From the NCBI GenBank assembly GCA_034231615.1, contig CM067315.1, forward strand, positions 14,247,267 to 14,311,266: DNA of 64,000 nucleotides, in the 5' to 3' direction. This DNA comes from Meghimatium bilineatum (taxonomy: Eukaryota > Mollusca > Gastropoda > Stylommatophora > Philomycidae). A program made the position numbers and the translations under genes. The notes beneath the pieces are model-generated. The model made no database searches. It was given only the letters and a program-made list of their open reading frames with translations, and had not been told where the DNA came from. This document shows positions 1-64,000 of this stretch, in pieces (position 1 is the stretch's first letter; each line of letters begins with the position of its first letter).

Positions 1-580
1 CTCAAATTGATTCATTTCTACTGTGTATTTGCATGTTTCTTTTCATTTTTATCCCTAAACATTAATATCATAACTATTGAATAACTCTGTTGTTACAACA
101 AATCAATTCTGAACAGTTTTATGACTTGTGCAAGATCTAACCAAATCGGGACTGCCACAAAAGAAAGCTCATAACTGCATAATGACACATATTCAATGAA
201 GCAATGAAACTATAAACGTAAAACATTGGGTAACAGGTTGGAAGAAATCAATGTACTAGAGTATATGTACTTTTACAGCCCTGGCCAGGTAAATAAATGT
301 AACAGTATCTGAAAGTGACACAGAACGCGTAAAATGTAAAATTATCCTAGTTTTATTCTGGTAGGCGAGCATGTGCTATGATTATGTGATTAACTTTTCA
401 GAAACGAGTACCTGCGGCTATGCTTTATGTTTAGAAAAGTGGAAAGCTGAAAGGATACGCTATTTGTAAATTAATATTAGAAATGATAACTCAAGAGAGT
501 GTATGCTATTTTTGTATATTTTCATTGTGAAATACAAATCTCAAGATGTCGAATGAGTAACGGCATTAGTTAAGAAAATT
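1..580. other. AT-rich sequence, nothing recognised
   Basis: No open frame of note, no repeat and no motif were recognised here. It leads directly into the 53-bp satellite. Confidence 0.5.
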
Positions 581-1343
581 TGATTTTACTCAGTTTAAAT
601 GTGAATCAGTTATGACATTAATTACAGACAAGTTGACTTTACTCAGTTTAAATGTGAATCAGTTATGACATTAATTACAGACAAGTTGACTGTACTCACT
701 TTAAATGTGAAGCAGTTATGACATTAATTACAGACAAGTTGACTTTACTCAGTTTAAATGTAAATCAGTTATGACATTAATTACAGACAAGTTGACTTTA
801 CTCAGTTTAAATGTGAATCAGTTATGACATTAATTACAGACACGTTGACTGTACTCACTTTAAATGTGAATCAGTTATGACATTAATTACAGACAAGTTG
901 ACTGTACTCACTTTAAATGTGAATCAGTTATGACATTAATTACAGACAAGTTGACTTTACTCAGTTTAAATGTGAATCAGTTATGACATTAATTACAGAC
1001 AAGTTGACTTTACTCAGTTTAAATGTGAATCAGTTATGACATTAATTACAGACACGTTGACTGTACTCACTTTAAATGTGAATCAGTTATGACATTAATT
1101 ACAGACAAGTTGACTGTACTCACTTTAAATGTGAATCAGTTATGACATTAATTACAGACAAGTTGACTTTACTCAGTTTAAATGTGAATCAGTTATGACA
1201 TTAATTACAGACAAGTTGACTTTACTCAGTTTAAATGTGAATCAGTTATGACATTAATTACAGACACGTTGACTGTACTCACTTTAAATGTGAATCAGTT
1301 ATGACATTAATTACAGACAAGTTGACTGTACTCACTTTAAATA
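581..1343. repeat. 53-bp satellite with 212-bp higher-order repeat
   Basis: About 14 tandem copies of a 53-bp unit (seed GTTATGACATTAATTACAGA). Two variants alternate, one with TTTACTCAG and one with TGTACTCACT. A rarer CACG variant recurs at 841, 1053 and 1265, exactly 212 bp (four units) apart. From about 780 onward the array is therefore organised as four-unit blocks. Confidence 0.95.
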
Positions 1344-1433
1344 TGCTTCTGTGATATCCATAGGAAAACGATTTAAGACATGTTGTTCTTCTAGAATGCT
1401 ACATCGCAGGTAATGTGACAACAGAATTTTGCT

Positions 1434-2045
1434 ATTCTTGCTACCTATATTCTCTATATTCTCTATATTCTCTCTATTCTCTATAATCTCTCTATTCTCT
1501 ATATTCTCTATATTCTCTATATTCTCTATATTCTCTCTATTATCTATATTCTCTCTATTCTCTATATTCTCTCTATTATCTATATTCTCTCTATTCTCTC
1601 TATTCTCTCTATTCTCTCTATTCTCTCTATTCTCTCTATTCTCTATTCTCTCTATTCCCTATATTCTCTCTATTCTCTATATTCTCTCTATTCTCTCTAT
1701 TCTCTCTATTCTCTCTATTCTCTATATTCTCTATATTCTCTCTACTCTCTATTCTCTCTATTCTCTATATTCTCTATATTCTCTCTATTATCTATTCTCT
1801 ATTTTCTCTCTATTCTCTCTATTCTCTCTATTCTCTATATTCTCTCTATTCTCTATATTCTCTATATTCTCTATATTCTCTCTATTCTCTATTCTCTCTA
1901 TTCTCTATATTCTCTCTATTCTCTCTATTCTCTCTATTCTCTCTATTCTCTATATTCTCTCTATTCTCTATATTCTCTCTATTCTCTCTATTCTCTATAT
2001 TCTCTTCTATATTCTCTATATTTTCTCTATTCTCTATATACCATA
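1434..2045. repeat. CTCTATATT/CTCTATT simple repeat
   Basis: About 600 bp of pyrimidine-rich low-complexity repeat built from TATTCTC and TATATTCTC blocks. The long open frames across it are products of the repeat and not genes. Confidence 0.95.
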
Positions 2046-2179
2046 TATACCTATTTACTAGTGATAACTCTTGCATCCACTTGTAAAAATTTTCCGGTAA
2101 GAAAAACATATCCAAGTAATGACAGTTTGAGATATTTTTATGGTATTGTGTGCTTTTTTAAAATAATTATGTATTTCTT

Positions 2180-2289
2180 GAGAAAGGTCCCTGTTGTACC
2201 GTAACGTAGAAAAAGTCCTACTTCTTTGGTTTATTGCTAGTTATTTATTTTTAACATTGATAGTTACGATTTTATAGTAACCTTTGTAC
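2180..2289 (+). repeat. Short dispersed repeat related to 55590-55740
   Basis: The stretch from a GAGAAAGGTCC motif through a TTGATAGTT motif to AGTAACCTTTGTA resembles 55590-55740 in order and spacing. The stem GGTCC...GGACC intact in the other copy is broken here. It abuts the 5' side of the decayed LINE. Confidence 0.4.
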
Positions 2290-3253
2290 GATATTCCGGT
2301 TCCGGTTTAAGATGGCAGTAGTTGTGCTCTCGTAATTGTTATGGTCGGTTGAACTGTGTGCAATAAGTGCAATCGTAAAACATCCATTATTCCTGAAACA
2401 TAGGTTTATTGATTCTTTATGTGATGGAGGGCCGTTTTTAATCTGTTAGGCTATATTCAGTGTTCAAAAATTGGTTACTAAACGTTCGAACTATGGCCTA
2501 GATAGGGAAGACTGCCCAAGTGTGTAGAGAAATTAAAAATTACAAACTTGATATATTCGGGGTGAGTAAATGCAGATGGCTCACTCAGGTAGGAACTATT
2601 TTCCTAAAGAAAATGTGGTTATTATTTATTCTGGGCGGATTGATAACATTCATAGTGAAGGAGTCGGTATTATTATGACCCAGAAAGTTTCAACATCGCT
2701 TATTAGTTGGAAAGCAATAATTGAAAGAATTATAACAGCACGACTACAAAAGAAACACTTAAAACTAACCATAATTCAAAGCGACGATCAAAACAAACAA
2801 CATCACTGACGACAGGAAAGACAAGTTTTACGCCACGCTGCTCGATGTGCTGAGTGAAAGACATAAACATAACAGTGTTATAGTAATGGGCGAATTCAAT
2901 GCTAAAATTGGAAACAAAAACAAAGGAATAGAACGATGCGTCGGCGTTCGTGGTTGAGGCACCGGGAACGAAAATGGCGAAAGACTCTTAGAACTGTGCG
3001 AGCTGTCAAACATGGTGGTATATAACACTTTTTTTCCACATAAAAATATTCATAAAATTACATTGAACTTACCTGATCAATGCAAGAAAAACACGATCGA
3101 TGACTTGTGCATAAACACAAAGTTTCACTCAATTATTCTAGACACAAGAGTCTACAGAGGTGGGATATTGGCAGAGACAACAAACAAAATAAGAATAAAA
3201 CTTAAAACAATACGCAGCCCAACAAGAACACCGAAAATAGACTCACATTGCCT
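2290..3253 (+). mobile_element. Decayed LINE, endonuclease part
   Basis: Conceptual translation across several frames shows an APE-type endonuclease of the RTE-like kind. A NVRTM motif near 2480 is followed by REIKNYKLDIFGVS (about 2530-2570). A VIVMGEFNAKIG motif lies near 2880-2910, where the usual form is GDFN, and FPHKNIHKIT and TIDDLCI follow at about 3030-3110. In-frame stops and frameshifts make it inactive. The frame is interrupted at 3254 by a younger LINE fragment on the opposite strand and resumes after 3779. Confidence 0.8.
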
Positions 3254-3779
3254 GATGATGTTCGTCCGTCGTGATCGACGATGACCAAAAACTCAACCAT
3301 AATAATAATAACAATAAATAATTAAATAATAAAGTTAATAGTGCGTTTTTAAATGACTAGCAAGTCCAATGCGCGCACAAAATGTTCTTTTACAGAATTG
3401 ACAACAATAGAAGGTATCTGTGTGAGGTTGAGATGGTTTTTTTTTCTACGTGTCCGCTTCTGTCTTGCAGTTTCTTGTCTGAATTCTTCTGCCGCTAGTG
3501 CTCCCGTTCTAAAGCTGTAACGTCATGCTGTTCTATCCTGAGCGAGGCTCTCCCAAGCGCCTACGTCAATGTTAAGATGTTTCAAGGATGACTTGAGCGT
3601 GTCTTTGAAACGCTTTTTCTGTCCACCAGCTTTTCGAAATCCTGCCTTGAGTTCTCCATAATATATTTGTTTTGGCAAACGCGAGTTCTCCATACGCACA
3701 AGATGGCCTGCCCAGCGTGCCTGCGCCTTCATAAGTATTGTGTGGATGCTTATTGAGGTTGATTTTTCCAAGACCTCGT
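3254..3779 (-). mobile_element. 5'-truncated copy of the full-length LINE
   Basis: Reverse complement matches the last ~525 bp of the element at 29378-32985, including the C-terminal coding part and the whole 3' UTR (TTATTATTTATTG stretch, then TCGATCACGACGG), down to the GATGATG-type tail. Differences are few (for example one base in the LPKQIYYGEL-coding stretch), though indels split the frame. The match stops at 3779, the 5' truncation point. The insertion is nested in an older LINE on the + strand. No clear TSD was found. Confidence 0.92.
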
Positions 3780-5550
3780 CTACTACAATGAGAACACCAC
3801 AACAAATACAACATTGCAATCCAAAACAACTATGACACTATACCAAATGATGCAACATCAGAGCCTGCAAACATAGAAAAGGACTGGAACTTCTTTAAAC
3901 ACTCATTTAAAAATACGGTAGTTGAAACAGTGGGTTGCTCAAGAAAAGACAAAGAGATGGTTAAGCGACGAAACATGGCGTAAAATTCAAGAAAGAAAAT
4001 TATCCAAATTTAAAATGCTATCAACTAGACACGAATTATCAACGCCAGCATACGCCAAGCTAAATAAAGAAGTAAAACAAGCGCACGCATGAACAAACGT
4101 AACCTCATACAACAGTTATCTTCAGAAGCGGAAACAGCAGCTAACACTAGACATAGTTAAACATTGTTCCATATGAAACAACTAGCAAACAATCCTCCAA
4201 CTACAAACATCCCGGTGAAAAACACACACAAAAATGAAATGATGCTCTCTCAACAAGCCCAGACAGATAGATGGGTAGAACATTTAAAAGAGATATTAAA
4301 CAGATCACCACCCAACAAAATCGCCAAATTTTGAAATGGAAGAAAGCATGCGACATCTCATTAAATGACATGAAACAAGCAAGAAATTAAAAACCAACAA
4401 GGCCTGTGGAAGTGATGAAATCTCTGGTGAGATGCTAAAAGCAGCGGACGACAACTCCTTGAGCCACATACTTGCTATAATGAATGCTGTATGGCAGACT
4501 ACAAAAGACTAGAAAAATGGTGTAATCTTCAAACTACCAAAAAAAGGAGACTTGTCAGATTGCAACAACTGGCGTGGAATTACTTTACTATCAATCCCAA
4601 AAAAAACTTTTTTGTAGCATCATAATGGAAACAGTGAAAAAAAAACGGTTGCTCATAGAGACTTAGAGAAGAAAATACCGACTTTAGACCTTACTATTCG
4701 TGTAGATACCACATCTTCACTCTTACAAATATTATAGAAAATTCATTTGATTTACAAACTCCTTTAGTAATATAACTTTACAGACTTCCAAACGACATTT
4801 GACAGTATACATCGGCCTATACATCGACCTGCTCTATGGGAAATCCTTAAGATCTATGGATTCCATATAAAATATATAAACATTATAAAAACACTCGAGC
4901 ACTCTTCATTTTCTATGAGCAGTGTATTTCGTCGCTGTCGGTTTGCTAGATCTGTCACTGCGTTGTTTCAGAGTTTCTAAATGGTTACACTGTGTGCTAA
5001 TCTATCCCATGTAGATGTAGAAATCACCTATTTCATCAGAAATACACTGAAACACCAAAAACTACTACCCGGTCTACGGGTTTGCCGAAAGATATCCAAT
5101 GTGCCCGGCATCTTGACCGGAATTTGTATAGTTACATTGTTTTATATAGTTACATTGTTTTAAATAGGAGAAATTGTCTTAGAAGGCTACTGAACATACG
5201 TTGGTCAGACTTCAAATCAAACACAGTTGTCAGACAACAATCAAAACAAGAATATGTATCCATCTATATTAGAAATCGTCGCTGGAATTACATCGGACAC
5301 GCGCTACGAATGGATACTGAAAGACTCCCCTGTCAAGCTTTGATGTGTGTGATCACCAAAGGGAACGAGAAAACGAGGAAGACCAAAAGGGATTTTACGT
5401 AGAACTATTACAAGAGAACGTTTCACCATCGGTATCAGAAACAATGAAGATATAAAGCAAATTGCAATGAAACGAGAGACATGGAAATATATGACATCCG
5501 CCCTATGTGTCGTATTTGGCCCTAGCGGAATCATCATTATCATCATCATC
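3780..5550 (+). mobile_element. Decayed LINE, RT and C-terminal part
   Basis: Continuation of the element that starts at 2290. Reverse-transcriptase blocks can be read despite stops: NKACGSDEISGEMLKA (about 4395-4445), WKNGVIFKLPKKGDL and NNWRGITLLSIP (about 4510-4600), then a remnant of the catalytic DFQTTFD block near 4780. The C-terminal part includes CLRRLLNIRWSDF, RRWNYIGHALRM and RGRPKGILRRT (5170-5410). It ends in an ATC/ATT microsatellite at 5530-5551, the usual 3' tail of this kind of LINE. The start at 4981 of one open frame is not a gene start. Confidence 0.8.
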
Positions 5551-6068
5551 AGGTGCCATGCCGGCTGGCGTAGGCGATCATGACTCTCCACAGCTCTCTG
5601 TCTACAATATTATGAATCAAAGTCGTTGTTGTTTCCTTTCCGTGCCAGGTTGTCAAACTGTCTAATATGTTCTCACGTTGTCGCCCTCTGTCTCTGTTGC
5701 CTTCAATTTTGCCTGTTGTGACTATGTCCTCTAAACCTGCCTGTCTCATAAGGTGGCCAAAAAAAAGAAGATTGCCTTTTTCTTATATTCTTGATTAATG
5801 TCCGTTTCGCATTTGACTCTTTCAACACCTCTACATTATTTTTTCTGGCAGTCCATGGCATTCTAAGCATTCTTCTGTAGAACCACATCTCTGTTGCCTC
5901 TAATTTCACACTTTCCAGTTTGTTTATTGTCCAAGACTCGCACCCATATGTTAGTATAGTGGTTATATAGCACCGCAGAACTCTTTCTTTCTCACCTCTA
6001 ATGACAAGGTCATATTACACGGTATATTTTTCCTTTTTCTTAATGTTGTTTTTGCCTGTCCTAGAGGA
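5551..6068 (-). mobile_element. LINE 3' fragment, family B
   Basis: Minus-strand conceptual protein reads LEATEMWFYRRMLRMPWTAR (about 5860-5910), KRTLI..., then RQAGLEDIVTTGKIEGNRD, ILDSLTTWHGK and DRELWRVMIAYASRHGT ending near 5551. This is the C-terminal region of an RTE-like ORF. The same family recurs at 37600-38625, 49655-49950, 53265-53720 and 58255-58910. Its 3' end faces the 3' end of the + strand LINE across a shared ATC microsatellite. Confidence 0.85.
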
Positions 6069-6119
6069 ATAACTATTGTTTTTAATAGTTAAATTATTTT
6101 ACATAGTTATATTGTTTAT

Positions 6120-6300
6120 ATAATTAGGTTAGTACGTTGGTCTCACTCTTGTGAGGTCTAGAGTTCGATCACCGGTACGGAATTGGGTTGTTTTTTTTTG
6201 TCAGAGGGTAAAGTAAAAAACTCACGTGGCGACAAAAAGGCGCATACGGCCTTTATCACACAGCGATTCAATGCCTTCCCTGCAACTCCTTAATTAACGG
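6120..6300 (+). mobile_element. tRNA-derived SINE-like remnant
   Basis: GGTTAGTACGTTGGTCT (6126-6142) resembles a pol III A box region, and GAGTTCGATCACC (6160-6172) resembles a B box at tRNA-like spacing. The arms do not fold into a credible tRNA cloverleaf, so a SINE head is more likely than a tRNA gene. No TSD was found. Confidence 0.45.
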
Positions 6301-6451
6301 ACAAATGCAGTATTAACTTGAAATTTAAAACAAAATCTCTAAACATTGGAGACGATTCGTGTAGCTGTATTCTGCTAAAAATGTTTTAGTGGAGGGTTTT
6401 AGGTGATGTGTTTTTTACACAACTTTTAAAATTTATTAAATGTTAGTTTCT
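6301..6451. other. Spacer, nothing recognised
   Basis: Short AT-rich spacer without recognisable content. Confidence 0.4.
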
Positions 6452-6780
6452 GTGACCATCTTCATGATCACATCTTCTCCCACACCTTCATTATCACATC
6501 TTTCCACACATTTATATGATCACATCTTCTCACACACCTTCATTATCACATCTTTCCACACATTTATATGATCACATCTTCTCACACACCTTCATTATCA
6601 CATCTTTCCACACATTTATATGATCACATCTTCTCACACACCTTCATTATCACATCTTTCCACACATTTATATGATCACATCTTCTCACACACCTTCATT
6701 ATCACATCTTTCTACACATTTATATGATCACATCTTCCCATAAATCTTCATGATCACGTCTTCACACACATCTTCCCACA
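6452..6780. repeat. 52-bp minisatellite
   Basis: About five copies of a 52-bp unit (seed CATTATCACATCTTTCCACA), each made of two related halves that contain TCACATCTT. It grades into the array that follows. Confidence 0.9.
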
Positions 6781-6839
6781 CATCTCCCCAAACATCTTCC
6801 CACACATCTTCCTGACCACATCTTCTTAGACATCATCGT

Positions 6840-7216
6840 GATCACAACTTCATAATCACATCTTCTCACACATTTCATAATCACATCTCACACATATCAT
6901 AATCACATCTTCTCACACATTTCATAATCACATCTCACACATTTCATAATCACATCTTCTCACACATGTCATAATCACATCTTCTCACACATTTCATAAT
7001 CACATCTTCTCACACATTTCATAATCACATCTCACACATTTCATAATCACATCTTCTCACACATTTCATAATCACATCTCACACATTTCATAATCACATC
7101 TTCTCACACATTTCATAATCACATATCCCCACACATGTCATAATCACATCTCACACATTTCATAATCACATCTTCTCACACATCTTCATGAACACATCTC
7201 CTCACACATTTTCATG
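6840..7216. repeat. 25/22-bp minisatellite
   Basis: Interspersed 25-bp units (seed CATAATCACATCTTCTCACA) and 22-bp units lacking the CTT. The shared TCACATCT core suggests a common origin with the 52-bp array upstream. Confidence 0.9.
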
Positions 7217-7769
7217 GTCTAAGCGACTTTTCAAAGAAGATAAGCTTTAAATCTGAAATATCTTAAGAATCTAAAATCCGATGCATACATTAATTATTCA
7301 ACAGGGAAGAAATATCACCCTTCCAATGGAAATTTCCAGTAATATCTTCCATATCTGTCACCGTGATATAAATGTTTACCACATCATTGTACATATGATA
7401 TCAGCTCTTCAAGATATCACACGCGCATGACGGAATATCATATATCAAAAAATGGCATAAATATAAATAGACATATTAGAAATCAGGCATTTCTTTTTAG
7501 TTTGATTAATCCCTTGTGACGGATTACCTGAACTACCCCCTCACATATTTTATAAATGGTAATACTCCCTGATACACATTAAGATTGATTCTTGCTCATT
7601 GCTGAATGAGGAGAGGCGCAGCAAAGAGACACATTTCTCCTACAATTTTTCCGCTCCCTTCCCCCCCTTGCGTTGATCTATTTCTTAGCTTATCTTTCTC
7701 ATAGTCTTATTAAGTCATTCGTTAATTATTCAATGCTGTGCACTCACCGATGATCGTGTCCCTCGTAAC
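7217..7769. other. Unique sequence, nothing recognised
   Basis: No coding signature, repeat or transposon motif was seen. Confidence 0.4.
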
Positions 7770-8160
7770 TAAAGACAGTCATGTGGTTTCATCGGTTACC
7801 ATCCTTCAGAAGTGACGCGACACCGACTCTTTCTTTGATCTTTTTATTGGCTGTCGAGGTGAAGTATATACTCATTGATCAATGAAAATCAGGGGAAAAT
7901 TTTAAAATCTTGACTTTTTTTTAAATGATCACAATAAGTCCGCAGGACCATGTAATCGACAAGGTGGTACTCGTTTGGTGTTACCCTACGAACGTGATGC
8001 GATTTGACTTTTATTCGTGATTGTCATTGGTTGTCGATACCGAAGTATATAAAAGTAACCTATGGAAATCGCGGCAAAATCACATATCATCACTTTTAAA
8101 TGATGATTCTCGATGAATTCCACAGGACTACATAACTGACGAGGGATGTGGTTTGTTATT
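7770..8160 (+). repeat. Diverged tandem duplication, ~190 bp unit
   Basis: Two successive segments share blocks in the same order: CGGTTACC / GTGTTACC, ATTGGCTGTCGA / ATTGGTTGTCGA, GAAGTATATA in both, AATCAGGGGAAAAT / AATCGCGGCAAAAT, CGCAGGACCATGTAA / CACAGGACTACATAA and CGACAAGG / TGACGAGG. Divergence is high, so this is an old duplication of unknown function. Confidence 0.7.
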
Positions 8161-8589
8161 TTTTGTGTGGTTTATTTATAGATATCTTCAATTTTTACTT
8201 GTTTACTCAACAATTCTTTATTCACGCTCTATTTCCTAGTTAAAGCGAATAGCCAAGGAGTTAGTTCACACATGAGGGATCTCAAGAATATATTTCTAAG
8301 AATTATTTTTCGTCTCCACACTTGATTGGGTGCACTTAACTCTTAGAGGCCGGTCCACCATATATATTGCTATTTAAACAATATAAAATGATTTTTAACA
8401 CCGTGTAGCTAGAAGTTGCTGAAGTAGAAGATTCTTCTTGTGTCGTGATTCCCGGTGTCTCTCTCCTACTTGAACGCTTCTTTATTTATCATGGATTTGT
8501 GGTACACTTAGACGAACACGGATGTTTTTGTCAATCTCCTAATGTTAACACAGATCCCTAGATAGGTGAGGTAGGCTGTATGGTTCAAG
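8161..8589. other. Unique sequence, nothing recognised
   Basis: No coding or repeat signature was seen. Confidence 0.4.
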
Positions 8590-8645
8590 CGCCCCTCACC
8601 CACTCAACCACCCACTCACTCACCCACCCACCCACCCACCCATCT
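8590..8645. repeat. (CACC)n microsatellite
   Basis: Short tetranucleotide run of CACC/CACT units. Confidence 0.9.
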
Positions 8646-8727
8646 TTAAGAAGAAAGATAGATCGAAGTATTTAATACTAAGAAACAACTACAAAGAAAA
8701 TTAATCCCCTGCCACCAAGTGAGGGAG

Positions 8728-9152
8728 TTTCCTCAAACACAATATCACTAAGTCACCATTAAACACAATATCACTAAATGACCACCACACACAATATCAC
8801 TAAGTCACCCTTAAACACAATATCACTAAATGACCCTCAAACACAATATCACTAAGTCACCCTCAAACACAATATCACTAAGTCACACTCAAACACAATA
8901 TCACTAAGTCACCCTCAAACACAATATCACTAAATGACCCTCAAACACAATATCAATAAGTCACCCTCAAACACAATATCACTAAGTCACCCTCAAACAC
9001 AATATCACTAAATCACCCTCAAACACAATATCACCTAGTCACCGTCAAACACAATATCACAAATTCATTCTCAAGCACAATATCACAAAGTCACCGTCAA
9101 ACACAATATCACTAACTCACCCTCAAACACAATATCACGAAGTTACCCTCAA
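8728..9152. repeat. 26-bp minisatellite
   Basis: About 16 tandem copies of a 26-bp unit (seed AATATCACTAAGTCACCCTC), with AAGTCAC and AAATGAC variants intermixed. Confidence 0.93.
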
Positions 9153-9882
9153 ATACGCAATTAATTTTTAAAGGAACTTTTTTAACCTTTCAAAACACAT
9201 GTATATATGGTTCCGCTACCAATAGAATTGCTGTTTTATCCATGCTCCCTTGCTTTACTTGGTACTATCCTGTCCTCACTAGTACTTTTATCTTCCTTAT
9301 TCACCATTGTGCGCCTATCTACGGCCCTACTCCAACTAGAATTTTAATCTTCCCCATGCTTTTTCTATTGGATAACTTCTCCCACTATTTTGTGTGTATA
9401 TCTCAAACTTCTGAGTTCCTTGCTTCGCTGCCTATACCTCTGTTTCCACTAGTTTTAAAAAAATCGTGTTCATGTTTTAGTCATCTAGTGCCCCACTCCA
9501 TAGTGTATTTTCGTGGTCCTCGTGCTCCCTCGCTTGGCACTCTATGTTCCTGCTCCAACTAGTTCTTTTGTCCATGTAGGAGAGACCCTAATGCAATCGA
9601 TGGTGTTCTGAGCTATCTTCTGGAATCTCCTGCAGATCTGCTTGTTTCCAAGCGTATTGCATTTCCCTTGAAACCTATCATCCGACGTAAAACGTGTTTG
9701 GTTTGGACATGAAGCGAGACACAACTCACTTTCTACAAATATTTTGTATTGAATAGTCGAGGGTGGAAGGAGAACAACTAACGAAGAAAATCCTGGATTG
9801 GCGACATCTAGGAATAGTTTTGGCATGATTTCTCTGCACTCGTCAGAGTGCCTGAGGACGGAAGTTTGGAGGGCTTTTTACG
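9153..9882. other. Unique sequence, no gene recognised
   Basis: Two open frames of about 100 codons (9242-9562 + and 9542-9826 -) resemble no family I know and have no splice or promoter context. They are probably fortuitous. Confidence 0.4.
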
Positions 9883-10490
9883 CTGATGTCTCCAGTATGA
9901 TACCCCTACCATCATGACGGCTGCTTTCTCTAGTGTGGCACCCCTACCATCCTGACGGCTGATTTCTCTAGTGTGACACCCCTACTTTCCTGACGGCTGA
10001 TATCTTTAGTGTGGCATCCCTACCATCCTGACGGCTGATTTCTTTAGTGTGGCACCCCTATCATCCTGACGGCTGATTTCTTTAGTGTGGCACCCCTACC
10101 ATCCTGACAACTGATTTCTCTAGTGTGGCACCCCTACCATCCTGACAACTGATTTCTCTAGTGTGGCACCCCTACCATCCTGACAGCTGATTTCTCTTGT
10201 GTGACACCCTACCATCCTGACAGCTGATTTCTCTTGTGTGACACCCTACCATCCTGACGGCTGATTTCTCTAGTGTGACACCCCTACCATCCTGACGGCC
10301 GCTTTCTCTAGTGTGGCACCCCTACCATCCTGACAGCTGATTTCTCTAGTGTGACACCCCTACCATCCTGACGGCTGATTTCTTTAGTGTGGCACCCCTA
10401 CCATCCTGACAACTGATTTCTCTTGTGTGACACACCTACAATCCTGACAGCTGATTTCTCTAGTGTGACACCCCTACAATCCTGACGGTT
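9883..10490. repeat. 38-bp minisatellite
   Basis: About 16 copies of a 38-bp unit (seed GTGTGGCACCCCTACCATCC), with GACGGCTG, GACAACTG and GACAGCTG variants. Confidence 0.93.
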
Positions 10491-10882
10491 ATGGGTCGTA
10501 TAATTAATTATTAACTCCTATTTGACCAAACAACCAGATATGTGCTCTTTCAATCTATTTACTGGTTGTGTCCCTGTTCCACTAAGAGGTAATCAACGCA
10601 ACAGAGAGGGGATTAGGCAATACACTTAGACAAATGGGAAATGCACTTTCTCCATAATACCTTCCCAGGAAAGCAATCATGTATGAAACGTAGGGATTAT
10701 GTCTATCGGCAATTTAACCAATTTGGGGGCCTTATAATCCATTTGAAATTTGTCACTGGCCTCCTCCCTGACTGTCTGCAAAGTCACAAAAATACCATGA
10801 TCATTATTATTTGATTTGTTTAGTTTATGTTTCCTTCATTCGTTCCATGTTCGTAATTAGCTTCTTCCATGACCTTGTTTGT
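10491..10882. other. Unique sequence, nothing recognised
   Basis: No gene or repeat signature was seen. Confidence 0.4.
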
Positions 10883-11222
10883 TTATTTCTCTTTCCATAA
10901 AATTCTTTCTATTCTTCTGCGACATTTGTAAGGTGTTAAATCATGTTCATTCTCTATATTTCTCAACAACAGAATCGTATTGTTTACTTCACGTTTCACC
11001 TGGAACATATGGTCGCAGCTGTCGCTCTTTCCACCATTTCTGTCTTGCGCTGTCTTCTTCAAATGTCCACATAAGGTCACAATTGATGTGGTCTCTTCAT
11101 CCACTGTTGGAATCCTAGTGTTCCTTGGTCTTCCAACTCTCCACTTCTCATGCTGGTTCCAGTCCAGAACGTGTCTAGTTATCTTGCACTCTTCTTTCCG
11201 AGGAAGATCGTATCAGACAATG
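10883..11222 (-). mobile_element. LINE 3' coding fragment
   Basis: Minus-strand translation reads RHVLDWNQ, WRVGRPRNTRIPTVDEETTS and LKKTAQDRNGGKS. The pattern G-R-P-R ... AQDR ... W/G is typical of the C-terminal region of RTE-like LINE proteins. It is broken by frameshifts, has no catalytic domain, and abuts a 21-bp array at its 5' side. Confidence 0.7.
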
Positions 11223-11224
11223 TC

Positions 11225-11502
11225 AATATAATCAACACTGGGTGAACTATATTCAACACTGGGTGAACTATATTCAACACTGGGTGAACTATATTCAACA
11301 CTGGATAACTATATTCAACACTGGATAAACTATATTCAACACTGGATAAACTATATTCAACACTGGATAAACTATATTCAACACTGGATAAACTATATTC
11401 AACACTGGATAAACTATATTCAACACTGGATAAACTATATTCAACACTGGATAAACTATATTCAACACTGGATAAACTATATTCACCACTGGACGAACTA
11501 TA
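11225..11502. repeat. 21-bp minisatellite
   Basis: About 13 copies of a 21-bp unit (seed ACTATATTCAACACTGGATA). Because the unit is a multiple of three it creates a repetitive open frame on the minus strand (7-residue period) that is not a gene. Confidence 0.95.
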
Positions 11503-11582
11503 TTATGTTTGTTTGTGTTTGGATTGTATTATCTCTCTATTGCTGTTGGTATAGAATGTCTACCTATCCATCCATCCATCCA

Positions 11583-11888
11583 TCAAGATTCTTGATTAGA
11601 AAACTGGCCTCACAGAACGTGGGGCATTCCCATAAGTGCTCCGCCCTCTGTTCCAGCAGTCATTCGACTCGATGGTCTTCCGAGTCCAATTCCGTCGAAA
11701 CAGACGTCGACATCAGGGCACAACTCTGGCCATTGCGACAGGTTTCTTTGTTGCTCTGTCCACCCACGCCGTGCACGTAACTAGTTCAAGCACAACGTCA
11801 GCCTGTCGGAACAACATGGTAACAGTTATCGAAGGTTACGACTAGGGGATTGTATAGATGACGTGCCATGAAGCTTCTATAAGAAGAT
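11583..11888 (-). repeat. Dispersed repeat X, right half
   Basis: Inverted copy of 63155-63470. The shared order is CTTGATTAG, GTGGGGCATTCCCATAAGTG, GACGTCGACATCAGGGCA, GCCGTGCACGTAACTAGTT and GATGACGTGCCATGAAGCTT. It is split from its other half (12706-12830) by a LINE insertion. Function and class are unknown; a reading frame with QWPELCPDVDVCF can be followed in both copies. Confidence 0.8.
11878..11888. repeat. Target-site duplication, copy 1
   Basis: TATAAGAAGAT is repeated at 12706-12716 and flanks the LINE fragment between them. The uninterrupted repeat X at 63140-63170 has the motif only once (as TCTTCTTATA). Confidence 0.85.
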
Positions 11889-12705
11889 TCTTCTTCTTCT
11901 TTCGTTCACTTGAAACATGTCTATATCTGTAATTCTGTCTCCTTAATACAACTCACTGTCTTTTGTAGTTCATACAGTGGCCCATAGAGTTTTGATTCCA
12001 GTGTTGTTTCCTCTGGCCAATATGTCTGCATCAGCATTTCATGCTCAGAACACTCTTGAAGTATATGTTTGGCACTCTGTGCTGCCTGTCCACATGTACA
12101 CATGGCCTTGTTGCCAATCTTGAACTTTGTATACATGTGACTGCGGAGTCGGTTGTGTCCTGTTCTGAGACGTAGAATTATAACTTGTTCTGGTCTGTTC
12201 ATAATATGATAGTCATCTTGTGTTGGTGTTTGTGGCTTTCTTATTGACTTGATCATCTGTTTTTTCTGATGGTAGGTGATTGGTATATCTGGTTGGTCTT
12301 CGGCAGCACCGTCCTTAGCCATTCGGTCTGCTTTTTCATTTCCTGGTATTCCACAGTGAGAGGATATCCACTGCATGGTTACCCTATACTGGTAAGACAA
12401 TTCGCTAAGTAGTTTTTTAAAGTTTGTTAGTTTTCCAGACTGGAGAGCTTGAAGCACTGACCTTGCATATGTCAGGAATATCACAGGCTGTAGGTCAGAG
12501 TTGGAGTTCAGCAGTTTTTTAGCTGCAACACTAATTGCCTGGATTTCTGCATCATAATTATTGCAGGCCTTAAGGAGCTGTCAACTTCAGGTAGGTCTGT
12601 AAGTTGTCTGCGGAGTCGTTTAGCTTGATGGATAAAGCTGCTTCTTTTCAGTCGTCCCATTGCTAGATTTTGGAATCTTTCCTTCATTGGATGACTTGGC
12701 ATACA
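11889..12705 (-). mobile_element. 5'-truncated LINE with RNase H domain
   Basis: Minus-strand coding remnant. An N-terminal piece (MPSHPMKERFQNLA, RLKRSSFIHQAKRLRRQ) is joined by a frameshift to an RNase H domain in the 187-codon frame 11921-12484. It contains QWISSHCGIPGNEKADRMAK (the His and last Asp of RNase H) and then a Cys/His cluster (CTCG...AKHILQEC) typical of I/Jockey-group LINE C-termini. The expected TDS motif reads TYA, so the third acidic residue is lost. It ends in a (GAA)n tail and is bounded by an 11-bp TSD. Clade assignment is not certain. Confidence 0.88.
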
Positions 12706-12830
12706 TATAAGAAGATAACCTCAATATAAAGGCATGCCATCTACTAAGGTTTTCTGTTGCATGGTTGGTTTGTCTAGTGAGCCATTGGTGAGAACCACAG
12801 ACACAACCGCATGCACATCCATGGATCTAT
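12706..12830 (-). repeat. Dispersed repeat X, left half
   Basis: Continues repeat X beyond the LINE insertion: AACCTCAATATAAAGGCA, CATGGTTGGTTTGTCTAGTG and GAGAACCACAGACACAACCG match 63050-63150 inverted. It runs into a tetranucleotide microsatellite. Confidence 0.8.
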
Positions 12831-12840
12831 CCATCCATCT

Positions 12841-12921
<81 letters not shown>

Positions 12922-13030
12922 CATCCATCCATCCATCCATCCATCCATCCATCCATCCATCCATCCATCCATCCATCCATCCATCCATCCATCCATCCAT
13001 CCATCCATCCATCCATCCATCCATCCATCC

Positions 13031-13091
<61 letters not shown>

Positions 13092-13186
13092 CCTACCTAC
13101 CTACCTGCCTACCTACCTACCTTTCTATCTATCTATCTATCTATCATCTATCTATCCATCCATCTATCTATCTATATAGCTATCTA
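12822..13186. repeat. Compound CTAT/CCAT/CTAC microsatellite
   Basis: Blocks of CTAT, then about 28 CCAT units, then CTAT, a short CTAC block and CTAT again. Repetitive open frames (Ile-Tyr-Leu-Ser and Ile-His-Pro-Ser) are artefacts of the tetranucleotide. Confidence 0.97.
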
Positions 13187-13735
13187 ACATTTTATGCTCC
13201 TAGTCAGTGGGAAAACCTTTTCCCTAGGGTGAATTTTCATGGATGTGAAAATTACTTGCATTGGGGATTTTGATTTAAGTGAGGAGGAGTTGTGTAAACC
13301 GTCGACCTCACTTTCTGTTCGGACCTCATTTCAAACCAGTGGGGAAGACGAATCGAGGCGACTGGAAGTGAAGTTCAATGTAGTAGACGGCCATAGCTTT
13401 CTACATATCTCACCATGCCCCACTCGGTTCACACCACGCAGCTGACGTTCCCCTAATTACCCGGTGTGACAATACACCATCGTACCTCTTACTCGTAAAT
13501 TCACCGAATATGAGACTTTACGTGCAATGACAAGATCATCATGCTTTTTGAGACAGTCTCAGCATGACATCGCTTACTTTATTCCTGCCTGACAGGCTGT
13601 CAGTCGAGCGTGGAGCCAGACCACGTCTCAGGTAGTCCACTGGTGATGTGTTCTCACGACACGTTCAACTGCTGTAGCTAAATAGTGAACCATTCAAAGT
13701 GTTGATGATATTGAAGCCAATTATGTCATCACACA
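13187..13735. other. Unique sequence, nothing recognised
   Basis: A 68-codon frame at 13239-13445 has no recognisable similarity or splice context. Confidence 0.4.
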
Positions 13736-14505
13736 AACTTCACACTTATTATGTAGAATCGCTACAAACTTCACAGTTATTATGTAGAATCGCTACAAAC
13801 TTCACAGTTATTATGTAGAATCGCTACAAACTTCACAGTTATTATGTAGAATCGCTACAAACTTCACAGTTATTATGTAGAATCGCTACAAACTTCACAG
13901 TTATTATGTAGAATCGCTACAAACGTCACAGTTATTATGTAGAATCGCTACAAACTTCACAGTTATTATGTAGAATCGCTACAAACTTCACAGTTATTAT
14001 GTAGAATCGCTACAAACTTCACAGTTATTATGTAGAATCGCTACAAACGTCACAGTTATTATGTAGAATCGCTACAAACTTCACAGTTATTATGTAGAAT
14101 CGCTACAAACTTCACAGTTATTATGTAGAATCGCTACAAACTTCACAGTTATTATGTAGAATCGCTACAAACTTCACAGTTATTATGTAGAATCGCTACA
14201 AACTTCACAGTTATTATGTAGAATCGCTACAAACTTCACAGTTATTATGTAGAATCGCTACAAACTTCACAGTTATTATGTAGAATCGCTACAAACTTCA
14301 CAGTTATTATGTAGAATCGCTACAAACTTCACAGTTATTATGTAGAATCGCTACAAACTTCACAGTTATTATGTAGAATCGCTACAAACTTCACAGTTAT
14401 TATGTAGAATCGCTACAAACTTCACAGTTATTATGTAGAATCGCTACAAACTTCACAGTTATTATGTAGAATCGCTACAAACTTCACAGTTATTATGTAG
14501 AATAG
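13736..14505. repeat. 31-bp minisatellite
   Basis: About 25 nearly identical copies of a 31-bp unit (seed CACAGTTATTATGTAGAATC). Only scattered single-base variants (AAACGT for AAACTT) are seen, so it is recently homogenised. Confidence 0.97.
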
Positions 14506-14575
14506 CTCTTTATAATCTAACAAATATATCCAACTGACAGTCTCAGCTAGTCTGTTTTAGAAAACACATTTGATG

Positions 14576-14920
14576 TTCATTCATTCATTAATTCATTTTC
14601 CTTTTAAATTGAAGTTAGCGCATAGGGCAGAGATCATATCTCTATAATTCTGTCTGTTCAAAGCTATTCTGTGCAGTTCTTGAATAGTATGAATATTGAT
14701 TGTTTTACTGTCTTTAAGTATTGTTCTTCTGAGTGTTTCTTTTGGTCTACCCCTTGCTCTTTTGCATGTAGGTATCGTTTCAAGAGATTGGTGGTGTATT
14801 CTGTTGGTGTTTGCGCGTAGGACATGCCCGATGTAGGACCAACGGCGTTTTCTGATAACAACTAAGATGAAATTTTGATGTGTTCCTTTCTCTGATTTTA
14901 TCATTCGATTAGAATTCACT
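14576..14920 (-). mobile_element. LINE 3' coding fragment
   Basis: The minus-strand 108-codon frame reads RRWSYIGHVLRA, RIHHQSLETIPT, RARGRPKETLRRTILKD and ALNRQNYRDMISAL. This is the terminal region of an RTE-like ORF, related to the decayed LINE ending at 5550. It ends in an (AATG)n tail at 14576-14600 and is 5' truncated at about 14920. Confidence 0.85.
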
Positions 14921-15420
14921 CCAATGGGTGTTAGTTATCCTAACTTGATGTTACCCAACAACTATTATATTAACACAAACTTTGAAAACACAGTAGTCCA
15001 CACGACATTGGAAAAAATGCAGCGCCATATTGACAGCCACGTTATCTGTCGCCAGGCAAACGAGTATCTACTCTACGTCCTGACGACTTATTACCCACTG
15101 TGTCTTATGCTTTGCAGGCTAAAACATGTCCCTGGGTGATAGTTTCCGAGGAGACGGTTAACAGGGATTTAGACTTGGGTCGATTACATCTAAAGTAGTA
15201 CGAGGTGTACCAATGCCAGTGAACTTGTCTCGTGTAATTAGATTCCAATCATCCTTGTCTTCGAGTACTTACTTTATACCAACTGTGAGCATCGTTCCGG
15301 TATAGCAAATGTTGATACAGTAGCGTTGGAATAGGATTGGTTCGCCCTCTTAGCCGAAGTTTCGTTTAATAACATTGTGAAGACCTCGTCCAAGTTTGAG
15401 CTTCTACCCAAATTTTCTTC
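14921..15420. other. Unique sequence, nothing recognised
   Basis: No coding signature was identified. Confidence 0.4.
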
Positions 15421-15432
15421 GTTACGTATTCT

Positions 15433-15586
15433 TCTTCTTCAGCGTTATTGTCAAACTCCTACTGGATATCTTGTATCAGGACCTTGGTCTTAATAGATTT
15501 CTAGAAGGATGTAGTCCAGAGAATGGAAATGCATTGTGTCGCCGTTTTATTTGCGCCAATGGCCCGACACATCCGTCTTCGGCGGA
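15433..15586 (-). mobile_element. SINE-A copy with 12-bp TSD
   Basis: A 154-bp element read on the minus strand. It begins near CCGAAGACGGATGTGTCGGG, passes through GCGCAAATAAAACGGCGAC and CTCTGGACTACAT, and ends in a (GAA)n tail. The direct repeat GTTACGTATTCT at 15421-15432 and 15587-15598 is the TSD. Other copies: 33558-33711, 48742-48905, 55069-55223, with longer versions at 23213-23500 and 40105-40325. Confidence 0.9.
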
Positions 15587-15598
15587 GTTACGTATTCT

Positions 15599-16015
15599 AT
15601 TTTGATATGATATCCTGCTTTTAAGTTCCTATACAACCTGCTGCCAGAAGACAGCAGAAAACTTATTCTCAGCATGAACGTTGATTTCGATATGGTTTCT
15701 ATGTTCAAACTATTCTTGCACATCTCGCTACTCTCATGCGTTGTTCTGCCTACTCGTATATTAAACAGACCTGCTTTACTTCTCTGCATGCTTGCACACT
15801 ATTCCAACCTCATTGAGCTTTATGGTATGACCAACAGTCCATCCAGACCAGCCGTTGTTTTACGATGTGCTACGACAGCATGTTGGCTATTGAGACATAA
15901 TTAGAGATATTGTTTGTCTAGTGCAGTCAATTCTCATTTCATCTCGATCTACGCTGCCCGGGGACGATCCATATAGCGTTAACCAAATTTCTTCACACAA
16001 GTTTCACTGCAACTT
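15599..16015. other. Unique sequence, nothing recognised
   Basis: A 76-codon frame at 15674-15904 has no recognisable similarity. Confidence 0.4.
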
Positions 16016-16140
16016 GTAGGCACAACAAAGAGATACTCACAGCAATCGTTTCCAGAGCGCATAACAAGGGGGTATTCACAGCAATCTGTTTCCAGGGTTC
16101 ACTACAAGGAGGTGCTCACAGCAATCTGTTTCCAGGATTC
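16016..16140. repeat. Three imperfect ~46-bp repeats
   Basis: ACTCACAGCAATCGTTTCC, ATTCACAGCAATCTGTTTCC and GCTCACAGCAATCTGTTTCC recur at about 46-48 bp spacing immediately before the SINE-B cluster. Confidence 0.75.
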
Positions 16141-16148
16141 ACAATAAA

Positions 16149-16427
16149 AATTCGTGAGACTAACGGGAATTGAACCAGTCCGTTCAACGGCACCAGATCT
16201 CCTAGCAACTATTGCACACGCGTTCTTGCGTACTTGACTAACCGCATCTCCAAAAAAAGATGCAATTTTGTCAAGCCATTCAAACCGTGCACTCAAAGTC
16301 ACCCGAATGGACCAATCGAGACAAGGACTATTACAACAACAACAACAACAAACATCCCGTACAGGTATTGAAATATCCTTAGTAACAACAAACATATAAC
16401 ATATAATATCCGTATTAGTTATACAAG
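16149..16427 (-). mobile_element. SINE-B copy
   Basis: tRNA-related SINE. The minus strand carries a B-box-like GGTTCAATTCCC and ends in GTTAGTCTC. Upstream, GGAGATGCGGTTAGTCAAG may represent the A-box side. A run of T (pol III terminator-like) separates head and tail. It lies head to head with the next copy, creating a large inverted repeat. Confidence 0.8.
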
Positions 16428-16809
16428 GTGCACGGTTTGAATGGCTTGACAAAATCGCATCTTTTTTTTTTGGAGATGCGGTTAGTCAAGTACGGAAGAA
16501 CGCGTGTGCAATAGTTGCTAGGCGATTTGGTGCCGTTGAACGGGCTGGTTCATTTCCCGTTAGTCTCAAGAATTTTTAAATTGTCCTCTGGCTTCCTACT
16601 TAAATTTACTTGTATAAACAATTATTTGAAGCAAAATTGTATTGTCTATATATGTTATCCATGTTTACAAGAAGACCTATTGGCCCTTGTATAACTAATA
16701 CGGATATTATGTTACATGTTTGTTGTTACTGAGGATATTTCAAACCTGTACGGGTTGTTTGTTGTTGTTGTAATAGTCCTTGTCTCGATTGGTCCGTTCT
16801 GGTGACTTA
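16428..16809 (+). mobile_element. SINE-B copy, full unit
   Basis: Unit of about 380 bp. It opens with GTGCACGGTTTGAATGGC, then a T run, the tRNA-like block (GGAGATGCGGTTAGTC ... CGTTAGTCTC), the segment TCCTCTGGCTTCCTACTT, TATATGTTATCCATG, and a GTTGTT-rich stretch that leads straight into a second copy. The order defines the SINE-B repeat unit. Confidence 0.8.
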
Positions 16810-16990
16810 GTGCACGGTTTGAATGGCTTGACAAAATCGCATCTTTTTTGTGGAGATTCGGTTAGTCAAGTATGGAAGAACGCTTGTGCAATAGTTGCTA
16901 GGCGATTTGGTGCCGTTGAACGGACTGGTGCAATTCCCGTTAGTCTCAAGAATTTTTAAATTATCATCTGGCTTCCTAAACTTACTTGTG
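16810..16990 (+). mobile_element. SINE-B copy, partial, in tandem
   Basis: Begins again with GTGCACGGTTTGAATGGC directly after the preceding unit and carries the tRNA-like block to CGTTAGTCTC and TGGCTTCCTA. It is thus a head-to-tail dimer with the copy at 16428. Confidence 0.8.
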
Positions 16991-18617
16991 GTTCACAATA
17001 AGACGGTTCTTTTAGGATCATGGTTATCTGCTAACGCTGGGATTGCACGAGACATCCCTGTCTACCTTTTTTCCCTCTCTATATATCTGTTGGTCTCTCT
17101 CACCTCAACCACATTAAACTAGACACCTGGAGCATATCCATCTTTGATGTAGCGTACGTACAAAGCCATATAACAAAAGAACTGTTGGTCATAAACTAAC
17201 CAACGTCTTATTGCCTACAAGTCTGAGTCAAGTTGACATAACGACTTCTGATACTAACAGTATCTGACAAAAGACCAGTCTCCGGATAACGTGTAGAGTT
17301 CTAATTTTGCAACTCGCCTCACGAGACTGCTGGCGAGGGCAGGCGGTAGACATTGTTCTGAGATGGAAATAATTGGACTAATGTAGACCAAAAAGAGATT
17401 GCGTTTTTTTAGCAAAGATAAAGGGTTATTACAAATGATGGCTGATGTAGAAATTTTTGGGCAGATGGTGTTGGCACATAGTCAGTTTGATAACAGTTTT
17501 TCAAATGGCACACCGGAATCTGCTTATAGCTAACGAAAAGATAGAATATTTTCAGTCGAAATTAGATCAATCTATAATTTGTGAGTGCTCATTAACACTT
17601 GAAGATGAGGAAATGAACAGAGCAGGAAAAAAAACCATGATTATATATTTTTTTTATCATGACTATGGATTTGACACATCCTTAAGAAACAACAAACCCG
17701 CTTAGAGTAAACCTTTCTATAAACTCACTACAGACAAAATTATTGAGTTGATCGCTACTTCCTGGGTAGAAAATGCTACTATAGCATATTTCACTAGCTT
17801 TTCCCAACTTTAAAATAATTATCTCAGCTAATATATAACACATATTTTTAAATTTTGTTTGTGAATTTGAAATGTTATAGACCCTATGAAATATATTTTT
17901 CATTAACATGCAGCCATTGGTTTTAATTATTGTTAATTTGCAATGTATATTAAAAGTTTACTTGCCAACACAAATTTATTAAGATATTTATAGTCAATTA
18001 TAAGACCCCGTTTACACATGATTGGTCATACGATTGACATGATTTAAGCGTGAAATAGCACTATTCTGTACTTTTAACCACAAGACAGACGGGGTTTAAG
18101 ATCCTGTGTCACGCTTACATGCTCGATCAGAAGTTTTTCTACATAAAGTGTGTAATTTAATGAGAAAAATTAGTCTGCGAGTAAAGTTTATGACGTTGTA
18201 ACAAATAGCAAAGAAGATTTTGAAGTATTTCCGCAATGAAGTTACTATAGGAAAACAACATTTTTTTCTCATCCTCACGATTTTGAGTTATTAATCAAAT
18301 ATTAATATTGACAAGATTTATGCGCTTTTAAAATTACTGCAGACTGATAATTATGTTATACTACATTTTGTTACTTTTTAATAATTAATTGCATATATAT
18401 AAGCAATACTGCATTGCTTATATAAACGTCTCACAACTGATATATAAATCATTAGTTACTACTCCGATTTGCAGGGCGTACCAACCATTTAATATTTGGA
18501 CTCTGGCAGCGGACCTAGAGGATAAGACAGGGACATTATGAGATGTTATTGTATAATTTCTGCATTCCACTACCTCACAAACTTTATATTTGTTACCAAA
18601 TCCATCTTGATATTAAA
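16991..18617. other. Unique AT-rich sequence, nothing recognised
   Basis: Several open frames of 60-82 codons (17457-17705 and others) show no family resemblance. No repeats were noted. Confidence 0.4.
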
Positions 18618-18735
18618 CAAACCATTTCTATATGGGTTTAATTACCTTCCTGTTTGTATGGATGCCTGTCGGTAGATGTGTTCGCTTTTTGCACATTAAA
18701 CGCGAGCAAGACACATGTGATCTTCACGTTAAACC
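18618..18735 (+). repeat. Dispersed ~110-bp repeat, copy 1
   Basis: Shares ATTACCTTCCTGTTT, GATGTGTTCGCTTTTTGCAC and TTAAACGCGAGCAAGACACA with 20672-20762. The match is high over about 90 bp. Function unknown. Confidence 0.85.
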
Positions 18736-18964
18736 AACCAATAGTCACAACTGTTTACTTATGCATGAGGTCGTCATGTGATGAGCCAGAGCAACCAATG
18801 AAATGAATTATAACAAACAATAATAAATGCGGATACGTCGACAAATCTTGTAGTTTTCTCACAGCTGATAGCACACGGTGTGAATAAAATGTAGATTATA
18901 ATATAGACTAATGTATGTCTGATACGTTGGTATTGTTTCATATAGTAGTGACGGTCTTATTTGA
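18736..18964. other. Unique sequence, nothing recognised
   Basis: Short stretch without recognisable features. Confidence 0.4.
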
Positions 18965-19520
18965 TAGTTCATTTATATTTAGTTTATGGTAGTTAGGTAT
19001 GTTGATAGTTTCTGATAGTTAGGTATGTTGATAGTTTCTGGTAGTTAGGTATTTCGATAGTTTATGGTAGTTAGGTATGTTGATAGTTTCTGATAGTTTG
19101 GTTTGTTGATAGTTTATGGTAAGTAGGTCTGTTGATAGTTTATGTTAGTTTGGTTTGTTGATAGTTTATGTTAGTTTGGTTTGTTGATAGTTTATGTTAG
19201 TTTGGTTTGTTGACAGTTTGTTAGTTTGGTTTGTTGATAGTTTATGGTAAGTAGGTCTGTTGATAGTTTATGTTAGTTTGGTTTGTTGATAGTTTATGTT
19301 AGTTTGGTTTGTTGATAGTTTATGTTAGTTTGGTTTGTTGATAGTTTATGTTCGTTGGGTTTGTTGATAGTTTATGGTAAGTAGGTCTATTGACAGTTTA
19401 TGGTAAGTACGTCTTTTGATAGTTTATGGTAAGTACGTCTGTTGATAGTTGAGTTTGTTTATTGTTTATGGTAATTATGTCGGTTGATAATTTATGATAG
19501 TTAGGTTTATTGATAGTCTT
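18965..19520. repeat. 26-bp minisatellite, degenerate
   Basis: About 20 copies of a 26-bp unit (seed TTTGTTGATAGTTTATGTTA), with a central homogeneous block at 19130-19370 and diverged units at both ends. Confidence 0.92.
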
Positions 19521-20031
19521 ATATTTAGTTTATGCTAGTTATATTTATATATATATATATATTTGGTTTTTTTTTAAATTTACTTTTGTTTAATTTGTTG
19601 ATAGTTTATATTTAGTTTATCCCAGTTTGGTTTGTTGATAGTTTTTATTTAATTTATGGTAGTTTGATTAGATTATTGTTTTGTATTTACTTTATTGTAG
19701 TTCATGTGTTGATTGTTTCATATGTACCGTTAATGGACGACGTTTCGGTGCAGAGATTGACGCTATCAAAAGTAAATTTTTGCATACTGGAATCTTGCCA
19801 TTGAAGTATTGACATATAAAGATATATACTTAACATGTACATGTGTGTTGGTGTCATCAAAGTAGTATATCAGCAACCCTTACTTCTACAAACCTGACAC
19901 CTATGACCTGACTTCTACGATCCTAACCCCTACGACCCTCATGAATTTTCCCCTATTTTATAATTATTATATAATCTGACGAATGTGTTATGTTCTCGCC
20001 TTGAAATTAACATAATATTGATCAAATAGTA
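19521..20031. other. AT-rich sequence with decayed array edge
   Basis: Isolated GTTGATAGTTT motifs continue to about 19700. Otherwise nothing was recognised. Confidence 0.45.
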
Positions 20032-20450
20032 GTAATAATGTAACTTACCTTGCATGTTGCAAGGTGATCAAATATTAATAATGTAACTTGCCTTGCATGT
20101 TGCAAGGTGATCAAATATTAATAATGTAACTTGCCTTGCATGTTGCAAGGTGATCAAATATTAATAATGTAACTTGCCTTGCATGTTGTAAGATGATCAA
20201 ATATTAATAATGTAACTTGCCTTGTATGTTTCAAGGTGATCAAATATTAATAATGTAACTTGCCTTGTATGTTTCAAGGTGATCAAATATTAATAATGTA
20301 ACTTGCCTTGTATGTTGCAAGGTGATCATATATTAATAATGTAACTTGCCTTGCATGTTGTAATGTGATCAAATATTAATAATGTAACTTGCCTTGCATG
20401 TTGTAATGTGATCAAATATTAATAATGTAACTTGCCATGCATGTTGTAAG
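20032..20450. repeat. 43-bp minisatellite with internal hairpin
   Basis: About ten copies of a 43-bp unit. Intact units contain CCTTGCATGTTGCAAGG, a perfect 7-bp stem with a 3-nt loop, followed by TGATCAAATATTAATAATG. Some units have TGTAAG or TTTCAAG in the 3' arm, which breaks or shortens the stem. Confidence 0.94.
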
Positions 20451-20671
20451 AGACGAATATGAAGGTGTTTATGGAACGGTTAACTGTACCATCATATAAG
20501 GTCTGTCCATCAGGTCAAAAATTATTAGAGAAGAGAAATCTGAATAATTTTGTCAGTTATTATCAAGGGAAGAAGAGTTCCTAAATTGTTGACATTGATG
20601 ATTGGGGGTGGGGTCCAAACATTGGCAAACTATTAATGACGTAATTTACAAACAACCCATTTACTATATGG

Positions 20672-20762
20672 ATTTAATTACCTTCCTGTTTATAAGGATA
20701 TCTGTCGGTGGATGTGTTCGCTTTTTGCACATTAAACGCGAGCAAGACACATGTTATCTTTT
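20672..20762 (+). repeat. Dispersed ~110-bp repeat, copy 2
   Basis: Second copy of the segment at 18618-18735, in the same orientation and about 2 kb away. Confidence 0.85.
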
Positions 20763-20824
20763 CATGTAATCTCTTTATGAACAACCCCTAGGTCACACGG
20801 ACACATATAATCCACGCTGAAGTG

Positions 20825-20828
<4 letters not shown>

Positions 20829-20872
<44 letters not shown>

Positions 20873-20926
20873 TATATATATATATATATATAGATATATA
20901 CATATATACATATATACATATAAATA
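20829..20926. repeat. (TA)n microsatellite
   Basis: Nearly pure TA run with occasional GATA and CATA interruptions. Confidence 0.97.
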
Positions 20927-21054
20927 TTCATGTGGGAAAATGATGTGCAAAAAATAATATGCGGTAATAGTGAACACTCTGTGATATGCAAGTGACACAG
21001 CACACGCAACAAAATATAAAAATACATGGAGCAATAGTACAACAATTTCATGAA

Positions 21055-21650
21055 GAAATTACCAATATCTTGGACATATGACCACAAATGATGGAAGGTG
21101 TGAAACAGAAGTTAAAATTCGAAACGGAATAGCTAAAGGTACTTTCAATGACATGAGGAAATTTTAACAACTAAACAAATCACAAAGTACAAAAGAAAAA
21201 GAGAGAATTATGAGAAAATTAACATAAATTATTACAGCCATTCTACATTTAGTATAAAACATGAATAAATTAACAGACAACGAAACGACAGACGATGCTT
21301 TAGCGCTGTAGGCGGTATATAGACAAATAGGGCGAACTTCGTGACAGAATAGAAAACAAAGAAGTTCTGGAACTTCAAATGAAAAACAATAAAACTATTA
21401 AATAAAATACATAGGACACACAGAAAGTATTTTAGACGTATTGAAAAGCATGACTAGTAAAGTTGATGAATATTCTTGAGGGCTGAGTTGAGGGGAAGTG
21501 AGCAAGTGGTACTCAGAGATACACATGGGAGGGAGACATCATGAGACCAATGGGTTACAGTCTAGCAGAGTGCACCACAAAAGCAAGAGATAGATGCTGA
21601 TTGGAGTCTGTCGCAAGCAACTTTAGTTATACATGATAATGATGAAATGA
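21055..21650 (+). mobile_element. Decayed LINE 3' fragment
   Basis: Plus-strand translation shows ILDI/YLGHMTTNDGRCETEVKI (the YLG ... I..R/K pattern that follows the RT domain), RNGIAKGTFNDMRKF and YIGHTESILDVLKSMTSKVDE, with many stops. It ends near an ATGATAATGATG tail. Confidence 0.7.
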
Positions 21651-22054
21651 TATAATCTCGAGGGAGACAAGTGTTCCAGTGTTCTTCCTTATGTCAAGCG
21701 GTAGAAATGTATTGTCAGATACAAGAATTAGTTTACATGCGCCACTGTTTTTTTTTCTTCTTGGTAAAAATGTTACCCTGAGCCATTTTTGGTTTAAAGC
21801 CCCAAATGTTTTATTGGAAAATGTGACACCCAGTGCGTCTGTAGCAGCAAATACAACAAACTGGGAGAGTTATCTACTCCTGAGGGAAGATGGCTGTGTT
21901 TTCTTGAAATCACGAGACATATTTCAATCTATTGTCTTTTATATGCTTATACTGTGAGGCGTCGCAGGATTAAATGACGATTGTTTTTCTGGCTATTGCA
22001 CGAGCGGTCACTTGATATGCAATAATGATGTACCTTGTCAGAATATTGTTAATT
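21651..22054. other. Unique sequence, no gene recognised
   Basis: A 92-codon frame at 21679-21957 has no recognisable similarity. Confidence 0.4.
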
Positions 22055-22215
22055 CTTCAATCCACCTTCTTCTTGGTCTTTCTATGTATCTTGTTGTTTC
22101 CATTTTCCTGATGTATGCTCTTGCCGCTGACTAATAAGGGTTCATTCTTATTAGGTGGCCGAACCATTTCAATCTCTATTTTTCAATATATTTAACCACT
22201 GATGGTCCATGGGCT
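22055..22215 (-). mobile_element. LINE 3' fragment
   Basis: Minus-strand reading gives RLKWFGHLIRMNPY, SAARAYIRKMETTRYIERPR: the short W-F-G-H-L-x-R-M motif of LINE C-termini. Both ends are truncated. Confidence 0.65.
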
Positions 22216-22339
22216 CATGCCCTATGACCAAAAGCTATTGTGTGATATATGGATATGTTTGTGAGCTGTTGTGGACGGGTATATAATACAATCTCGTTAA
22301 TATGTAATGTTATTATAGTATACGAATGTTTTTGTAATC

Positions 22340-22495
22340 TCGTTAATATGTAATGTAATTATATTGTGAAATATTAATTAGATTTTGTATTATATAATTG
22401 TTGTAAAATAATATTATTCATGGATATAATATGTAATGTAATTATATTGTGAAATATTAATTAGATTTTGTATTATATAATTGTAAAATAATATT
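22340..22495 (+). repeat. Direct duplication of ~60 bp
   Basis: AATATGTAATGTAATTATAT through GATTTTGTATTATATAATTG occurs twice, at about 22338 and 22428. Confidence 0.85.
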
Positions 22496-22586
22496 TTTCT
22501 ACATTTATTTTCAATGTGCACTATGTGTCAATTTCTGTGGATATTTGCAACCAATTTAGAACATGTACATGAATGACCTTCTAGAG

Positions 22587-22913
22587 CAGTGTTTCCCAAC
22601 CTTTTTTCTACTACGCCCCACCTAAGATTTTCTAAAATGATGACCCCCCCCCCCCAACATGTAAAATATACATATTGTTTATATGCACAAAATGAAGCCT
22701 AATTACAACTTGTTCAGGACTCAAGACTTAAGTTTTAGGAAGAAATCACTAGGAAATTATTAAGAAAAAAAACGGTAAGTACATTTTCAAAGTAAATAAT
22801 ATACAACTAAATCTCAAGTACAAAATAATATTATTTTACGAGTTGTGCCCCTGAACAATGAAATTGCCCCCCCCCCCCCCTGTGGGACGTGGACCTAACG
22901 TTGTGAAACACTG
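22587..22913. mobile_element. hAT-like MITE with 8-bp TSD
   Basis: A 327-bp element. Terminal inverted repeats are CAGTGTTTCCCAACC at the left end and the complement of CAGTGTTTCACAAC at the right end. The flanks TTCTAGAG (22579-22586) and TTTTAGAG (22914-22921) match at 7 of 8 positions, the TSD length of hAT transposons. Inside are C runs and AT-rich DNA and no transposase, so it is non-autonomous. Confidence 0.85.
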
Positions 22914-22921
22914 TTTTAGAG

Positions 22922-23212
22922 ACATAGATATGCCTAGATAATACAACTGAGAATCTCCTGGTACCAACGAGACACTTGGTAAGAACTTGAACAAAATAGA
23001 GCTACATAGCGCTTTACAGTCAAAAAAGGCGTATCATCTTGTGTAAAGAGGAGAATTGTAGCAGCTCAACAGTAGAGAGTAGATAGAAAGTCACGGATAG
23101 ACCAAAAACCACCCACAATGGTCCCATGCTCAAACTGTCCATAAACATTTATGACCAGAATATGTCTTACTAGCCATCTACCAACTCATAGTCAAGGACA
23201 TATTTCTAACTT
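22922..23212. other. Unique sequence, nothing recognised
   Basis: No coding or repeat signal was seen. Confidence 0.4.
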
Positions 23213-23500
23213 CTTCTTCTGCGTTCGTTCTCAAACTCCTGCAGATTAGCAGGATGTAGTCCGGAGAACGGAATGCGTTGTGTCATGGTTTACAGCATTG
23301 CTGCGGTATCTGCGCCTTTCGGCCTGGCACATCCGACTTCAGCATGGATTTGGGTCACTGACCCTATATGGGATGGGACAGCCAACTCCATCCCATTACC
23401 TCCTTAGTCGCGTTTTACGACATACGTGGAAGCTAAACACTGTTGCTATTCTTTGCTCCCCTTTCGGGTCCAGGCAACACACGGGTGATATTTCTAACTA
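23213..23500 (-). mobile_element. SINE-A, long version
   Basis: Minus-strand copy ending in (GAA)n at its 3' end (23213-23222 in the window), then the GAGTTTGAGAACGAACG block and CTCCGGACTACATCC. It extends further 5' than the short copies, with a block around TTAGTCGCGTTTTACGACAT near 23405. The + strand copy at 40105-40325 has the matching block, so the short SINE-A copies are 5' truncated. Confidence 0.75.
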
Positions 23501-24054
23501 AATTTTCAAAGTGAATGTAACAAATTGTAATCATGTTTTGTTATGGACAAACAGCAATAACTTATACAAGATGTCATCCTGTTCTGCGATCAATTTTTTT
23601 TTAAATTTAATATATAATATTGTTAGTTTTATTGGAAAATACACACGTTATCGAGTTCTGAGCTTGTTGAAACTTAGTGGTTTCAAATTCAAAGAAAGAT
23701 TATTTCCGTTCAAACCAGGAAAATTATTCCACAGGAAAACATAAGCTCCAATTTCCTATATACACTATGGCAGTTTTTCTGTCATACCATAGCTGGACTA
23801 TTGTGGAAAACAACTAGTTAAAAGGCATGCCGAACGCGTATGTATCAAATGGAAGTTATAGTAACCTGAATGAAAATTGATTTCAATGTGAAAACAGAAA
23901 TTCAATTAAATTGTGAGACTAGCCACGGATCTCTAGAGACAAGGATATACTTCGCGATTTACCTCGTCCGGGTAATAGTTATGTGTCAACAAAAATTGCT
24001 GCAGGAAGTTCCTTTACAGTATATACATTTTCTTTCTATCTATCTGTAAACCCA
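23501..24054. other. Unique AT-rich sequence, nothing recognised
   Basis: A 77-codon frame at 23511-23744 has no recognisable similarity. Confidence 0.4.
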
Positions 24055-24260
24055 TAACCCTTCATGGCCGTAGGGGTACCACATTGGATGCCTCAGCACA
24101 CAGAGTCTTACAAGGAATTCTATCTTCAGTGATGCGGATGAATGTGGAAATATCTTGCCCTGTCCATTCCTTGATGTTGTCTGTCCATGTCTTTATTTGC
24201 CCTCCTCTGAGGGTATTATTTCTTTCTATAATATATGGTGAAAATGGGCTCATTTAAAAT
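24055..24260 (-). mobile_element. LINE 3' coding fragment
   Basis: Minus-strand frame: LRGGQIKTWTDNIKEWTGQD, then ISTFIRITEDR and EASNVVPLRP before a stop. This is the conserved terminal block of RTE-like ORFs (W.DNI.EWTG ... R..E.R ... PxRP). 5' truncated. Confidence 0.8.
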
Positions 24261-24561
24261 ATTCTTGCAAGCTTTACAAGCTTTTACCAGCATATATTCA
24301 ATATGTTCTGACGAGATTCCCCAGATTTTACCAGTATATGTCAAATATGTTCTGACGAATTTCACAAATTTTTACTAGAGTGTATCAGATATGTATAGAA
24401 AAAAAACATAGTAATATAAATACACTTCCTTACCTTGTACGAGTATATCCTCACATTTCCTATCTTTAACGAGTATATCCTCAGTGCTGAATCTATACAT
24501 TTTTGTGTAATTTGTAAACTCTAGTTAAGGTATCCCCCTCCCCACCTTACATAAACTTTTA

Positions 24562-24870
24562 AAAACTATTTTGCAAGGAATAGTTGATGGTGGAAAACGT
24601 GAAGACGGTAAAAGACTGGTGTTGGTAGGATTTGTCTACACTTGTCCGAATGGCTTACGATGGTTCTACACTTGTCCGAATGGCTTACGATTGTTCTACA
24701 CTTGTCCGAATGGCTTACGATTTTTCTACACTTGTCCGAATGGCTTACGATTGTTCTACACTTGTCCGAATTGCTTAAGACAGGAGATCATGACAGGAAT
24801 AGAGAGTTTTGCTTCATCTATACAATCAGAAACACATGTGAGTCATATTGTGAACATGTGAACAGACACA
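24562..24870 (+). mobile_element. LINE 3' fragment containing a minisatellite
   Basis: Plus strand: ILQGIVDGGKRED (from 24568) is the terminal LINE motif preceding the W.DN block. It then passes, with a frame change, into STLVRMAY, another terminal LINE motif, which has been amplified into the 30-bp array. After the array, LVRIA and DR remnants follow. A relative without amplification lies at 46975-47130. Confidence 0.6.
24640..24785. repeat. 30-bp minisatellite
   Basis: Five units of 30 bp (seed TTCTACACTTGTCCGAATGG). In one frame each unit encodes STLVRMAYD, the same motif seen once in the LINE remnant at 47052-47080 (STLIRMAEN). Confidence 0.92.
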
Positions 24871-25179
24871 GTGGTTAAAATTATTAGTCATGGAGGGAAA
24901 AGTTCCAGGGAGGAGAATAAGAAGCTGACCAAGACGTTGATTAACACCGGATGAAACATGGAAGCTTGCATAGAATCAAGAGAGTTTACAGACCTTGCAG
25001 TGAGCGACAACTTTCTTATCAAAGGATATATCACATAGAAGAAGTGCATGATTGTTCATATAATCTTTCCTATTTCCCACCCCTAGCTGTTGCCACTGCA
25101 TAAACATCACCACTTCATATCCTTGCACCTAGTGATCCATGCACTAGTACAAAATATCGCCATTGTGTAATACTACAAG
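24871..25179. other. Unique sequence, nothing recognised
   Basis: No feature was recognised. Confidence 0.4.
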
Positions 25180-25435
25180 CTGGGACATTATTGGATATGC
25201 ATATGTGTACAATACTACAATCTGTGATATTATTATATATGTTTATGTGTACAACACTACAATCTGATATGTTATTATATATGATTCTGTATACAACCTG
25301 TTATATTGTTATATATGTTTATGTATACAACACTACAATCTGTTACATTATTATATATTTTTATGTATACAACACTACAATCTGTTATATTATTATATAT
25401 GATTATGTGTAAAACACTACAATCTGTGATGTTAT
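25180..25435. repeat. ~42-bp minisatellite
   Basis: About six imperfect units (seed ACACTACAATCTGTTATATT), AT-rich. Confidence 0.88.
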
Positions 25436-25639
25436 TTTGTTTGCTTGCTTGTGGATTGCGAAAATAGATTCACTAACATTTTATCATATATGTCTTCAAC
25501 AGGTAATCTTATTTTGACGACTGTCTGCCATCGAGAATCGTTCAATCATCACACAAAAATATATCCTAAGGAGTTGACCAAACTACATGCACATTGCTCA
25601 AATTAAACCATTTTATTTCATATTAGATGAAGCTTCTTA

Positions 25640-26045
25640 CAGTTGTATCAAGTGAAATTGCTTACATCTTGTTCCGATGAAATTGCTTACATCTTGTTCC
25701 GATGATATTGCTTACAGTCTCGTCAAGTAAAACTGTTTATATTTTGGTCAGATGAGACATCGTACAGCTTTACCATATGAAACTGCTTACATCTTTATCA
25801 TATGAAACTGCTTACATCCTGCGAGATGAAACTGCTTACACCCTGATAGATGAAACTGCTTACATCGTGGCTACGCAAAACTACTTATAGCTTGTTTCAG
25901 TGAATGTGATACTATAGTGGTCAGGTGAATCGACTTATGGTTTCACCAGGTGAAACTTTTAACGGTTGCATCTGGTGAATCTACTTGTGGTTGCATCTGG
26001 TGAATCTACTTGTGGTTGCATCTGGTGAATCTACTTATGATTGCA
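25640..26045. repeat. Degenerate GATGAAACTGCTTACATC-type array
   Basis: Irregular 20-28-bp units around TGAAACTGCTTACATCTTG, ending in three regular GGTGAATCTACTTGTGGTTG units. An old, decayed minisatellite. Confidence 0.8.
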
Positions 26046-26890
26046 TCTCTAGACAGCATGAGCTCATGAAGCAATTATGGGAAATAAATGTCTCCTACAA
26101 TAATACATCAATACCATATGTTCTTAGAGAAACAACTGATTACAAGTGTCACTCATCTTACACATAGCTCACTCACTTCGTGAAGAATTCTCAACCACTT
26201 GATGGTAGTTGTAATGAATTTTTCGGAAAATCTGCTGTTTGTGAATTTACTTGCATGAGCATAGTATGTGCAAACACGGAGTTTGATCGTTGGAAAGAGA
26301 AGCAGACCCTTAGTGTCTGTGTGTTAAAGAATACACTTTAAGGTACCGGCCGGTCGTAGATAACTAAAAATATTTGTGAGTGGTAACAGAAAAAAGCATG
26401 TGACGAGCAGAAGTTATGTCATCGGATAAATCAATTCTGCTGGTAATGTTCGTCACATTTCATACAGTTTCATGGTAGAAAACACGTCACTGTGATAAAA
26501 ATAAAGTTACAAATATGGAGTTGTAAATCAGCTCTTGAGACTCGGTGATTCTGTGAAATGCAACCAAAACTGTAAAGAACTACGGAGAAAGTTATCTATC
26601 AGCTATACTCATAGAGAAGAACATTGATGAAATAAGAAAGATCGATTGGTTCGTTCTGAGTTAAAACTCTAAAGAGTCTATTCATAATTCAATAAAGATT
26701 GTCGCGTGGATTGAAATATGAGAGCGTTTGCCAGCAGTGCAATGTAAACATGAGGGATGATGTACTTCTCCGTACAATATTTAGAATAGCAATCGAGAAA
26801 ATAATGAATTGTCCGTTTCTATAACACACTACTGTTACTATATTGAAGACGTAGGTAATGTGTTGTTTTTGTGTGTGTGTGTGTTTTGTT
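26046..26890. other. Unique sequence, nothing recognised
   Basis: No coding or repeat signal was recognised. It lies between arrays upstream of the receptor gene. Confidence 0.4.
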
Positions 26891-27560
26891 TAATTGAAAT
26901 CTGAAATCTAAGATAAAATCTGGAAGCTATTTATTTTATGATAAAATCTGAGGTAAATTCTGGAAGCTGTTTATTTTATGATAAAATCTGAGGTAAATTC
27001 TGGAAGCTGTTTTATGTTGAAATCTAAGTTCAAAGTTGGATTTGTTTTTTAACATTGAAATCCTAGGTAATATCTTGGAGATGTTTATGTCTGAACTCTG
27101 AAACAAAATCTAAGAGATGTTTATGTCTGAACTCTGAAACAAAATCTAAGAGATGTTTATGTCTGAACTCTGAAACAAATTCTAAGAGATGTTTATTGTA
27201 TATTAGAATCTTATAGCAAACATCGGTGCATTTTTTATATTGAAATATTAGGTAAAATTTGGAAGCTATTTATTTTATATTGTGAAATTAGGTAAAATGT
27301 GGAATCTTTTTATTTTATATTGAAATATCAAATACAATCTAGAAGTTGTCTTTTGTTTAAATATTGAAATCTTAGGCAATATCTAGAAGCTGTTCATTTT
27401 ATATCTAAACTCTAGGTAAAAATCTGGGAGCTGTTTATTTTAGATTAAACACTTTAGGTTAATATTTGATAACTGTTTACTTTATACCAAAACTTTATAT
27501 TAATATCTGGTAATTGTTTATTATATATTAAAATTCTAGGTAATGTTTTGGAAATATTAT
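26891..27560. repeat. Degenerate ~40-bp array
   Basis: Units of 35-45 bp sharing GAAATCT..GGTAAAATCTGGAAGCT and TTTATTTTAT. Two sub-blocks are locally homogeneous: ATTTTATGATAAAATCTGAG (26930-27000) and GATGTTTATGTCTGAACTCT (27080-27180). Confidence 0.8.
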
Positions 27561-27858
27561 TTTAATATCTAAAGATAATATCGTAAATAATAATATGCAA
27601 CAAGCTTGTTACAGCATGTTTGTCGGTTAGCTCTAACTCCAGGGTACATGCACACCGGGTAGGTTTAAGTGTCTTTTCTGGAGGATAGCCTGAAATTAAG
27701 AGTTTTAAAGTTTCTATTAATTTAGCTAATCAACAAGATATAAATGGTGCCATGCCGCGAAGAGAAAACAGTACACATGTGTTCTAGAAGGGACGCTATT
27801 AAGTGAGAAAACTGCATTATTACCAAGCACTTCAATACTACGATTCTTAAACGTTTCC
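27561..27858 (+). other. Presumed 5' UTR/promoter region of the receptor
   Basis: Lies directly upstream of the first coding exon. No TATA box or initiator can be assigned with confidence, and further non-coding 5' exons are possible. Confidence 0.35.
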
Positions 27859-28323
27859 ATGACGACCAGTAACGACGCCATGCAACTAAAAACTGAAACG
27901 CAACCTACGATCACGGATGTAACATTGACAGAAATCGAGATTAATGTTTCAGACATCGGTGTTACACCAGAAATTGCATCAAATTTAAGCAATGAGGTGA
28001 CTACATGTTGGAACGAATACTGCTGGGACGAGCCAACATACTACGACAAACTTCTCGAACATGTTACACCCAAGCATTATGAGTGGGTCTTTATATTTCC
28101 ATATTTCATCACTTTTATAGTTGGTTTGGTGGGAAATGGTTTAGTCTGCTTTGCAGTTTGGAGAAACCATAACATGCGAACTGTTACAAATGTGTTCATT
28201 GTGAATTTGGCATTGGGAGATTTCCTGGTCATACTTGTATGTCTTCCACCGACTTTAATTCAAGACGTTATGGAAACATGGTTTTTAGGATCCGCCTGCT
28301 GCAAGTTGGTGCTTTATCTGCAG
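27859..28323 (+). CDS. Receptor exon 1: N-terminus, TM1, TM2, start of TM3
   Basis: Encodes residues 1-155 of a class A GPCR that should sit in the plasma membrane of neuronal or endocrine cells and bind an orexin/allatotropin-like peptide. The extracellular N-terminus has candidate N-glycosylation sites (NVS at 29-31, NLS at 42-44) and no signal peptide. The acidic-aromatic YYDKLLEHVTPKHYEWVF stretch (61-78) resembles the segment preceding TM1 in orexin receptors. TM1 carries GN (N93); RNHNMRTVTN is the first intracellular loop; TM2 has NLALGD (D121); ETWFLG is extracellular loop 1; C148 is the likely disulphide cysteine. ATG 27859 is chosen as the first in frame; ATG 27880 is an alternative. 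The exon ends CAG|GTAAGT in phase 0. Confidence 0.92.
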
Positions 28324-28639
28324 GTAAGTTAACCTCTGTATACGAGTTTTCTAATTTTTCTCGTTCATTCTCAAACTTCTAACGGTTATCGGGATCTTGA
28401 ACAGAATGTGTTAGTTATGGGTTTACAGATTGTCTGCGATAACTTGCGAGTGTTACTGATCCAACACTTCCCTAGCACCCCCTCCCCCAATCAAAATTAT
28501 CTTTATACTAGTGGCCATCGTAATATATGCGTCCCTATTTATACCTGTGTCCCTCCTTATACCGATGTATCTCCTTGTGCAAATGGCTCTCCTTATAATG
28601 GTTTCCTTTCTTATATTTGTGCCCTTCCTCATAATATAC

Positions 28640-28950
28640 AAGTACATTCAAGTAGGAAGCATGAGGATAAATGAAAATAATTCTTACAGCTGGGGGGAAT
28701 TGAACCAGGTCTGTTCTAGCAGTACCGAATCGCTTTGCAACACAAGTAAACAGGTTTTCCGTACTTGACCAACCACATCCCCAAAAAAAGATGTGGCGCG
28801 GTCAAGACTTTCAGCCTGTGTACTCAAGTCACTGAGAACAGACCAATCGAAACAAGGACTATTACATCAACGAACATCCCGTACAAGTATTAAAGTATCC
28901 TCAGGAACACAAACACAGAACATGCTCATACTAATGTCCCTACTAGGTTT
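28640..28950 (-). mobile_element. SINE-B copy in intron 1
   Basis: Minus-strand copy: GGGGGAATTGAACC (B-box complement), CCGTACTTGACCAACCACAT, a run of A, then CATCCCGTACAAGTATT. It is more diverged than the copies at 16 kb and 38 kb. Confidence 0.8.
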
Positions 28951-29059
28951 TCTTTAGCAAGCGAACACACAACAAATAATGATGACAGCTTCACATAGTT
29001 TTTTTATAACATTTCATTCAATCAAACAGCGAATGTAATGTTAAGCGCTGTCTACTTTA

Positions 29060-29377
29060 AGGGGAACTCATTAAAATCTCACTAGTACCCCGTCAAGCAC
29101 TATACAACATTAAAATCTCACCGTACCCCGTCAGACACTATACAACATTAAAATCTCACCGTACCCCGTCAGACACTATAAAACAAATTCTCACCAGTAC
29201 CCCGTCAGATACTATACAACATTAAAATCTCACCAGTACCCCGTCAAGCACTATATAACACAATCTCACCAGTACCCCGTCAAGCACTATATAACATTAA
29301 AATCTCACCAGCACCCCGTCAAGCACTATATAACATTAAAATCTCACCAGTACTCCGTCAAACACTATACAACACAA
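29060..29377. repeat. 39-bp minisatellite, left part
   Basis: Units built on ACCCCGTCAAACACTATATA with ACATTAAAATCTCACCAGT. Left half of an array split by the full-length LINE; it resumes at 32986. The last 11 bp (29367-29377, ATACAACACAA) are the TSD. Confidence 0.93.
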
Positions 29378-32300
29378 AACCTAGGCTTAAAAAGTCTGTT
29401 TGCGGCGAAATACTCGGAAGAAGTTGGCAAATAACTCAACGGGTACATAGGCGCTAACAGCAGAGCTGTGTGGACAGCATAGGGCACAGTTAGACACATA
29501 GTACGCTCTGGCCATCCACTGCACCTGATTTTCTCCCAGTTGTCTCGACTTAGTCTTGCCACTGGACCAAGATAAAACTCAGGAGAGAGTGTGTGGTTGA
29601 CGATTAGCGCAACTCTTCCACACTATAAACCAACTTCAGCGCTAGTCATTTCTCAACCCATTTATTTACTTATCTTTACTAATTAAATATGAAGAGAACA
29701 AAGTGTGAATCAATCCTAGTTGGTTCATGGAATGTTCGGACACTTACGGATGTCTCAGATGTAAACAGACCAGAAAGAAGAACAGCACTAATTGCTAAAG
29801 AATTGGCCCGTTATAATCTGGATATTGTTGCACTTAGTGAAACGCGGTTTGCAGATGAGGGTCAGTTGACAGAGAGAGGTGGAGGGTATACATTCTTCTG
29901 GATAGGACGTAAAAACACAGAGAGGCGTGAATCAGGTGTTGGTTTTGCTATAAAATCATCTCTGGTGCAGAAACTTCCAGGTCTGCCTCGAGGAATTAGC
30001 GATCGCTTGATGTCGTTGCGATTGCAAGTGAGCAAAAATAACTTTGCCACATTACTTTCTGCATATGCGCCGACAATGACAAATCCTGATGAGGAAAAGG
30101 ATAAATTCTATGAAGAGTTGGATGCCGCTATATCTGGTACACCGAGAACTGATAAACTCATTATCCTGGGTGATTTCAATGCCCGAGTTGGCAAAGACTC
30201 CCAGACATGGCAAGGTGTTCTTGGACGTCATGGGATCGGTAAATGTAACAGCAATGGTTCCCTTCTTTTAAAGCTATGTTCTGTGCACGAACTCACTATC
30301 ACCAACACTATGTTTCGTTTGCCAACGCGCAAAAAGACCTCTTGGATGCATCCACGCTCCAAGCAGTGGCATCTTATAGACTATATCATAACCAGAAAAA
30401 GGGACATCAAGGATGTTCGTGTCACAAAAGCAATGTGTGGAGCCGAATGCTGGACTGATCACCGGCTTATAGTATCCAAACTAAATTTCACCATTGCAAG
30501 AAAAAGACGTCCACAGGGACAAAAGATAGAAAAACGCCTAAACACTGATCGGTTGAGTAACCACGATATAAAAAATAATCTCTCCAAGGATCTCGACGTA
30601 GCCTTGGGAGACTTAGATCTTCTTAATACCACATCTGAAGATAGCTGGGCTTCGTTTAAAGAAATTATTTACGCCAAAGCGAAGGAACATTTGGGAGTGA
30701 AGGTACATAGACACCAAGACTGGTTTGATGATAATAATTTTGAGATAACATCCTTGTTAGAAGAGAAACACAAAGCTTTCAAGAAACTACAAGGGGCAGC
30801 ATTTTCACCGTCCAAGAAAGTAGCCTATAACAAGATCCGTAACACTTGTCAAAAGAAGCTTAGAGAGATGAAGGATAAATGGCTAAGTCGAAAAGCTGAA
30901 GAAATTCAAATGTTTGCAGACAGAAAGGACTATAAGCGATTCTATGAGGCTTTAAGAACTATCTATGGTCCACACTCATCGGGATCACCACCTCTATTAA
31001 ATGCCGATTCGTCGAAGCTTCTCACTGATAAAAATGACATCTTAAATCGTTGGGCTGAACATTTTGAAGAAATCCTAAACAAACCATCAGTAATAAATGA
31101 AGAAGTCATAAACAGAATACCACAACTTAGGATAAGAGAAGAACTCGATATACCTCCAAGCAGTCAAGAGGTTATTATAGCGATTAAACAAATGTCAAAT
31201 GATAAAGCTCCAGGTTTGGATGCCTTACCTGCTGAAATTTATAAAAATGGCGGACCACTGCTGATTAAAAAACTAACTGACATTTTTGGTATTTTCTGGA
31301 ACTCAGGTACATTGCCTCAAGATCTAAAAGATGCTTCTATAGTGCACCTATATAAAGGCAAAGGTACCAAACAGTCTTGCGATAATCATAGGGGCATATC
31401 ACTTTTGTCTATAGCTGGTAAAATTCTCGCTCGTGTCATACTCAACAGATTAAATAATTCTCTACTAAACGAGCTACTCCCAGAGAGTCAGTGCGGTTTT
31501 CGTGCAGGTCGTGGTACAGTTGATATGATATTCTCTGCACGACAAATTCAGGAAAAGTCACAAGAGCAACATAGTGAACTCTTAGCAACATTTGTGGACT
31601 TAACTAAAGCATTCGATACCGTTAACAGAGAAGGACTGTGGAAGGTGCTTACAAAGTTCGGATGCCCCCCAAAACTTGTCACTGTGATACGACAATTTCA
31701 TGACGGTATGATGGCTAGTGTTATCTGCGACAGAGGAATATCTCCTGCATTCCCTGTCACAAATGGTGTAAAGCAGGGATGTGTGCTGGCCCCTACTCTT
31801 TTCAGCCTGTTATTTACAGCCATGTTAACGGAAACACACCATAGTAATGAAACAGCAGGCATAATGATCAATTACAGAACGGATGGTGGTCTTTTCAATT
31901 TACGTCGTCTAAAAGCAAACACGAAAACTAAATCTAGTACTGTTAGAGAATTACTTTATGCTGACGACTGTGCATTGTATGCTGACTCTGTCGTAAACAT
32001 GCAGAGCACCATAGACCGCTTCTCAAAGGCCTGCAACAACTTTGGTCTCACTATTAACACCAAAAAAACAGAAGTCATGCACCAAGCAACATCAAATAGC
32101 CAACATACTGCTACTTCCATCATCGTCAATAAGGAAAAACTGCAGGTAGTCGACAATTTTACTTACCTTGGAAGCACTCTCTCTCGCGATGTCAACATTG
32201 ATGTGGAAATTAACAAGAGACTGGCAAAAGCTAGTGCTGTATTTGGCGGATTACGCAAAAATGTATGGGACAGAAGAGGTATAAGAACAACCACCAAACT

Positions 32301-32985
32301 ACAAGTATATCATGCTGCTGTTATACCAACCTTACTATACGCCTGCGAAACGTGGACAGTGTATGCTAGACATGCAAGAAAGTTAAATCATTTCCATCTT
32401 ACCTGCCTACGTAAATTACTAAACATCCATTGGTGGGACAAAGTACCAGACTACGAGGTCTTGGAAAAATCAACCTCAATAAGCATCCACACAATACTTA
32501 TGAAGGCGCAGGCACGCTGGGCAGGCCATCTTGTGCGCATGGAGAACTCGCGATTGCCAAAACAAATATATTATGGAGAACTCAAGGCAGGATTTCGAAA
32601 AGCTGGTGGACAGAAAAAGCGTTTCAAAGACACGCTCAAGTCATCCTTGAAACATCTTAACATTGACGTAGGCGCTTGGGAGAGCCTCGCTCAGGATAGA
32701 ACGGCTTGGCGTTACAGCATTAGAACGGGAGCACTAGCGGCAGAAGAATTCAGACAAGAAACTGCAAGACAGAAGCGGACACGTAGAAAAGAAAAAACAT
32801 CTCAACCTCACACAGATACCTTCTATTGTTGTCAATTCTGTAAAAGAACATTTTGTGCGCGCATTGGACTTGCTAGTCATTTAAAAACGCACTATTAACT
32901 TTATTATTTTATTATTTATTGTTATTATTATTATGGTTGAGTTTTTGGTCATCGTCGATCACGACGGACGAACATCATCATCATC
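29378..32985 (+). mobile_element. Full-length APE-type LINE
   Basis: A 3608-bp element with a ~311-bp 5' UTR, one uninterrupted ORF (29689-32898) and a short 3' UTR ending in a CATCATCAT tail at about 32972-32985. It is flanked by an 11-bp TSD, ATACAACACAA, at 29367-29377 and 32986-32996. The insertion interrupts a minisatellite in intron 1 of the receptor, in the same orientation as the gene. A near-identical 3' fragment sits at 3254-3779. Intact ORF plus exact TSD indicate a recent insertion and possible activity. Confidence 0.95.
29689..32898 (+). CDS. LINE ORF: endonuclease, reverse transcriptase, C2H2 finger
   Basis: A 1069-residue polyprotein for target-primed reverse transcription. 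The N-terminal APE endonuclease has WNVRT (14-18), LSETR with E51, LGDFNARVG (D162, N164) and TDH (256-258). The reverse transcriptase spans roughly 490-790: DKAPGLDALPAEIY, NHRGISLLSIAGK, CGFRAGRGTVD, FVDLTKAFD (D637, D643), QGCVLAPTLFSLLF and catalytic YADD (757-760). A C-terminal region with RWAGHLVRM, GGQKKRFKD and AQDRTAW follows. A final C2H2 finger (C1048, C1051, H1064, H1068) ends at the stop. No catalytic residue looks missing. Domain order fits RTE-like LINEs, but the clade is not settled. ATG 29689 is the first in frame and follows a 5' UTR. Confidence 0.95.
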   Translation: MKRTKCESILVGSWNVRTLTDVSDVNRPERRTALIAKELARYNLDIVALSETRFADEGQLTERGGGYTFFWIGRKNTERRESGVGFAIKSSLVQKLPGLPRGISDRLMSLRLQVSKNNFATLLSAYAPTMTNPDEEKDKFYEELDAAISGTPRTDKLIILGDFNARVGKDSQTWQGVLGRHGIGKCNSNGSLLLKLCSVHELTITNTMFRLPTRKKTSWMHPRSKQWHLIDYIITRKRDIKDVRVTKAMCGAECWTDHRLIVSKLNFTIARKRRPQGQKIEKRLNTDRLSNHDIKNNLSKDLDVALGDLDLLNTTSEDSWASFKEIIYAKAKEHLGVKVHRHQDWFDDNNFEITSLLEEKHKAFKKLQGAAFSPSKKVAYNKIRNTCQKKLREMKDKWLSRKAEEIQMFADRKDYKRFYEALRTIYGPHSSGSPPLLNADSSKLLTDKNDILNRWAEHFEEILNKPSVINEEVINRIPQLRIREELDIPPSSQEVIIAIKQMSNDKAPGLDALPAEIYKNGGPLLIKKLTDIFGIFWNSGTLPQDLKDASIVHLYKGKGTKQSCDNHRGISLLSIAGKILARVILNRLNNSLLNELLPESQCGFRAGRGTVDMIFSARQIQEKSQEQHSELLATFVDLTKAFDTVNREGLWKVLTKFGCPPKLVTVIRQFHDGMMASVICDRGISPAFPVTNGVKQGCVLAPTLFSLLFTAMLTETHHSNETAGIMINYRTDGGLFNLRRLKANTKTKSSTVRELLYADDCALYADSVVNMQSTIDRFSKACNNFGLTINTKKTEVMHQATSNSQHTATSIIVNKEKLQVVDNFTYLGSTLSRDVNIDVEINKRLAKASAVFGGLRKNVWDRRGIRTTTKLQVYHAAVIPTLLYACETWTVYARHARKLNHFHLTCLRKLLNIHWWDKVPDYEVLEKSTSISIHTILMKAQARWAGHLVRMENSRLPKQIYYGELKAGFRKAGGQKKRFKDTLKSSLKHLNIDVGAWESLAQDRTAWRYSIRTGALAAEEFRQETARQKRTRRKEKTSQPHTDTFYCCQFCKRTFCARIGLASHLKTHY

Positions 32986-33305
32986 ATACAACACAATCTC
33001 ACCAGTACCCCGTCAAACACTATATAACATTAAAATCTCACCAGTACTCCGTCAAACACTATACAACACAATCTCACCAGTACCCCGTCAAACACTATAT
33101 AACATTAAAATCTCTCCAGTACCCCGTCAAACACTATATAACATTAAAATCTCTCCAGTACCCCGTCAAACACTATATAACATTAAAATCTCTCCAGTAC
33201 CCCGTCAAACACTATATAACATTAAAATCTCTCCAGTACCCCGTCAAACACTATATAACATTAAAATCTCTCCAGTTCCCCGTCAAACACTATATAACAT
33301 TAAAC
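32986..33305. repeat. 39-bp minisatellite, right part
   Basis: Resumption of the array interrupted by the LINE. The last seven units (CTCTCCAGTACCCCGTCAAA) are nearly identical, and the 39-bp period gives 13-residue periodic open frames without meaning. Confidence 0.95.
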
Positions 33306-33544
33306 CCTTGGTAAATATTTTCTGTAAGAGTATTCTTCCCTGATGATCCTATGTTTAAATGTTACTAAGGAATTCATTGCTCTATTGTTTCTGGCGCCTC
33401 GGATAGATTCCAGTGCCTGTTTTAGCCGCTTGGTGGGAATAAGGACTAATATTTCCTATTGTTGAAGCCTTACATAAATTCATCTAAAGATTTAGGTTTA
33501 TTTTTCTTTATGAGTGGCTGTTTTAGTGGCTCTTTTTGAAGCCT
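33306..33544. other. Unique sequence, nothing recognised
   Basis: No feature was recognised. Confidence 0.4.
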
Positions 33545-33557
33545 AACATAGCTTCAT

Positions 33558-33711
33558 CTTCTTCTTCTTCGACGTTCATTTTCAAACTTCCGATGAATTT
33601 CTTTTGTAGCAGGACAATGGTCCTACTAGATTTCCAGCAGGATGTAGTCTGCGAATGGAAATGGATTGTATCGAAGTTTTATTTAATATCCGACACATCC
33701 GTCTTCGGCAT
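33558..33711 (-). mobile_element. SINE-A copy in intron 1
   Basis: Minus-strand element with (GAA)n tail, CTAGTAGGACCATTGTCCTG, CAGACTACATCCTGC and CCGAAGACGGATGTGTCGG. The flanks CATAGCTTCATC and CATAATTTCATC may be a mutated TSD. Confidence 0.82.
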
Positions 33712-34319
33712 GCATAATTTCATCAAAACAATTATGGGTTTTTTTTCTTTCTTTGAGGCTGTTTTAGTGGCTTGTTTTTGTTGAAACCTTACATAACTTT
33801 AATAAACATTTATAGTATGTTTTCCGCGTCTGAGTAAGAAGCGTCTTCTTGTCTCAAATTGTTTTTTATTGTTTTTTTTTTTTTGTTAAATCTTTCCAAT
33901 GCACGTCTGTTTAAATCTTAGACTTGAGTCTACCTAGTTTATACCAGGACGTGTTGCCTTTTATCAGTGTGTGACTTTATGTTCTGGGACATTCAAGAAT
34001 CGTGTAGGCGATTATTGCCAAAGAAAATCCACAGTACCAGGAATCTTCTGTAGTGAGCATTCCTCTGTTCAAGTGGCTAAAACAAAAGTAAATGTCCTGG
34101 AAAGGACTAAAAGTCTGAGAAAGAATATGCAGTAGTCTTGGGAGTGACTACAATAGATTCGAATGGAGCATCGTCTAGGTCTTGGCAGTGATTAGAGTAG
34201 AATCGGATGAAGCATCGTTTAGGTCATATGATGATGATGATGATGATGTCTTTCCTCCTTCGCAAGCCAATGACATGAAAATAAACAATAAATATGATGA
34301 GCAAGCAGAAAAACAACAA
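33712..34319. other. Unique sequence with ATG microsatellite
   Basis: Contains (ATG)n near 34228-34248 and two similar short blocks (GTGACTACAATAGATTCGAA and GTGATTAGAGTAGAATCGGA). A third related block lies near 35470. No gene was recognised. Confidence 0.45.
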
Positions 34320-34495
34320 CACATTTGTGATTGTCTAATTTGGTTTGTGAGTTCGTAGATGTCCGTCTAATTTGGTTTGTGAGTTCGTAGATGTCTGTCT
34401 AATTTGGTTTGTGAGTTCGTAGATGTCTGTCTAATTTGGTTTGTGAGTTCGTAGATGTCCGTCTAATTTGGTTTGTGAGTTCGTAGATGCCCGAT
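34320..34495. repeat. 32-bp minisatellite derived from a LINE C-terminus
   Basis: Five units of 32 bp (seed TTGGTTTGTGAGTTCGTAGA). On the minus strand each unit encodes HLRTHKPN plus a stop codon. This is exactly the end of the adjacent LINE ORF (GLIGHLRTHKPN, stop), so the array grew from the LINE's last codons. Confidence 0.92.
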
Positions 34496-35445
34496 GAGTC
34501 CCATTCTTGCCAAGATAGTTCTATTGTAGTGCATGCAGGAGTGTAGAGAGTTTGGAGTAGGAGAGTTTTCAGATGTGAACTTCTGATTTCGTCGCTTGTA
34601 AATTATCCGCACTGTTACTTCTTTTTCAAATTTAGTGATGCCAGCAGTGATTTGGGTGTGCCAAGCTGAGCGATCAAGGGATGTAGTCTCCCAGGAGCTA
34701 GGATCGATGCTGCAATGCTTGAGCGAGTTTTTTAGGTGATCCTTGAAGCGCTTTTTCTGCCCGCCGCTTGAATGTTTACGATCGCACAGCTCCACATAGA
34801 ATAATCTCTTTTGGAAAATGCTTGTCTGTCATACGGACGATGTGGCCAGTCCAGCGGAGTTAGAACCGAATCAGCAGGGAATGGATGCAATGCATACGGG
34901 ACTTTTGAAGGATTTCCGTGTCTCGTACACGATCCTGCCAACGTATTCCCATGAGGTTTCTTAGGCACCGAAGGTGAAAAACGTCAAGCTGTCGAGCGTG
35001 TTTCACATAGACAGTCCAGGATGACACAGCATAAAGCAGTGTTGGTAGACCACTGCGTGGTACACGTCCAACTTGGCTGTAAAACTGAGACCACGCCTGA
35101 TCCAGACGTTGGCATGAAGACTCCCGAATGCCGCACTGGCGCGAGAAATACGCATCCCAACATCCTCGTCAATTGTAGCAGTATGTGACAGGGTGATGCC
35201 GAGATATACAAACTTATTGGCAGTATTGTGTTTTTAATCCCTTTACCGTGATTACTGGTTCTGTGTAAGGGACATCTTGCGCTGGCTGATACATTACTAA
35301 TGTTATCACGGTGCTGATAGTGAGACCGAACGCATCACAGGCCAGTTAAACTAGATCCATACTGTCCTGCATGTCTTTCAGACTGGGAGCGTTTAGTACA
35401 CAATCGTCGGCGAAAAAGAGGTCGCGAAAAATGTCCGTTTGTGTA
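34490..35445 (-). mobile_element. 5'-truncated LINE with C-terminal zinc finger
   Basis: Minus-strand remnant reading LFFADDCVLNA (RT catalytic block, about 35400-35440), FGLTIST, PTLLYAVSSWTVYVKHARQL, LRNLMGIRWQDRVRDTEIL, RWTGHIVRMTDKHFPKEI, GGQKKRFKDHLKNSLKH, SLDRSAWH and a degraded finger ending ARMGLIGHLRTHKPN. Order and motifs match the full-length LINE at 29378, but the sequence is clearly different, so it is a related family. Frameshifts break it. Confidence 0.88.
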
Positions 35446-35784
35446 GATGGTTATGGTCTTCATATAGTAAGTAGTTTTGGCAGTGACTAGAGTAGAGCCG
35501 GATGAAACATCGTCTAGGTGACTGGAAGCCATGAAAAGTGCTGAAGAAAGGTAAGGGTGATGGTGGCTTGAGAGTGGGAAAGTGTTGGGCTGACTTGTAG
35601 ACAATATCTCCATACCAATTTGAATAAAAAGAAACGAGTGTTGTAGTTCTCGTAATAAGAATCCAAACAACAAACTCTTCATTTTTCTTTCTTCAGAAAA
35701 CGATGTTCCCAAAGTTCAGGTTATATTTTTTCGTTCGTTTTGTATTTTTTCCTAAACAAGCAATCAAATTCCGTTTTTATTTAT
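35446..35784. other. Unique sequence, nothing recognised
   Basis: No feature beyond the short shared block near 35470. Confidence 0.4.
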
Positions 35785-36395
35785 ATTTTATTACAGCAGC
35801 AAATTCCTGTTCCTTGTTACAACAACAAAATCTGATCCTTGTCCCAGCAATAAGATCTGTTCCTTGTTATAGCAATATTATATGTTCCTTGTTACAACAA
35901 CAAAATATGATCCTTGTTACAACACCAAAATCTGATCCTTGTTACAACAACAAAATCTGATCCTTGTTACAACAACAAAATCTGATCCTTGTTACAACAA
36001 CAAAATCTGATCCTTGTTACAACACCAAAATCTGTTCCTTGTTACAACAACAAAATCTGATCCTTGTTACAACAACAAAATCTGATCCTTGTTAAAACAA
36101 CAAAATCTGATCCTTGTTCCAGCAATAAGATCTGTTCCTTGTTAGAGCAATATTATATGTTCCTTGTTACAACACCAAAATCTGTTCCTTGTTACAACAA
36201 CAAATGTTGATCCTTGTTACAACACCACGATCTACTTCTTGTTATCGCAGCACAAACTTATGTTACAGCAGCACGATCTGATCCTTGTTGATAGATTCAA
36301 GAACATTATATTACTGCAACAAGATCTATTCCTTGTTACAGCAAAAATATCTGCTACTTGTTACAGCAGCAAGCTCTAATCCTTGCTGATAGATA
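35785..36395. repeat. 25-bp minisatellite
   Basis: About 23 copies of a 25-bp unit (seed TGATCCTTGTTACAACAACA), diverging at both ends. Confidence 0.94.
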
Positions 36396-36790
36396 ACAGA
36401 AAATTCTTCTGATATCAATTTAACCCACGAATTTTATTTAAACTACACAAAATTGATTTACTATACAACATGAAGAGAACGCGTGACATTCCTATTAAAA
36501 ACACAGATCTATTAATCAACTAATTACTTTCTAGCGAGAAGAGACATTTTGTGAGAATCATTCAAACGTTTCTTTTGTCCATCGGCCACTCGTTTGATTT
36601 CAAGAAGCTCACAATGAATCAGCGATTACGGGAAGCGATTAGATGATTATATCTCAACATACAACAGTCTAAAACTGTCGTTATCATCGCTTGCGCTGTA
36701 CAGCTATTGTTATAATCATCTAAGATGGTCTTAACTATAAATACAATTCTGTTAGAAACTAGAGAATGTTGGGATGTTGTTGTTCTTTAA
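36396..36790. other. Unique sequence, nothing recognised
   Basis: No feature was recognised. Confidence 0.4.
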
Positions 36791-37260
36791 TCACATGATG
36801 ATGATGATGATGGTGCTGGTGGTGGTGATGGTGCTGGTGGTGGTAGTGGTGGTGATGGTGGTGATGGTGGTGATAGTGGTGATGGTGGTGATAGTGGTGA
36901 TGGTGGTGATGGTGATGATAGTTGTGATGGTGATGGTGCTGGTGGTGGTGGTAGTAGTGGTGGTGATAGTGGTGATAGTGGTGATGGTGATGGTGGTGGT
37001 GATGGTGGTGGTGATGATGGTAGTGGTGATGGTGGTGATAGTGGTGGTGGTGGTGATGCTGGTGGTGATGGTGGTGATAGTGGTGATGGTGATGATGCTG
37101 GTGGTGGTGGTAGTAGTGGTGGTGCTGGTGGTGGTGGTGGTAGTAGTGGTGATGGTGGTGGTGGTGGTGGTGATAGTGGTGATGGTGGTGATGGTGATGG
37201 TGGTGGTGGTAGTGGTGATGGTGGTGATGGTGATGGTGGTGGTGGTGATAGTGGTGGCAA
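36791..37260. repeat. (TGG/TGA/TGC)n trinucleotide tract
   Basis: About 470 bp of imperfect trinucleotide repeats. It opens long frames on both strands (poly-His, poly-Val, Pro/Ser, Thr/Ile) that are low-complexity artefacts. Confidence 0.97.
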
Positions 37261-37361
37261 CATCGACATCGACGACGATGATGACGAACAATTGTTACAT
37301 CCACTTTATGAAATTCAGTCAGAACTATATCTTTGACTATGATTTCGCAGATGTCTATTAA

Positions 37362-37440
37362 GGCATACCAAGACATATATTGGACATACCAAGACATATA
37401 TTGGACATACCAAGACAAATATTGGACATACCAAGTATGG
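37362..37440. repeat. 21-bp repeat, four units
   Basis: Units of ACATACCAAGACATATATTGG. Confidence 0.92.
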
Positions 37441-37599
37441 GATGGTCACTTTAGATGACGTTTGCTATACACGTACTTCCAGCTATTCTGCTGCTGAACT
37501 GCTACATTATTCTTTTCACAATATGTTGCGCTGAATTTATTTTTTTTACTGTAGAGCGTCTGTACCATTGTTGGAGCTCAGCTTCTTCCAATGTATGTC

Positions 37600-37849
37600 A
37601 AACGAGCTATTCTATGCAAGATGGCTTATAGTCCATGCAGTGTGGCGTTCGTGATAATATGTCCACAAGCTTCTGCTTAATGTGTTGACAATTATTCTAA
37701 TATCGACGTTCGCCCATGTCATAATGCCAAGTTGTCCAGCATCTTCTCTCCTCCCTGTCTTCCCATAACCCTGTCGCTCTCAATCTGTCTTATGTCACGA
37801 TCCTTGAGATCTTTCCTCTTCTCATAATGTGTTACAAAATGTGGACTGT
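37600..37849 (-). mobile_element. LINE family B 3' fragment, part 1
   Basis: Minus-strand reading: THYEKRKDLKDRDIRQIESD, GRQGGEKMLDNLA and WHGRTS, the family B terminal region. It is interrupted at 37862 by a SINE-B multimer; its N-terminal continuation is at 38543-38625. Confidence 0.75.
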
Positions 37850-37861
37850 CTCTTTCTGAAG

Positions 37862-38542
37862 TAAATTTAAGTAGGAAGCCAGAGGATAATATTTTAAAAA
37901 TTCTTGAGACTAACGGGAATTGAACCAGTCCGTTCTACGGCACCAAATCGCCTAGCAACAATTGCACACGCGTTTTTCAGTACTTGACTAACCGCATCTC
38001 CAAAAAAGATGCGATTTCATCAAGCCATTCAAATCGTGCACACAAAGTCATCCGAACGGACCAATCCAGACAAGGACTATTACAACAACAACAAACATCC
38101 CGTACAGGTATTGAAATATCCTCAGTAACAACAAACACATAACACAATATCCGTATTAGTTAAACAAGGGCCGATAGGTCTTCTTGTAAACATGGATAAC
38201 ATATATAGACAATACACTTTTGCTTCAAATAATTGTTTATACAAGTAAATTTAAGTAGGAAGCCAGAGGATAATATTTTAAAAATTCTTGAGACTAACGG
38301 GAATTGAACCAGTCCGTTCTAAGAACCAGACTAACCAGTCCCGTTAGTCTCAAGAATTTTTAAAATATTATCCTCTGGCTTCCTACTTAAATTTACTTGT
38401 ATAAATTGATTTGAATGGCTTGATGAAATCGCATCTTTTTTTGGAGATGCGGTTAGTCAAGTACTGAAAAACGCGTGTGCAATTGTTGCTAGGCGATTTG
38501 GTGCCGTAGAACGGACTGGTTCAATTCCCGTTAGTCTCAGGA
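37862..38542. mobile_element. SINE-B multimer insertion with 12-bp TSD
   Basis: A 681-bp insertion bounded by CTCTTTCTGAAG at 37850-37861 and 38543-38554. It contains a minus-strand SINE-B (37862-38235), a partial minus-strand copy (38236-38301) and a plus-strand copy (38340-38542). The last two form a perfect 66-bp palindrome. tRNA-like blocks with B box GGTTCAATTCCC are visible near 37915 and 38517. Confidence 0.9.
38236..38405. repeat. Perfect 66-bp inverted repeat
   Basis: Arms 38236-38301 and 38340-38405 are exact reverse complements, separated by a 38-nt spacer. They lie within the SINE-B multimer. Confidence 0.95.
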
Positions 38543-38625
38543 CTCTTTCTGAAGCAAGTGAGCATCTCTTTTGAAATTAACTTCTTTCAATATATCTTCA
38601 TTACTTTTTCTATCTCTCCTTGATG
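38543..38625 (-). mobile_element. LINE family B 3' fragment, part 2
   Basis: Minus-strand reading RRDRKSNEDILKEVNFKRDA aligns with family B ARKTNVEALKELNAKRTLI. Together with part 1 it is one LINE split by the SINE-B insertion. Its upstream coding side dissolves into the 37-bp array. Confidence 0.72.
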
Positions 38626-39275
38626 TTAGCAACATTCCTCTATTTTCTATCTCTCCTTGATGTTAGCAACATTCCTCTATTTTATATCTGTCCTTGATGT
38701 TAGCAGCATTCCTCTATTTTCTATCTGTCCTTGATGTTAGCAGCATTCCTCTATTTTCTATCTGTCCTTGATGTTAGAAAAATTGCTCTATTTTCTATCT
38801 CTCCTTGATGTTAGCAACAATCCTCTATTTTCTATCTCTCCTTGATGTTAGCAGCATTCCTCTATTTTCTATCTGTCCTTGATGTTAGCAACAATCCTCT
38901 ATTTTCTATCTGTCCTCGATGTTAGCAACAATCCTCTATTTTCTATCTCTCCTTGATGTTAGCAACATTCCTCTATTTTTTATCTGTCCTTGATGTTAGA
39001 AAAATTGCTCTATTTTCTATCTCTCCTTGATGTTAGCAACAATCCTCTATTTTCTATATTGTCCTCGATGTTAGCAACATTCCTCTATTTTCTATCTGTC
39101 CTTGATGTTAGCAACATTCCTCTATTTTCTATCTGTCCTTGGTGTTAGCAACATTCCTCTATTTTCTATCTGTCCTTGATGTTAGCAACACTCCTCTATT
39201 TTCTATATGTCCTTGTAGTTAGCAACATTCCTCTAATTTCTATATGTCCTCGATGTTAGCAAAAATCCTCTAATA
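38600..39275. repeat. 37-bp minisatellite inside a LINE
   Basis: About 18 units of 37 bp (seed CCTTGATGTTAGCAACATTC). The flanks are the two sides of one LINE family B coding region: KSNEDILKE on one side and (EA)IEMWFYRG-like codons at 39274-39300 on the other. The array sits exactly where the LINE should encode RRMLRIPWTARK. Confidence 0.88.
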
Positions 39276-39300
39276 AAACCACATCTCTATTGCTTCTGTA
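39274..39300 (-). mobile_element. LINE family B remnant beyond the array
   Basis: CCACATCTCTATTGCTTCTG is the complement of the family B codons for EA-I/T-EMWF, matching for example 53600-53620. Confidence 0.6.
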
Positions 39301-39579
39301 TATTTCTACTATTATTTAGCATTGCAACTAAACACAAATAATGACCACAAAACTGTATGGAATAGTTAATGACTTTGCTGACTTTGTCAAAGGAAATCTA
39401 TGTATCTTTCTGTAACTTTTGCAGTTCATTGAATCCTCTTCTTCTTTCGTTCACTTGGAATTCATTAAATAAATCACGACTTTTTATCCCCAACGGTGTT
39501 CACACATTCGTTTGGTGCATAGGCTAGGGACAATGATTTTTCATTTATCTCATTCCGTGGATATGCTCTCAGCTTCATT
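39301..39579. other. Spacer with short LINE 3'-end-like motif
   Basis: CTTCTTCTTTCGTTCACTTG at 39436-39455 matches the 3' terminus of the RNase H LINE at 11892. Otherwise nothing was recognised. Confidence 0.45.
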
Positions 39580-39840
39580 TGAAGTGTTTTCCATCTCTAC
39601 AAAGTACTTCATTGTTTTTCCACCTCAGCCACATTTGAAGTGTTTTCCATCTCTACAAAGTACTTCATTGTCTTTCCACCTCAGCCTCATTTGAAGTGTG
39701 ATCCATCTCTACAAAGTACTTCATTGTCTTTCCACCTCAGCCTCATTTGAAGTGTGATCCATCTCTACAAAGTACTTCATTGTTTTTTCTACCTCTGCTA
39801 CATTTGAAGTGTTTTCCATCTCAAAGTACTTCATGGTCTC
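39580..39840. repeat. 56-bp minisatellite
   Basis: Four to five units of 56 bp (seed CATCTCTACAAAGTACTTCA). Confidence 0.92.
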
Positions 39841-39934
39841 TCCATCTATTTCTAGGTATTTCCTTTTTCCCTGCCTGTTGCCTGTCATTAACCTTCTATC
39901 AATAATTCGTTTATGAGAGTGTACCCAATCCATC

Positions 39935-40080
39935 TCCAGTTTCTCTCCTTAATGTGAATGTCCACCATATCTCGGCATTTCATCTCCATTTTCTCTCCTT
40001 AATGTGGATGTCCACCATATCTCGGCATTTCATCTCCAGTGTCTCATCTTAGTTTTTGTGTCCACCAGATCTCGGCCATT
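39935..40080. repeat. ~50-bp repeat, three units
   Basis: CACCATATCTCGGCATTTCA recurs with TCTCCTTAATGTG. Confidence 0.85.
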
Positions 40081-40104
40081 TTCAACCCCATATTTCACCA
40101 GTAT

Positions 40105-40325
40105 GTTGCCGAGGCCCGAAAGTTGAGCCACGAATAGTATTACCGTTACCTACCACGAATGCCATAAGTGGCGACTAATGATGTTTTGGAGTGGAGTTCT
40201 TTGTCCCTTTCCATAGAGGGTCAAAAGTCAATTTATTGCATCTAAGCTGTAATTAACAACGCATTCCGTTCTCCGGACTACTTCCAGTTAATCTTCCGGA
40301 TTTTGAGAATGAACGCAGAAAAAAA
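40105..40325 (+). mobile_element. SINE-A, long version, plus strand
   Basis: CGAAAGTTGAGCCACGAATA, ACCACGAATGCCATAAGTGG, CGACTAATGATG and GAGGGTCAAAAG parallel the extended copy at 23213-23500. They are followed by CGTTCTCCGGACTACTTCC and TTTTGAGAATGAACGCAG, the conserved SINE-A 3' end. The A-rich end runs into the 35-bp array. Confidence 0.72.
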
Positions 40326-40565
40326 TCTCCGTATCACCTCATTTCTTGTCCTGAAAAAAATCTCCGTATCACCTCATTTCTTGTCCTGAAAAAAATCTCC
40401 GTATCACCTCATTTCTTGTCCTGAAAAAAATCTCCGTATCACCTCATTTCTTGTCCTGAAAAAAATCTCCGTATCACCTCATTTCTTGTCCTGAAAAAAA
40501 TCTCCGTATCACCTCATTTCTTGTCCTGAAAAAAATCTCCGTATCCCCTCATTTCTTGTCCTGCC
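40318..40565. repeat. 35-bp minisatellite
   Basis: Seven nearly identical units (seed AAATCTCCGTATCACCTCAT), starting at the A-rich 3' end of the SINE-A copy. Confidence 0.95.
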
Positions 40566-40599
40566 ACATAATGTTACACTATTCTTCTTAAACAGTTAA

Positions 40600-41420
40600 T
40601 CACAGATTTCTGTAATTTATGTCGCAGTGTGTGTAATTTGTGTTTTAGAGTTTGTGTAATTTATGTCGCAATGTGTGTAATTTGTGTTTTAGAGTTTGTG
40701 TAATTTATGTCGCAGTGTGTGTAATTTGTGTTTTAGAGTTTGTGTAATTTATGTCGCAGTGTGTGTAATTTGTGTTTTAGAGTTTGTGTAATTTATGTCG
40801 CAGTGTGTGTAATTTGTGTAATTTATGTTGCAGTGTGTGTAATTTGTGTTTTAGATTTTTTGCAATTTATGTCGCAGTGTGTGTAATTTTTTTAATAGAG
40901 TTTGTGTAATTTATGTTGTAGAATTTGTATAATTTGTTGTAGAATGTATGTAATTTAAGTTGTAGAATTTTTGTAATTTATGTTGCAGTTTGTGTTATTT
41001 TTGTTGTATAATTTGCGTAATTTATGTTGCAGGCTGTAGTGTGTGTAATGTATGTTGTAGTTTGTGTGTAATTTAAGTTGTAGTATTTATGTAATTTCCA
41101 TTCTAAATTTTGTGTAATTTTGTAATAGAATTTGTGTAATTTATATTGTAGTTTGCGCAATTTATGTTGAAGAGTTTGTGTAATTTGTGATGTAGAATGT
41201 GTCGAATTTATGTTGTTGAATCTATGTAATTTACATCGTAGAGTTTATGTAATTTCTGTTGCAGAGTTTCTGTAATTGACGTTGTAGAATTTGTGTAGTA
41301 TATGTTGCAGATTTTGTAATTATGATGAGTGGGAATTCATTTTGTAGGTTGTGTAATTGATGTTGTAGAATATGTGTATAATTTATATTGTAAAGTCTGT
41401 GTATTTTGCCAGTTTCCAAT
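40600..41420. repeat. 44-bp minisatellite with decayed edge
   Basis: Units of GTGTAATTTATGTCGCAGTG and GTGTAATTTGTGTTTTAGAG. Homogeneous to about 40860, then progressively diverged to 41420. Confidence 0.92.
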
Positions 41421-41689
41421 ATTTACAGCATTTAAATATTCAGCATTCGTCACATTTCTATGGTATTGTGCAATTCAATGTCAGAAGAAAATGGAAGTTC
41501 ATGAACACTAACACCAATATTTGACATCCATCTGCATAGTTTTGGAACACACTGCACTTTTTATATTTTAGTTGCATCTTCCAGAGTTCCAAATCTAAGA
41601 AACCAGTGCTAAAAATAATATGCTATTTATAAAGCATGTCATGTATACAAAGTCGGTGCATAGCGAACGACATATATACCAACATGCAT

Positions 41690-41918
41690 GCATATAGATG
41701 CCTCGATGCATATATGTACAGATAGATAGGCAAACAAATAGACACATAGATAGATACATATATTAATACATGGATTAATATATAGATAGATTACAAAGAT
41801 TGTCAGAAAGACGGACAGAAAGATATATAGACAGACAGACGGACAGACAGAGAGACAGATAGATAGATTAGATAGATAGACAGACAGATAGATATAGATG
41901 GATGGATGGTTAGATAGG

Positions 41919-41952
<34 letters not shown>

Positions 41953-41955
41953 AAA
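41690..41955. repeat. TAGA/CAGA and TA microsatellites
   Basis: Imperfect GATA/GACA tetranucleotides followed by a (TA)n run at 41921-41950, about 100 bp upstream of exon 2. Confidence 0.92.
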
Positions 41956-42060
41956 GACAAATAGACAGACAAGGCATATAGTTACTTAGGTAGATAACTA
42001 TCATTATATGTGCTATATTATTGCTATGTAAAACAGAGTCTCCATTTTCTCTTCATTCAG

Positions 42061-42290
42061 ACAACTTCAGTGTCCGTCTCCGTCCTCACTCTCGGCGCCA
42101 TAGCTGTGGAGCGGTGGTGGGCGATCTGCTACCCCCTCAGATTCAAAAGCACCTTACCTCGGGCTAGAAAAATTATCGTTCTTATCTGGATTGTGGCTTT
42201 TCTGTCCGCTATACCAGAGGCGGTTGTTGCAGAAACATTTCCGTACGCATTCCCGAGACGCATCTCCTCAAAACTGCTGACAGTTTGCAG
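42061..42290 (+). CDS. Receptor exon 2: TM3 end, ERW motif, TM4
   Basis: Acceptor TTTTCTCTTCATTCAG, then residues 156-231 and two bases of codon 232; donor AG|GTAAGA. TTSVSVSVLTLGAIAVERWW continues TM3 from exon 1's YLQ. It ends in ERW (172-174) in place of the class A DRY; orexin and allatotropin receptors characteristically have a Trp here. CYPLRFKST is intracellular loop 2, KIIVLIWIVAFLSAIPEAV is TM4, and C231 is the extracellular loop 2 cysteine expected to pair with C148. The match to vertebrate orexin receptors over this exon is strong. Confidence 0.95.
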
Positions 42291-42363
42291 GTAAGATGTT
42301 ACATATATTTTGGTTAATCCGTACTCACTCACTTTGTAAACATTGCTTCTAGTCACGTTTAAG

Positions 42364-42368
<5 letters not shown>

Positions 42369-42457
<89 letters not shown>
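42369..42457. repeat. (TA)n microsatellite
   Basis: Uninterrupted TA run just inside intron 2. Confidence 0.98.
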
Positions 42458-42460
<3 letters not shown>

Positions 42461-42719
42461 AAATACGTACACTTAATCCCACCACGGAATTGGAAGGGTA
42501 AATGCCCCTTTCCGTTAATAATCTCAACAGGTGCAATAGATCTCGTCTTTGCATATTTTATCCTAACCCTGACCTTATCACCTTTAGGTGCGTCTTGGCA
42601 TTGAAGAGTGACTGTAACAGACCTCCACCTTCTTCTGTCTTTTGCCTTGGTGTAACCTGTCCAAATTATGATAGATTTCTACCCCTTGTTCTCTGCTTAC
42701 ATTTTGGTCTCCATCCCTC
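42458..42719. other. Intron sequence, nothing recognised
   Basis: A 95-codon frame at 42502-42789 has no recognisable similarity. Confidence 0.4.
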
Positions 42720-43235
42720 AACTCTACCTACATGTAATGTCATGAACAAGATGTTATGTCATCAACAAAGTGTCATGTCATCAAGATAGTGACATGCCAT
42801 CAACAAGGTGTCATGTATTTCAAAACCTACCTACATGTAATGTCATCAACAAGGTGGCATGTCTTTTAAACCCTACCTACATGTAAAGTCATCAACAAGG
42901 TGGCATGTCTTTTAAACCCCTACATGTAATGTCTTCAACAAGCTGTCATGTCATCAACAAGGTGTCATGTCATCAAGAAAGTGTCATGTCTTTTTAACTC
43001 TACCTACATGTAATGTCATCAACAAGGTGTCATGTCTTTTAAACCCCTACATTTAATGTCATCAACAACGTGTCATGTCATCAACAAGGTGTCATGTCAT
43101 CAGGAACGTGTCATGATTTTAAACCCTACCTATATGTAATGTCATCAACAGGGTGTCATGTCATCAGCAAGGTGTCATGTATTTTAAACCATACGTACAT
43201 GTAATGTCATCAACAAGGTGTCATGCCTTTAATAT
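42720..43235. repeat. Degenerate ~47-bp minisatellite
   Basis: Units around CATGTAATGTCATCAACAAG and GTGTCATGTCTTTTAAACCC, of irregular length. Confidence 0.88.
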
Positions 43236-43339
43236 ATTTACAACATATATTTCTTGATTTTAATTTAATTTAATAATTATTTATTTTTTAGTCCTGAACC
43301 CTGGCATTCCTTCTGTTTATAAATTATTTCTGTATTAGT

Positions 43340-43850
43340 GTTAAATATGCTAGGTGCACACACACGTGCGTGTTCTCTTTTGGAATGTGGCCAGTGTACA
43401 TACGCGTAGACCTGAGTTGGACAAGCTGGTGTATTGCGCTGACACTGTGACGTTGCAGGAAATACGGTTGGGCAAAAGTGGTAACATCAGGATATGGTTT
43501 TCATTGGGTTTTTTTCAATAGGCGACACTTTGGACTGTCAATCTTGATGGGTGAGTGTATTAGTGTATGCAAGGTCGATATCTCCAAATTGGATAGTTAT
43601 AATATTCAGTTACATGCAGTGAGGGTCCAGCACCCATTCATGATTGTTAACGTGTATGCCTGTAACACGAGCCTGTAACACTTTCTATAGGGTTGGAAAA
43701 TCATAGGGGAGATAATGGAACAGGACAAGGATATCCTTTTTTACAGTGACTTCAATGCGAAAAGTACATCATAGGGCAACAATATTTCTAACACACAGGA
43801 TATGGTTCAGTTCTCGTCATCTGTGGGAGTTGTTTTCATTTGTCCTCGTG
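43340..43850 (+). mobile_element. LINE endonuclease remnant
   Basis: Plus strand, several frames: RPELDKLVYCADTVTLQE (APE endonuclease block with E near 43462), GDTLDCQS/FGLSILMGECIS, SYNIQLHAVRVQHPFMIVNV and LFYSDFNAKST (degenerate GDFN block near 43745). Stops and frameshifts throughout. It is cut at 43850 by the 12-bp satellite. Its likely C-terminal part is the RNase H remnant after the array. Confidence 0.75.
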
Positions 43851-43852
43851 CT

Positions 43853-44380
43853 TCCTACTTGACATCCTACTTGACTTCCTACTTGACATCCTATTTGACT
43901 TCCTATTTGACTTCCTACTTGACTTCCTACTTGACTTCCTACTTGACTTCCTACTTGACTTCCTATTTGACTTCCTATTTGACTTCCTATTTGACTTCCT
44001 ACTTGACTTCCTACTTGACTTCCTACTTGACTTCCTACTTGACTTCCTACTTGACTTCCTACTTGACTTCCTATTTGACTTCCTACTTGACTTCCTTTTT
44101 GACTTCTTATTTGACTTCCTACTTGATTTCCTACTTGACTTCCTACTTGACTTCCTACTTGACTTCCTATTTGACTTCCTACTTGACTTCCTATTTGACT
44201 TCCTATTTGACTTCCTACTTGACTTCCTACTTGACTTCCTACTTGACTTCCTACTTGACTTCCTATTTGACTTCCTATTTGACTTCCTACTTGACTTCCT
44301 ACTTGACTTCCTACTTGACTTCCTACTTGACTTCCTATTTGACTTCCTACTTGGCTTCCTACTTGACTTCCTACTTGATG
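43853..44380. repeat. 12-bp minisatellite TTGACTTCCTAC
   Basis: About 44 units with TAC/TAT variants. The period is a multiple of three, so long periodic frames (for example YLTS) exist on both strands; they are not genes. Confidence 0.97.
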
Positions 44381-44394
44381 TGATATAGGGATAT

Positions 44395-44930
44395 AGTGAT
44401 ATAGGGAAGAGAGGGATATGCACTGATGGATCTGTGAATAGACATGTTCACAGTACGTGGGCATTCACAGCTCAGTGCGAAGATGAAACGATCTGGAAGG
44501 AGAGTGGTGCCTTTACTGTGACTACGAGTAGTATGACCATGGAGATTATGGCGGTGACCAGGGCATTTCATTGGTTAGGCACACAGAAGGCAACACAGGT
44601 CAGCATCTTGAGTGACTCTATGAGTATGATGGTACAATTAGGTCTCGTTCGCGAACAGTGGATTGAGGCCTTGAGAAAGGCGAGGTTGAAAGTAGTTACA
44701 TTTATTTTTGTACCGGGACACGTGGGTGTTCGAGGTAATGAAATAGCATATCAACTGGTGTCATGCGCGATTATGGCACAGGGGGTGGGACAATGGTTCG
44801 AGTTGAAGTTTTGAACTCCTTAAGAGATATAGCACGCGAGATTGAGACTAATGTGAATGAAGATTCCTTTTCGATGGCCAGGATTAAAGAACAGAGTTTG
44901 AAATGTGGTGTTACTTTCCCAAGCTGTTGA
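44395..44930 (+). mobile_element. LINE RNase H remnant
   Basis: Plus strand from about 44413: CTDGS (first catalytic Asp), TMEIMAVTRAFHWL (catalytic Glu), SILSDSMSMM (third acidic residue) and FVPGHVGVRGNEIAYQLVS. The usual final Asp of NEIAD reads Tyr. The domain is followed by a frameshift and a tail reading EDSFSMARIKEQSLKCGV. It ends less than 100 bp before receptor exon 3. It fits LINE clades that carry RNase H; no RT is present between it and the endonuclease remnant. Confidence 0.85.
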
Positions 44931-45015
44931 CAAATGAATACACCTGGTTAAACACATGAACGGCTTCTCACAAATGAAAGTTTCATTTCATAAACTGATC
45001 ATATGTCTTCCACAG

Positions 45016-45176
45016 ACCTTCATGGGAGGACCTGAATCAAGGTATTTACCAGATTGTGCTAGTGCTCCTGTTTTACGTGCTCCCGATGATATTGATGGCT
45101 CTCACCTACACACACGTGGCCACTGTCTTGTGGAAGCAGGAGATACCGGGTGCTGTTGTGAGCACTAAAAGTTCTG
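45016..45176 (+). CDS. Receptor exon 3: extracellular loop 2 end and TM5
   Basis: Acceptor TATGTCTTCCACAG. The first base completes codon 232 (AG|A, Arg), followed by residues 233-285 and one base of codon 286; donor TCTG|GTAAGT. WEDLNQ closes loop 2, and YQIVLVLLFYVLPMILMALT is TM5 with the conserved P255. VATVLWKQEIPG (267-277 region) matches the start of intracellular loop 3 in orexin receptors. The frame that gives this product differs from the 70-codon ATG frame in the same DNA. Confidence 0.93.
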
Positions 45177-46420
45177 GTAAGTGTCTGCCTATGAATTAGT
45201 ATTCAGGTAATGTTACATTGTTGCAGAGTTACAGTATTGCAGAGTGTGTGTGTTCAAAGTTATATCATTTGCTGTCCATATCCTAAAGCTATTATTATCA
45301 CTACAAATCTCGTATGTAGTAATTGATCATCAATTGAAATCTCGTATTTTGTTCTTGTTCATTACTACAAATACCGTATGTTGTCCTTGATCATCACTAA
45401 AAATCTCGTATTTTGTTCTTGATCAAGGATCTACGCTTTATGCGGCTTTTAATTCATAATATCAACAATTTTTTGCTAATGTTTTATCATTTTTGAACAT
45501 TTAATAATGTAAGTGGTTCTTGAGACAAGTGGGTAATATAAGTGATGTTTGAGGCAGCTGGTAATATAAGTGATGCTTGAGGCAGCTGGTAATATAAATT
45601 ATGTGTGAGGACCCCCCCCCCCACACACACACATTTGAATAACTGGCAGAAATTCAGGGACACCCTGTTTAAATATGTCAAAAAATATAACACTGCCACC
45701 GCTCAATCGTGACCGTCAGCGACTATAGAAGATCGAACTGCTAAAAGTAAACGGAACTTTATTTCGTATATTCTTGATTATTATCTGGCTATTCATTGGA
45801 TACTATTTATATAATTGTATTCGCCCGCCAAAAATAACCAAGGCCGACCAATGAAATACGATAATAATCACCAATTGGCCTTCTATATCATTAGTCCACG
45901 GGTCGTGACTTGAACCCGATCAATATAAAATAAATTAGCAGAAAAAGTTCGACAAACTGCATGTTTTGTTTGGAATTTTTAGAAAACAGTTCCATATATT
46001 CTGATTACCGCGCAATGACAAAATACGACGTTATTTTTGGCAAGCACTAAAATATAGGCCAGTTAACGTAAAACCAAACCGGATTTCCGTCTATTTATAA
46101 GACCTTTCAACAGGACCCCATTCGTGACGTATTTTATTATTTTCGCTGGCCACTATTTATATACTTGGCGTCGCATGTCAAATTAGCCACGACCGACCAA
46201 CAGATTCCACGGAAATGGGCCCACAAGGTCATGTTTACATTTTAGTTAAAATGTTTTATTGGAGAAAGTGTTGTTTGGATGTATTGACCACAAACGTGAT
46301 CACATCCGTGTCGCTTCGACTCTGTATTTAGAACATCTGCGCACTCAATCAACTTCATCCCCCCTCACCCCCCTACCCCACACATAGAAATTGCTGAAGT
46401 AATTTGTCTACATCCTCTTA
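45177..46420 (+). other. Intron 3, mostly unique
   Basis: Contains short GCAGCTGGTAATATAAGTGA repeats (45530-45600) and two weakly similar blocks with GGCCGACCAATGAAA (45850) and CGACCGACCAACAG (46190). Nothing else was recognised. Confidence 0.45.
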
Positions 46421-46429
46421 ATCTCAAAA

Positions 46430-46497
46430 TGTGATAACAAACTGTGATAACAAACTGTGATAACAAACCATGATAACAAACTGTGATAACAAACTCT
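46430..46497. repeat. 13-bp repeat, five units
   Basis: Units of AAACTGTGATAAC. Confidence 0.9.
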
Positions 46498-46974
46498 GAA
46501 GTCTTGTAGGAAAGAAAATCGAACTTGTATACATAATGAGAAATCGCTTTGTTAACATCAAGTCTTGTTAACGTTGTCTTCTTTTTAATGTTACTAACAT
46601 ATACCATTCATGCAGTAGCGTTCAATCCATCATTTTGTTAGTAGAAGTAATTGTGGTTTTGTGAGTTCTTGCAATCAAGCAACGACTGGTAGACTTGAGA
46701 ATAATTTAGAGATCGCTAATTCTTGCGATGTCTTACAGGACAGCAAATTGAGCACAAACATACGACTCAAACAGTGACCATCATATCTTTGATATCCTGT
46801 AAGACGAATACTTGACCCTATGCAGAAAAAAATCAACCATGATTATTACGTCTTGTGATATCCTTTAGGACGGCAATTTGACCAAATGTATTACAGAAAC
46901 GCATATTGTCCAGAACCAGCGTTGACGGCAGTGAATCGGCATAAGCTTTTTCACTTTCTAAAACTAATTTGTAA

Positions 46975-47130
46975 GGAACAATTGAAGATGAAAAAAGATT
47001 AAGAGGTAAAGAAACTATTGTATTTATAAATCAGGGATGGTACATGCATAGTATTTCTACACTCATCCGAATGGCTGAGAAAATAGGCACTAAATTAGTT
47101 TGTTACAACAAGCAACCATGAGAAGGACTG
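46975..47130 (+). mobile_element. LINE 3' terminal remnant
   Basis: Reads STLIRMAEN near 47052-47080, then KLVCYNKQP and a stop, the terminal block of RTE-like ORFs. The upstream part (TTTGTAAGGAACAATTGAAG) resembles 24565-24600, so it is the unamplified counterpart of the fragment containing the 30-bp array. Confidence 0.6.
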
Positions 47131-48624
47131 GCACTACCATGAGGGAAACTGTTGGAATTCCCTGATGCAGACAAATTAATGAAGACCTGAGAAGAACTGA
47201 CATCCCCAAAAGAACAGGTAGAAGTCCTTGTACTAGCATATTGATTTTGTGATGTGGAGCCCTGAAAAGATATAACAATCCTAATAATGGCTGGAATAAG
47301 TCAAAGTACAATCTAAATGTTATGCTTAGAGCCTTCAAAAAAGACTAGCAATCTCAAATAAGACAGATGGAAGTCGTGGTGTGGTACCGATTGACAAGGG
47401 ACCCTAAAAATTACTAGTAACGTGCTAAGTAATGATGGCAGTTTCTAAAGTAAAAAGTATTGCGAATCCCCGAAAAGGACTGGTTGGAGTTCAGGTTTCA
47501 ACTAGTAGAGTAAAGTGCTGAAGACATGATAATTAATATACCAAGTAACATATTCTTTCCAAAACGTTCTCTTCGTCGTGGATACTCTGAATGCGTCTCT
47601 GCCCGGTCAAGCAGGCATGCACTGGCCATAGACATGTTCATATATTCTTAGATCTCACTGGTTCATCGACTTCTTGATCTTTCTCTTTTCTCTCGCCTGT
47701 ACGCTGTCTTCCAGAATCAGCCTTTCGATACCATCATGATGAGAAGGAATGTTTTCTCTCGCCTGCACGCTGTCTTCCAGAGTCAGCCTTTCGATACTAT
47801 CATGATGAGAAAGAATGTTTGTGCGTAGGAGTCCCAGTAGTGACCACTTGGTTTCTAAGACGAAGAATCTCTGAGAAGAACTGATAATCCCATACTGTAA
47901 ACTGATATATGCACAACATGGGCTTAAATGGTTGACATCAGTTTTCCCCATAACCATACCAATGTCTCCAACAACCACCAGCACCGACAAGAAGCTAGAA
48001 AACCAGACACTACCAACAAGTACGAAAAACACAAGGCACGGGTCCACCAATCACACAACGGTTCGCCCATCACTGAAAAGACACTCAGAAACACCCCCCT
48101 CCAACTTTCACGATCCCTCTCAAAGGTCGACTACCACAAATGTCACCAAGTCATCCCCCACTGACACCAAACACCATGTCAGCAACCTCTACCAATGCCA
48201 TCGACATCTTTAAAAGGAAAAGAAAAGGTAAATAATTATCTAAAGTCATGACCGGTGTTCAGTACAAGGGGTAACACGAAGATGAAAGACGAACGGGGAA
48301 TGGATATGGGTGGGAATCTTTAAGAGTGTTGTTGTGGGGTGGCGGGTGGCGATATGTGTTGTGGATGGGTATGTTGTAGAAGGAATTCCACTGTATTTTC
48401 TCCCCTCCCCTTCCAGCAAAACACTCTCCTTTCCACCCTCCCCTTGGGTCTTGATCTAATTTGCCCGCAACTCGAATCGTATTTGATTTTATTTCGCATT
48501 TTAATTTGTTCATGTAGTTTTGTGTGTGTTTTTTTTTCATATTTGATAAATTTTCTCCTCTTCCTATATTTACGCCCTTTCATTTCTACTGTTATAGTGA
48601 ACTTTTGTTCAGGATCTTTATGTT
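47131..48624. other. Intron 3, no gene recognised
   Basis: Contains a 65-bp direct duplication (47690-47820; CTCTCGCCTGTACGCTGTCT and CTCTCGCCTGCACGCTGTCT). A Ser/Thr-rich frame at 47932-48213 has no recognisable domain and is probably fortuitous. Confidence 0.45.
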
Positions 48625-48741
48625 TTATTTGTCGTTAGACCATTGTTTTAAGTGTCGTTAGACCATTGTTTTAAGGGTCGTTAGACCATTGTTTTAAGTG
48701 TCGTTAGACCATTGTTTTAAGTGTCGTTAGACCATTGTTTT
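48625..48741. repeat. 23-bp minisatellite, interrupted by SINE-A
   Basis: Units of GTCGTTAGACCATTGTTTTA. The array resumes at 48906 after the SINE-A insertion. Confidence 0.92.
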
Positions 48742-48905
48742 TCCCGCCGAAGACGGATGTGTCGGGCCATTGGCGCAAATAAAATGGCAACACAACGCAT
48801 TTCCATTCTCTGGACTATATCCTCCTGGAAATCTAATAGGGCCATTGTCCTACTGCAATAGAGATCCAGCAGGAGTTTGAGAATGAACGTTGAAGAAGAA
48901 GAAGA
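48742..48905 (+). mobile_element. SINE-A copy with 13-bp TSD
   Basis: From CCCGCCGAAGACGGATGTGT to the (GAA)n tail. The TSD AGACCATTGTTTT occurs at 48729-48741 and 48906-48918; both copies are part of the 23-bp array unit, so the insertion point is unambiguous. Confidence 0.92.
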
Positions 48906-48935
48906 AGACCATTGTTTTAAGTGTCGTTAGTACGC

Positions 48936-49449
48936 AGAACTATTTCCGCCAGTCAAGAGGAAGAACACTACGTGGCGTCAGTACTCAGAAATATTACAGA
49001 AGTATTTGTTAATAATGAACGTGAAATCCTGATTATTTTTCTAACACTTACCCTTTCTGTGACGTCTGTGTTACATCCAGCATATCGAGATGTCCATGTC
49101 TGAATGCGGGGGAAAGGAAATCAAAAACAAAAAAAACCTTACAGAACATCTTTTCTAAACTATTTTGTGACGCAGCAATGAGTTTTCGAGAAAAGATACC
49201 CCGTCACATTTTCCGTAGGTCTCCTGGGATCTGACGATGACCGGGGATAATGATTACGGGTCACACAATAGCGTCATTGTCCGTTCCCAATGTCATTCTA
49301 TATACCTGTTTCCGACAGTCACTGCTTTAAATGTGTCTGGCGGATAGCCAGTCTGGCATATTCATTTTTTCATCTAAATTGATAATTTAAAAGTGAGGCC
49401 GGTCTCGATTACTTAGAAATCGTGATCGAGTATCAGAATCCATGATAAC
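48936..49449. other. Intron 3, nothing recognised
   Basis: No feature was recognised before the gap. Confidence 0.4.
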
Positions 49450-49549
49450 NNNNNNNNNNNNNNNNNNNNNNNNNNNNNNNNNNNNNNNNNNNNNNNNNNN
49501 NNNNNNNNNNNNNNNNNNNNNNNNNNNNNNNNNNNNNNNNNNNNNNNNN
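49450..49549. other. Assembly gap (100 N)
   Basis: Exactly 100 N, a conventional placeholder, so the true gap length is unknown. Confidence 0.99.
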
Positions 49550-49654
49550 GATACCAGACGGTTTTTACTTTCAAGGTACCACTGCATCCTAAGATTGATA
49601 ATGCATTCCATTGTTTTGCATAGACAGCTTGTGAGGTGATGATGAGCCTGTAAT

Positions 49655-49960
49655 TTGGAGACTGTGTTGCCATCGTGTCCTGATTTGAGGAGTAAAAAGA
49701 TCAATTATATATCAAACATTAGGGGCAGACAGTCAAGTTTTCTAGTGCATGTGATGAGAAAAGCACAGTTTGAACACTTATTAACCAGTGGAAATATCAA
49801 GGGGAGAAGAGACAAGGAACGACAAAGAGAGAGGTTTCTAGATGGTCTAGTATTATGGTATGGTAATAGTTTAACCAACCGAAGAGTATTGATTACACAA
49901 GAGACAGAGAGTTGTGGAGAGACATGATCGTCTACGCCATTCGGCATGTCACTTGATTGA
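49655..49960 (+). mobile_element. LINE family B 3' fragment
   Basis: Plus-strand frame: IRGRQSSFLVHVMRKAQFEH, GNIKGRRDKERQRERFLDGL, VLWYGNSL and a truncated end near YAIRHVT. It carries the same motifs as 5551-6068 and 53265-53720. Confidence 0.82.
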
Positions 49961-49989
49961 TAGATATTAAATATTGTTGATTATTCAGA

Positions 49990-50145
49990 CCTAGAGTACG
50001 CTGGATCGACAACATCAAAGAGACATTACACGAACACCAAATAACATTATCTGAAGCTGCCAGAAAAGCGAGAACAAGAACAATGTATCTCCCTCGACAC
50101 CCGTAAAGGGTAAAAGAGGAAGGAAAGAAGAAGAAGAATAAGTTG
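49990..50145 (+). mobile_element. LINE family C 3' end
   Basis: RVRWIDNIKETLHEHQITLS, EAARKARTRTMYLPRHP then KEEGKKKK and a (GAA)n tail. An inverted, longer copy lies at 50611-51071. Confidence 0.82.
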
Positions 50146-50610
50146 ATTATTTTTAGCCATTTCGATTATTGTTCATAATTTTAACGGTTATTTCCCTTGA
50201 AATCAATATATTTTTGGTGTATGTTTGAGATTTTAAAATGATACACGATTTCCATGATATTCCGCTTGCATATTTGTAAAAGCTATTTTCCTCAGAATAT
50301 TGTGTAAATCAATGTATTTTTTGTGTGCATTTTTACAAGGTAGTCAATATTTTTCTTATTTAATTTCACTAATGTCACTTTAGTCAACTTTCTACAATGA
50401 AATATTCAGTATTGATACGACTTTAGTTTATTTCTACATTCAGTTTTTGTAAATATATACTTGCTTTTCTCCAAAATATCATTATAGAGAAAGCGGTACC
50501 GCGACCCACATAAACATTAATAGGCCTATACCGATTTTCCAATATTATTTATACATATTCTCCATATCTGAACCAAATACACTTGAAATTCAAGTAATCA
50601 TATTTTTATT
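50146..50610 (+). repeat. Dispersed AT-rich repeat, copy 1
   Basis: Shares ordered blocks with 57230-57665: TTCATAATTTTAACGGTT / TTCACAATTTTAACGGTT, TTTTTCTTATTTAATTTCAC, AATATTCAGTATTGATACGA and CTGAACCAAATACACTTGAA. Unknown class. Confidence 0.65.
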
Positions 50611-51071
50611 CTTCTTCTTCTTCTTCTTTCCTTCCTCTTTTACCCTTAACGGGCGGTCGAGGGGAGATACATTGTTCTTGTTCTCGCTTTTCTGACAGCT
50701 TCAGATAATGTTATTTGGTGTTCGTGTAATGTCTCTTTGATGTTGTCGATCCAGCGTACTCTAGGTCTACCCTTGGCTCTTCTTTCTGCTTCTCCCTCTC
50801 TTCGTATATGCTTTATAAACTAATGAATCACACTGCATTTTTTCCAGATGACTAAACCATTGTATCTGTTGGTTTTGTATGTATTGTAGAATTGATATGA
50901 CACCCACTCTTTCTCTTATAACATCGTTTCTAATTCTGTGTCTTCTGGTCACTCCTGTGGCTTTTTTCAGACATCTCATCTCTGTTGTAACAGTTGTTTC
51001 TTATGTTTTATTGTTAAGGGCCATGTTCGACATTGGTAGCACAGGGTTGGAATGAAGATACTTTGAATAAG
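50611..51071 (-). mobile_element. LINE family C 3' fragment
   Basis: Minus strand: TEMRCLKKATGVTRRHRIRN, ISILQYIQNQQIQWFSHLEK, YTKRGRSRKKSQG, RVRWIDNIKETLHEHQ and a (GAA)n tail at 50611. The related family copy at 63459-64000 shares IKWFSHI-type motifs. Confidence 0.85.
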
Positions 51072-51960
51072 ATAATTTTTTGTTGACATTGGTAGCATTT
51101 ATGTTACTTTTCTCATATTTTTATTTCAAATATTTATTTTTTACATATTCTTGATATCTACACATAATACACTTAAATTATCCAGTAATCATAATGTTAT
51201 TGAGGAAAAATAACCTTAAATGGCGTAATGAAAGGTTAATATTATTATTACCATTATTATTACCATTAGTATTACCATTATTAATACCATTATTATTACT
51301 ATTGTTATTACCATTGTTATTATTAGTATGATGATTATTATCGTATTTACACTGTACGGATAGTTTACAGCAATCGCCTACTGGTCTATGACATCCGTGA
51401 CAAAAGTACGTCACCGTCGCTTATTAATCTATTTGAATCCAGCGAATTTGGAACTTGTAGTCGAGAACTACAAATTTTGCAACTTGTAGTGCCTCGTAGT
51501 CACAATATGGTGGCAATAACACGCACGGCCTCCATTCTCACTTCATATTAGAACCATTTATCCGATGTTGCCACTGCGTTCTGTGACCCATGCCACGTGC
51601 ACTAAACTATAAACACACACAAAAACCATGTCTAGTGGCGAGGCACATATCCATTCGTGAATATTACACCACAATATGTGTTATCAGCTGTTAGTAAATG
51701 CGAAATGAATTGTATGAGAACAGCTGCAGTGGCTACTAAACTAGATAAAATAAGAAATGCAGAAATTAGGTAAAGAGTTGGTATAATATCATGTATTAAA
51801 CATATCGAAAGACAGTAGGTAAAATGGTTCAGTCCCTTATGAGAATGAACCCAAACCAAATATTAATAAGAACATCTATGTAACTTCAGCGCTCTATGGG
51901 ATACTAAATCTCAATAGTTTCCTAGTACTACATGAGTTTACAAGTAACAGTTTATAAGTT
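51072..51960. other. Intron 3, partial dispersed repeat and ATT/ACC tract
   Basis: 51110-51200 repeats the terminal block of the dispersed repeat (TAATACACTTAAATTATCCA). 51235-51330 is an imperfect ATT-ATT-ACC tract. The rest is unrecognised. Confidence 0.5.
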
Positions 51961-53045
51961 GTAACCTCAATCCACCCTTGCTGGAAGGAAATCAATATTT
52001 ACATTGTACCCAGAATCCACCCCTTGCAGGAAGGACATCAATATTTCAGTTGTAACCTCAACCCCCCCCCCCCTCACCTCCACTTGCTTAAAGGAAATCA
52101 AATATTTAAGTTCAACCCTCAATATCCACCCCTTGCAGGATGGAAATCAGTATTTAAATTGTACCTTCAATTTAAAAAGAAATGTATCAATATTAAATTG
52201 TACCGTCAATCCACCCCTTGCAGGAAGGAAATCAATATTTCAGTTGTAACCTCAACCACCTACCCCCCTTGCTGGAAGAACATCAATATTTAAGTTCTAC
52301 CCTCAATATCCACCCCTTGCAGGAAGGACATCGATATTAAAGTGTACCTTCAATCCACCCCTGCAGGAAAGAATCCAATATTTAAATTGTAACCTCAATC
52401 CATGCCTGCAGGAAGGAATCCAATATTTAAATTGTAACCTCAATCCATGCCTGCAGGAAGGAATCCAATTTTTAAATTACACCCTCAATCCATGCCTGCA
52501 GGAAGGAATCCAATATTTAAATTGTAACCTCAATCCATGCCTGCAGGACGGAAGCCAATATTTAAATTATAACCTCAATCCATGCCTGCAGGGACGGAAG
52601 CCAATATTTAAATTGTAACCTCAATCCATGCCTGCAGGAAGGAATCCAATTTTTAAATTACACCCTCAATCCATGCCTGCAGGAAGGAATCCAATATTTA
52701 AATTGTAACCTCAATCCATGCCTGCAGGACGGAAGCCAATATTTAAATTGTAACCTCAATCCATGCCTGCAGGAAGGAATCCAATTTTTAAATTAACACC
52801 CTCAATCCATGCCTGCAGGAAGGAATCCAATATTTAAATTGTAACCTCAATCCATGCCTGCAGGAAGGAATCCAATATTTAAATTGTAACCTCAATCCAT
52901 GCCTGCAGGAAGGAATCCAATATTTAAATTGTAACCTCAATCCATGCCTGCAGGAAGGAATATCCAATATTTAAATTGTAACCTCAATCCATGCCTGCAG
53001 GAAGGAATCCAATTTTTAAATTACACCCTCAATCCATGCCTGCAG
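51961..53045 (+). repeat. 45-bp minisatellite carrying 3' splice-site copies
   Basis: Diverged ~50-bp units from 51961, then about 15 homogeneous 45-bp units from about 52355. Each contains ACCTCAATCCATGCCTGCAG followed by GAAGGAATCCAATA, a pyrimidine-rich AG acceptor plus exon-like bases. The last unit is the natural acceptor of receptor exon 4 (GCAG|GACGGAAGCC). In most units a TAA follows eight codons after the AG; ATTACACCC variants keep the frame open. Confidence 0.9.
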
Positions 53046-53188
53046 GACGGAAGCCAATACTAGAAGGAAATAGACACACACAGGAAGACCAGGTCATGTG
53101 TAGAAGGAAAGCTGCTCGAATGTTGATCGCAATCGTCATTGTCCTTCGGCATCTGTTACCTACCTGTACACCTGATGAACCTGCTCAG
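53046..53188 (+). CDS. Receptor exon 4: intracellular loop 3 and TM6, frame broken
   Basis: Acceptor ATCCATGCCTGCAG is in the last minisatellite unit. The first two bases complete codon 286 (G|GA), then RKPILEGNRHTQEDQ and MCRRKAARMLIAIVIV open TM6. After GTC (53141-53143) an extra base shifts the frame; one base further on the DNA reads FGICYLPVHLMNLL, the expected rest of TM6, ending AG|GTGAGT. FxxCYLP matches the orexin-type form of the CWxP motif. Length minus one base (142) restores the phase needed by exon 5. Starts at 53064 or 53088 also keep phase but have poorer acceptors. Confidence 0.88.
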
Positions 53189-53264
53189 GTGAGTTTTTAT
53201 ATACATCTGGAAATAAAAACGTGTGTATGTATCTATGTAAAAACATTCATAAATAAATATATCA

Positions 53265-53709
53265 TCATCATCAGTGCCATGCCGGCTGGCGTAGGCGGGC
53301 ATGGCTCTCCACATCCCTGTCCACAGTATTATGTATCAAGGTCGTTGTTGTTTCCTTGCCGTGCCAGGTTGTCAAACTGTCTAATATTTTCTCACGTTGT
53401 CGCCCTCTGTCTCTGTTACCTTCATTTTGCCTGATGTGACTATGTTCTCCAAACCTGCCTGTCTCATGAAGTGGCCCAAAAAAAAGAAGATTGCTTTCTT
53501 CTCATATTGTTGATTAAGGTCCGTTTCGCATTTAACTCTTTTAACGCCTCTACATTAGTTTTTCTGGCAGTCCATGGTATTCTCAGCATTCTTCTGTAGA
53601 ACCACATCTCTGTTGCCTCTAATTTCCGACTTTCCAGTTTGTTTATTGTCCAAGACTCGCACCCATATGTTAGCATATGGGTTATATAGCACTGCAGAAC
53701 TTTCTTTCT

Positions 53710-53720
<11 letters not shown>
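53265..53720 (-). mobile_element. LINE family B 3' fragment in intron 4
   Basis: Minus strand: VLQCYITHMLTYGCESWTIN, KLEATEMWFYRRMLRIPWTA, LKELNAKRTLINNM and MRQAG, then the terminal block down to the GTGCCATGCCGG end with an ATC microsatellite at 53262-53273. The best-preserved family B copy here. A CA/TA microsatellite (53708-53780) abuts its 5' side. Confidence 0.9.
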
Positions 53721-53742
<22 letters not shown>

Positions 53743-53780
53743 GTGTATATATATGTATTAATAATATATATATATATTAA
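53708..53780. repeat. (CA)n/(TA)n microsatellite
   Basis: Dinucleotide runs, with a long CA block then TATA stretches. Confidence 0.95.
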
Positions 53781-54164
53781 ACACTCAACAGAGAAGAGTA
53801 AGCATTCGCCGCTATACCCTGAGAAATTGACTGAAGCAGAGATCTGAGAACATATGAACATACCCGGTGTGGGAGTATGATCATAAAGAGAAATAAACCT
53901 ACTGAGACACTGCAAAGGCAAAGTGTAAAGAGCGAAAAAATATGACGTGTTTGGGGCTTACCGGTCAAACCCATGTACTCAGCTGTATAACAAGAGATGA
54001 AGACCTATGCAGTCCCTCAGCTGTTTGAAGCGTGATGAATACTTATGCATAAACTACAGTGAAGAAATCATCTTTTGCATTTCCGGCTTGCTTGAAGATT
54101 GTAATAAAAAGTAGAGACCATCTCATCCGGAGTAAATGACTATAGTTTTGCAACATAGGGTCAC
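53781..54164. other. Intron 4, nothing recognised
   Basis: No feature was recognised. Confidence 0.4.
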
Positions 54165-54535
54165 ATTGAGTGAAACAGTTACCTGGTACCTGTAAAATCT
54201 CCTGGCTTGCAACGTATGGACTGAAGATTGTGATAAAAGGAACATTGATTGAAACAGTTATCTGGGACTTGTAAATACTCTGGGCTTGCAACCTACAAAC
54301 ACGTTGAGGTGAAACAGTTATCTGGGACCTGTAAAAGCTCCTGGCTTGCAACATACCGACACACCGAGGTGAAACAGTTATCTGGAACCTGTAAAAGCTT
54401 CTGGCTTGCAACATACCGACACACCGAGTGAAACAGTTATCTGGGACCTGTAAAAGCTCCTGGCTTGCAACATACGGACACACCGAGTGAAACAGTTATC
54501 TGGGACTTGTAAAGTCTCTGGAAAACTACATTTAA
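54165..54535. repeat. 60-bp minisatellite
   Basis: About six units (seed GTGAAACAGTTATCTGGGAC). Confidence 0.93.
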
Positions 54536-55056
54536 ATATAATTCAAGAAAAGCGCACAAGTCTAGAGTTTAAAGTAAATCTCCAACATGCTTACACTAGG
54601 ATCAAGAACTGGCACACTGACAAACACTGTTGTGGGGTGCTGTCATCACCATCAGCATTATAACCATCATCTTCATCTCCAGCAGGATCGTAATCAGTGT
54701 CATCACCACCATCATCAAGTTATTTTGCATTTTCACATCCTTGTTTCATTGTCAGAAATGCGGTCATGGAGTCATTCTTCCAAGAAAGCTTTTTAAAAAA
54801 TATCTAGTTATTTTCAAAAGGGTAATCGACGTTAAGTAAATCGCTGTATCGATGGCAGACAAATCGATAAAAGTTCTAACGCTATCATTACAAAAGTATA
54901 TATAAACGTTGAGCAGCATTCTTCCTAGAGGCACTGCGTAACCGTTAGTGGCCCAAAACCAATCTAAATGTATACAATTTCGATTAAGATATACTCACTT
55001 CCTTCTGTTTTTTGTTACAATCTCATATTTTTGTATTTTTTTAAACTATATTTTTT
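54536..55056. other. Intron 4, nothing recognised
   Basis: Short CATCACCATCATC stretch near 54640-54720; otherwise no feature. Confidence 0.4.
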
Positions 55057-55068
55057 GAACAGTAAACT

Positions 55069-55223
55069 TCTGCCGAAGACGGATGTGTCGGGCCATTGGC
55101 GCAAATAAAATGGCGACACAACGCAATTCCATTCTCTGGACTATATTCTGCTGGAAATCTAGTAGGACTTGTCCTGCTACAAGAGAATTCAGCAGGAGTT
55201 TGAGAATGTACGCTGAAGAAGAA
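55069..55223 (+). mobile_element. SINE-A copy with 12-bp TSD
   Basis: A 155-bp element from TCTGCCGAAGACGG to (GAA)n. The TSD GAACAGTAAACT is at 55057-55068 and 55224-55235. Confidence 0.93.
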
Positions 55224-55587
55224 GAACAGTAAACTCTACAATCTATATTTTTAACATTGAATATTTCAGTTTATATTTTTTAACAGCAAATTATGTTTTA
55301 TATATTTTAAGGTTAAATTTCGCATTCCGTGTCTTAACAGTAAATTCTATATTCTATACTTTTCATGGAAAAGTTATACATTCCGTAATTGTGCAATTCG
55401 ATAATTTTAATCGAAAAGTTTACATTACGAGGGCTGTTTAATAAGTTACTGAGGGATTTGTTTCTGGAACATCGTTAAGCTTATAGACTAGTTGGTTCTA
55501 TTTCTGTTGTTGCTGGGTGTTGATTTCCTGATGGAGAAATTCATTTGGTTTATATTCGTTATGGTTTTGTGTTCTTAACTGTTTTTG

Positions 55588-55740
55588 TTGTCTTGATAAA
55601 GGTCCCAATTGGACCGAAACGTTGACAATTATATTTGTTCTTTGTTTTATTGTTATTTTCTATATTTTATTATTTTATATTGATAGTTTTCTAGTAACCT
55701 ATTTACCTTTATTTATATTTACTTCCAAGTAGTCCTACTC
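55588..55740 (+). other. Hammerhead-like motif in a dispersed repeat
   Basis: TTGATAAAGGTCCCAATTGG followed by ACCGAAACGTTGAC. The GGTCC/GGACC stem II with CAATT loop and GAAAC box resemble the hammerhead ribozyme core CUGANGA-stem II-GAAAC. C3 and G8 are replaced, so activity is unlikely. It lies inside the mariner span; a relative without the stem is at 2180-2289. Confidence 0.4.
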
Positions 55741-55849
55741 TGATTGTATATACATATTGCAGTGCCCCTGCCCGCTTTGGAAAGCACTCCTAGTAAATAC
55801 TTTTTTGTGTGTAGGAATAGACTCATTTTTCTCATCACGTTTGTTTGTT

Positions 55850-56370
55850 GTTTGTTTGTTGAGTAGTGTATTCGACTAGGCCATCTCGGGATGCCTAGTC
55901 ACGTCACTTTCAACCTAGTCCTAAGAAGGACTTTTTGGTTATATCGAGACGCTGGGTGCTGACAGGGGAACTGACGAAAAGTTCTTGAGCCTTGTCAAAA
56001 AGGCTGTCGAAAGTTTTGCTGAAGCTTGTCTACAATCTCGGGACGTACTGCGGATAAGAAGAGTCTTTTCTCTCTTGGAAGTTTCCAAGTCCACAGCAGG
56101 TTCCCCCTTCAGCTGGAGATCGTCCGATCCTTGCTACCTTGGCCAGATTTCTCTGTTGCCCAGGGTGCTCCGCGGGTAGGCGTAGCAAGGTCTGGACCAG
56201 TATGAGTCCTGGTCCTGGCGAGCGAAGCGAGCACAGGTGCTCGCTCCAACGTCTCTGCACCTCTTTCTCGTCACGTTGTCATTGAGTCCCCCTTTATACA
56301 TACCTTCGGCCACCTTGACCTTCCATAGTTCTTTTAAGTTGCTGAAATCTGGTAATTTTGAAGGTTGTGT
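55850..56370. other. GC-richer insert within the mariner
   Basis: A segment of distinctly higher GC than its surroundings, with no recognised domain. Open frames on both strands (55985-56179 +, 56030-56260 -) are unassigned. It separates the two transposase remnants and may be a further mobile element. Confidence 0.45.
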
Positions 56371-56535
56371 GAGCAATGTGTTTCTTCAAAAATTCGTTCA
56401 TTTTACCGACATGAGTGCAGGGGCAGTGTCGTGAGGCACAATCTAATTGCCTCTACGCCATAACACAGCACACAGACATGTCTAGCCTTTTTTTCTGAAA
56501 TATTGTTTTCACAGTCTGTCCTCTAATGACATGTC

Positions 56536-56712
56536 CACACATGATAATCCAGCTATGATAATCCAGCTATGATAATCCAGCTATGATAATCCAGCTATGA
56601 TAATCCAGCTATGATAATCCAGCTATGATAATCCAGCTATGATAATCCAGCTATGATAATCCAGCTATGATAATCCAGCTATGATAATCCAGCTATGATA
56701 ATCCAGCTATGC
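56536..56712. repeat. 14-bp minisatellite inside the mariner
   Basis: About 12 identical units of ATGATAATCCAGCT between the transposase remnants. Confidence 0.95.
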
Positions 56713-57229
56713 AATGTCTTAGTACGAAATCAATATAGTTTTGGCATTCGATTTTAACCTATCGTGTCTTGAAGGAAGTCGTGTTGAAACGATCTGCGAC
56801 AACTTTGAGACACGTGGATAGCGCTCAAATGTAGTAGTTCTGCATAGACAGGATTCTCTGAGAGGTGATTGCAGCATTTCTAAATGTTTAGAAACAGTTT
56901 GTCCAAGCCTATAGCATAAATCAATGCACACGCATAGTTCAATGTCCAATTTTTTAATTGCGACAGGAACATCATTTTACCACCTTTTTAGAGCCCCAGA
57001 CAACGCGTGCACAAAGTTAAATATTTCCGGTTTCAAACACATATCGGAAAATGTACTTAGTAATAACAATGCAATGGTCTGATTATTACAGTTTTTCTAA
57101 ATAAAACTCAGTCAGGGAACTTATTGACCAGCCCTTGTATTTTTTAAACAATATATTACACGTTGTAGTTTCTCTACAACAATAGAAACGTATTGTTGTT
57201 TCTTTACAACAAACCAGCTCGATTCATAT

Positions 57230-57665
57230 ATCTTGGTGTTTTTGTGTTCACAATTTTAACGGTTGTTTCCCTTTAAAGCATAGATTTTTCTGTGGATCCT
57301 TCAAACTTTCAAGTTGTGTAGAATAATATGTATGTATTTAAAGTTATAAAAACCATTTTTTCTAAAACCTTGACTAAATACAGAAATGCGTATGTATTTT
57401 ACAAGGTGTTTTTCTTATTTAGTTTCACTTGATTAGTTTTTTTGTTTTTTTTTAAAGTGGAATATTCAGTATTTATACCACTTCTGTTTATTTCTGCATT
57501 CATTTTTTTAAAACTCATTTCCCTTAAAAAGAATTATAGAGAAATTGGTAGAAATTGTATACAAACATAACTATACACGACCTTTTTTACATTTTATGCA
57601 TACCTGAACCGAATACACTTGAAGTTTCAGTCAACATTTTTTTTATTGTGGAAACTCGTTAAATG
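57230..57665 (+). repeat. Dispersed AT-rich repeat, copy 2
   Basis: Counterpart of 50146-50610 with conserved block order. Diverged; class unknown. Confidence 0.6.
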
Positions 57666-58254
57666 GTGTAAGAAGAGGGTAGCAGTAAGTTCGACGTATA
57701 TTTCGTGACATTGTTATGTTACAAATATTCATAATAGAGCTTGTAATTTACAGAAACTAATTAGGGACGACCGACGAGGTGGAACGTGCTAAAATAAATA
57801 TCAAGGGGCGCCACAGCGGAAAAGAATTTAGTTTATGTACAGGTATACAGGGGGTGGCGGAGCAGGCACATATTTCCAAAATGTCTGGTATAGACGCTGA
57901 TGATGATTAATTAATGACTATTTCTCTGATCAAGTAGCTTCAGAAAGCACGTAGCTTTTCTGACAAAAGCACAGTGCCTACTAAATTGAGCAGCAGTGTT
58001 TAAGTAACCCACACGCGTATACTATTTTTTGTCTCAATGGCATGTACGTGTTAGGTGGGAGTAACGAGTGCATGCTTAGTCCCGAAGGGGGACTTTGAGT
58101 GCGACAGTATCCTAGGATTACCACATCTTGCCAGGGGTGTAGAATATAGTTTTGTGACAGGATTTAGCCATGGCCAAACTGTGATAACCGGGACTGATGT
58201 TGACAATGCAGACACGATAGCATTCCGTCGCTATAGTTTGACTAAATTCATTCT
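57666..58254. other. Intron 4, nothing recognised
   Basis: A 67-codon frame at 58055-58258 has no recognisable similarity. Confidence 0.4.
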
Positions 58255-58910
58255 CTAGATGCCATGCGGCTGGCGTATGCAATCATTGCTCTTCACGGCT
58301 CTCTATCTCAAGTATTATGTATCAAGATAGTTGTTGTTTCTCTGACGTGCCAGGTTGTTAAACTGACTAATATTTTCTCACGTTGTTGTCCCCTGTCTCT
58401 GTTTCCTTCAATTTTGCCTGTTGTGACTATGTTCTCCAAACCTCCCTGTTTCATAACGTGGCCAAAAAAATGAAGATTGTCTTTTTCTATATTATTGAAT
58501 AAGGCACGTTTCGCATTTTACTCTTTCAACACCTCTACATTAGTTTTTTTTCTGGCAGTCCATGGTATTCTCAGCATTTCCTTCTGCAGAAACCACTTGT
58601 CTATTGCCTCTAATTTCTCACTTTCCAGTTTGTTTATTGTCCAAGACTCGCACTCATATGTTAGTATAGGAGTTATATAACACTGCAGAACTCTCTTCCT
58701 TATCTCTTTCCTTACAAGGTCATATTACACAGTATATTTTTCATTTTTCTAATGTTGTTTTCGCTCTGCCCTATTCTGCTTCTTATTTCTGTTGAACTTC
58801 TTTCATCTGTTGTAATCGTTGTGTCTAAATATTTGAATTGGTGCACCTCTTTTAATGCTATATCATTCGCTTTTGATTTTGCAAGTTGTGTTATTGAAAC
58901 TGTTGCTGAA
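58255..58910 (-). mobile_element. LINE family B 3' fragment
   Basis: Minus strand: ALKEVHQFKYLDTTITTDER, STEIRSRIGQSENNIRKMKN, ILCNMTL, then SWTINKLESEKLEA, PWTARK and the family B end CATACGCCAGCCGCATGGC near 58255. It reaches further toward the RT than the other family B copies. Its 5' side meets the 29-bp array. Confidence 0.88.
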
Positions 58911-58911
58911 T

Positions 58912-59165
58912 GCCAATACACGACTACAGCATTCCAAGTCATCCTGTTCCTGAAACAGCATTCCAAGTCATCCCTGTTCCTGAAACAGCATTCCAAGTCA
59001 TCCTGTTCAGGAAACAGCATTCCAAGTCATCCTGTTCCTGAAACCAGGATTCCAAGTCATCCTGTTCCTGAAACAGCATTCCAAGTCATCCTGTTCCTGA
59101 AACATCATTCCAAGTCATCCTGTTCCTGAAACAGCATTCCAAGGTCATCCTGTCTCCTGAGACAG
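58912..59165. repeat. 29-bp minisatellite
   Basis: About nine units (seed CCTGAAACAGCATTCCAAGT). Confidence 0.94.
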
Positions 59166-60640
59166 CATTGATGTGGGGTATGATAATGTCATTGAGATGA
59201 AGACGCTTATGTAATCAACACTTGAAGACACAAGTTCCAAATAATAACCCTGAGGTAAAGTTATACAGTCTTTGGGTGAATCCTTCTACTGAATAAAGTC
59301 TGCCAGGAGCCTTCTTTGGAAGCCGTCCCTTGAAACAAGTCAAGCTGGGAAGTAGAGCTAATGGGTTAGTTATCACGCAACAATATAAACAGTGAAGATT
59401 TTGTTATCAAGGTCACACCGTGTAGAACTAATATGCCTATTCATAATCATGTGGATCTTTGAATAGAAAGAAATGTGAACTTTTCATTCAATCACGTAAA
59501 TCAACAACCTACGCCCTTTTTGTAATTACAGGGAGATTGTTTCCATCGAGGGAAGAACTGAAGAACAGTTAATATGACAGTCTAGAGAGATTATAGCTTG
59601 AAATTTGTGTAATAATTAGTTAACTTGTGAACATAGGTAGTTGGGTTTTTGTAAACGTAAGAAACATCTAGGCGGGGCTTTTGGCCTAGATTGTCCAAGG
59701 ATGCCAACTAAGCTAAATATAAAAGTGAGTAAATTTATGTGAATTGTCAGAGAAGTATTGACTTATTGATGTTTTTGATAAAGGTATAATTTGTATCCCT
59801 CCTATCTGCTGTAAGCTTGATCTGTTATTAAATGTCAACAATACCTGTAATAACAGGATTCTCCTTACTTTGCTTATTTTAGATTAGGCTAGATTAAATA
59901 GAGCAGAAGTTACATATCCCTCGCTTATTATTAGTCTACACAACGAACATCTGAAGAAGTACTTATATAAGCAACAACACTATATTAGGAAGAAAGAACA
60001 CGAGACACGGTTAAACTACGGATCTACACATAGACTGTGTATACAAGAAACAGAAATAAAGAATAGTACATGAAAGAAATATAGTATAAAGAACATAAAA
60101 GTATAATAGATTAGAGAAGGAGATTTCCTTGTATACTTTTTTGCGCCTACTAATTCATCATTCTTCCGTCAGATATGTTGATTTACTGCATTAAAGGTGC
60201 AACTAGCATTCGTTGCCACCTGTGAGTCTGCCACAAAAGTACAAAGGTGCAATACACGTTTGATCTGCAACTCTTCTTCCTCCCTGGCGACCATTTGAAA
60301 GAAGAAAATTGTAAGAAATCGAGACAAGACAGCAGTGACAATGATTACTTTTTTTGTCATATGTGGCACGATCTCGCCATATCCTCCAACTTTCCTTAGT
60401 CGTGGTCTACGACAGAAGACAGTGGGCTGATTTTTTTCCACCATTAACTAGAAGCCTAGACATCTGCTGCCACATGGGCTGATCGCGCTAGTAGTTTCAT
60501 GTACTTTATAAAATATACTTACTGATACCAAGAATATTCTAATTATAAGATCACTTTATTATCTAATAATGATATCTGTTGTACACAGCCGGTGTGTGTA
60601 CTGATGGCGTAAATAATCGAAGTTGATGTTCATGTTGCAG
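59166..60640. other. Intron 4, 3' part, no gene recognised
   Basis: No transposon or array was recognised. A minus-strand 91-codon frame (60169-60444) has no recognisable domain and is weakly supported. Confidence 0.4.
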
Positions 60641-60762
60641 ATACTTCCAGGTTGTTGACTATAAAGGAAACAATGACGCCCTCTACATACAGTCGCTTAT
60701 TATCCACTGGTTACCATACATCAACAGTTCCCTGAATCCAGTAATCTACAACTTCATGAGCG
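60641..60762 (+). CDS. Receptor exon 5: extracellular loop 3 and TM7
   Basis: Acceptor GATGTTCATGTTGCAG. The first base completes codon 333 (AG|A, Arg), followed by YFQVVDYKGNNDALYIQSL and IIHWLPYINSSLNPVIYNF, TM7 with the NPxxY signature (NPVIY, 365-369 after allowing for the exon 4 shift). It ends in MS and one base of the next codon at AGCG|GTAAGC. Reading through the donor would give an unrelated ~50-codon tail, so splicing is preferred. Orexin receptors continue here with a short helix 8; the exon for it was not found. Confidence 0.93.
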
Positions 60763-61116
60763 GTAAGCTTCAACTTACAAGAGACTACCATCAGTTTTCT
60801 CTGTCCGTTTTAATTTGCCCTATTTGTGTGTTCTTTTCTATAATTCTATTGTCTTCCCAGACTGACCAAATGAGAATCAATGTCTCGTTCTGGATGAAAT
60901 CAGACATAATGTGTTAAAATCTGACCACCGAAGAGGAAATATGATTTAAGAAGATGAACTGTGATAGAAGGGAATGACATTTTAACTCTAAGATTTAATC
61001 GGACAGAGCTATGACATCTAAAATAAGAGGATGAAATCTGATTTAATGTGGTGAAATATAATATAAGGGAACGACATCGAATATAATATGATGAAATCTA
61101 ATATAAGAAACTAGAT
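60763..61116 (+). other. Intron 5 start, nothing recognised
   Basis: Unique sequence grading into degenerate TGAAATCTGA-type repeats. Confidence 0.45.
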
Positions 61117-61890
61117 ATGATACAAGTGCTGGAATCTGATACAAGTGCTGGAATCTGACACAAGTGCTGGAATCTGACACAAGTACTGGAATCTGACACA
61201 AGTGCTGGAATCTGACACAAGTGCTGGAATCTGACACAAGTACTGGAATCTGATACAAGTACTGGAATCTAATACAAGTACTGGAATCTAATACAAGTAC
61301 TGGAATCTAATACAAGTACTGGAATCTGATACAAGTACTGGAATCTAATACAAGTACTGGAATCTGACACAAGTACTGGAATCTAATACAAGTACTAAAA
61401 TCTGACACAAGTGCTGGAATCTGACACAAGTGCTGGAATCTGACACAAGTGCTGGAATCTGACACAAGTACTGGAATCTGACACGAGTGCTGGAATCTGA
61501 TACAAGTACTGGAATCTAATACAAGTACTGGAATCTAATACAAGTACTGGAATCTAATACAAGTACTGGAATCTGATACAAGTACTGGAATCTAATACAA
61601 GTACTGGAATCTGACACAAGTACTGGAATCTAATACAAGTACTAAAATCTGACACAAGTGCTGAATCTGACACAAGTGCTGGAATCTGACACAAGTGCTG
61701 AAATCTGATACAAGTACTGGAATCTGACACAAGTGCTGGAATCTGACACCAAGTGCTGGAATCTGACACAAGTACTGGAATCTGACACAAGTGCTGGAAT
61801 CTGACACCAAGTGCTGGAATCTGACACAAGTGCTGGAACTGACACAAGTGCTGGAATCTGACACAAGTGCTGGAATCTGACACGAGTGCT
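61117..61890. repeat. 19-bp minisatellite
   Basis: About 40 units of TGCTGGAATCTGACACAAG, with TACTGG, TAATAC and TGATAC variants. A block of variants at about 61260-61400 is repeated at about 61505-61650, pointing to a segmental duplication within the array. Confidence 0.95.
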
Positions 61891-62470
61891 GAAATGCAGG
61901 GTGACATCTTGTGTACATGGAGGAAATCTTATATGTGGGTGACATCTTGTGTACAAGGAAGAAATGTTATATGTGGGTGACATCTTGTTGTACAAGGAAG
62001 AAATGTTATATGTGGGTGACATCTTGTGTACATGAGGAAATCTTATATGTGGGTGACATCTTGTGTACATGGAGGAAATCTTATATGTGGGTGACATCTT
62101 GTGTACATGGAGGAAATCTTATATGTGGGTGACATCTTGTATACCGAAATGAAATCTTATAGTAGGTGACATCTTGTGCACACGGAGAAAATCATATATG
62201 TGTGGTGATATCTTGTGTACACGAAGGAAATGTTATATGCTGTGTGACATCTTATGTACCCAAAATGTAATCTTGTATGCGTGGTGACATCTTGTGTAAG
62301 AGGAGGAAATCTTATATGTGGGGTGATATCTTATATGTCGAAATAAAATCTTGTATGTGTGGTGGTATCTCATATTTACCAAAATTAAATCTTGTATGTG
62401 GGGTGACATCTTGTGTACCGAAATGAAATCTTATATGTGGGATGACATTTTATACTCAAGAATAAATCGT
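61891..62470. repeat. 38-bp minisatellite, decaying to the right
   Basis: Units of GTGGGTGACATCTTGTGTAC with GGAGGAAATCTTATAT. Regular to 62150, then diverged to 62470. Confidence 0.92.
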
Positions 62471-62895
62471 ACATAAGAGCCAAAGGCGATATCTGACCTA
62501 ACGGAATTCAATCAGATTGCGTTTATCAGATTACACTCTAAGACGCAATATTATAAACGCGATGAAATATGACAGAATTAGACGGTTTCTTGCACATTTG
62601 GATGAAGTCTGACATAAACGCATTGTATGTCATGAAATCGATAGTTGATGCAACATGATAACTTACACTTAGATATTGTCTATTTTGTGAAGTTATAAGC
62701 CCTTATATAAATATCCAAACTGAACTATATTGTGAAAAGAGGTTTGCTTTAAGACTGAGAGCTACTAATAGCTTACAAACACATCAGTACACTGATATAA
62801 CATGAAATCTGACGTATATAATATATATCTATCTATCTATCTATTCCATGAAACCCTTTTTTGCCTTTCATCGTCAGGAGTAGAAGAGTTTTCTG
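62471..62895. other. Unique sequence, nothing recognised
   Basis: Contains a short TATC microsatellite at 62827-62845. Confidence 0.4.
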
Positions 62896-62989
62896 GAGAC
62901 GGCCCTCTTGTGTGCTGAGTATATTGTGGAATTTGCCGCCTCTTTTATTTCAGTGGTCCATCGTTTTCGTGGTCAGTCTCCAGGTCGGC

Positions 62990-63470
62990 TTTCGCTGTAT
63001 CTGTCTACCATAGCTTGCTGTAATATGCTGTCTGATGGTAGTCTGCTGATGCGCATGCGGTTGCGTCTGTGGTTCTCACCAATAGCTCACTAGACAAACC
63101 ACCCATGCAACAGAAAACTTTAGTAGATGACGTGCCTTTATATTGAGGTTGTCTTCTTATAGAAGCTTCATGGCACGTCATCTATACAATCCCGTAGTCG
63201 TAACCTTCCATAACAGTTACCATGTTGTTCCGAAAGGCCGACGTTGTGCTTGAACTAGTTACGTGCACGGCGTGGGTGGACAGAGCAACAAAGAAAACTG
63301 TCGCAATGGCCAGAGTTGTGCCCTGATGTCGACGTCTGTTTCGGCGGCATTAGAGTCGAAATTATTTACCATCGAGTTGGATGGCTGTTGGAACAGGATA
63401 AGGGCGGAGCACTTATGGGAATGTCCCACGAACTGCGAGGCCAGTTTCTAATCAAGAATCAAGAAGAATC
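62990..63470 (+). repeat. Dispersed repeat X, uninterrupted copy
   Basis: Contiguous version of the repeat split at 11583-12830: CGCATGCGGTTGCGTCTGTG, AACCACCCATGCAACAGAAA, GTGCCTTTATATTGAGGTTG, TCTTCTTATAGAAGCTTC, ACTAGTTACGTGCACGGCG, GATGTCGACGTCTGTTTCGG and GGCGGAGCACTTATGGGAAT. It serves as the empty-site reference for the LINE insertion at 11889. The left boundary is uncertain. Confidence 0.82.
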
Positions 63471-64000
63471 AAGAAGTCTACTGATGTGTGAAAACCATTT
63501 GATCTGTTGTCTCATGATGTATTCTAAGATTGGGGTTGTTTCGGTTTTTAGTTGGATGTACTCATTCTTCATCCTGTCTCTTAGTGATATTCCTAGGATT
63601 CTGCGTAAGCATACCATTTCAGCTGTCATAAGTTTATGTTTGTCTTGTGCTCTCGTTGACCATGTTTGGCATTGGTAGCACAGCGTTGGCATAATAGTCG
63701 TTTTGAATAGTGTTATTTTGGTGTTTAAATCTACAATTTTGTTTATGAAGATTGGTGTCATTTGCCCTAGGACTTGATATGCTTTACTACATCTATTGTG
63801 TATTTCTTTGCTGCTCTTGCCGTCTGAGATATATATATATATATATATTGGTGTTTCTTTCCTTCCTATCTTCAGTACTTCGGTCTTTTCTATATTTATC
63901 TTCATCTTAAAGGTATGTCACGTTGGATGTAATCTTTCTATTTGTCTTTGTAGTTTTTTGTCACCATGTTGCCAGGTGAGGTTTTCCCGATACAACACTG
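63459..64000 (-). mobile_element. LINE fragment, family C-like, runs off the window
   Basis: Minus strand: LQRQIERLHPT (about 63940), MKINIEKTEVLKIGR (63860-63905), LFKTTIMPTLCYQCQTWSTR, LMTAEMVCLRRILGISLRDR and IMRQQIKWFSHISRLL. This is the post-RT region of an RTE-like ORF with a long uninterrupted frame. It lacks its 3' end, breaking off at the end of repeat X. A TA microsatellite (63829-63848) sits in frame within it. Confidence 0.85.

Follow-up and report, generated by a model that had tools for sequence, protein, structure and literature searches.

Among the literature matches listed, splice-junction minisatellites are known from a few genes of amphioxus, from human ABCA7 and, as boundary repeats, from some human duplicated genes, as far as the available text of those papers goes. 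The amphioxus cases, termed "mirages", occur in Adh3, the globins BflGb6 and BflGb9, TnC and PGBD5, and the accessible portions of the reports describe their splicing as regular (PMC3087553, PMC3902484). The array considered here lies before exon 4 of a putative receptor gene of Meghimatium bilineatum, and it resembles the mirages, so far as those portions describe them, in several respects. Both are minisatellite-like tandem duplications of an intron/exon boundary whose units include part of the exon and often a splice signal, and both show concerted evolution from which the boundary units are exempt. In addition, BflGb6 is duplicated on the acceptor side, as the receptor array is, and the 45-bp receptor unit falls inside the 10-72 bp range given for Adh3. 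There are also differences, beginning with the animal itself. BflGb6 is described in the available text as having 3-6 units of 150-160 bp, whereas the receptor array has 15 homogeneous copies; allele length variation and splicing are reported there for amphioxus, whereas the receptor array is known from one assembled haplotype. The receptor array, in turn, has an array-free paralogue that gives the ancestral state. The array fits the mirage kind in that it spans the boundary and its units carry exon bases and a splice signal. No mollusc mirage was among the literature matches listed, which does not in itself prove that none exists.

Another described system is the VNTR in intron 18 of human ABCA7, where, according to the available text, use of a cryptic donor leaves a single VNTR unit in the transcript and shifts the reading frame, and longer alleles yield more of an exon-skipping isoform (PMC5954066). 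The likeness is that the first two bases of that VNTR are the true splice site, so that the array starts at the junction. The ABCA7 array is on the donor side and has a 25-bp unit, whereas the receptor array is on the acceptor side; moreover, the same text gives polymorphism and splicing effects for ABCA7, whereas the receptor array is known from assembled DNA alone. Donor-side arrays of the ABCA7 sort do occur at other genes of the same genome.

A third group comprises internal tandem repeats at exon-intron boundaries in human segmental-duplication genes (PMC2812944). As the accessible part of that report has it, these repeats are likewise minisatellite-sized, lie at exon-intron boundaries, can alter gene structure and have been proposed as a source of introns, but they are described as alterations of exons and introns among primate paralogues, not as a row of acceptors in the gene of a neuropeptide receptor.

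The receptor gene and its 45-bp array

The window, i.e., the whole stretch of 64,000 nucleotides that was analysed, is C18:14247267-14311266 in a genome of 1.61 Gb and 32 contigs. Judged from exon 1, the gene carrying the array is predicted to be an orexin/hypocretin-receptor-like GPCR: in a search with this exon alone among solved receptors, the best match was human orexin receptor 2 (OX2R; E 3.5e-34, residues 51-152), and the next family was NPFF receptor 2 (4.6e-18). The five exons have consensus splice sites, phases agree across junctions 1-2, 2-3 and 3-4, and the reading frame is open in the exons that encode TM1-5 and TM7 (Table 1). As assembled, no open seven-TM frame exists, owing to a break in exon 4, which measures 143 nt as opposed to 142 nt in the paralogue on contig C19, a net difference of one base. 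The frame is broken inside TM6, with the residues before and after the break in different frames and exon 5 fitting the latter; the C19 copy of exon 4 is open. The preliminary description of this DNA had overlooked this break, which may stem from the assembly or reflect a genuine loss. Elsewhere in the window, a long open frame of 1071 aa (29683-32898) has the look of a retrotransposon of the RTE type, encoding an endonuclease and a reverse transcriptase.

Table 1. Positions in the window of the receptor exons and of the parts of the array
Feature	Positions	Strand	Remarks
Receptor exon 1 (TM1-TM2)	27859..28323	+	start codon 27859 or 27880
Receptor exon 2 (TM3-TM4)	42061..42290	+	ends in phase 2
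Receptor exon 3 (TM5)	45016..45176	+	ends in phase 1
Diverged, older units with irregular spacing	51953..52366	+	acceptors with good pyrimidine tracts (CCACCCCTTGCAG)
15 homogeneous units	52367..53045	+	12 of 45 bp, 2 of 46 bp, 1 of 47 bp
Last full unit	53001..53045	+	acceptor (exon start 53001) adds 15 codons in frame
Last partial unit (initial 14 bases of exon 4)	53046..53059	+	9/14 identical, ungapped, to C19 paralogue
Receptor exon 4 (end of intracellular loop 3, TM6)	53046..53188	+	143 nt
Receptor exon 5 (TM7)	60641..60762	+

Tandem Repeats Finder (TRF) reported the array as a repeat of period 45 with 19.1 copies (score 1222, span 52188-53059), and it thus crosses the boundary between intron 3 and exon 4, running 14 bases into the exon. 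A preliminary description of this DNA had proposed about 15 homogeneous 45-bp units, each with a pyrimidine tract, GCAG and some 14 exon-like bases, and had derived the array from the 3' splice site of exon 4 itself. When units were delimited by cutting at GCAG/G, the count was borne out, and all 15 homogeneous units have a tract that contains pyrimidines, the motif CCTGCAG and 14 bases resembling the start of exon 4. The units are of three types: eight combine a GAAGGAATCC-like start with TAACC, four have ACACCC, and three (52547, 52592 and 52728) have exon 4's own version, GACGGAAGCC, with one G more in unit 52592. TAACC occurs altogether in 11 of the 15 units and ACACCC in the other four. 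The proposed derivation from the exon 4 splice site is likewise supported. A search of the genome with 52000-53200 matched only the array locus and the C19 exon, and an outside origin of the 45-bp unit was rejected on this basis, with the caveat for both that very common words affect such a search.

With an approximate acceptor matrix, 408 AGs of intron 3 were scored, and the array's 20 GCAG/G acceptors all fell within the best 22. On the same approximate scale, the 53046 acceptor scored 6.9, the array copies 6.1 to 8.3 and the C19 acceptor 8.9; real competition between acceptors is therefore plausible. The phase-1 end of exon 3 at 45176 is matched by 53046, and the four other in-phase AGs (53064-53112) scored -6 to -12 against its 6.9 with the approximate matrix, in agreement with the earlier claim that the last acceptor alone joins the correct phase to a good tract.

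Reading through exon 4 is more restricted than had been thought. The preliminary description held that most units bring an in-frame TAA and that units of a certain sequence stay open. The first part stands, given the TAACC units, but only 53001 and 53046 are stop-free through exon 4, and the remaining 18 of the 20 array acceptors meet a stop. It had also been argued that the penultimate acceptor would lengthen loop 3 by 15 residues. The 53001 acceptor does add exactly 15 codons, but the isoform argument fails for the sequence as assembled: with either acceptor TM6 is read out of frame, and neither would give an intact receptor.

The C19 paralogue and the ancestral state

Exons 1-4 of the paralogue were located in order on the minus strand of C19, while exon 5 was not found within the 120-kb C19 region searched. 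Exon 4 of the paralogue (C19:30305867-30306008, minus strand) aligns from its base 1 with 53046, and the homology is ungapped from this first exon base. Its acceptor, TTTCTCTACTTCTCCAG, has a plain pyrimidine tract, and the array is absent. Because exon 4 of C19 starts at the same place without the array, the array is derived and the 53046 acceptor ancestral; on these alignments the acceptor is old and the array new. The comparison of the exon 4 boundary that had been proposed for a related species was thus available within the same genome, and it upholds 53046 as the start of exon 4. Of six more distant relatives, five have an acceptor in a similar position ahead of TM6, the sixth (L018) giving no row.

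C18 and C19 have several gene pairs in common, and these, with further pairs of other contigs, suggest an old genome duplication. Between the receptor and its C19 paralogue, dN was 0.09-0.23 per exon, whereas dS exceeded 1 or was not computable, too high for the C18/C19 split to be dated by dS.

Junction arrays at other genes

A survey of 100 exons (20 myosin, 80 kinesin) gave 129 scorable junctions, and a self-copy was defined as a second occurrence of the junction, with its exon bases, that matched at 17 or more of 22 positions and lay no further than 190 nt into the adjacent intron. Self-copies were found at 8 of the 129 junctions and in 0 of 1290 non-self comparisons. Seven may be the truer figure, since the AG chosen by script in L106 is probably not the exon start, and two more of the eight, L062 and L045, are single diverged copies with no clear array. 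Control windows gave 31/200 in introns and 0/100 in mid-exon, with scan ranges not identical to those of the junction test; junction duplication occurs, very roughly, at 0.4 of the intronic rate, which is read as partial tolerance. Among the receptor's nine junctions, the exon 4 acceptor scored 20/22 and the other eight 10 to 13/22, the donors of exons 2 and 5 having been placed 1 and 3 bases off. L111 and L114, both unclear, were excluded from the self-copy count, the latter at 16/22; L082, where the array ends in the pyrimidine tract with the AG uncopied (14/22), was left out as well, as were L009 and L010, which are merely suggestive of donor arrays.

By eye, clear arrays occur at seven loci among the 100 exons: L041, L070, L122, L128, L129, L132 and L133. 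In kinesin exons they are found at the donors of L070, L128, L122, L132 and L129 and at the acceptor of L133; L122 and L132 were not among the best-scoring self-copy rows listed. At L041 (C1:3049967-3050634), a myosin exon tail (..ISNYLLEK) is repeated together with its donor GTAATC in 35- and 43-bp units, and at L070 (C21:5035974-5036517, minus strand), a kinesin exon tail (..HIPYRDSKLTRLLQ) and its donor GTAAGC form head-to-tail 47-bp units. A related receptor (L014, on C24) has a 53-bp array at positions 1614-1906 that is opened by the donor of its exon 4, unit 1 starting 9 bases inside the exon. Taken together, these observations suggest that junction arrays are common in the genome, conserved motor-protein genes included.

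The unit lengths of the eight other clear junction arrays are 30, 35/43, 47, 47, 52, 52, 53 and 56 bp. Only one of the eight (30 bp) is divisible by three, so the 15-codon length to which meaning had been attached looks coincidental at the receptor, and it was rejected as a general feature of such arrays.

Tandem repeats of period at least 10 cover 23.4% of the window as opposed to 2.5% of 120 kb on C19 (C19:30286001-30406000), about a ninefold difference. Coverage around further paralogue exons ranges between 0 and 62%, so the low figure for C19 does not represent the genome at large; in the flanks of the surveyed exons it was 11% and 16%.

Origin of the array and what it may mean

Very probably, the array is a derived splice-junction minisatellite of the mirage type; it would be largely tolerated, with 53046 as the acceptor mostly used. 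The segment duplicated in tandem would comprise some 31 intron 3 bases together with the initial 14 of exon 4. This duplication would have followed the separation of the C18 and C19 paralogues, and the units would then have expanded and been homogenised on the intron side, in what is the presumed order of steps. The exon-proximal acceptor at 53046 would have remained the ancestral one. Splicing would most likely still occur mostly there, the 143-nt exon being defined together with its donor at 53189, and the extra acceptors would be largely tolerated, apart from some leakage to 53001 and to a small number of copies further upstream. The array would then be one of several junction duplications arising from very active minisatellite formation in this genome. 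Against this reading stand the similar scores of the copies and the true acceptor with the approximate matrix, and the initial 14 bases of exon 4, which match C19 at 64%, below the 76% of the following 91 bases.

A different view, which we consider unlikely, is that the C18 receptor copy is a recent pseudogene and that both the array and the TM6 break arose under relaxed constraint. Exon 4 is indeed a net one base off its open C19 counterpart, and changes are slightly more numerous on the C18 side than on the C19 side, by 5 to 3 in exon 1 and by 3 to 1 in exon 4, where one of the three is the frame-break codon. These excesses are, however, within noise, and faster evolution of the C18 copy was rejected. 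Decay also sits poorly with the open state and consensus splice sites of the other exons, with a dN this low beside such a dS, and with the presence of junction arrays at conserved myosin and kinesin exons. If the copy were decaying, as the TM6 break could mean, its tolerance of the array would be uninformative.

It is rather improbable that the array acts as a functional decoy or rheostat, in which near-equal acceptors divert transcripts to nonsense-mediated decay forms and to an isoform with 15 more residues in loop 3, copy number setting the output. The high ranking of the array acceptors with the approximate matrix would suit such a role, as would the stops that follow 18 of the 20 and the single in-frame extension, and the human ABCA7 VNTR is described in its available text as altering isoforms (PMC5954066). 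The amphioxus reports, so far as their accessible text goes, speak instead for regular splicing (PMC3087553, PMC3902484), the mostly non-triplet units of the other clear arrays make reading phase no general feature, and the receptor frame is broken anyway as assembled. Nothing that was found speaks for a regulatory decoy rather than a duplication that is tolerated. Finally, an independent minisatellite that merely reached exon 4 and resembles it by chance is very improbable: although the window is rich in tandem repeats and random placement would catch one or more of the nine splice sites in an array with P = 0.91, the 14 exon bases align ungapped with C19, the homology runs on through the remainder of the exon, and three units carry exon 4's own version.

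What is new about the splice-junction minisatellite at this receptor is that it can be polarised against an array-free paralogue, and that a small survey suggests such arrays to be common in the genome. A far broader proposition, for now a speculative one that we would not expect to hold, is that junction duplication is pervasive, that very many genes carry near-identical splice sites, and that some of these arrays, the one at this receptor among them, may serve as copy-number-variable rheostats of splicing and may feed new exons and introns. The possible wide spread of junction arrays in the genome is more interesting than the single receptor array. Splice sites that are nearly identical but lie at varying distances from the same exon offer natural experiments on splice-site choice, and junction arrays provide a testable route to new introns.
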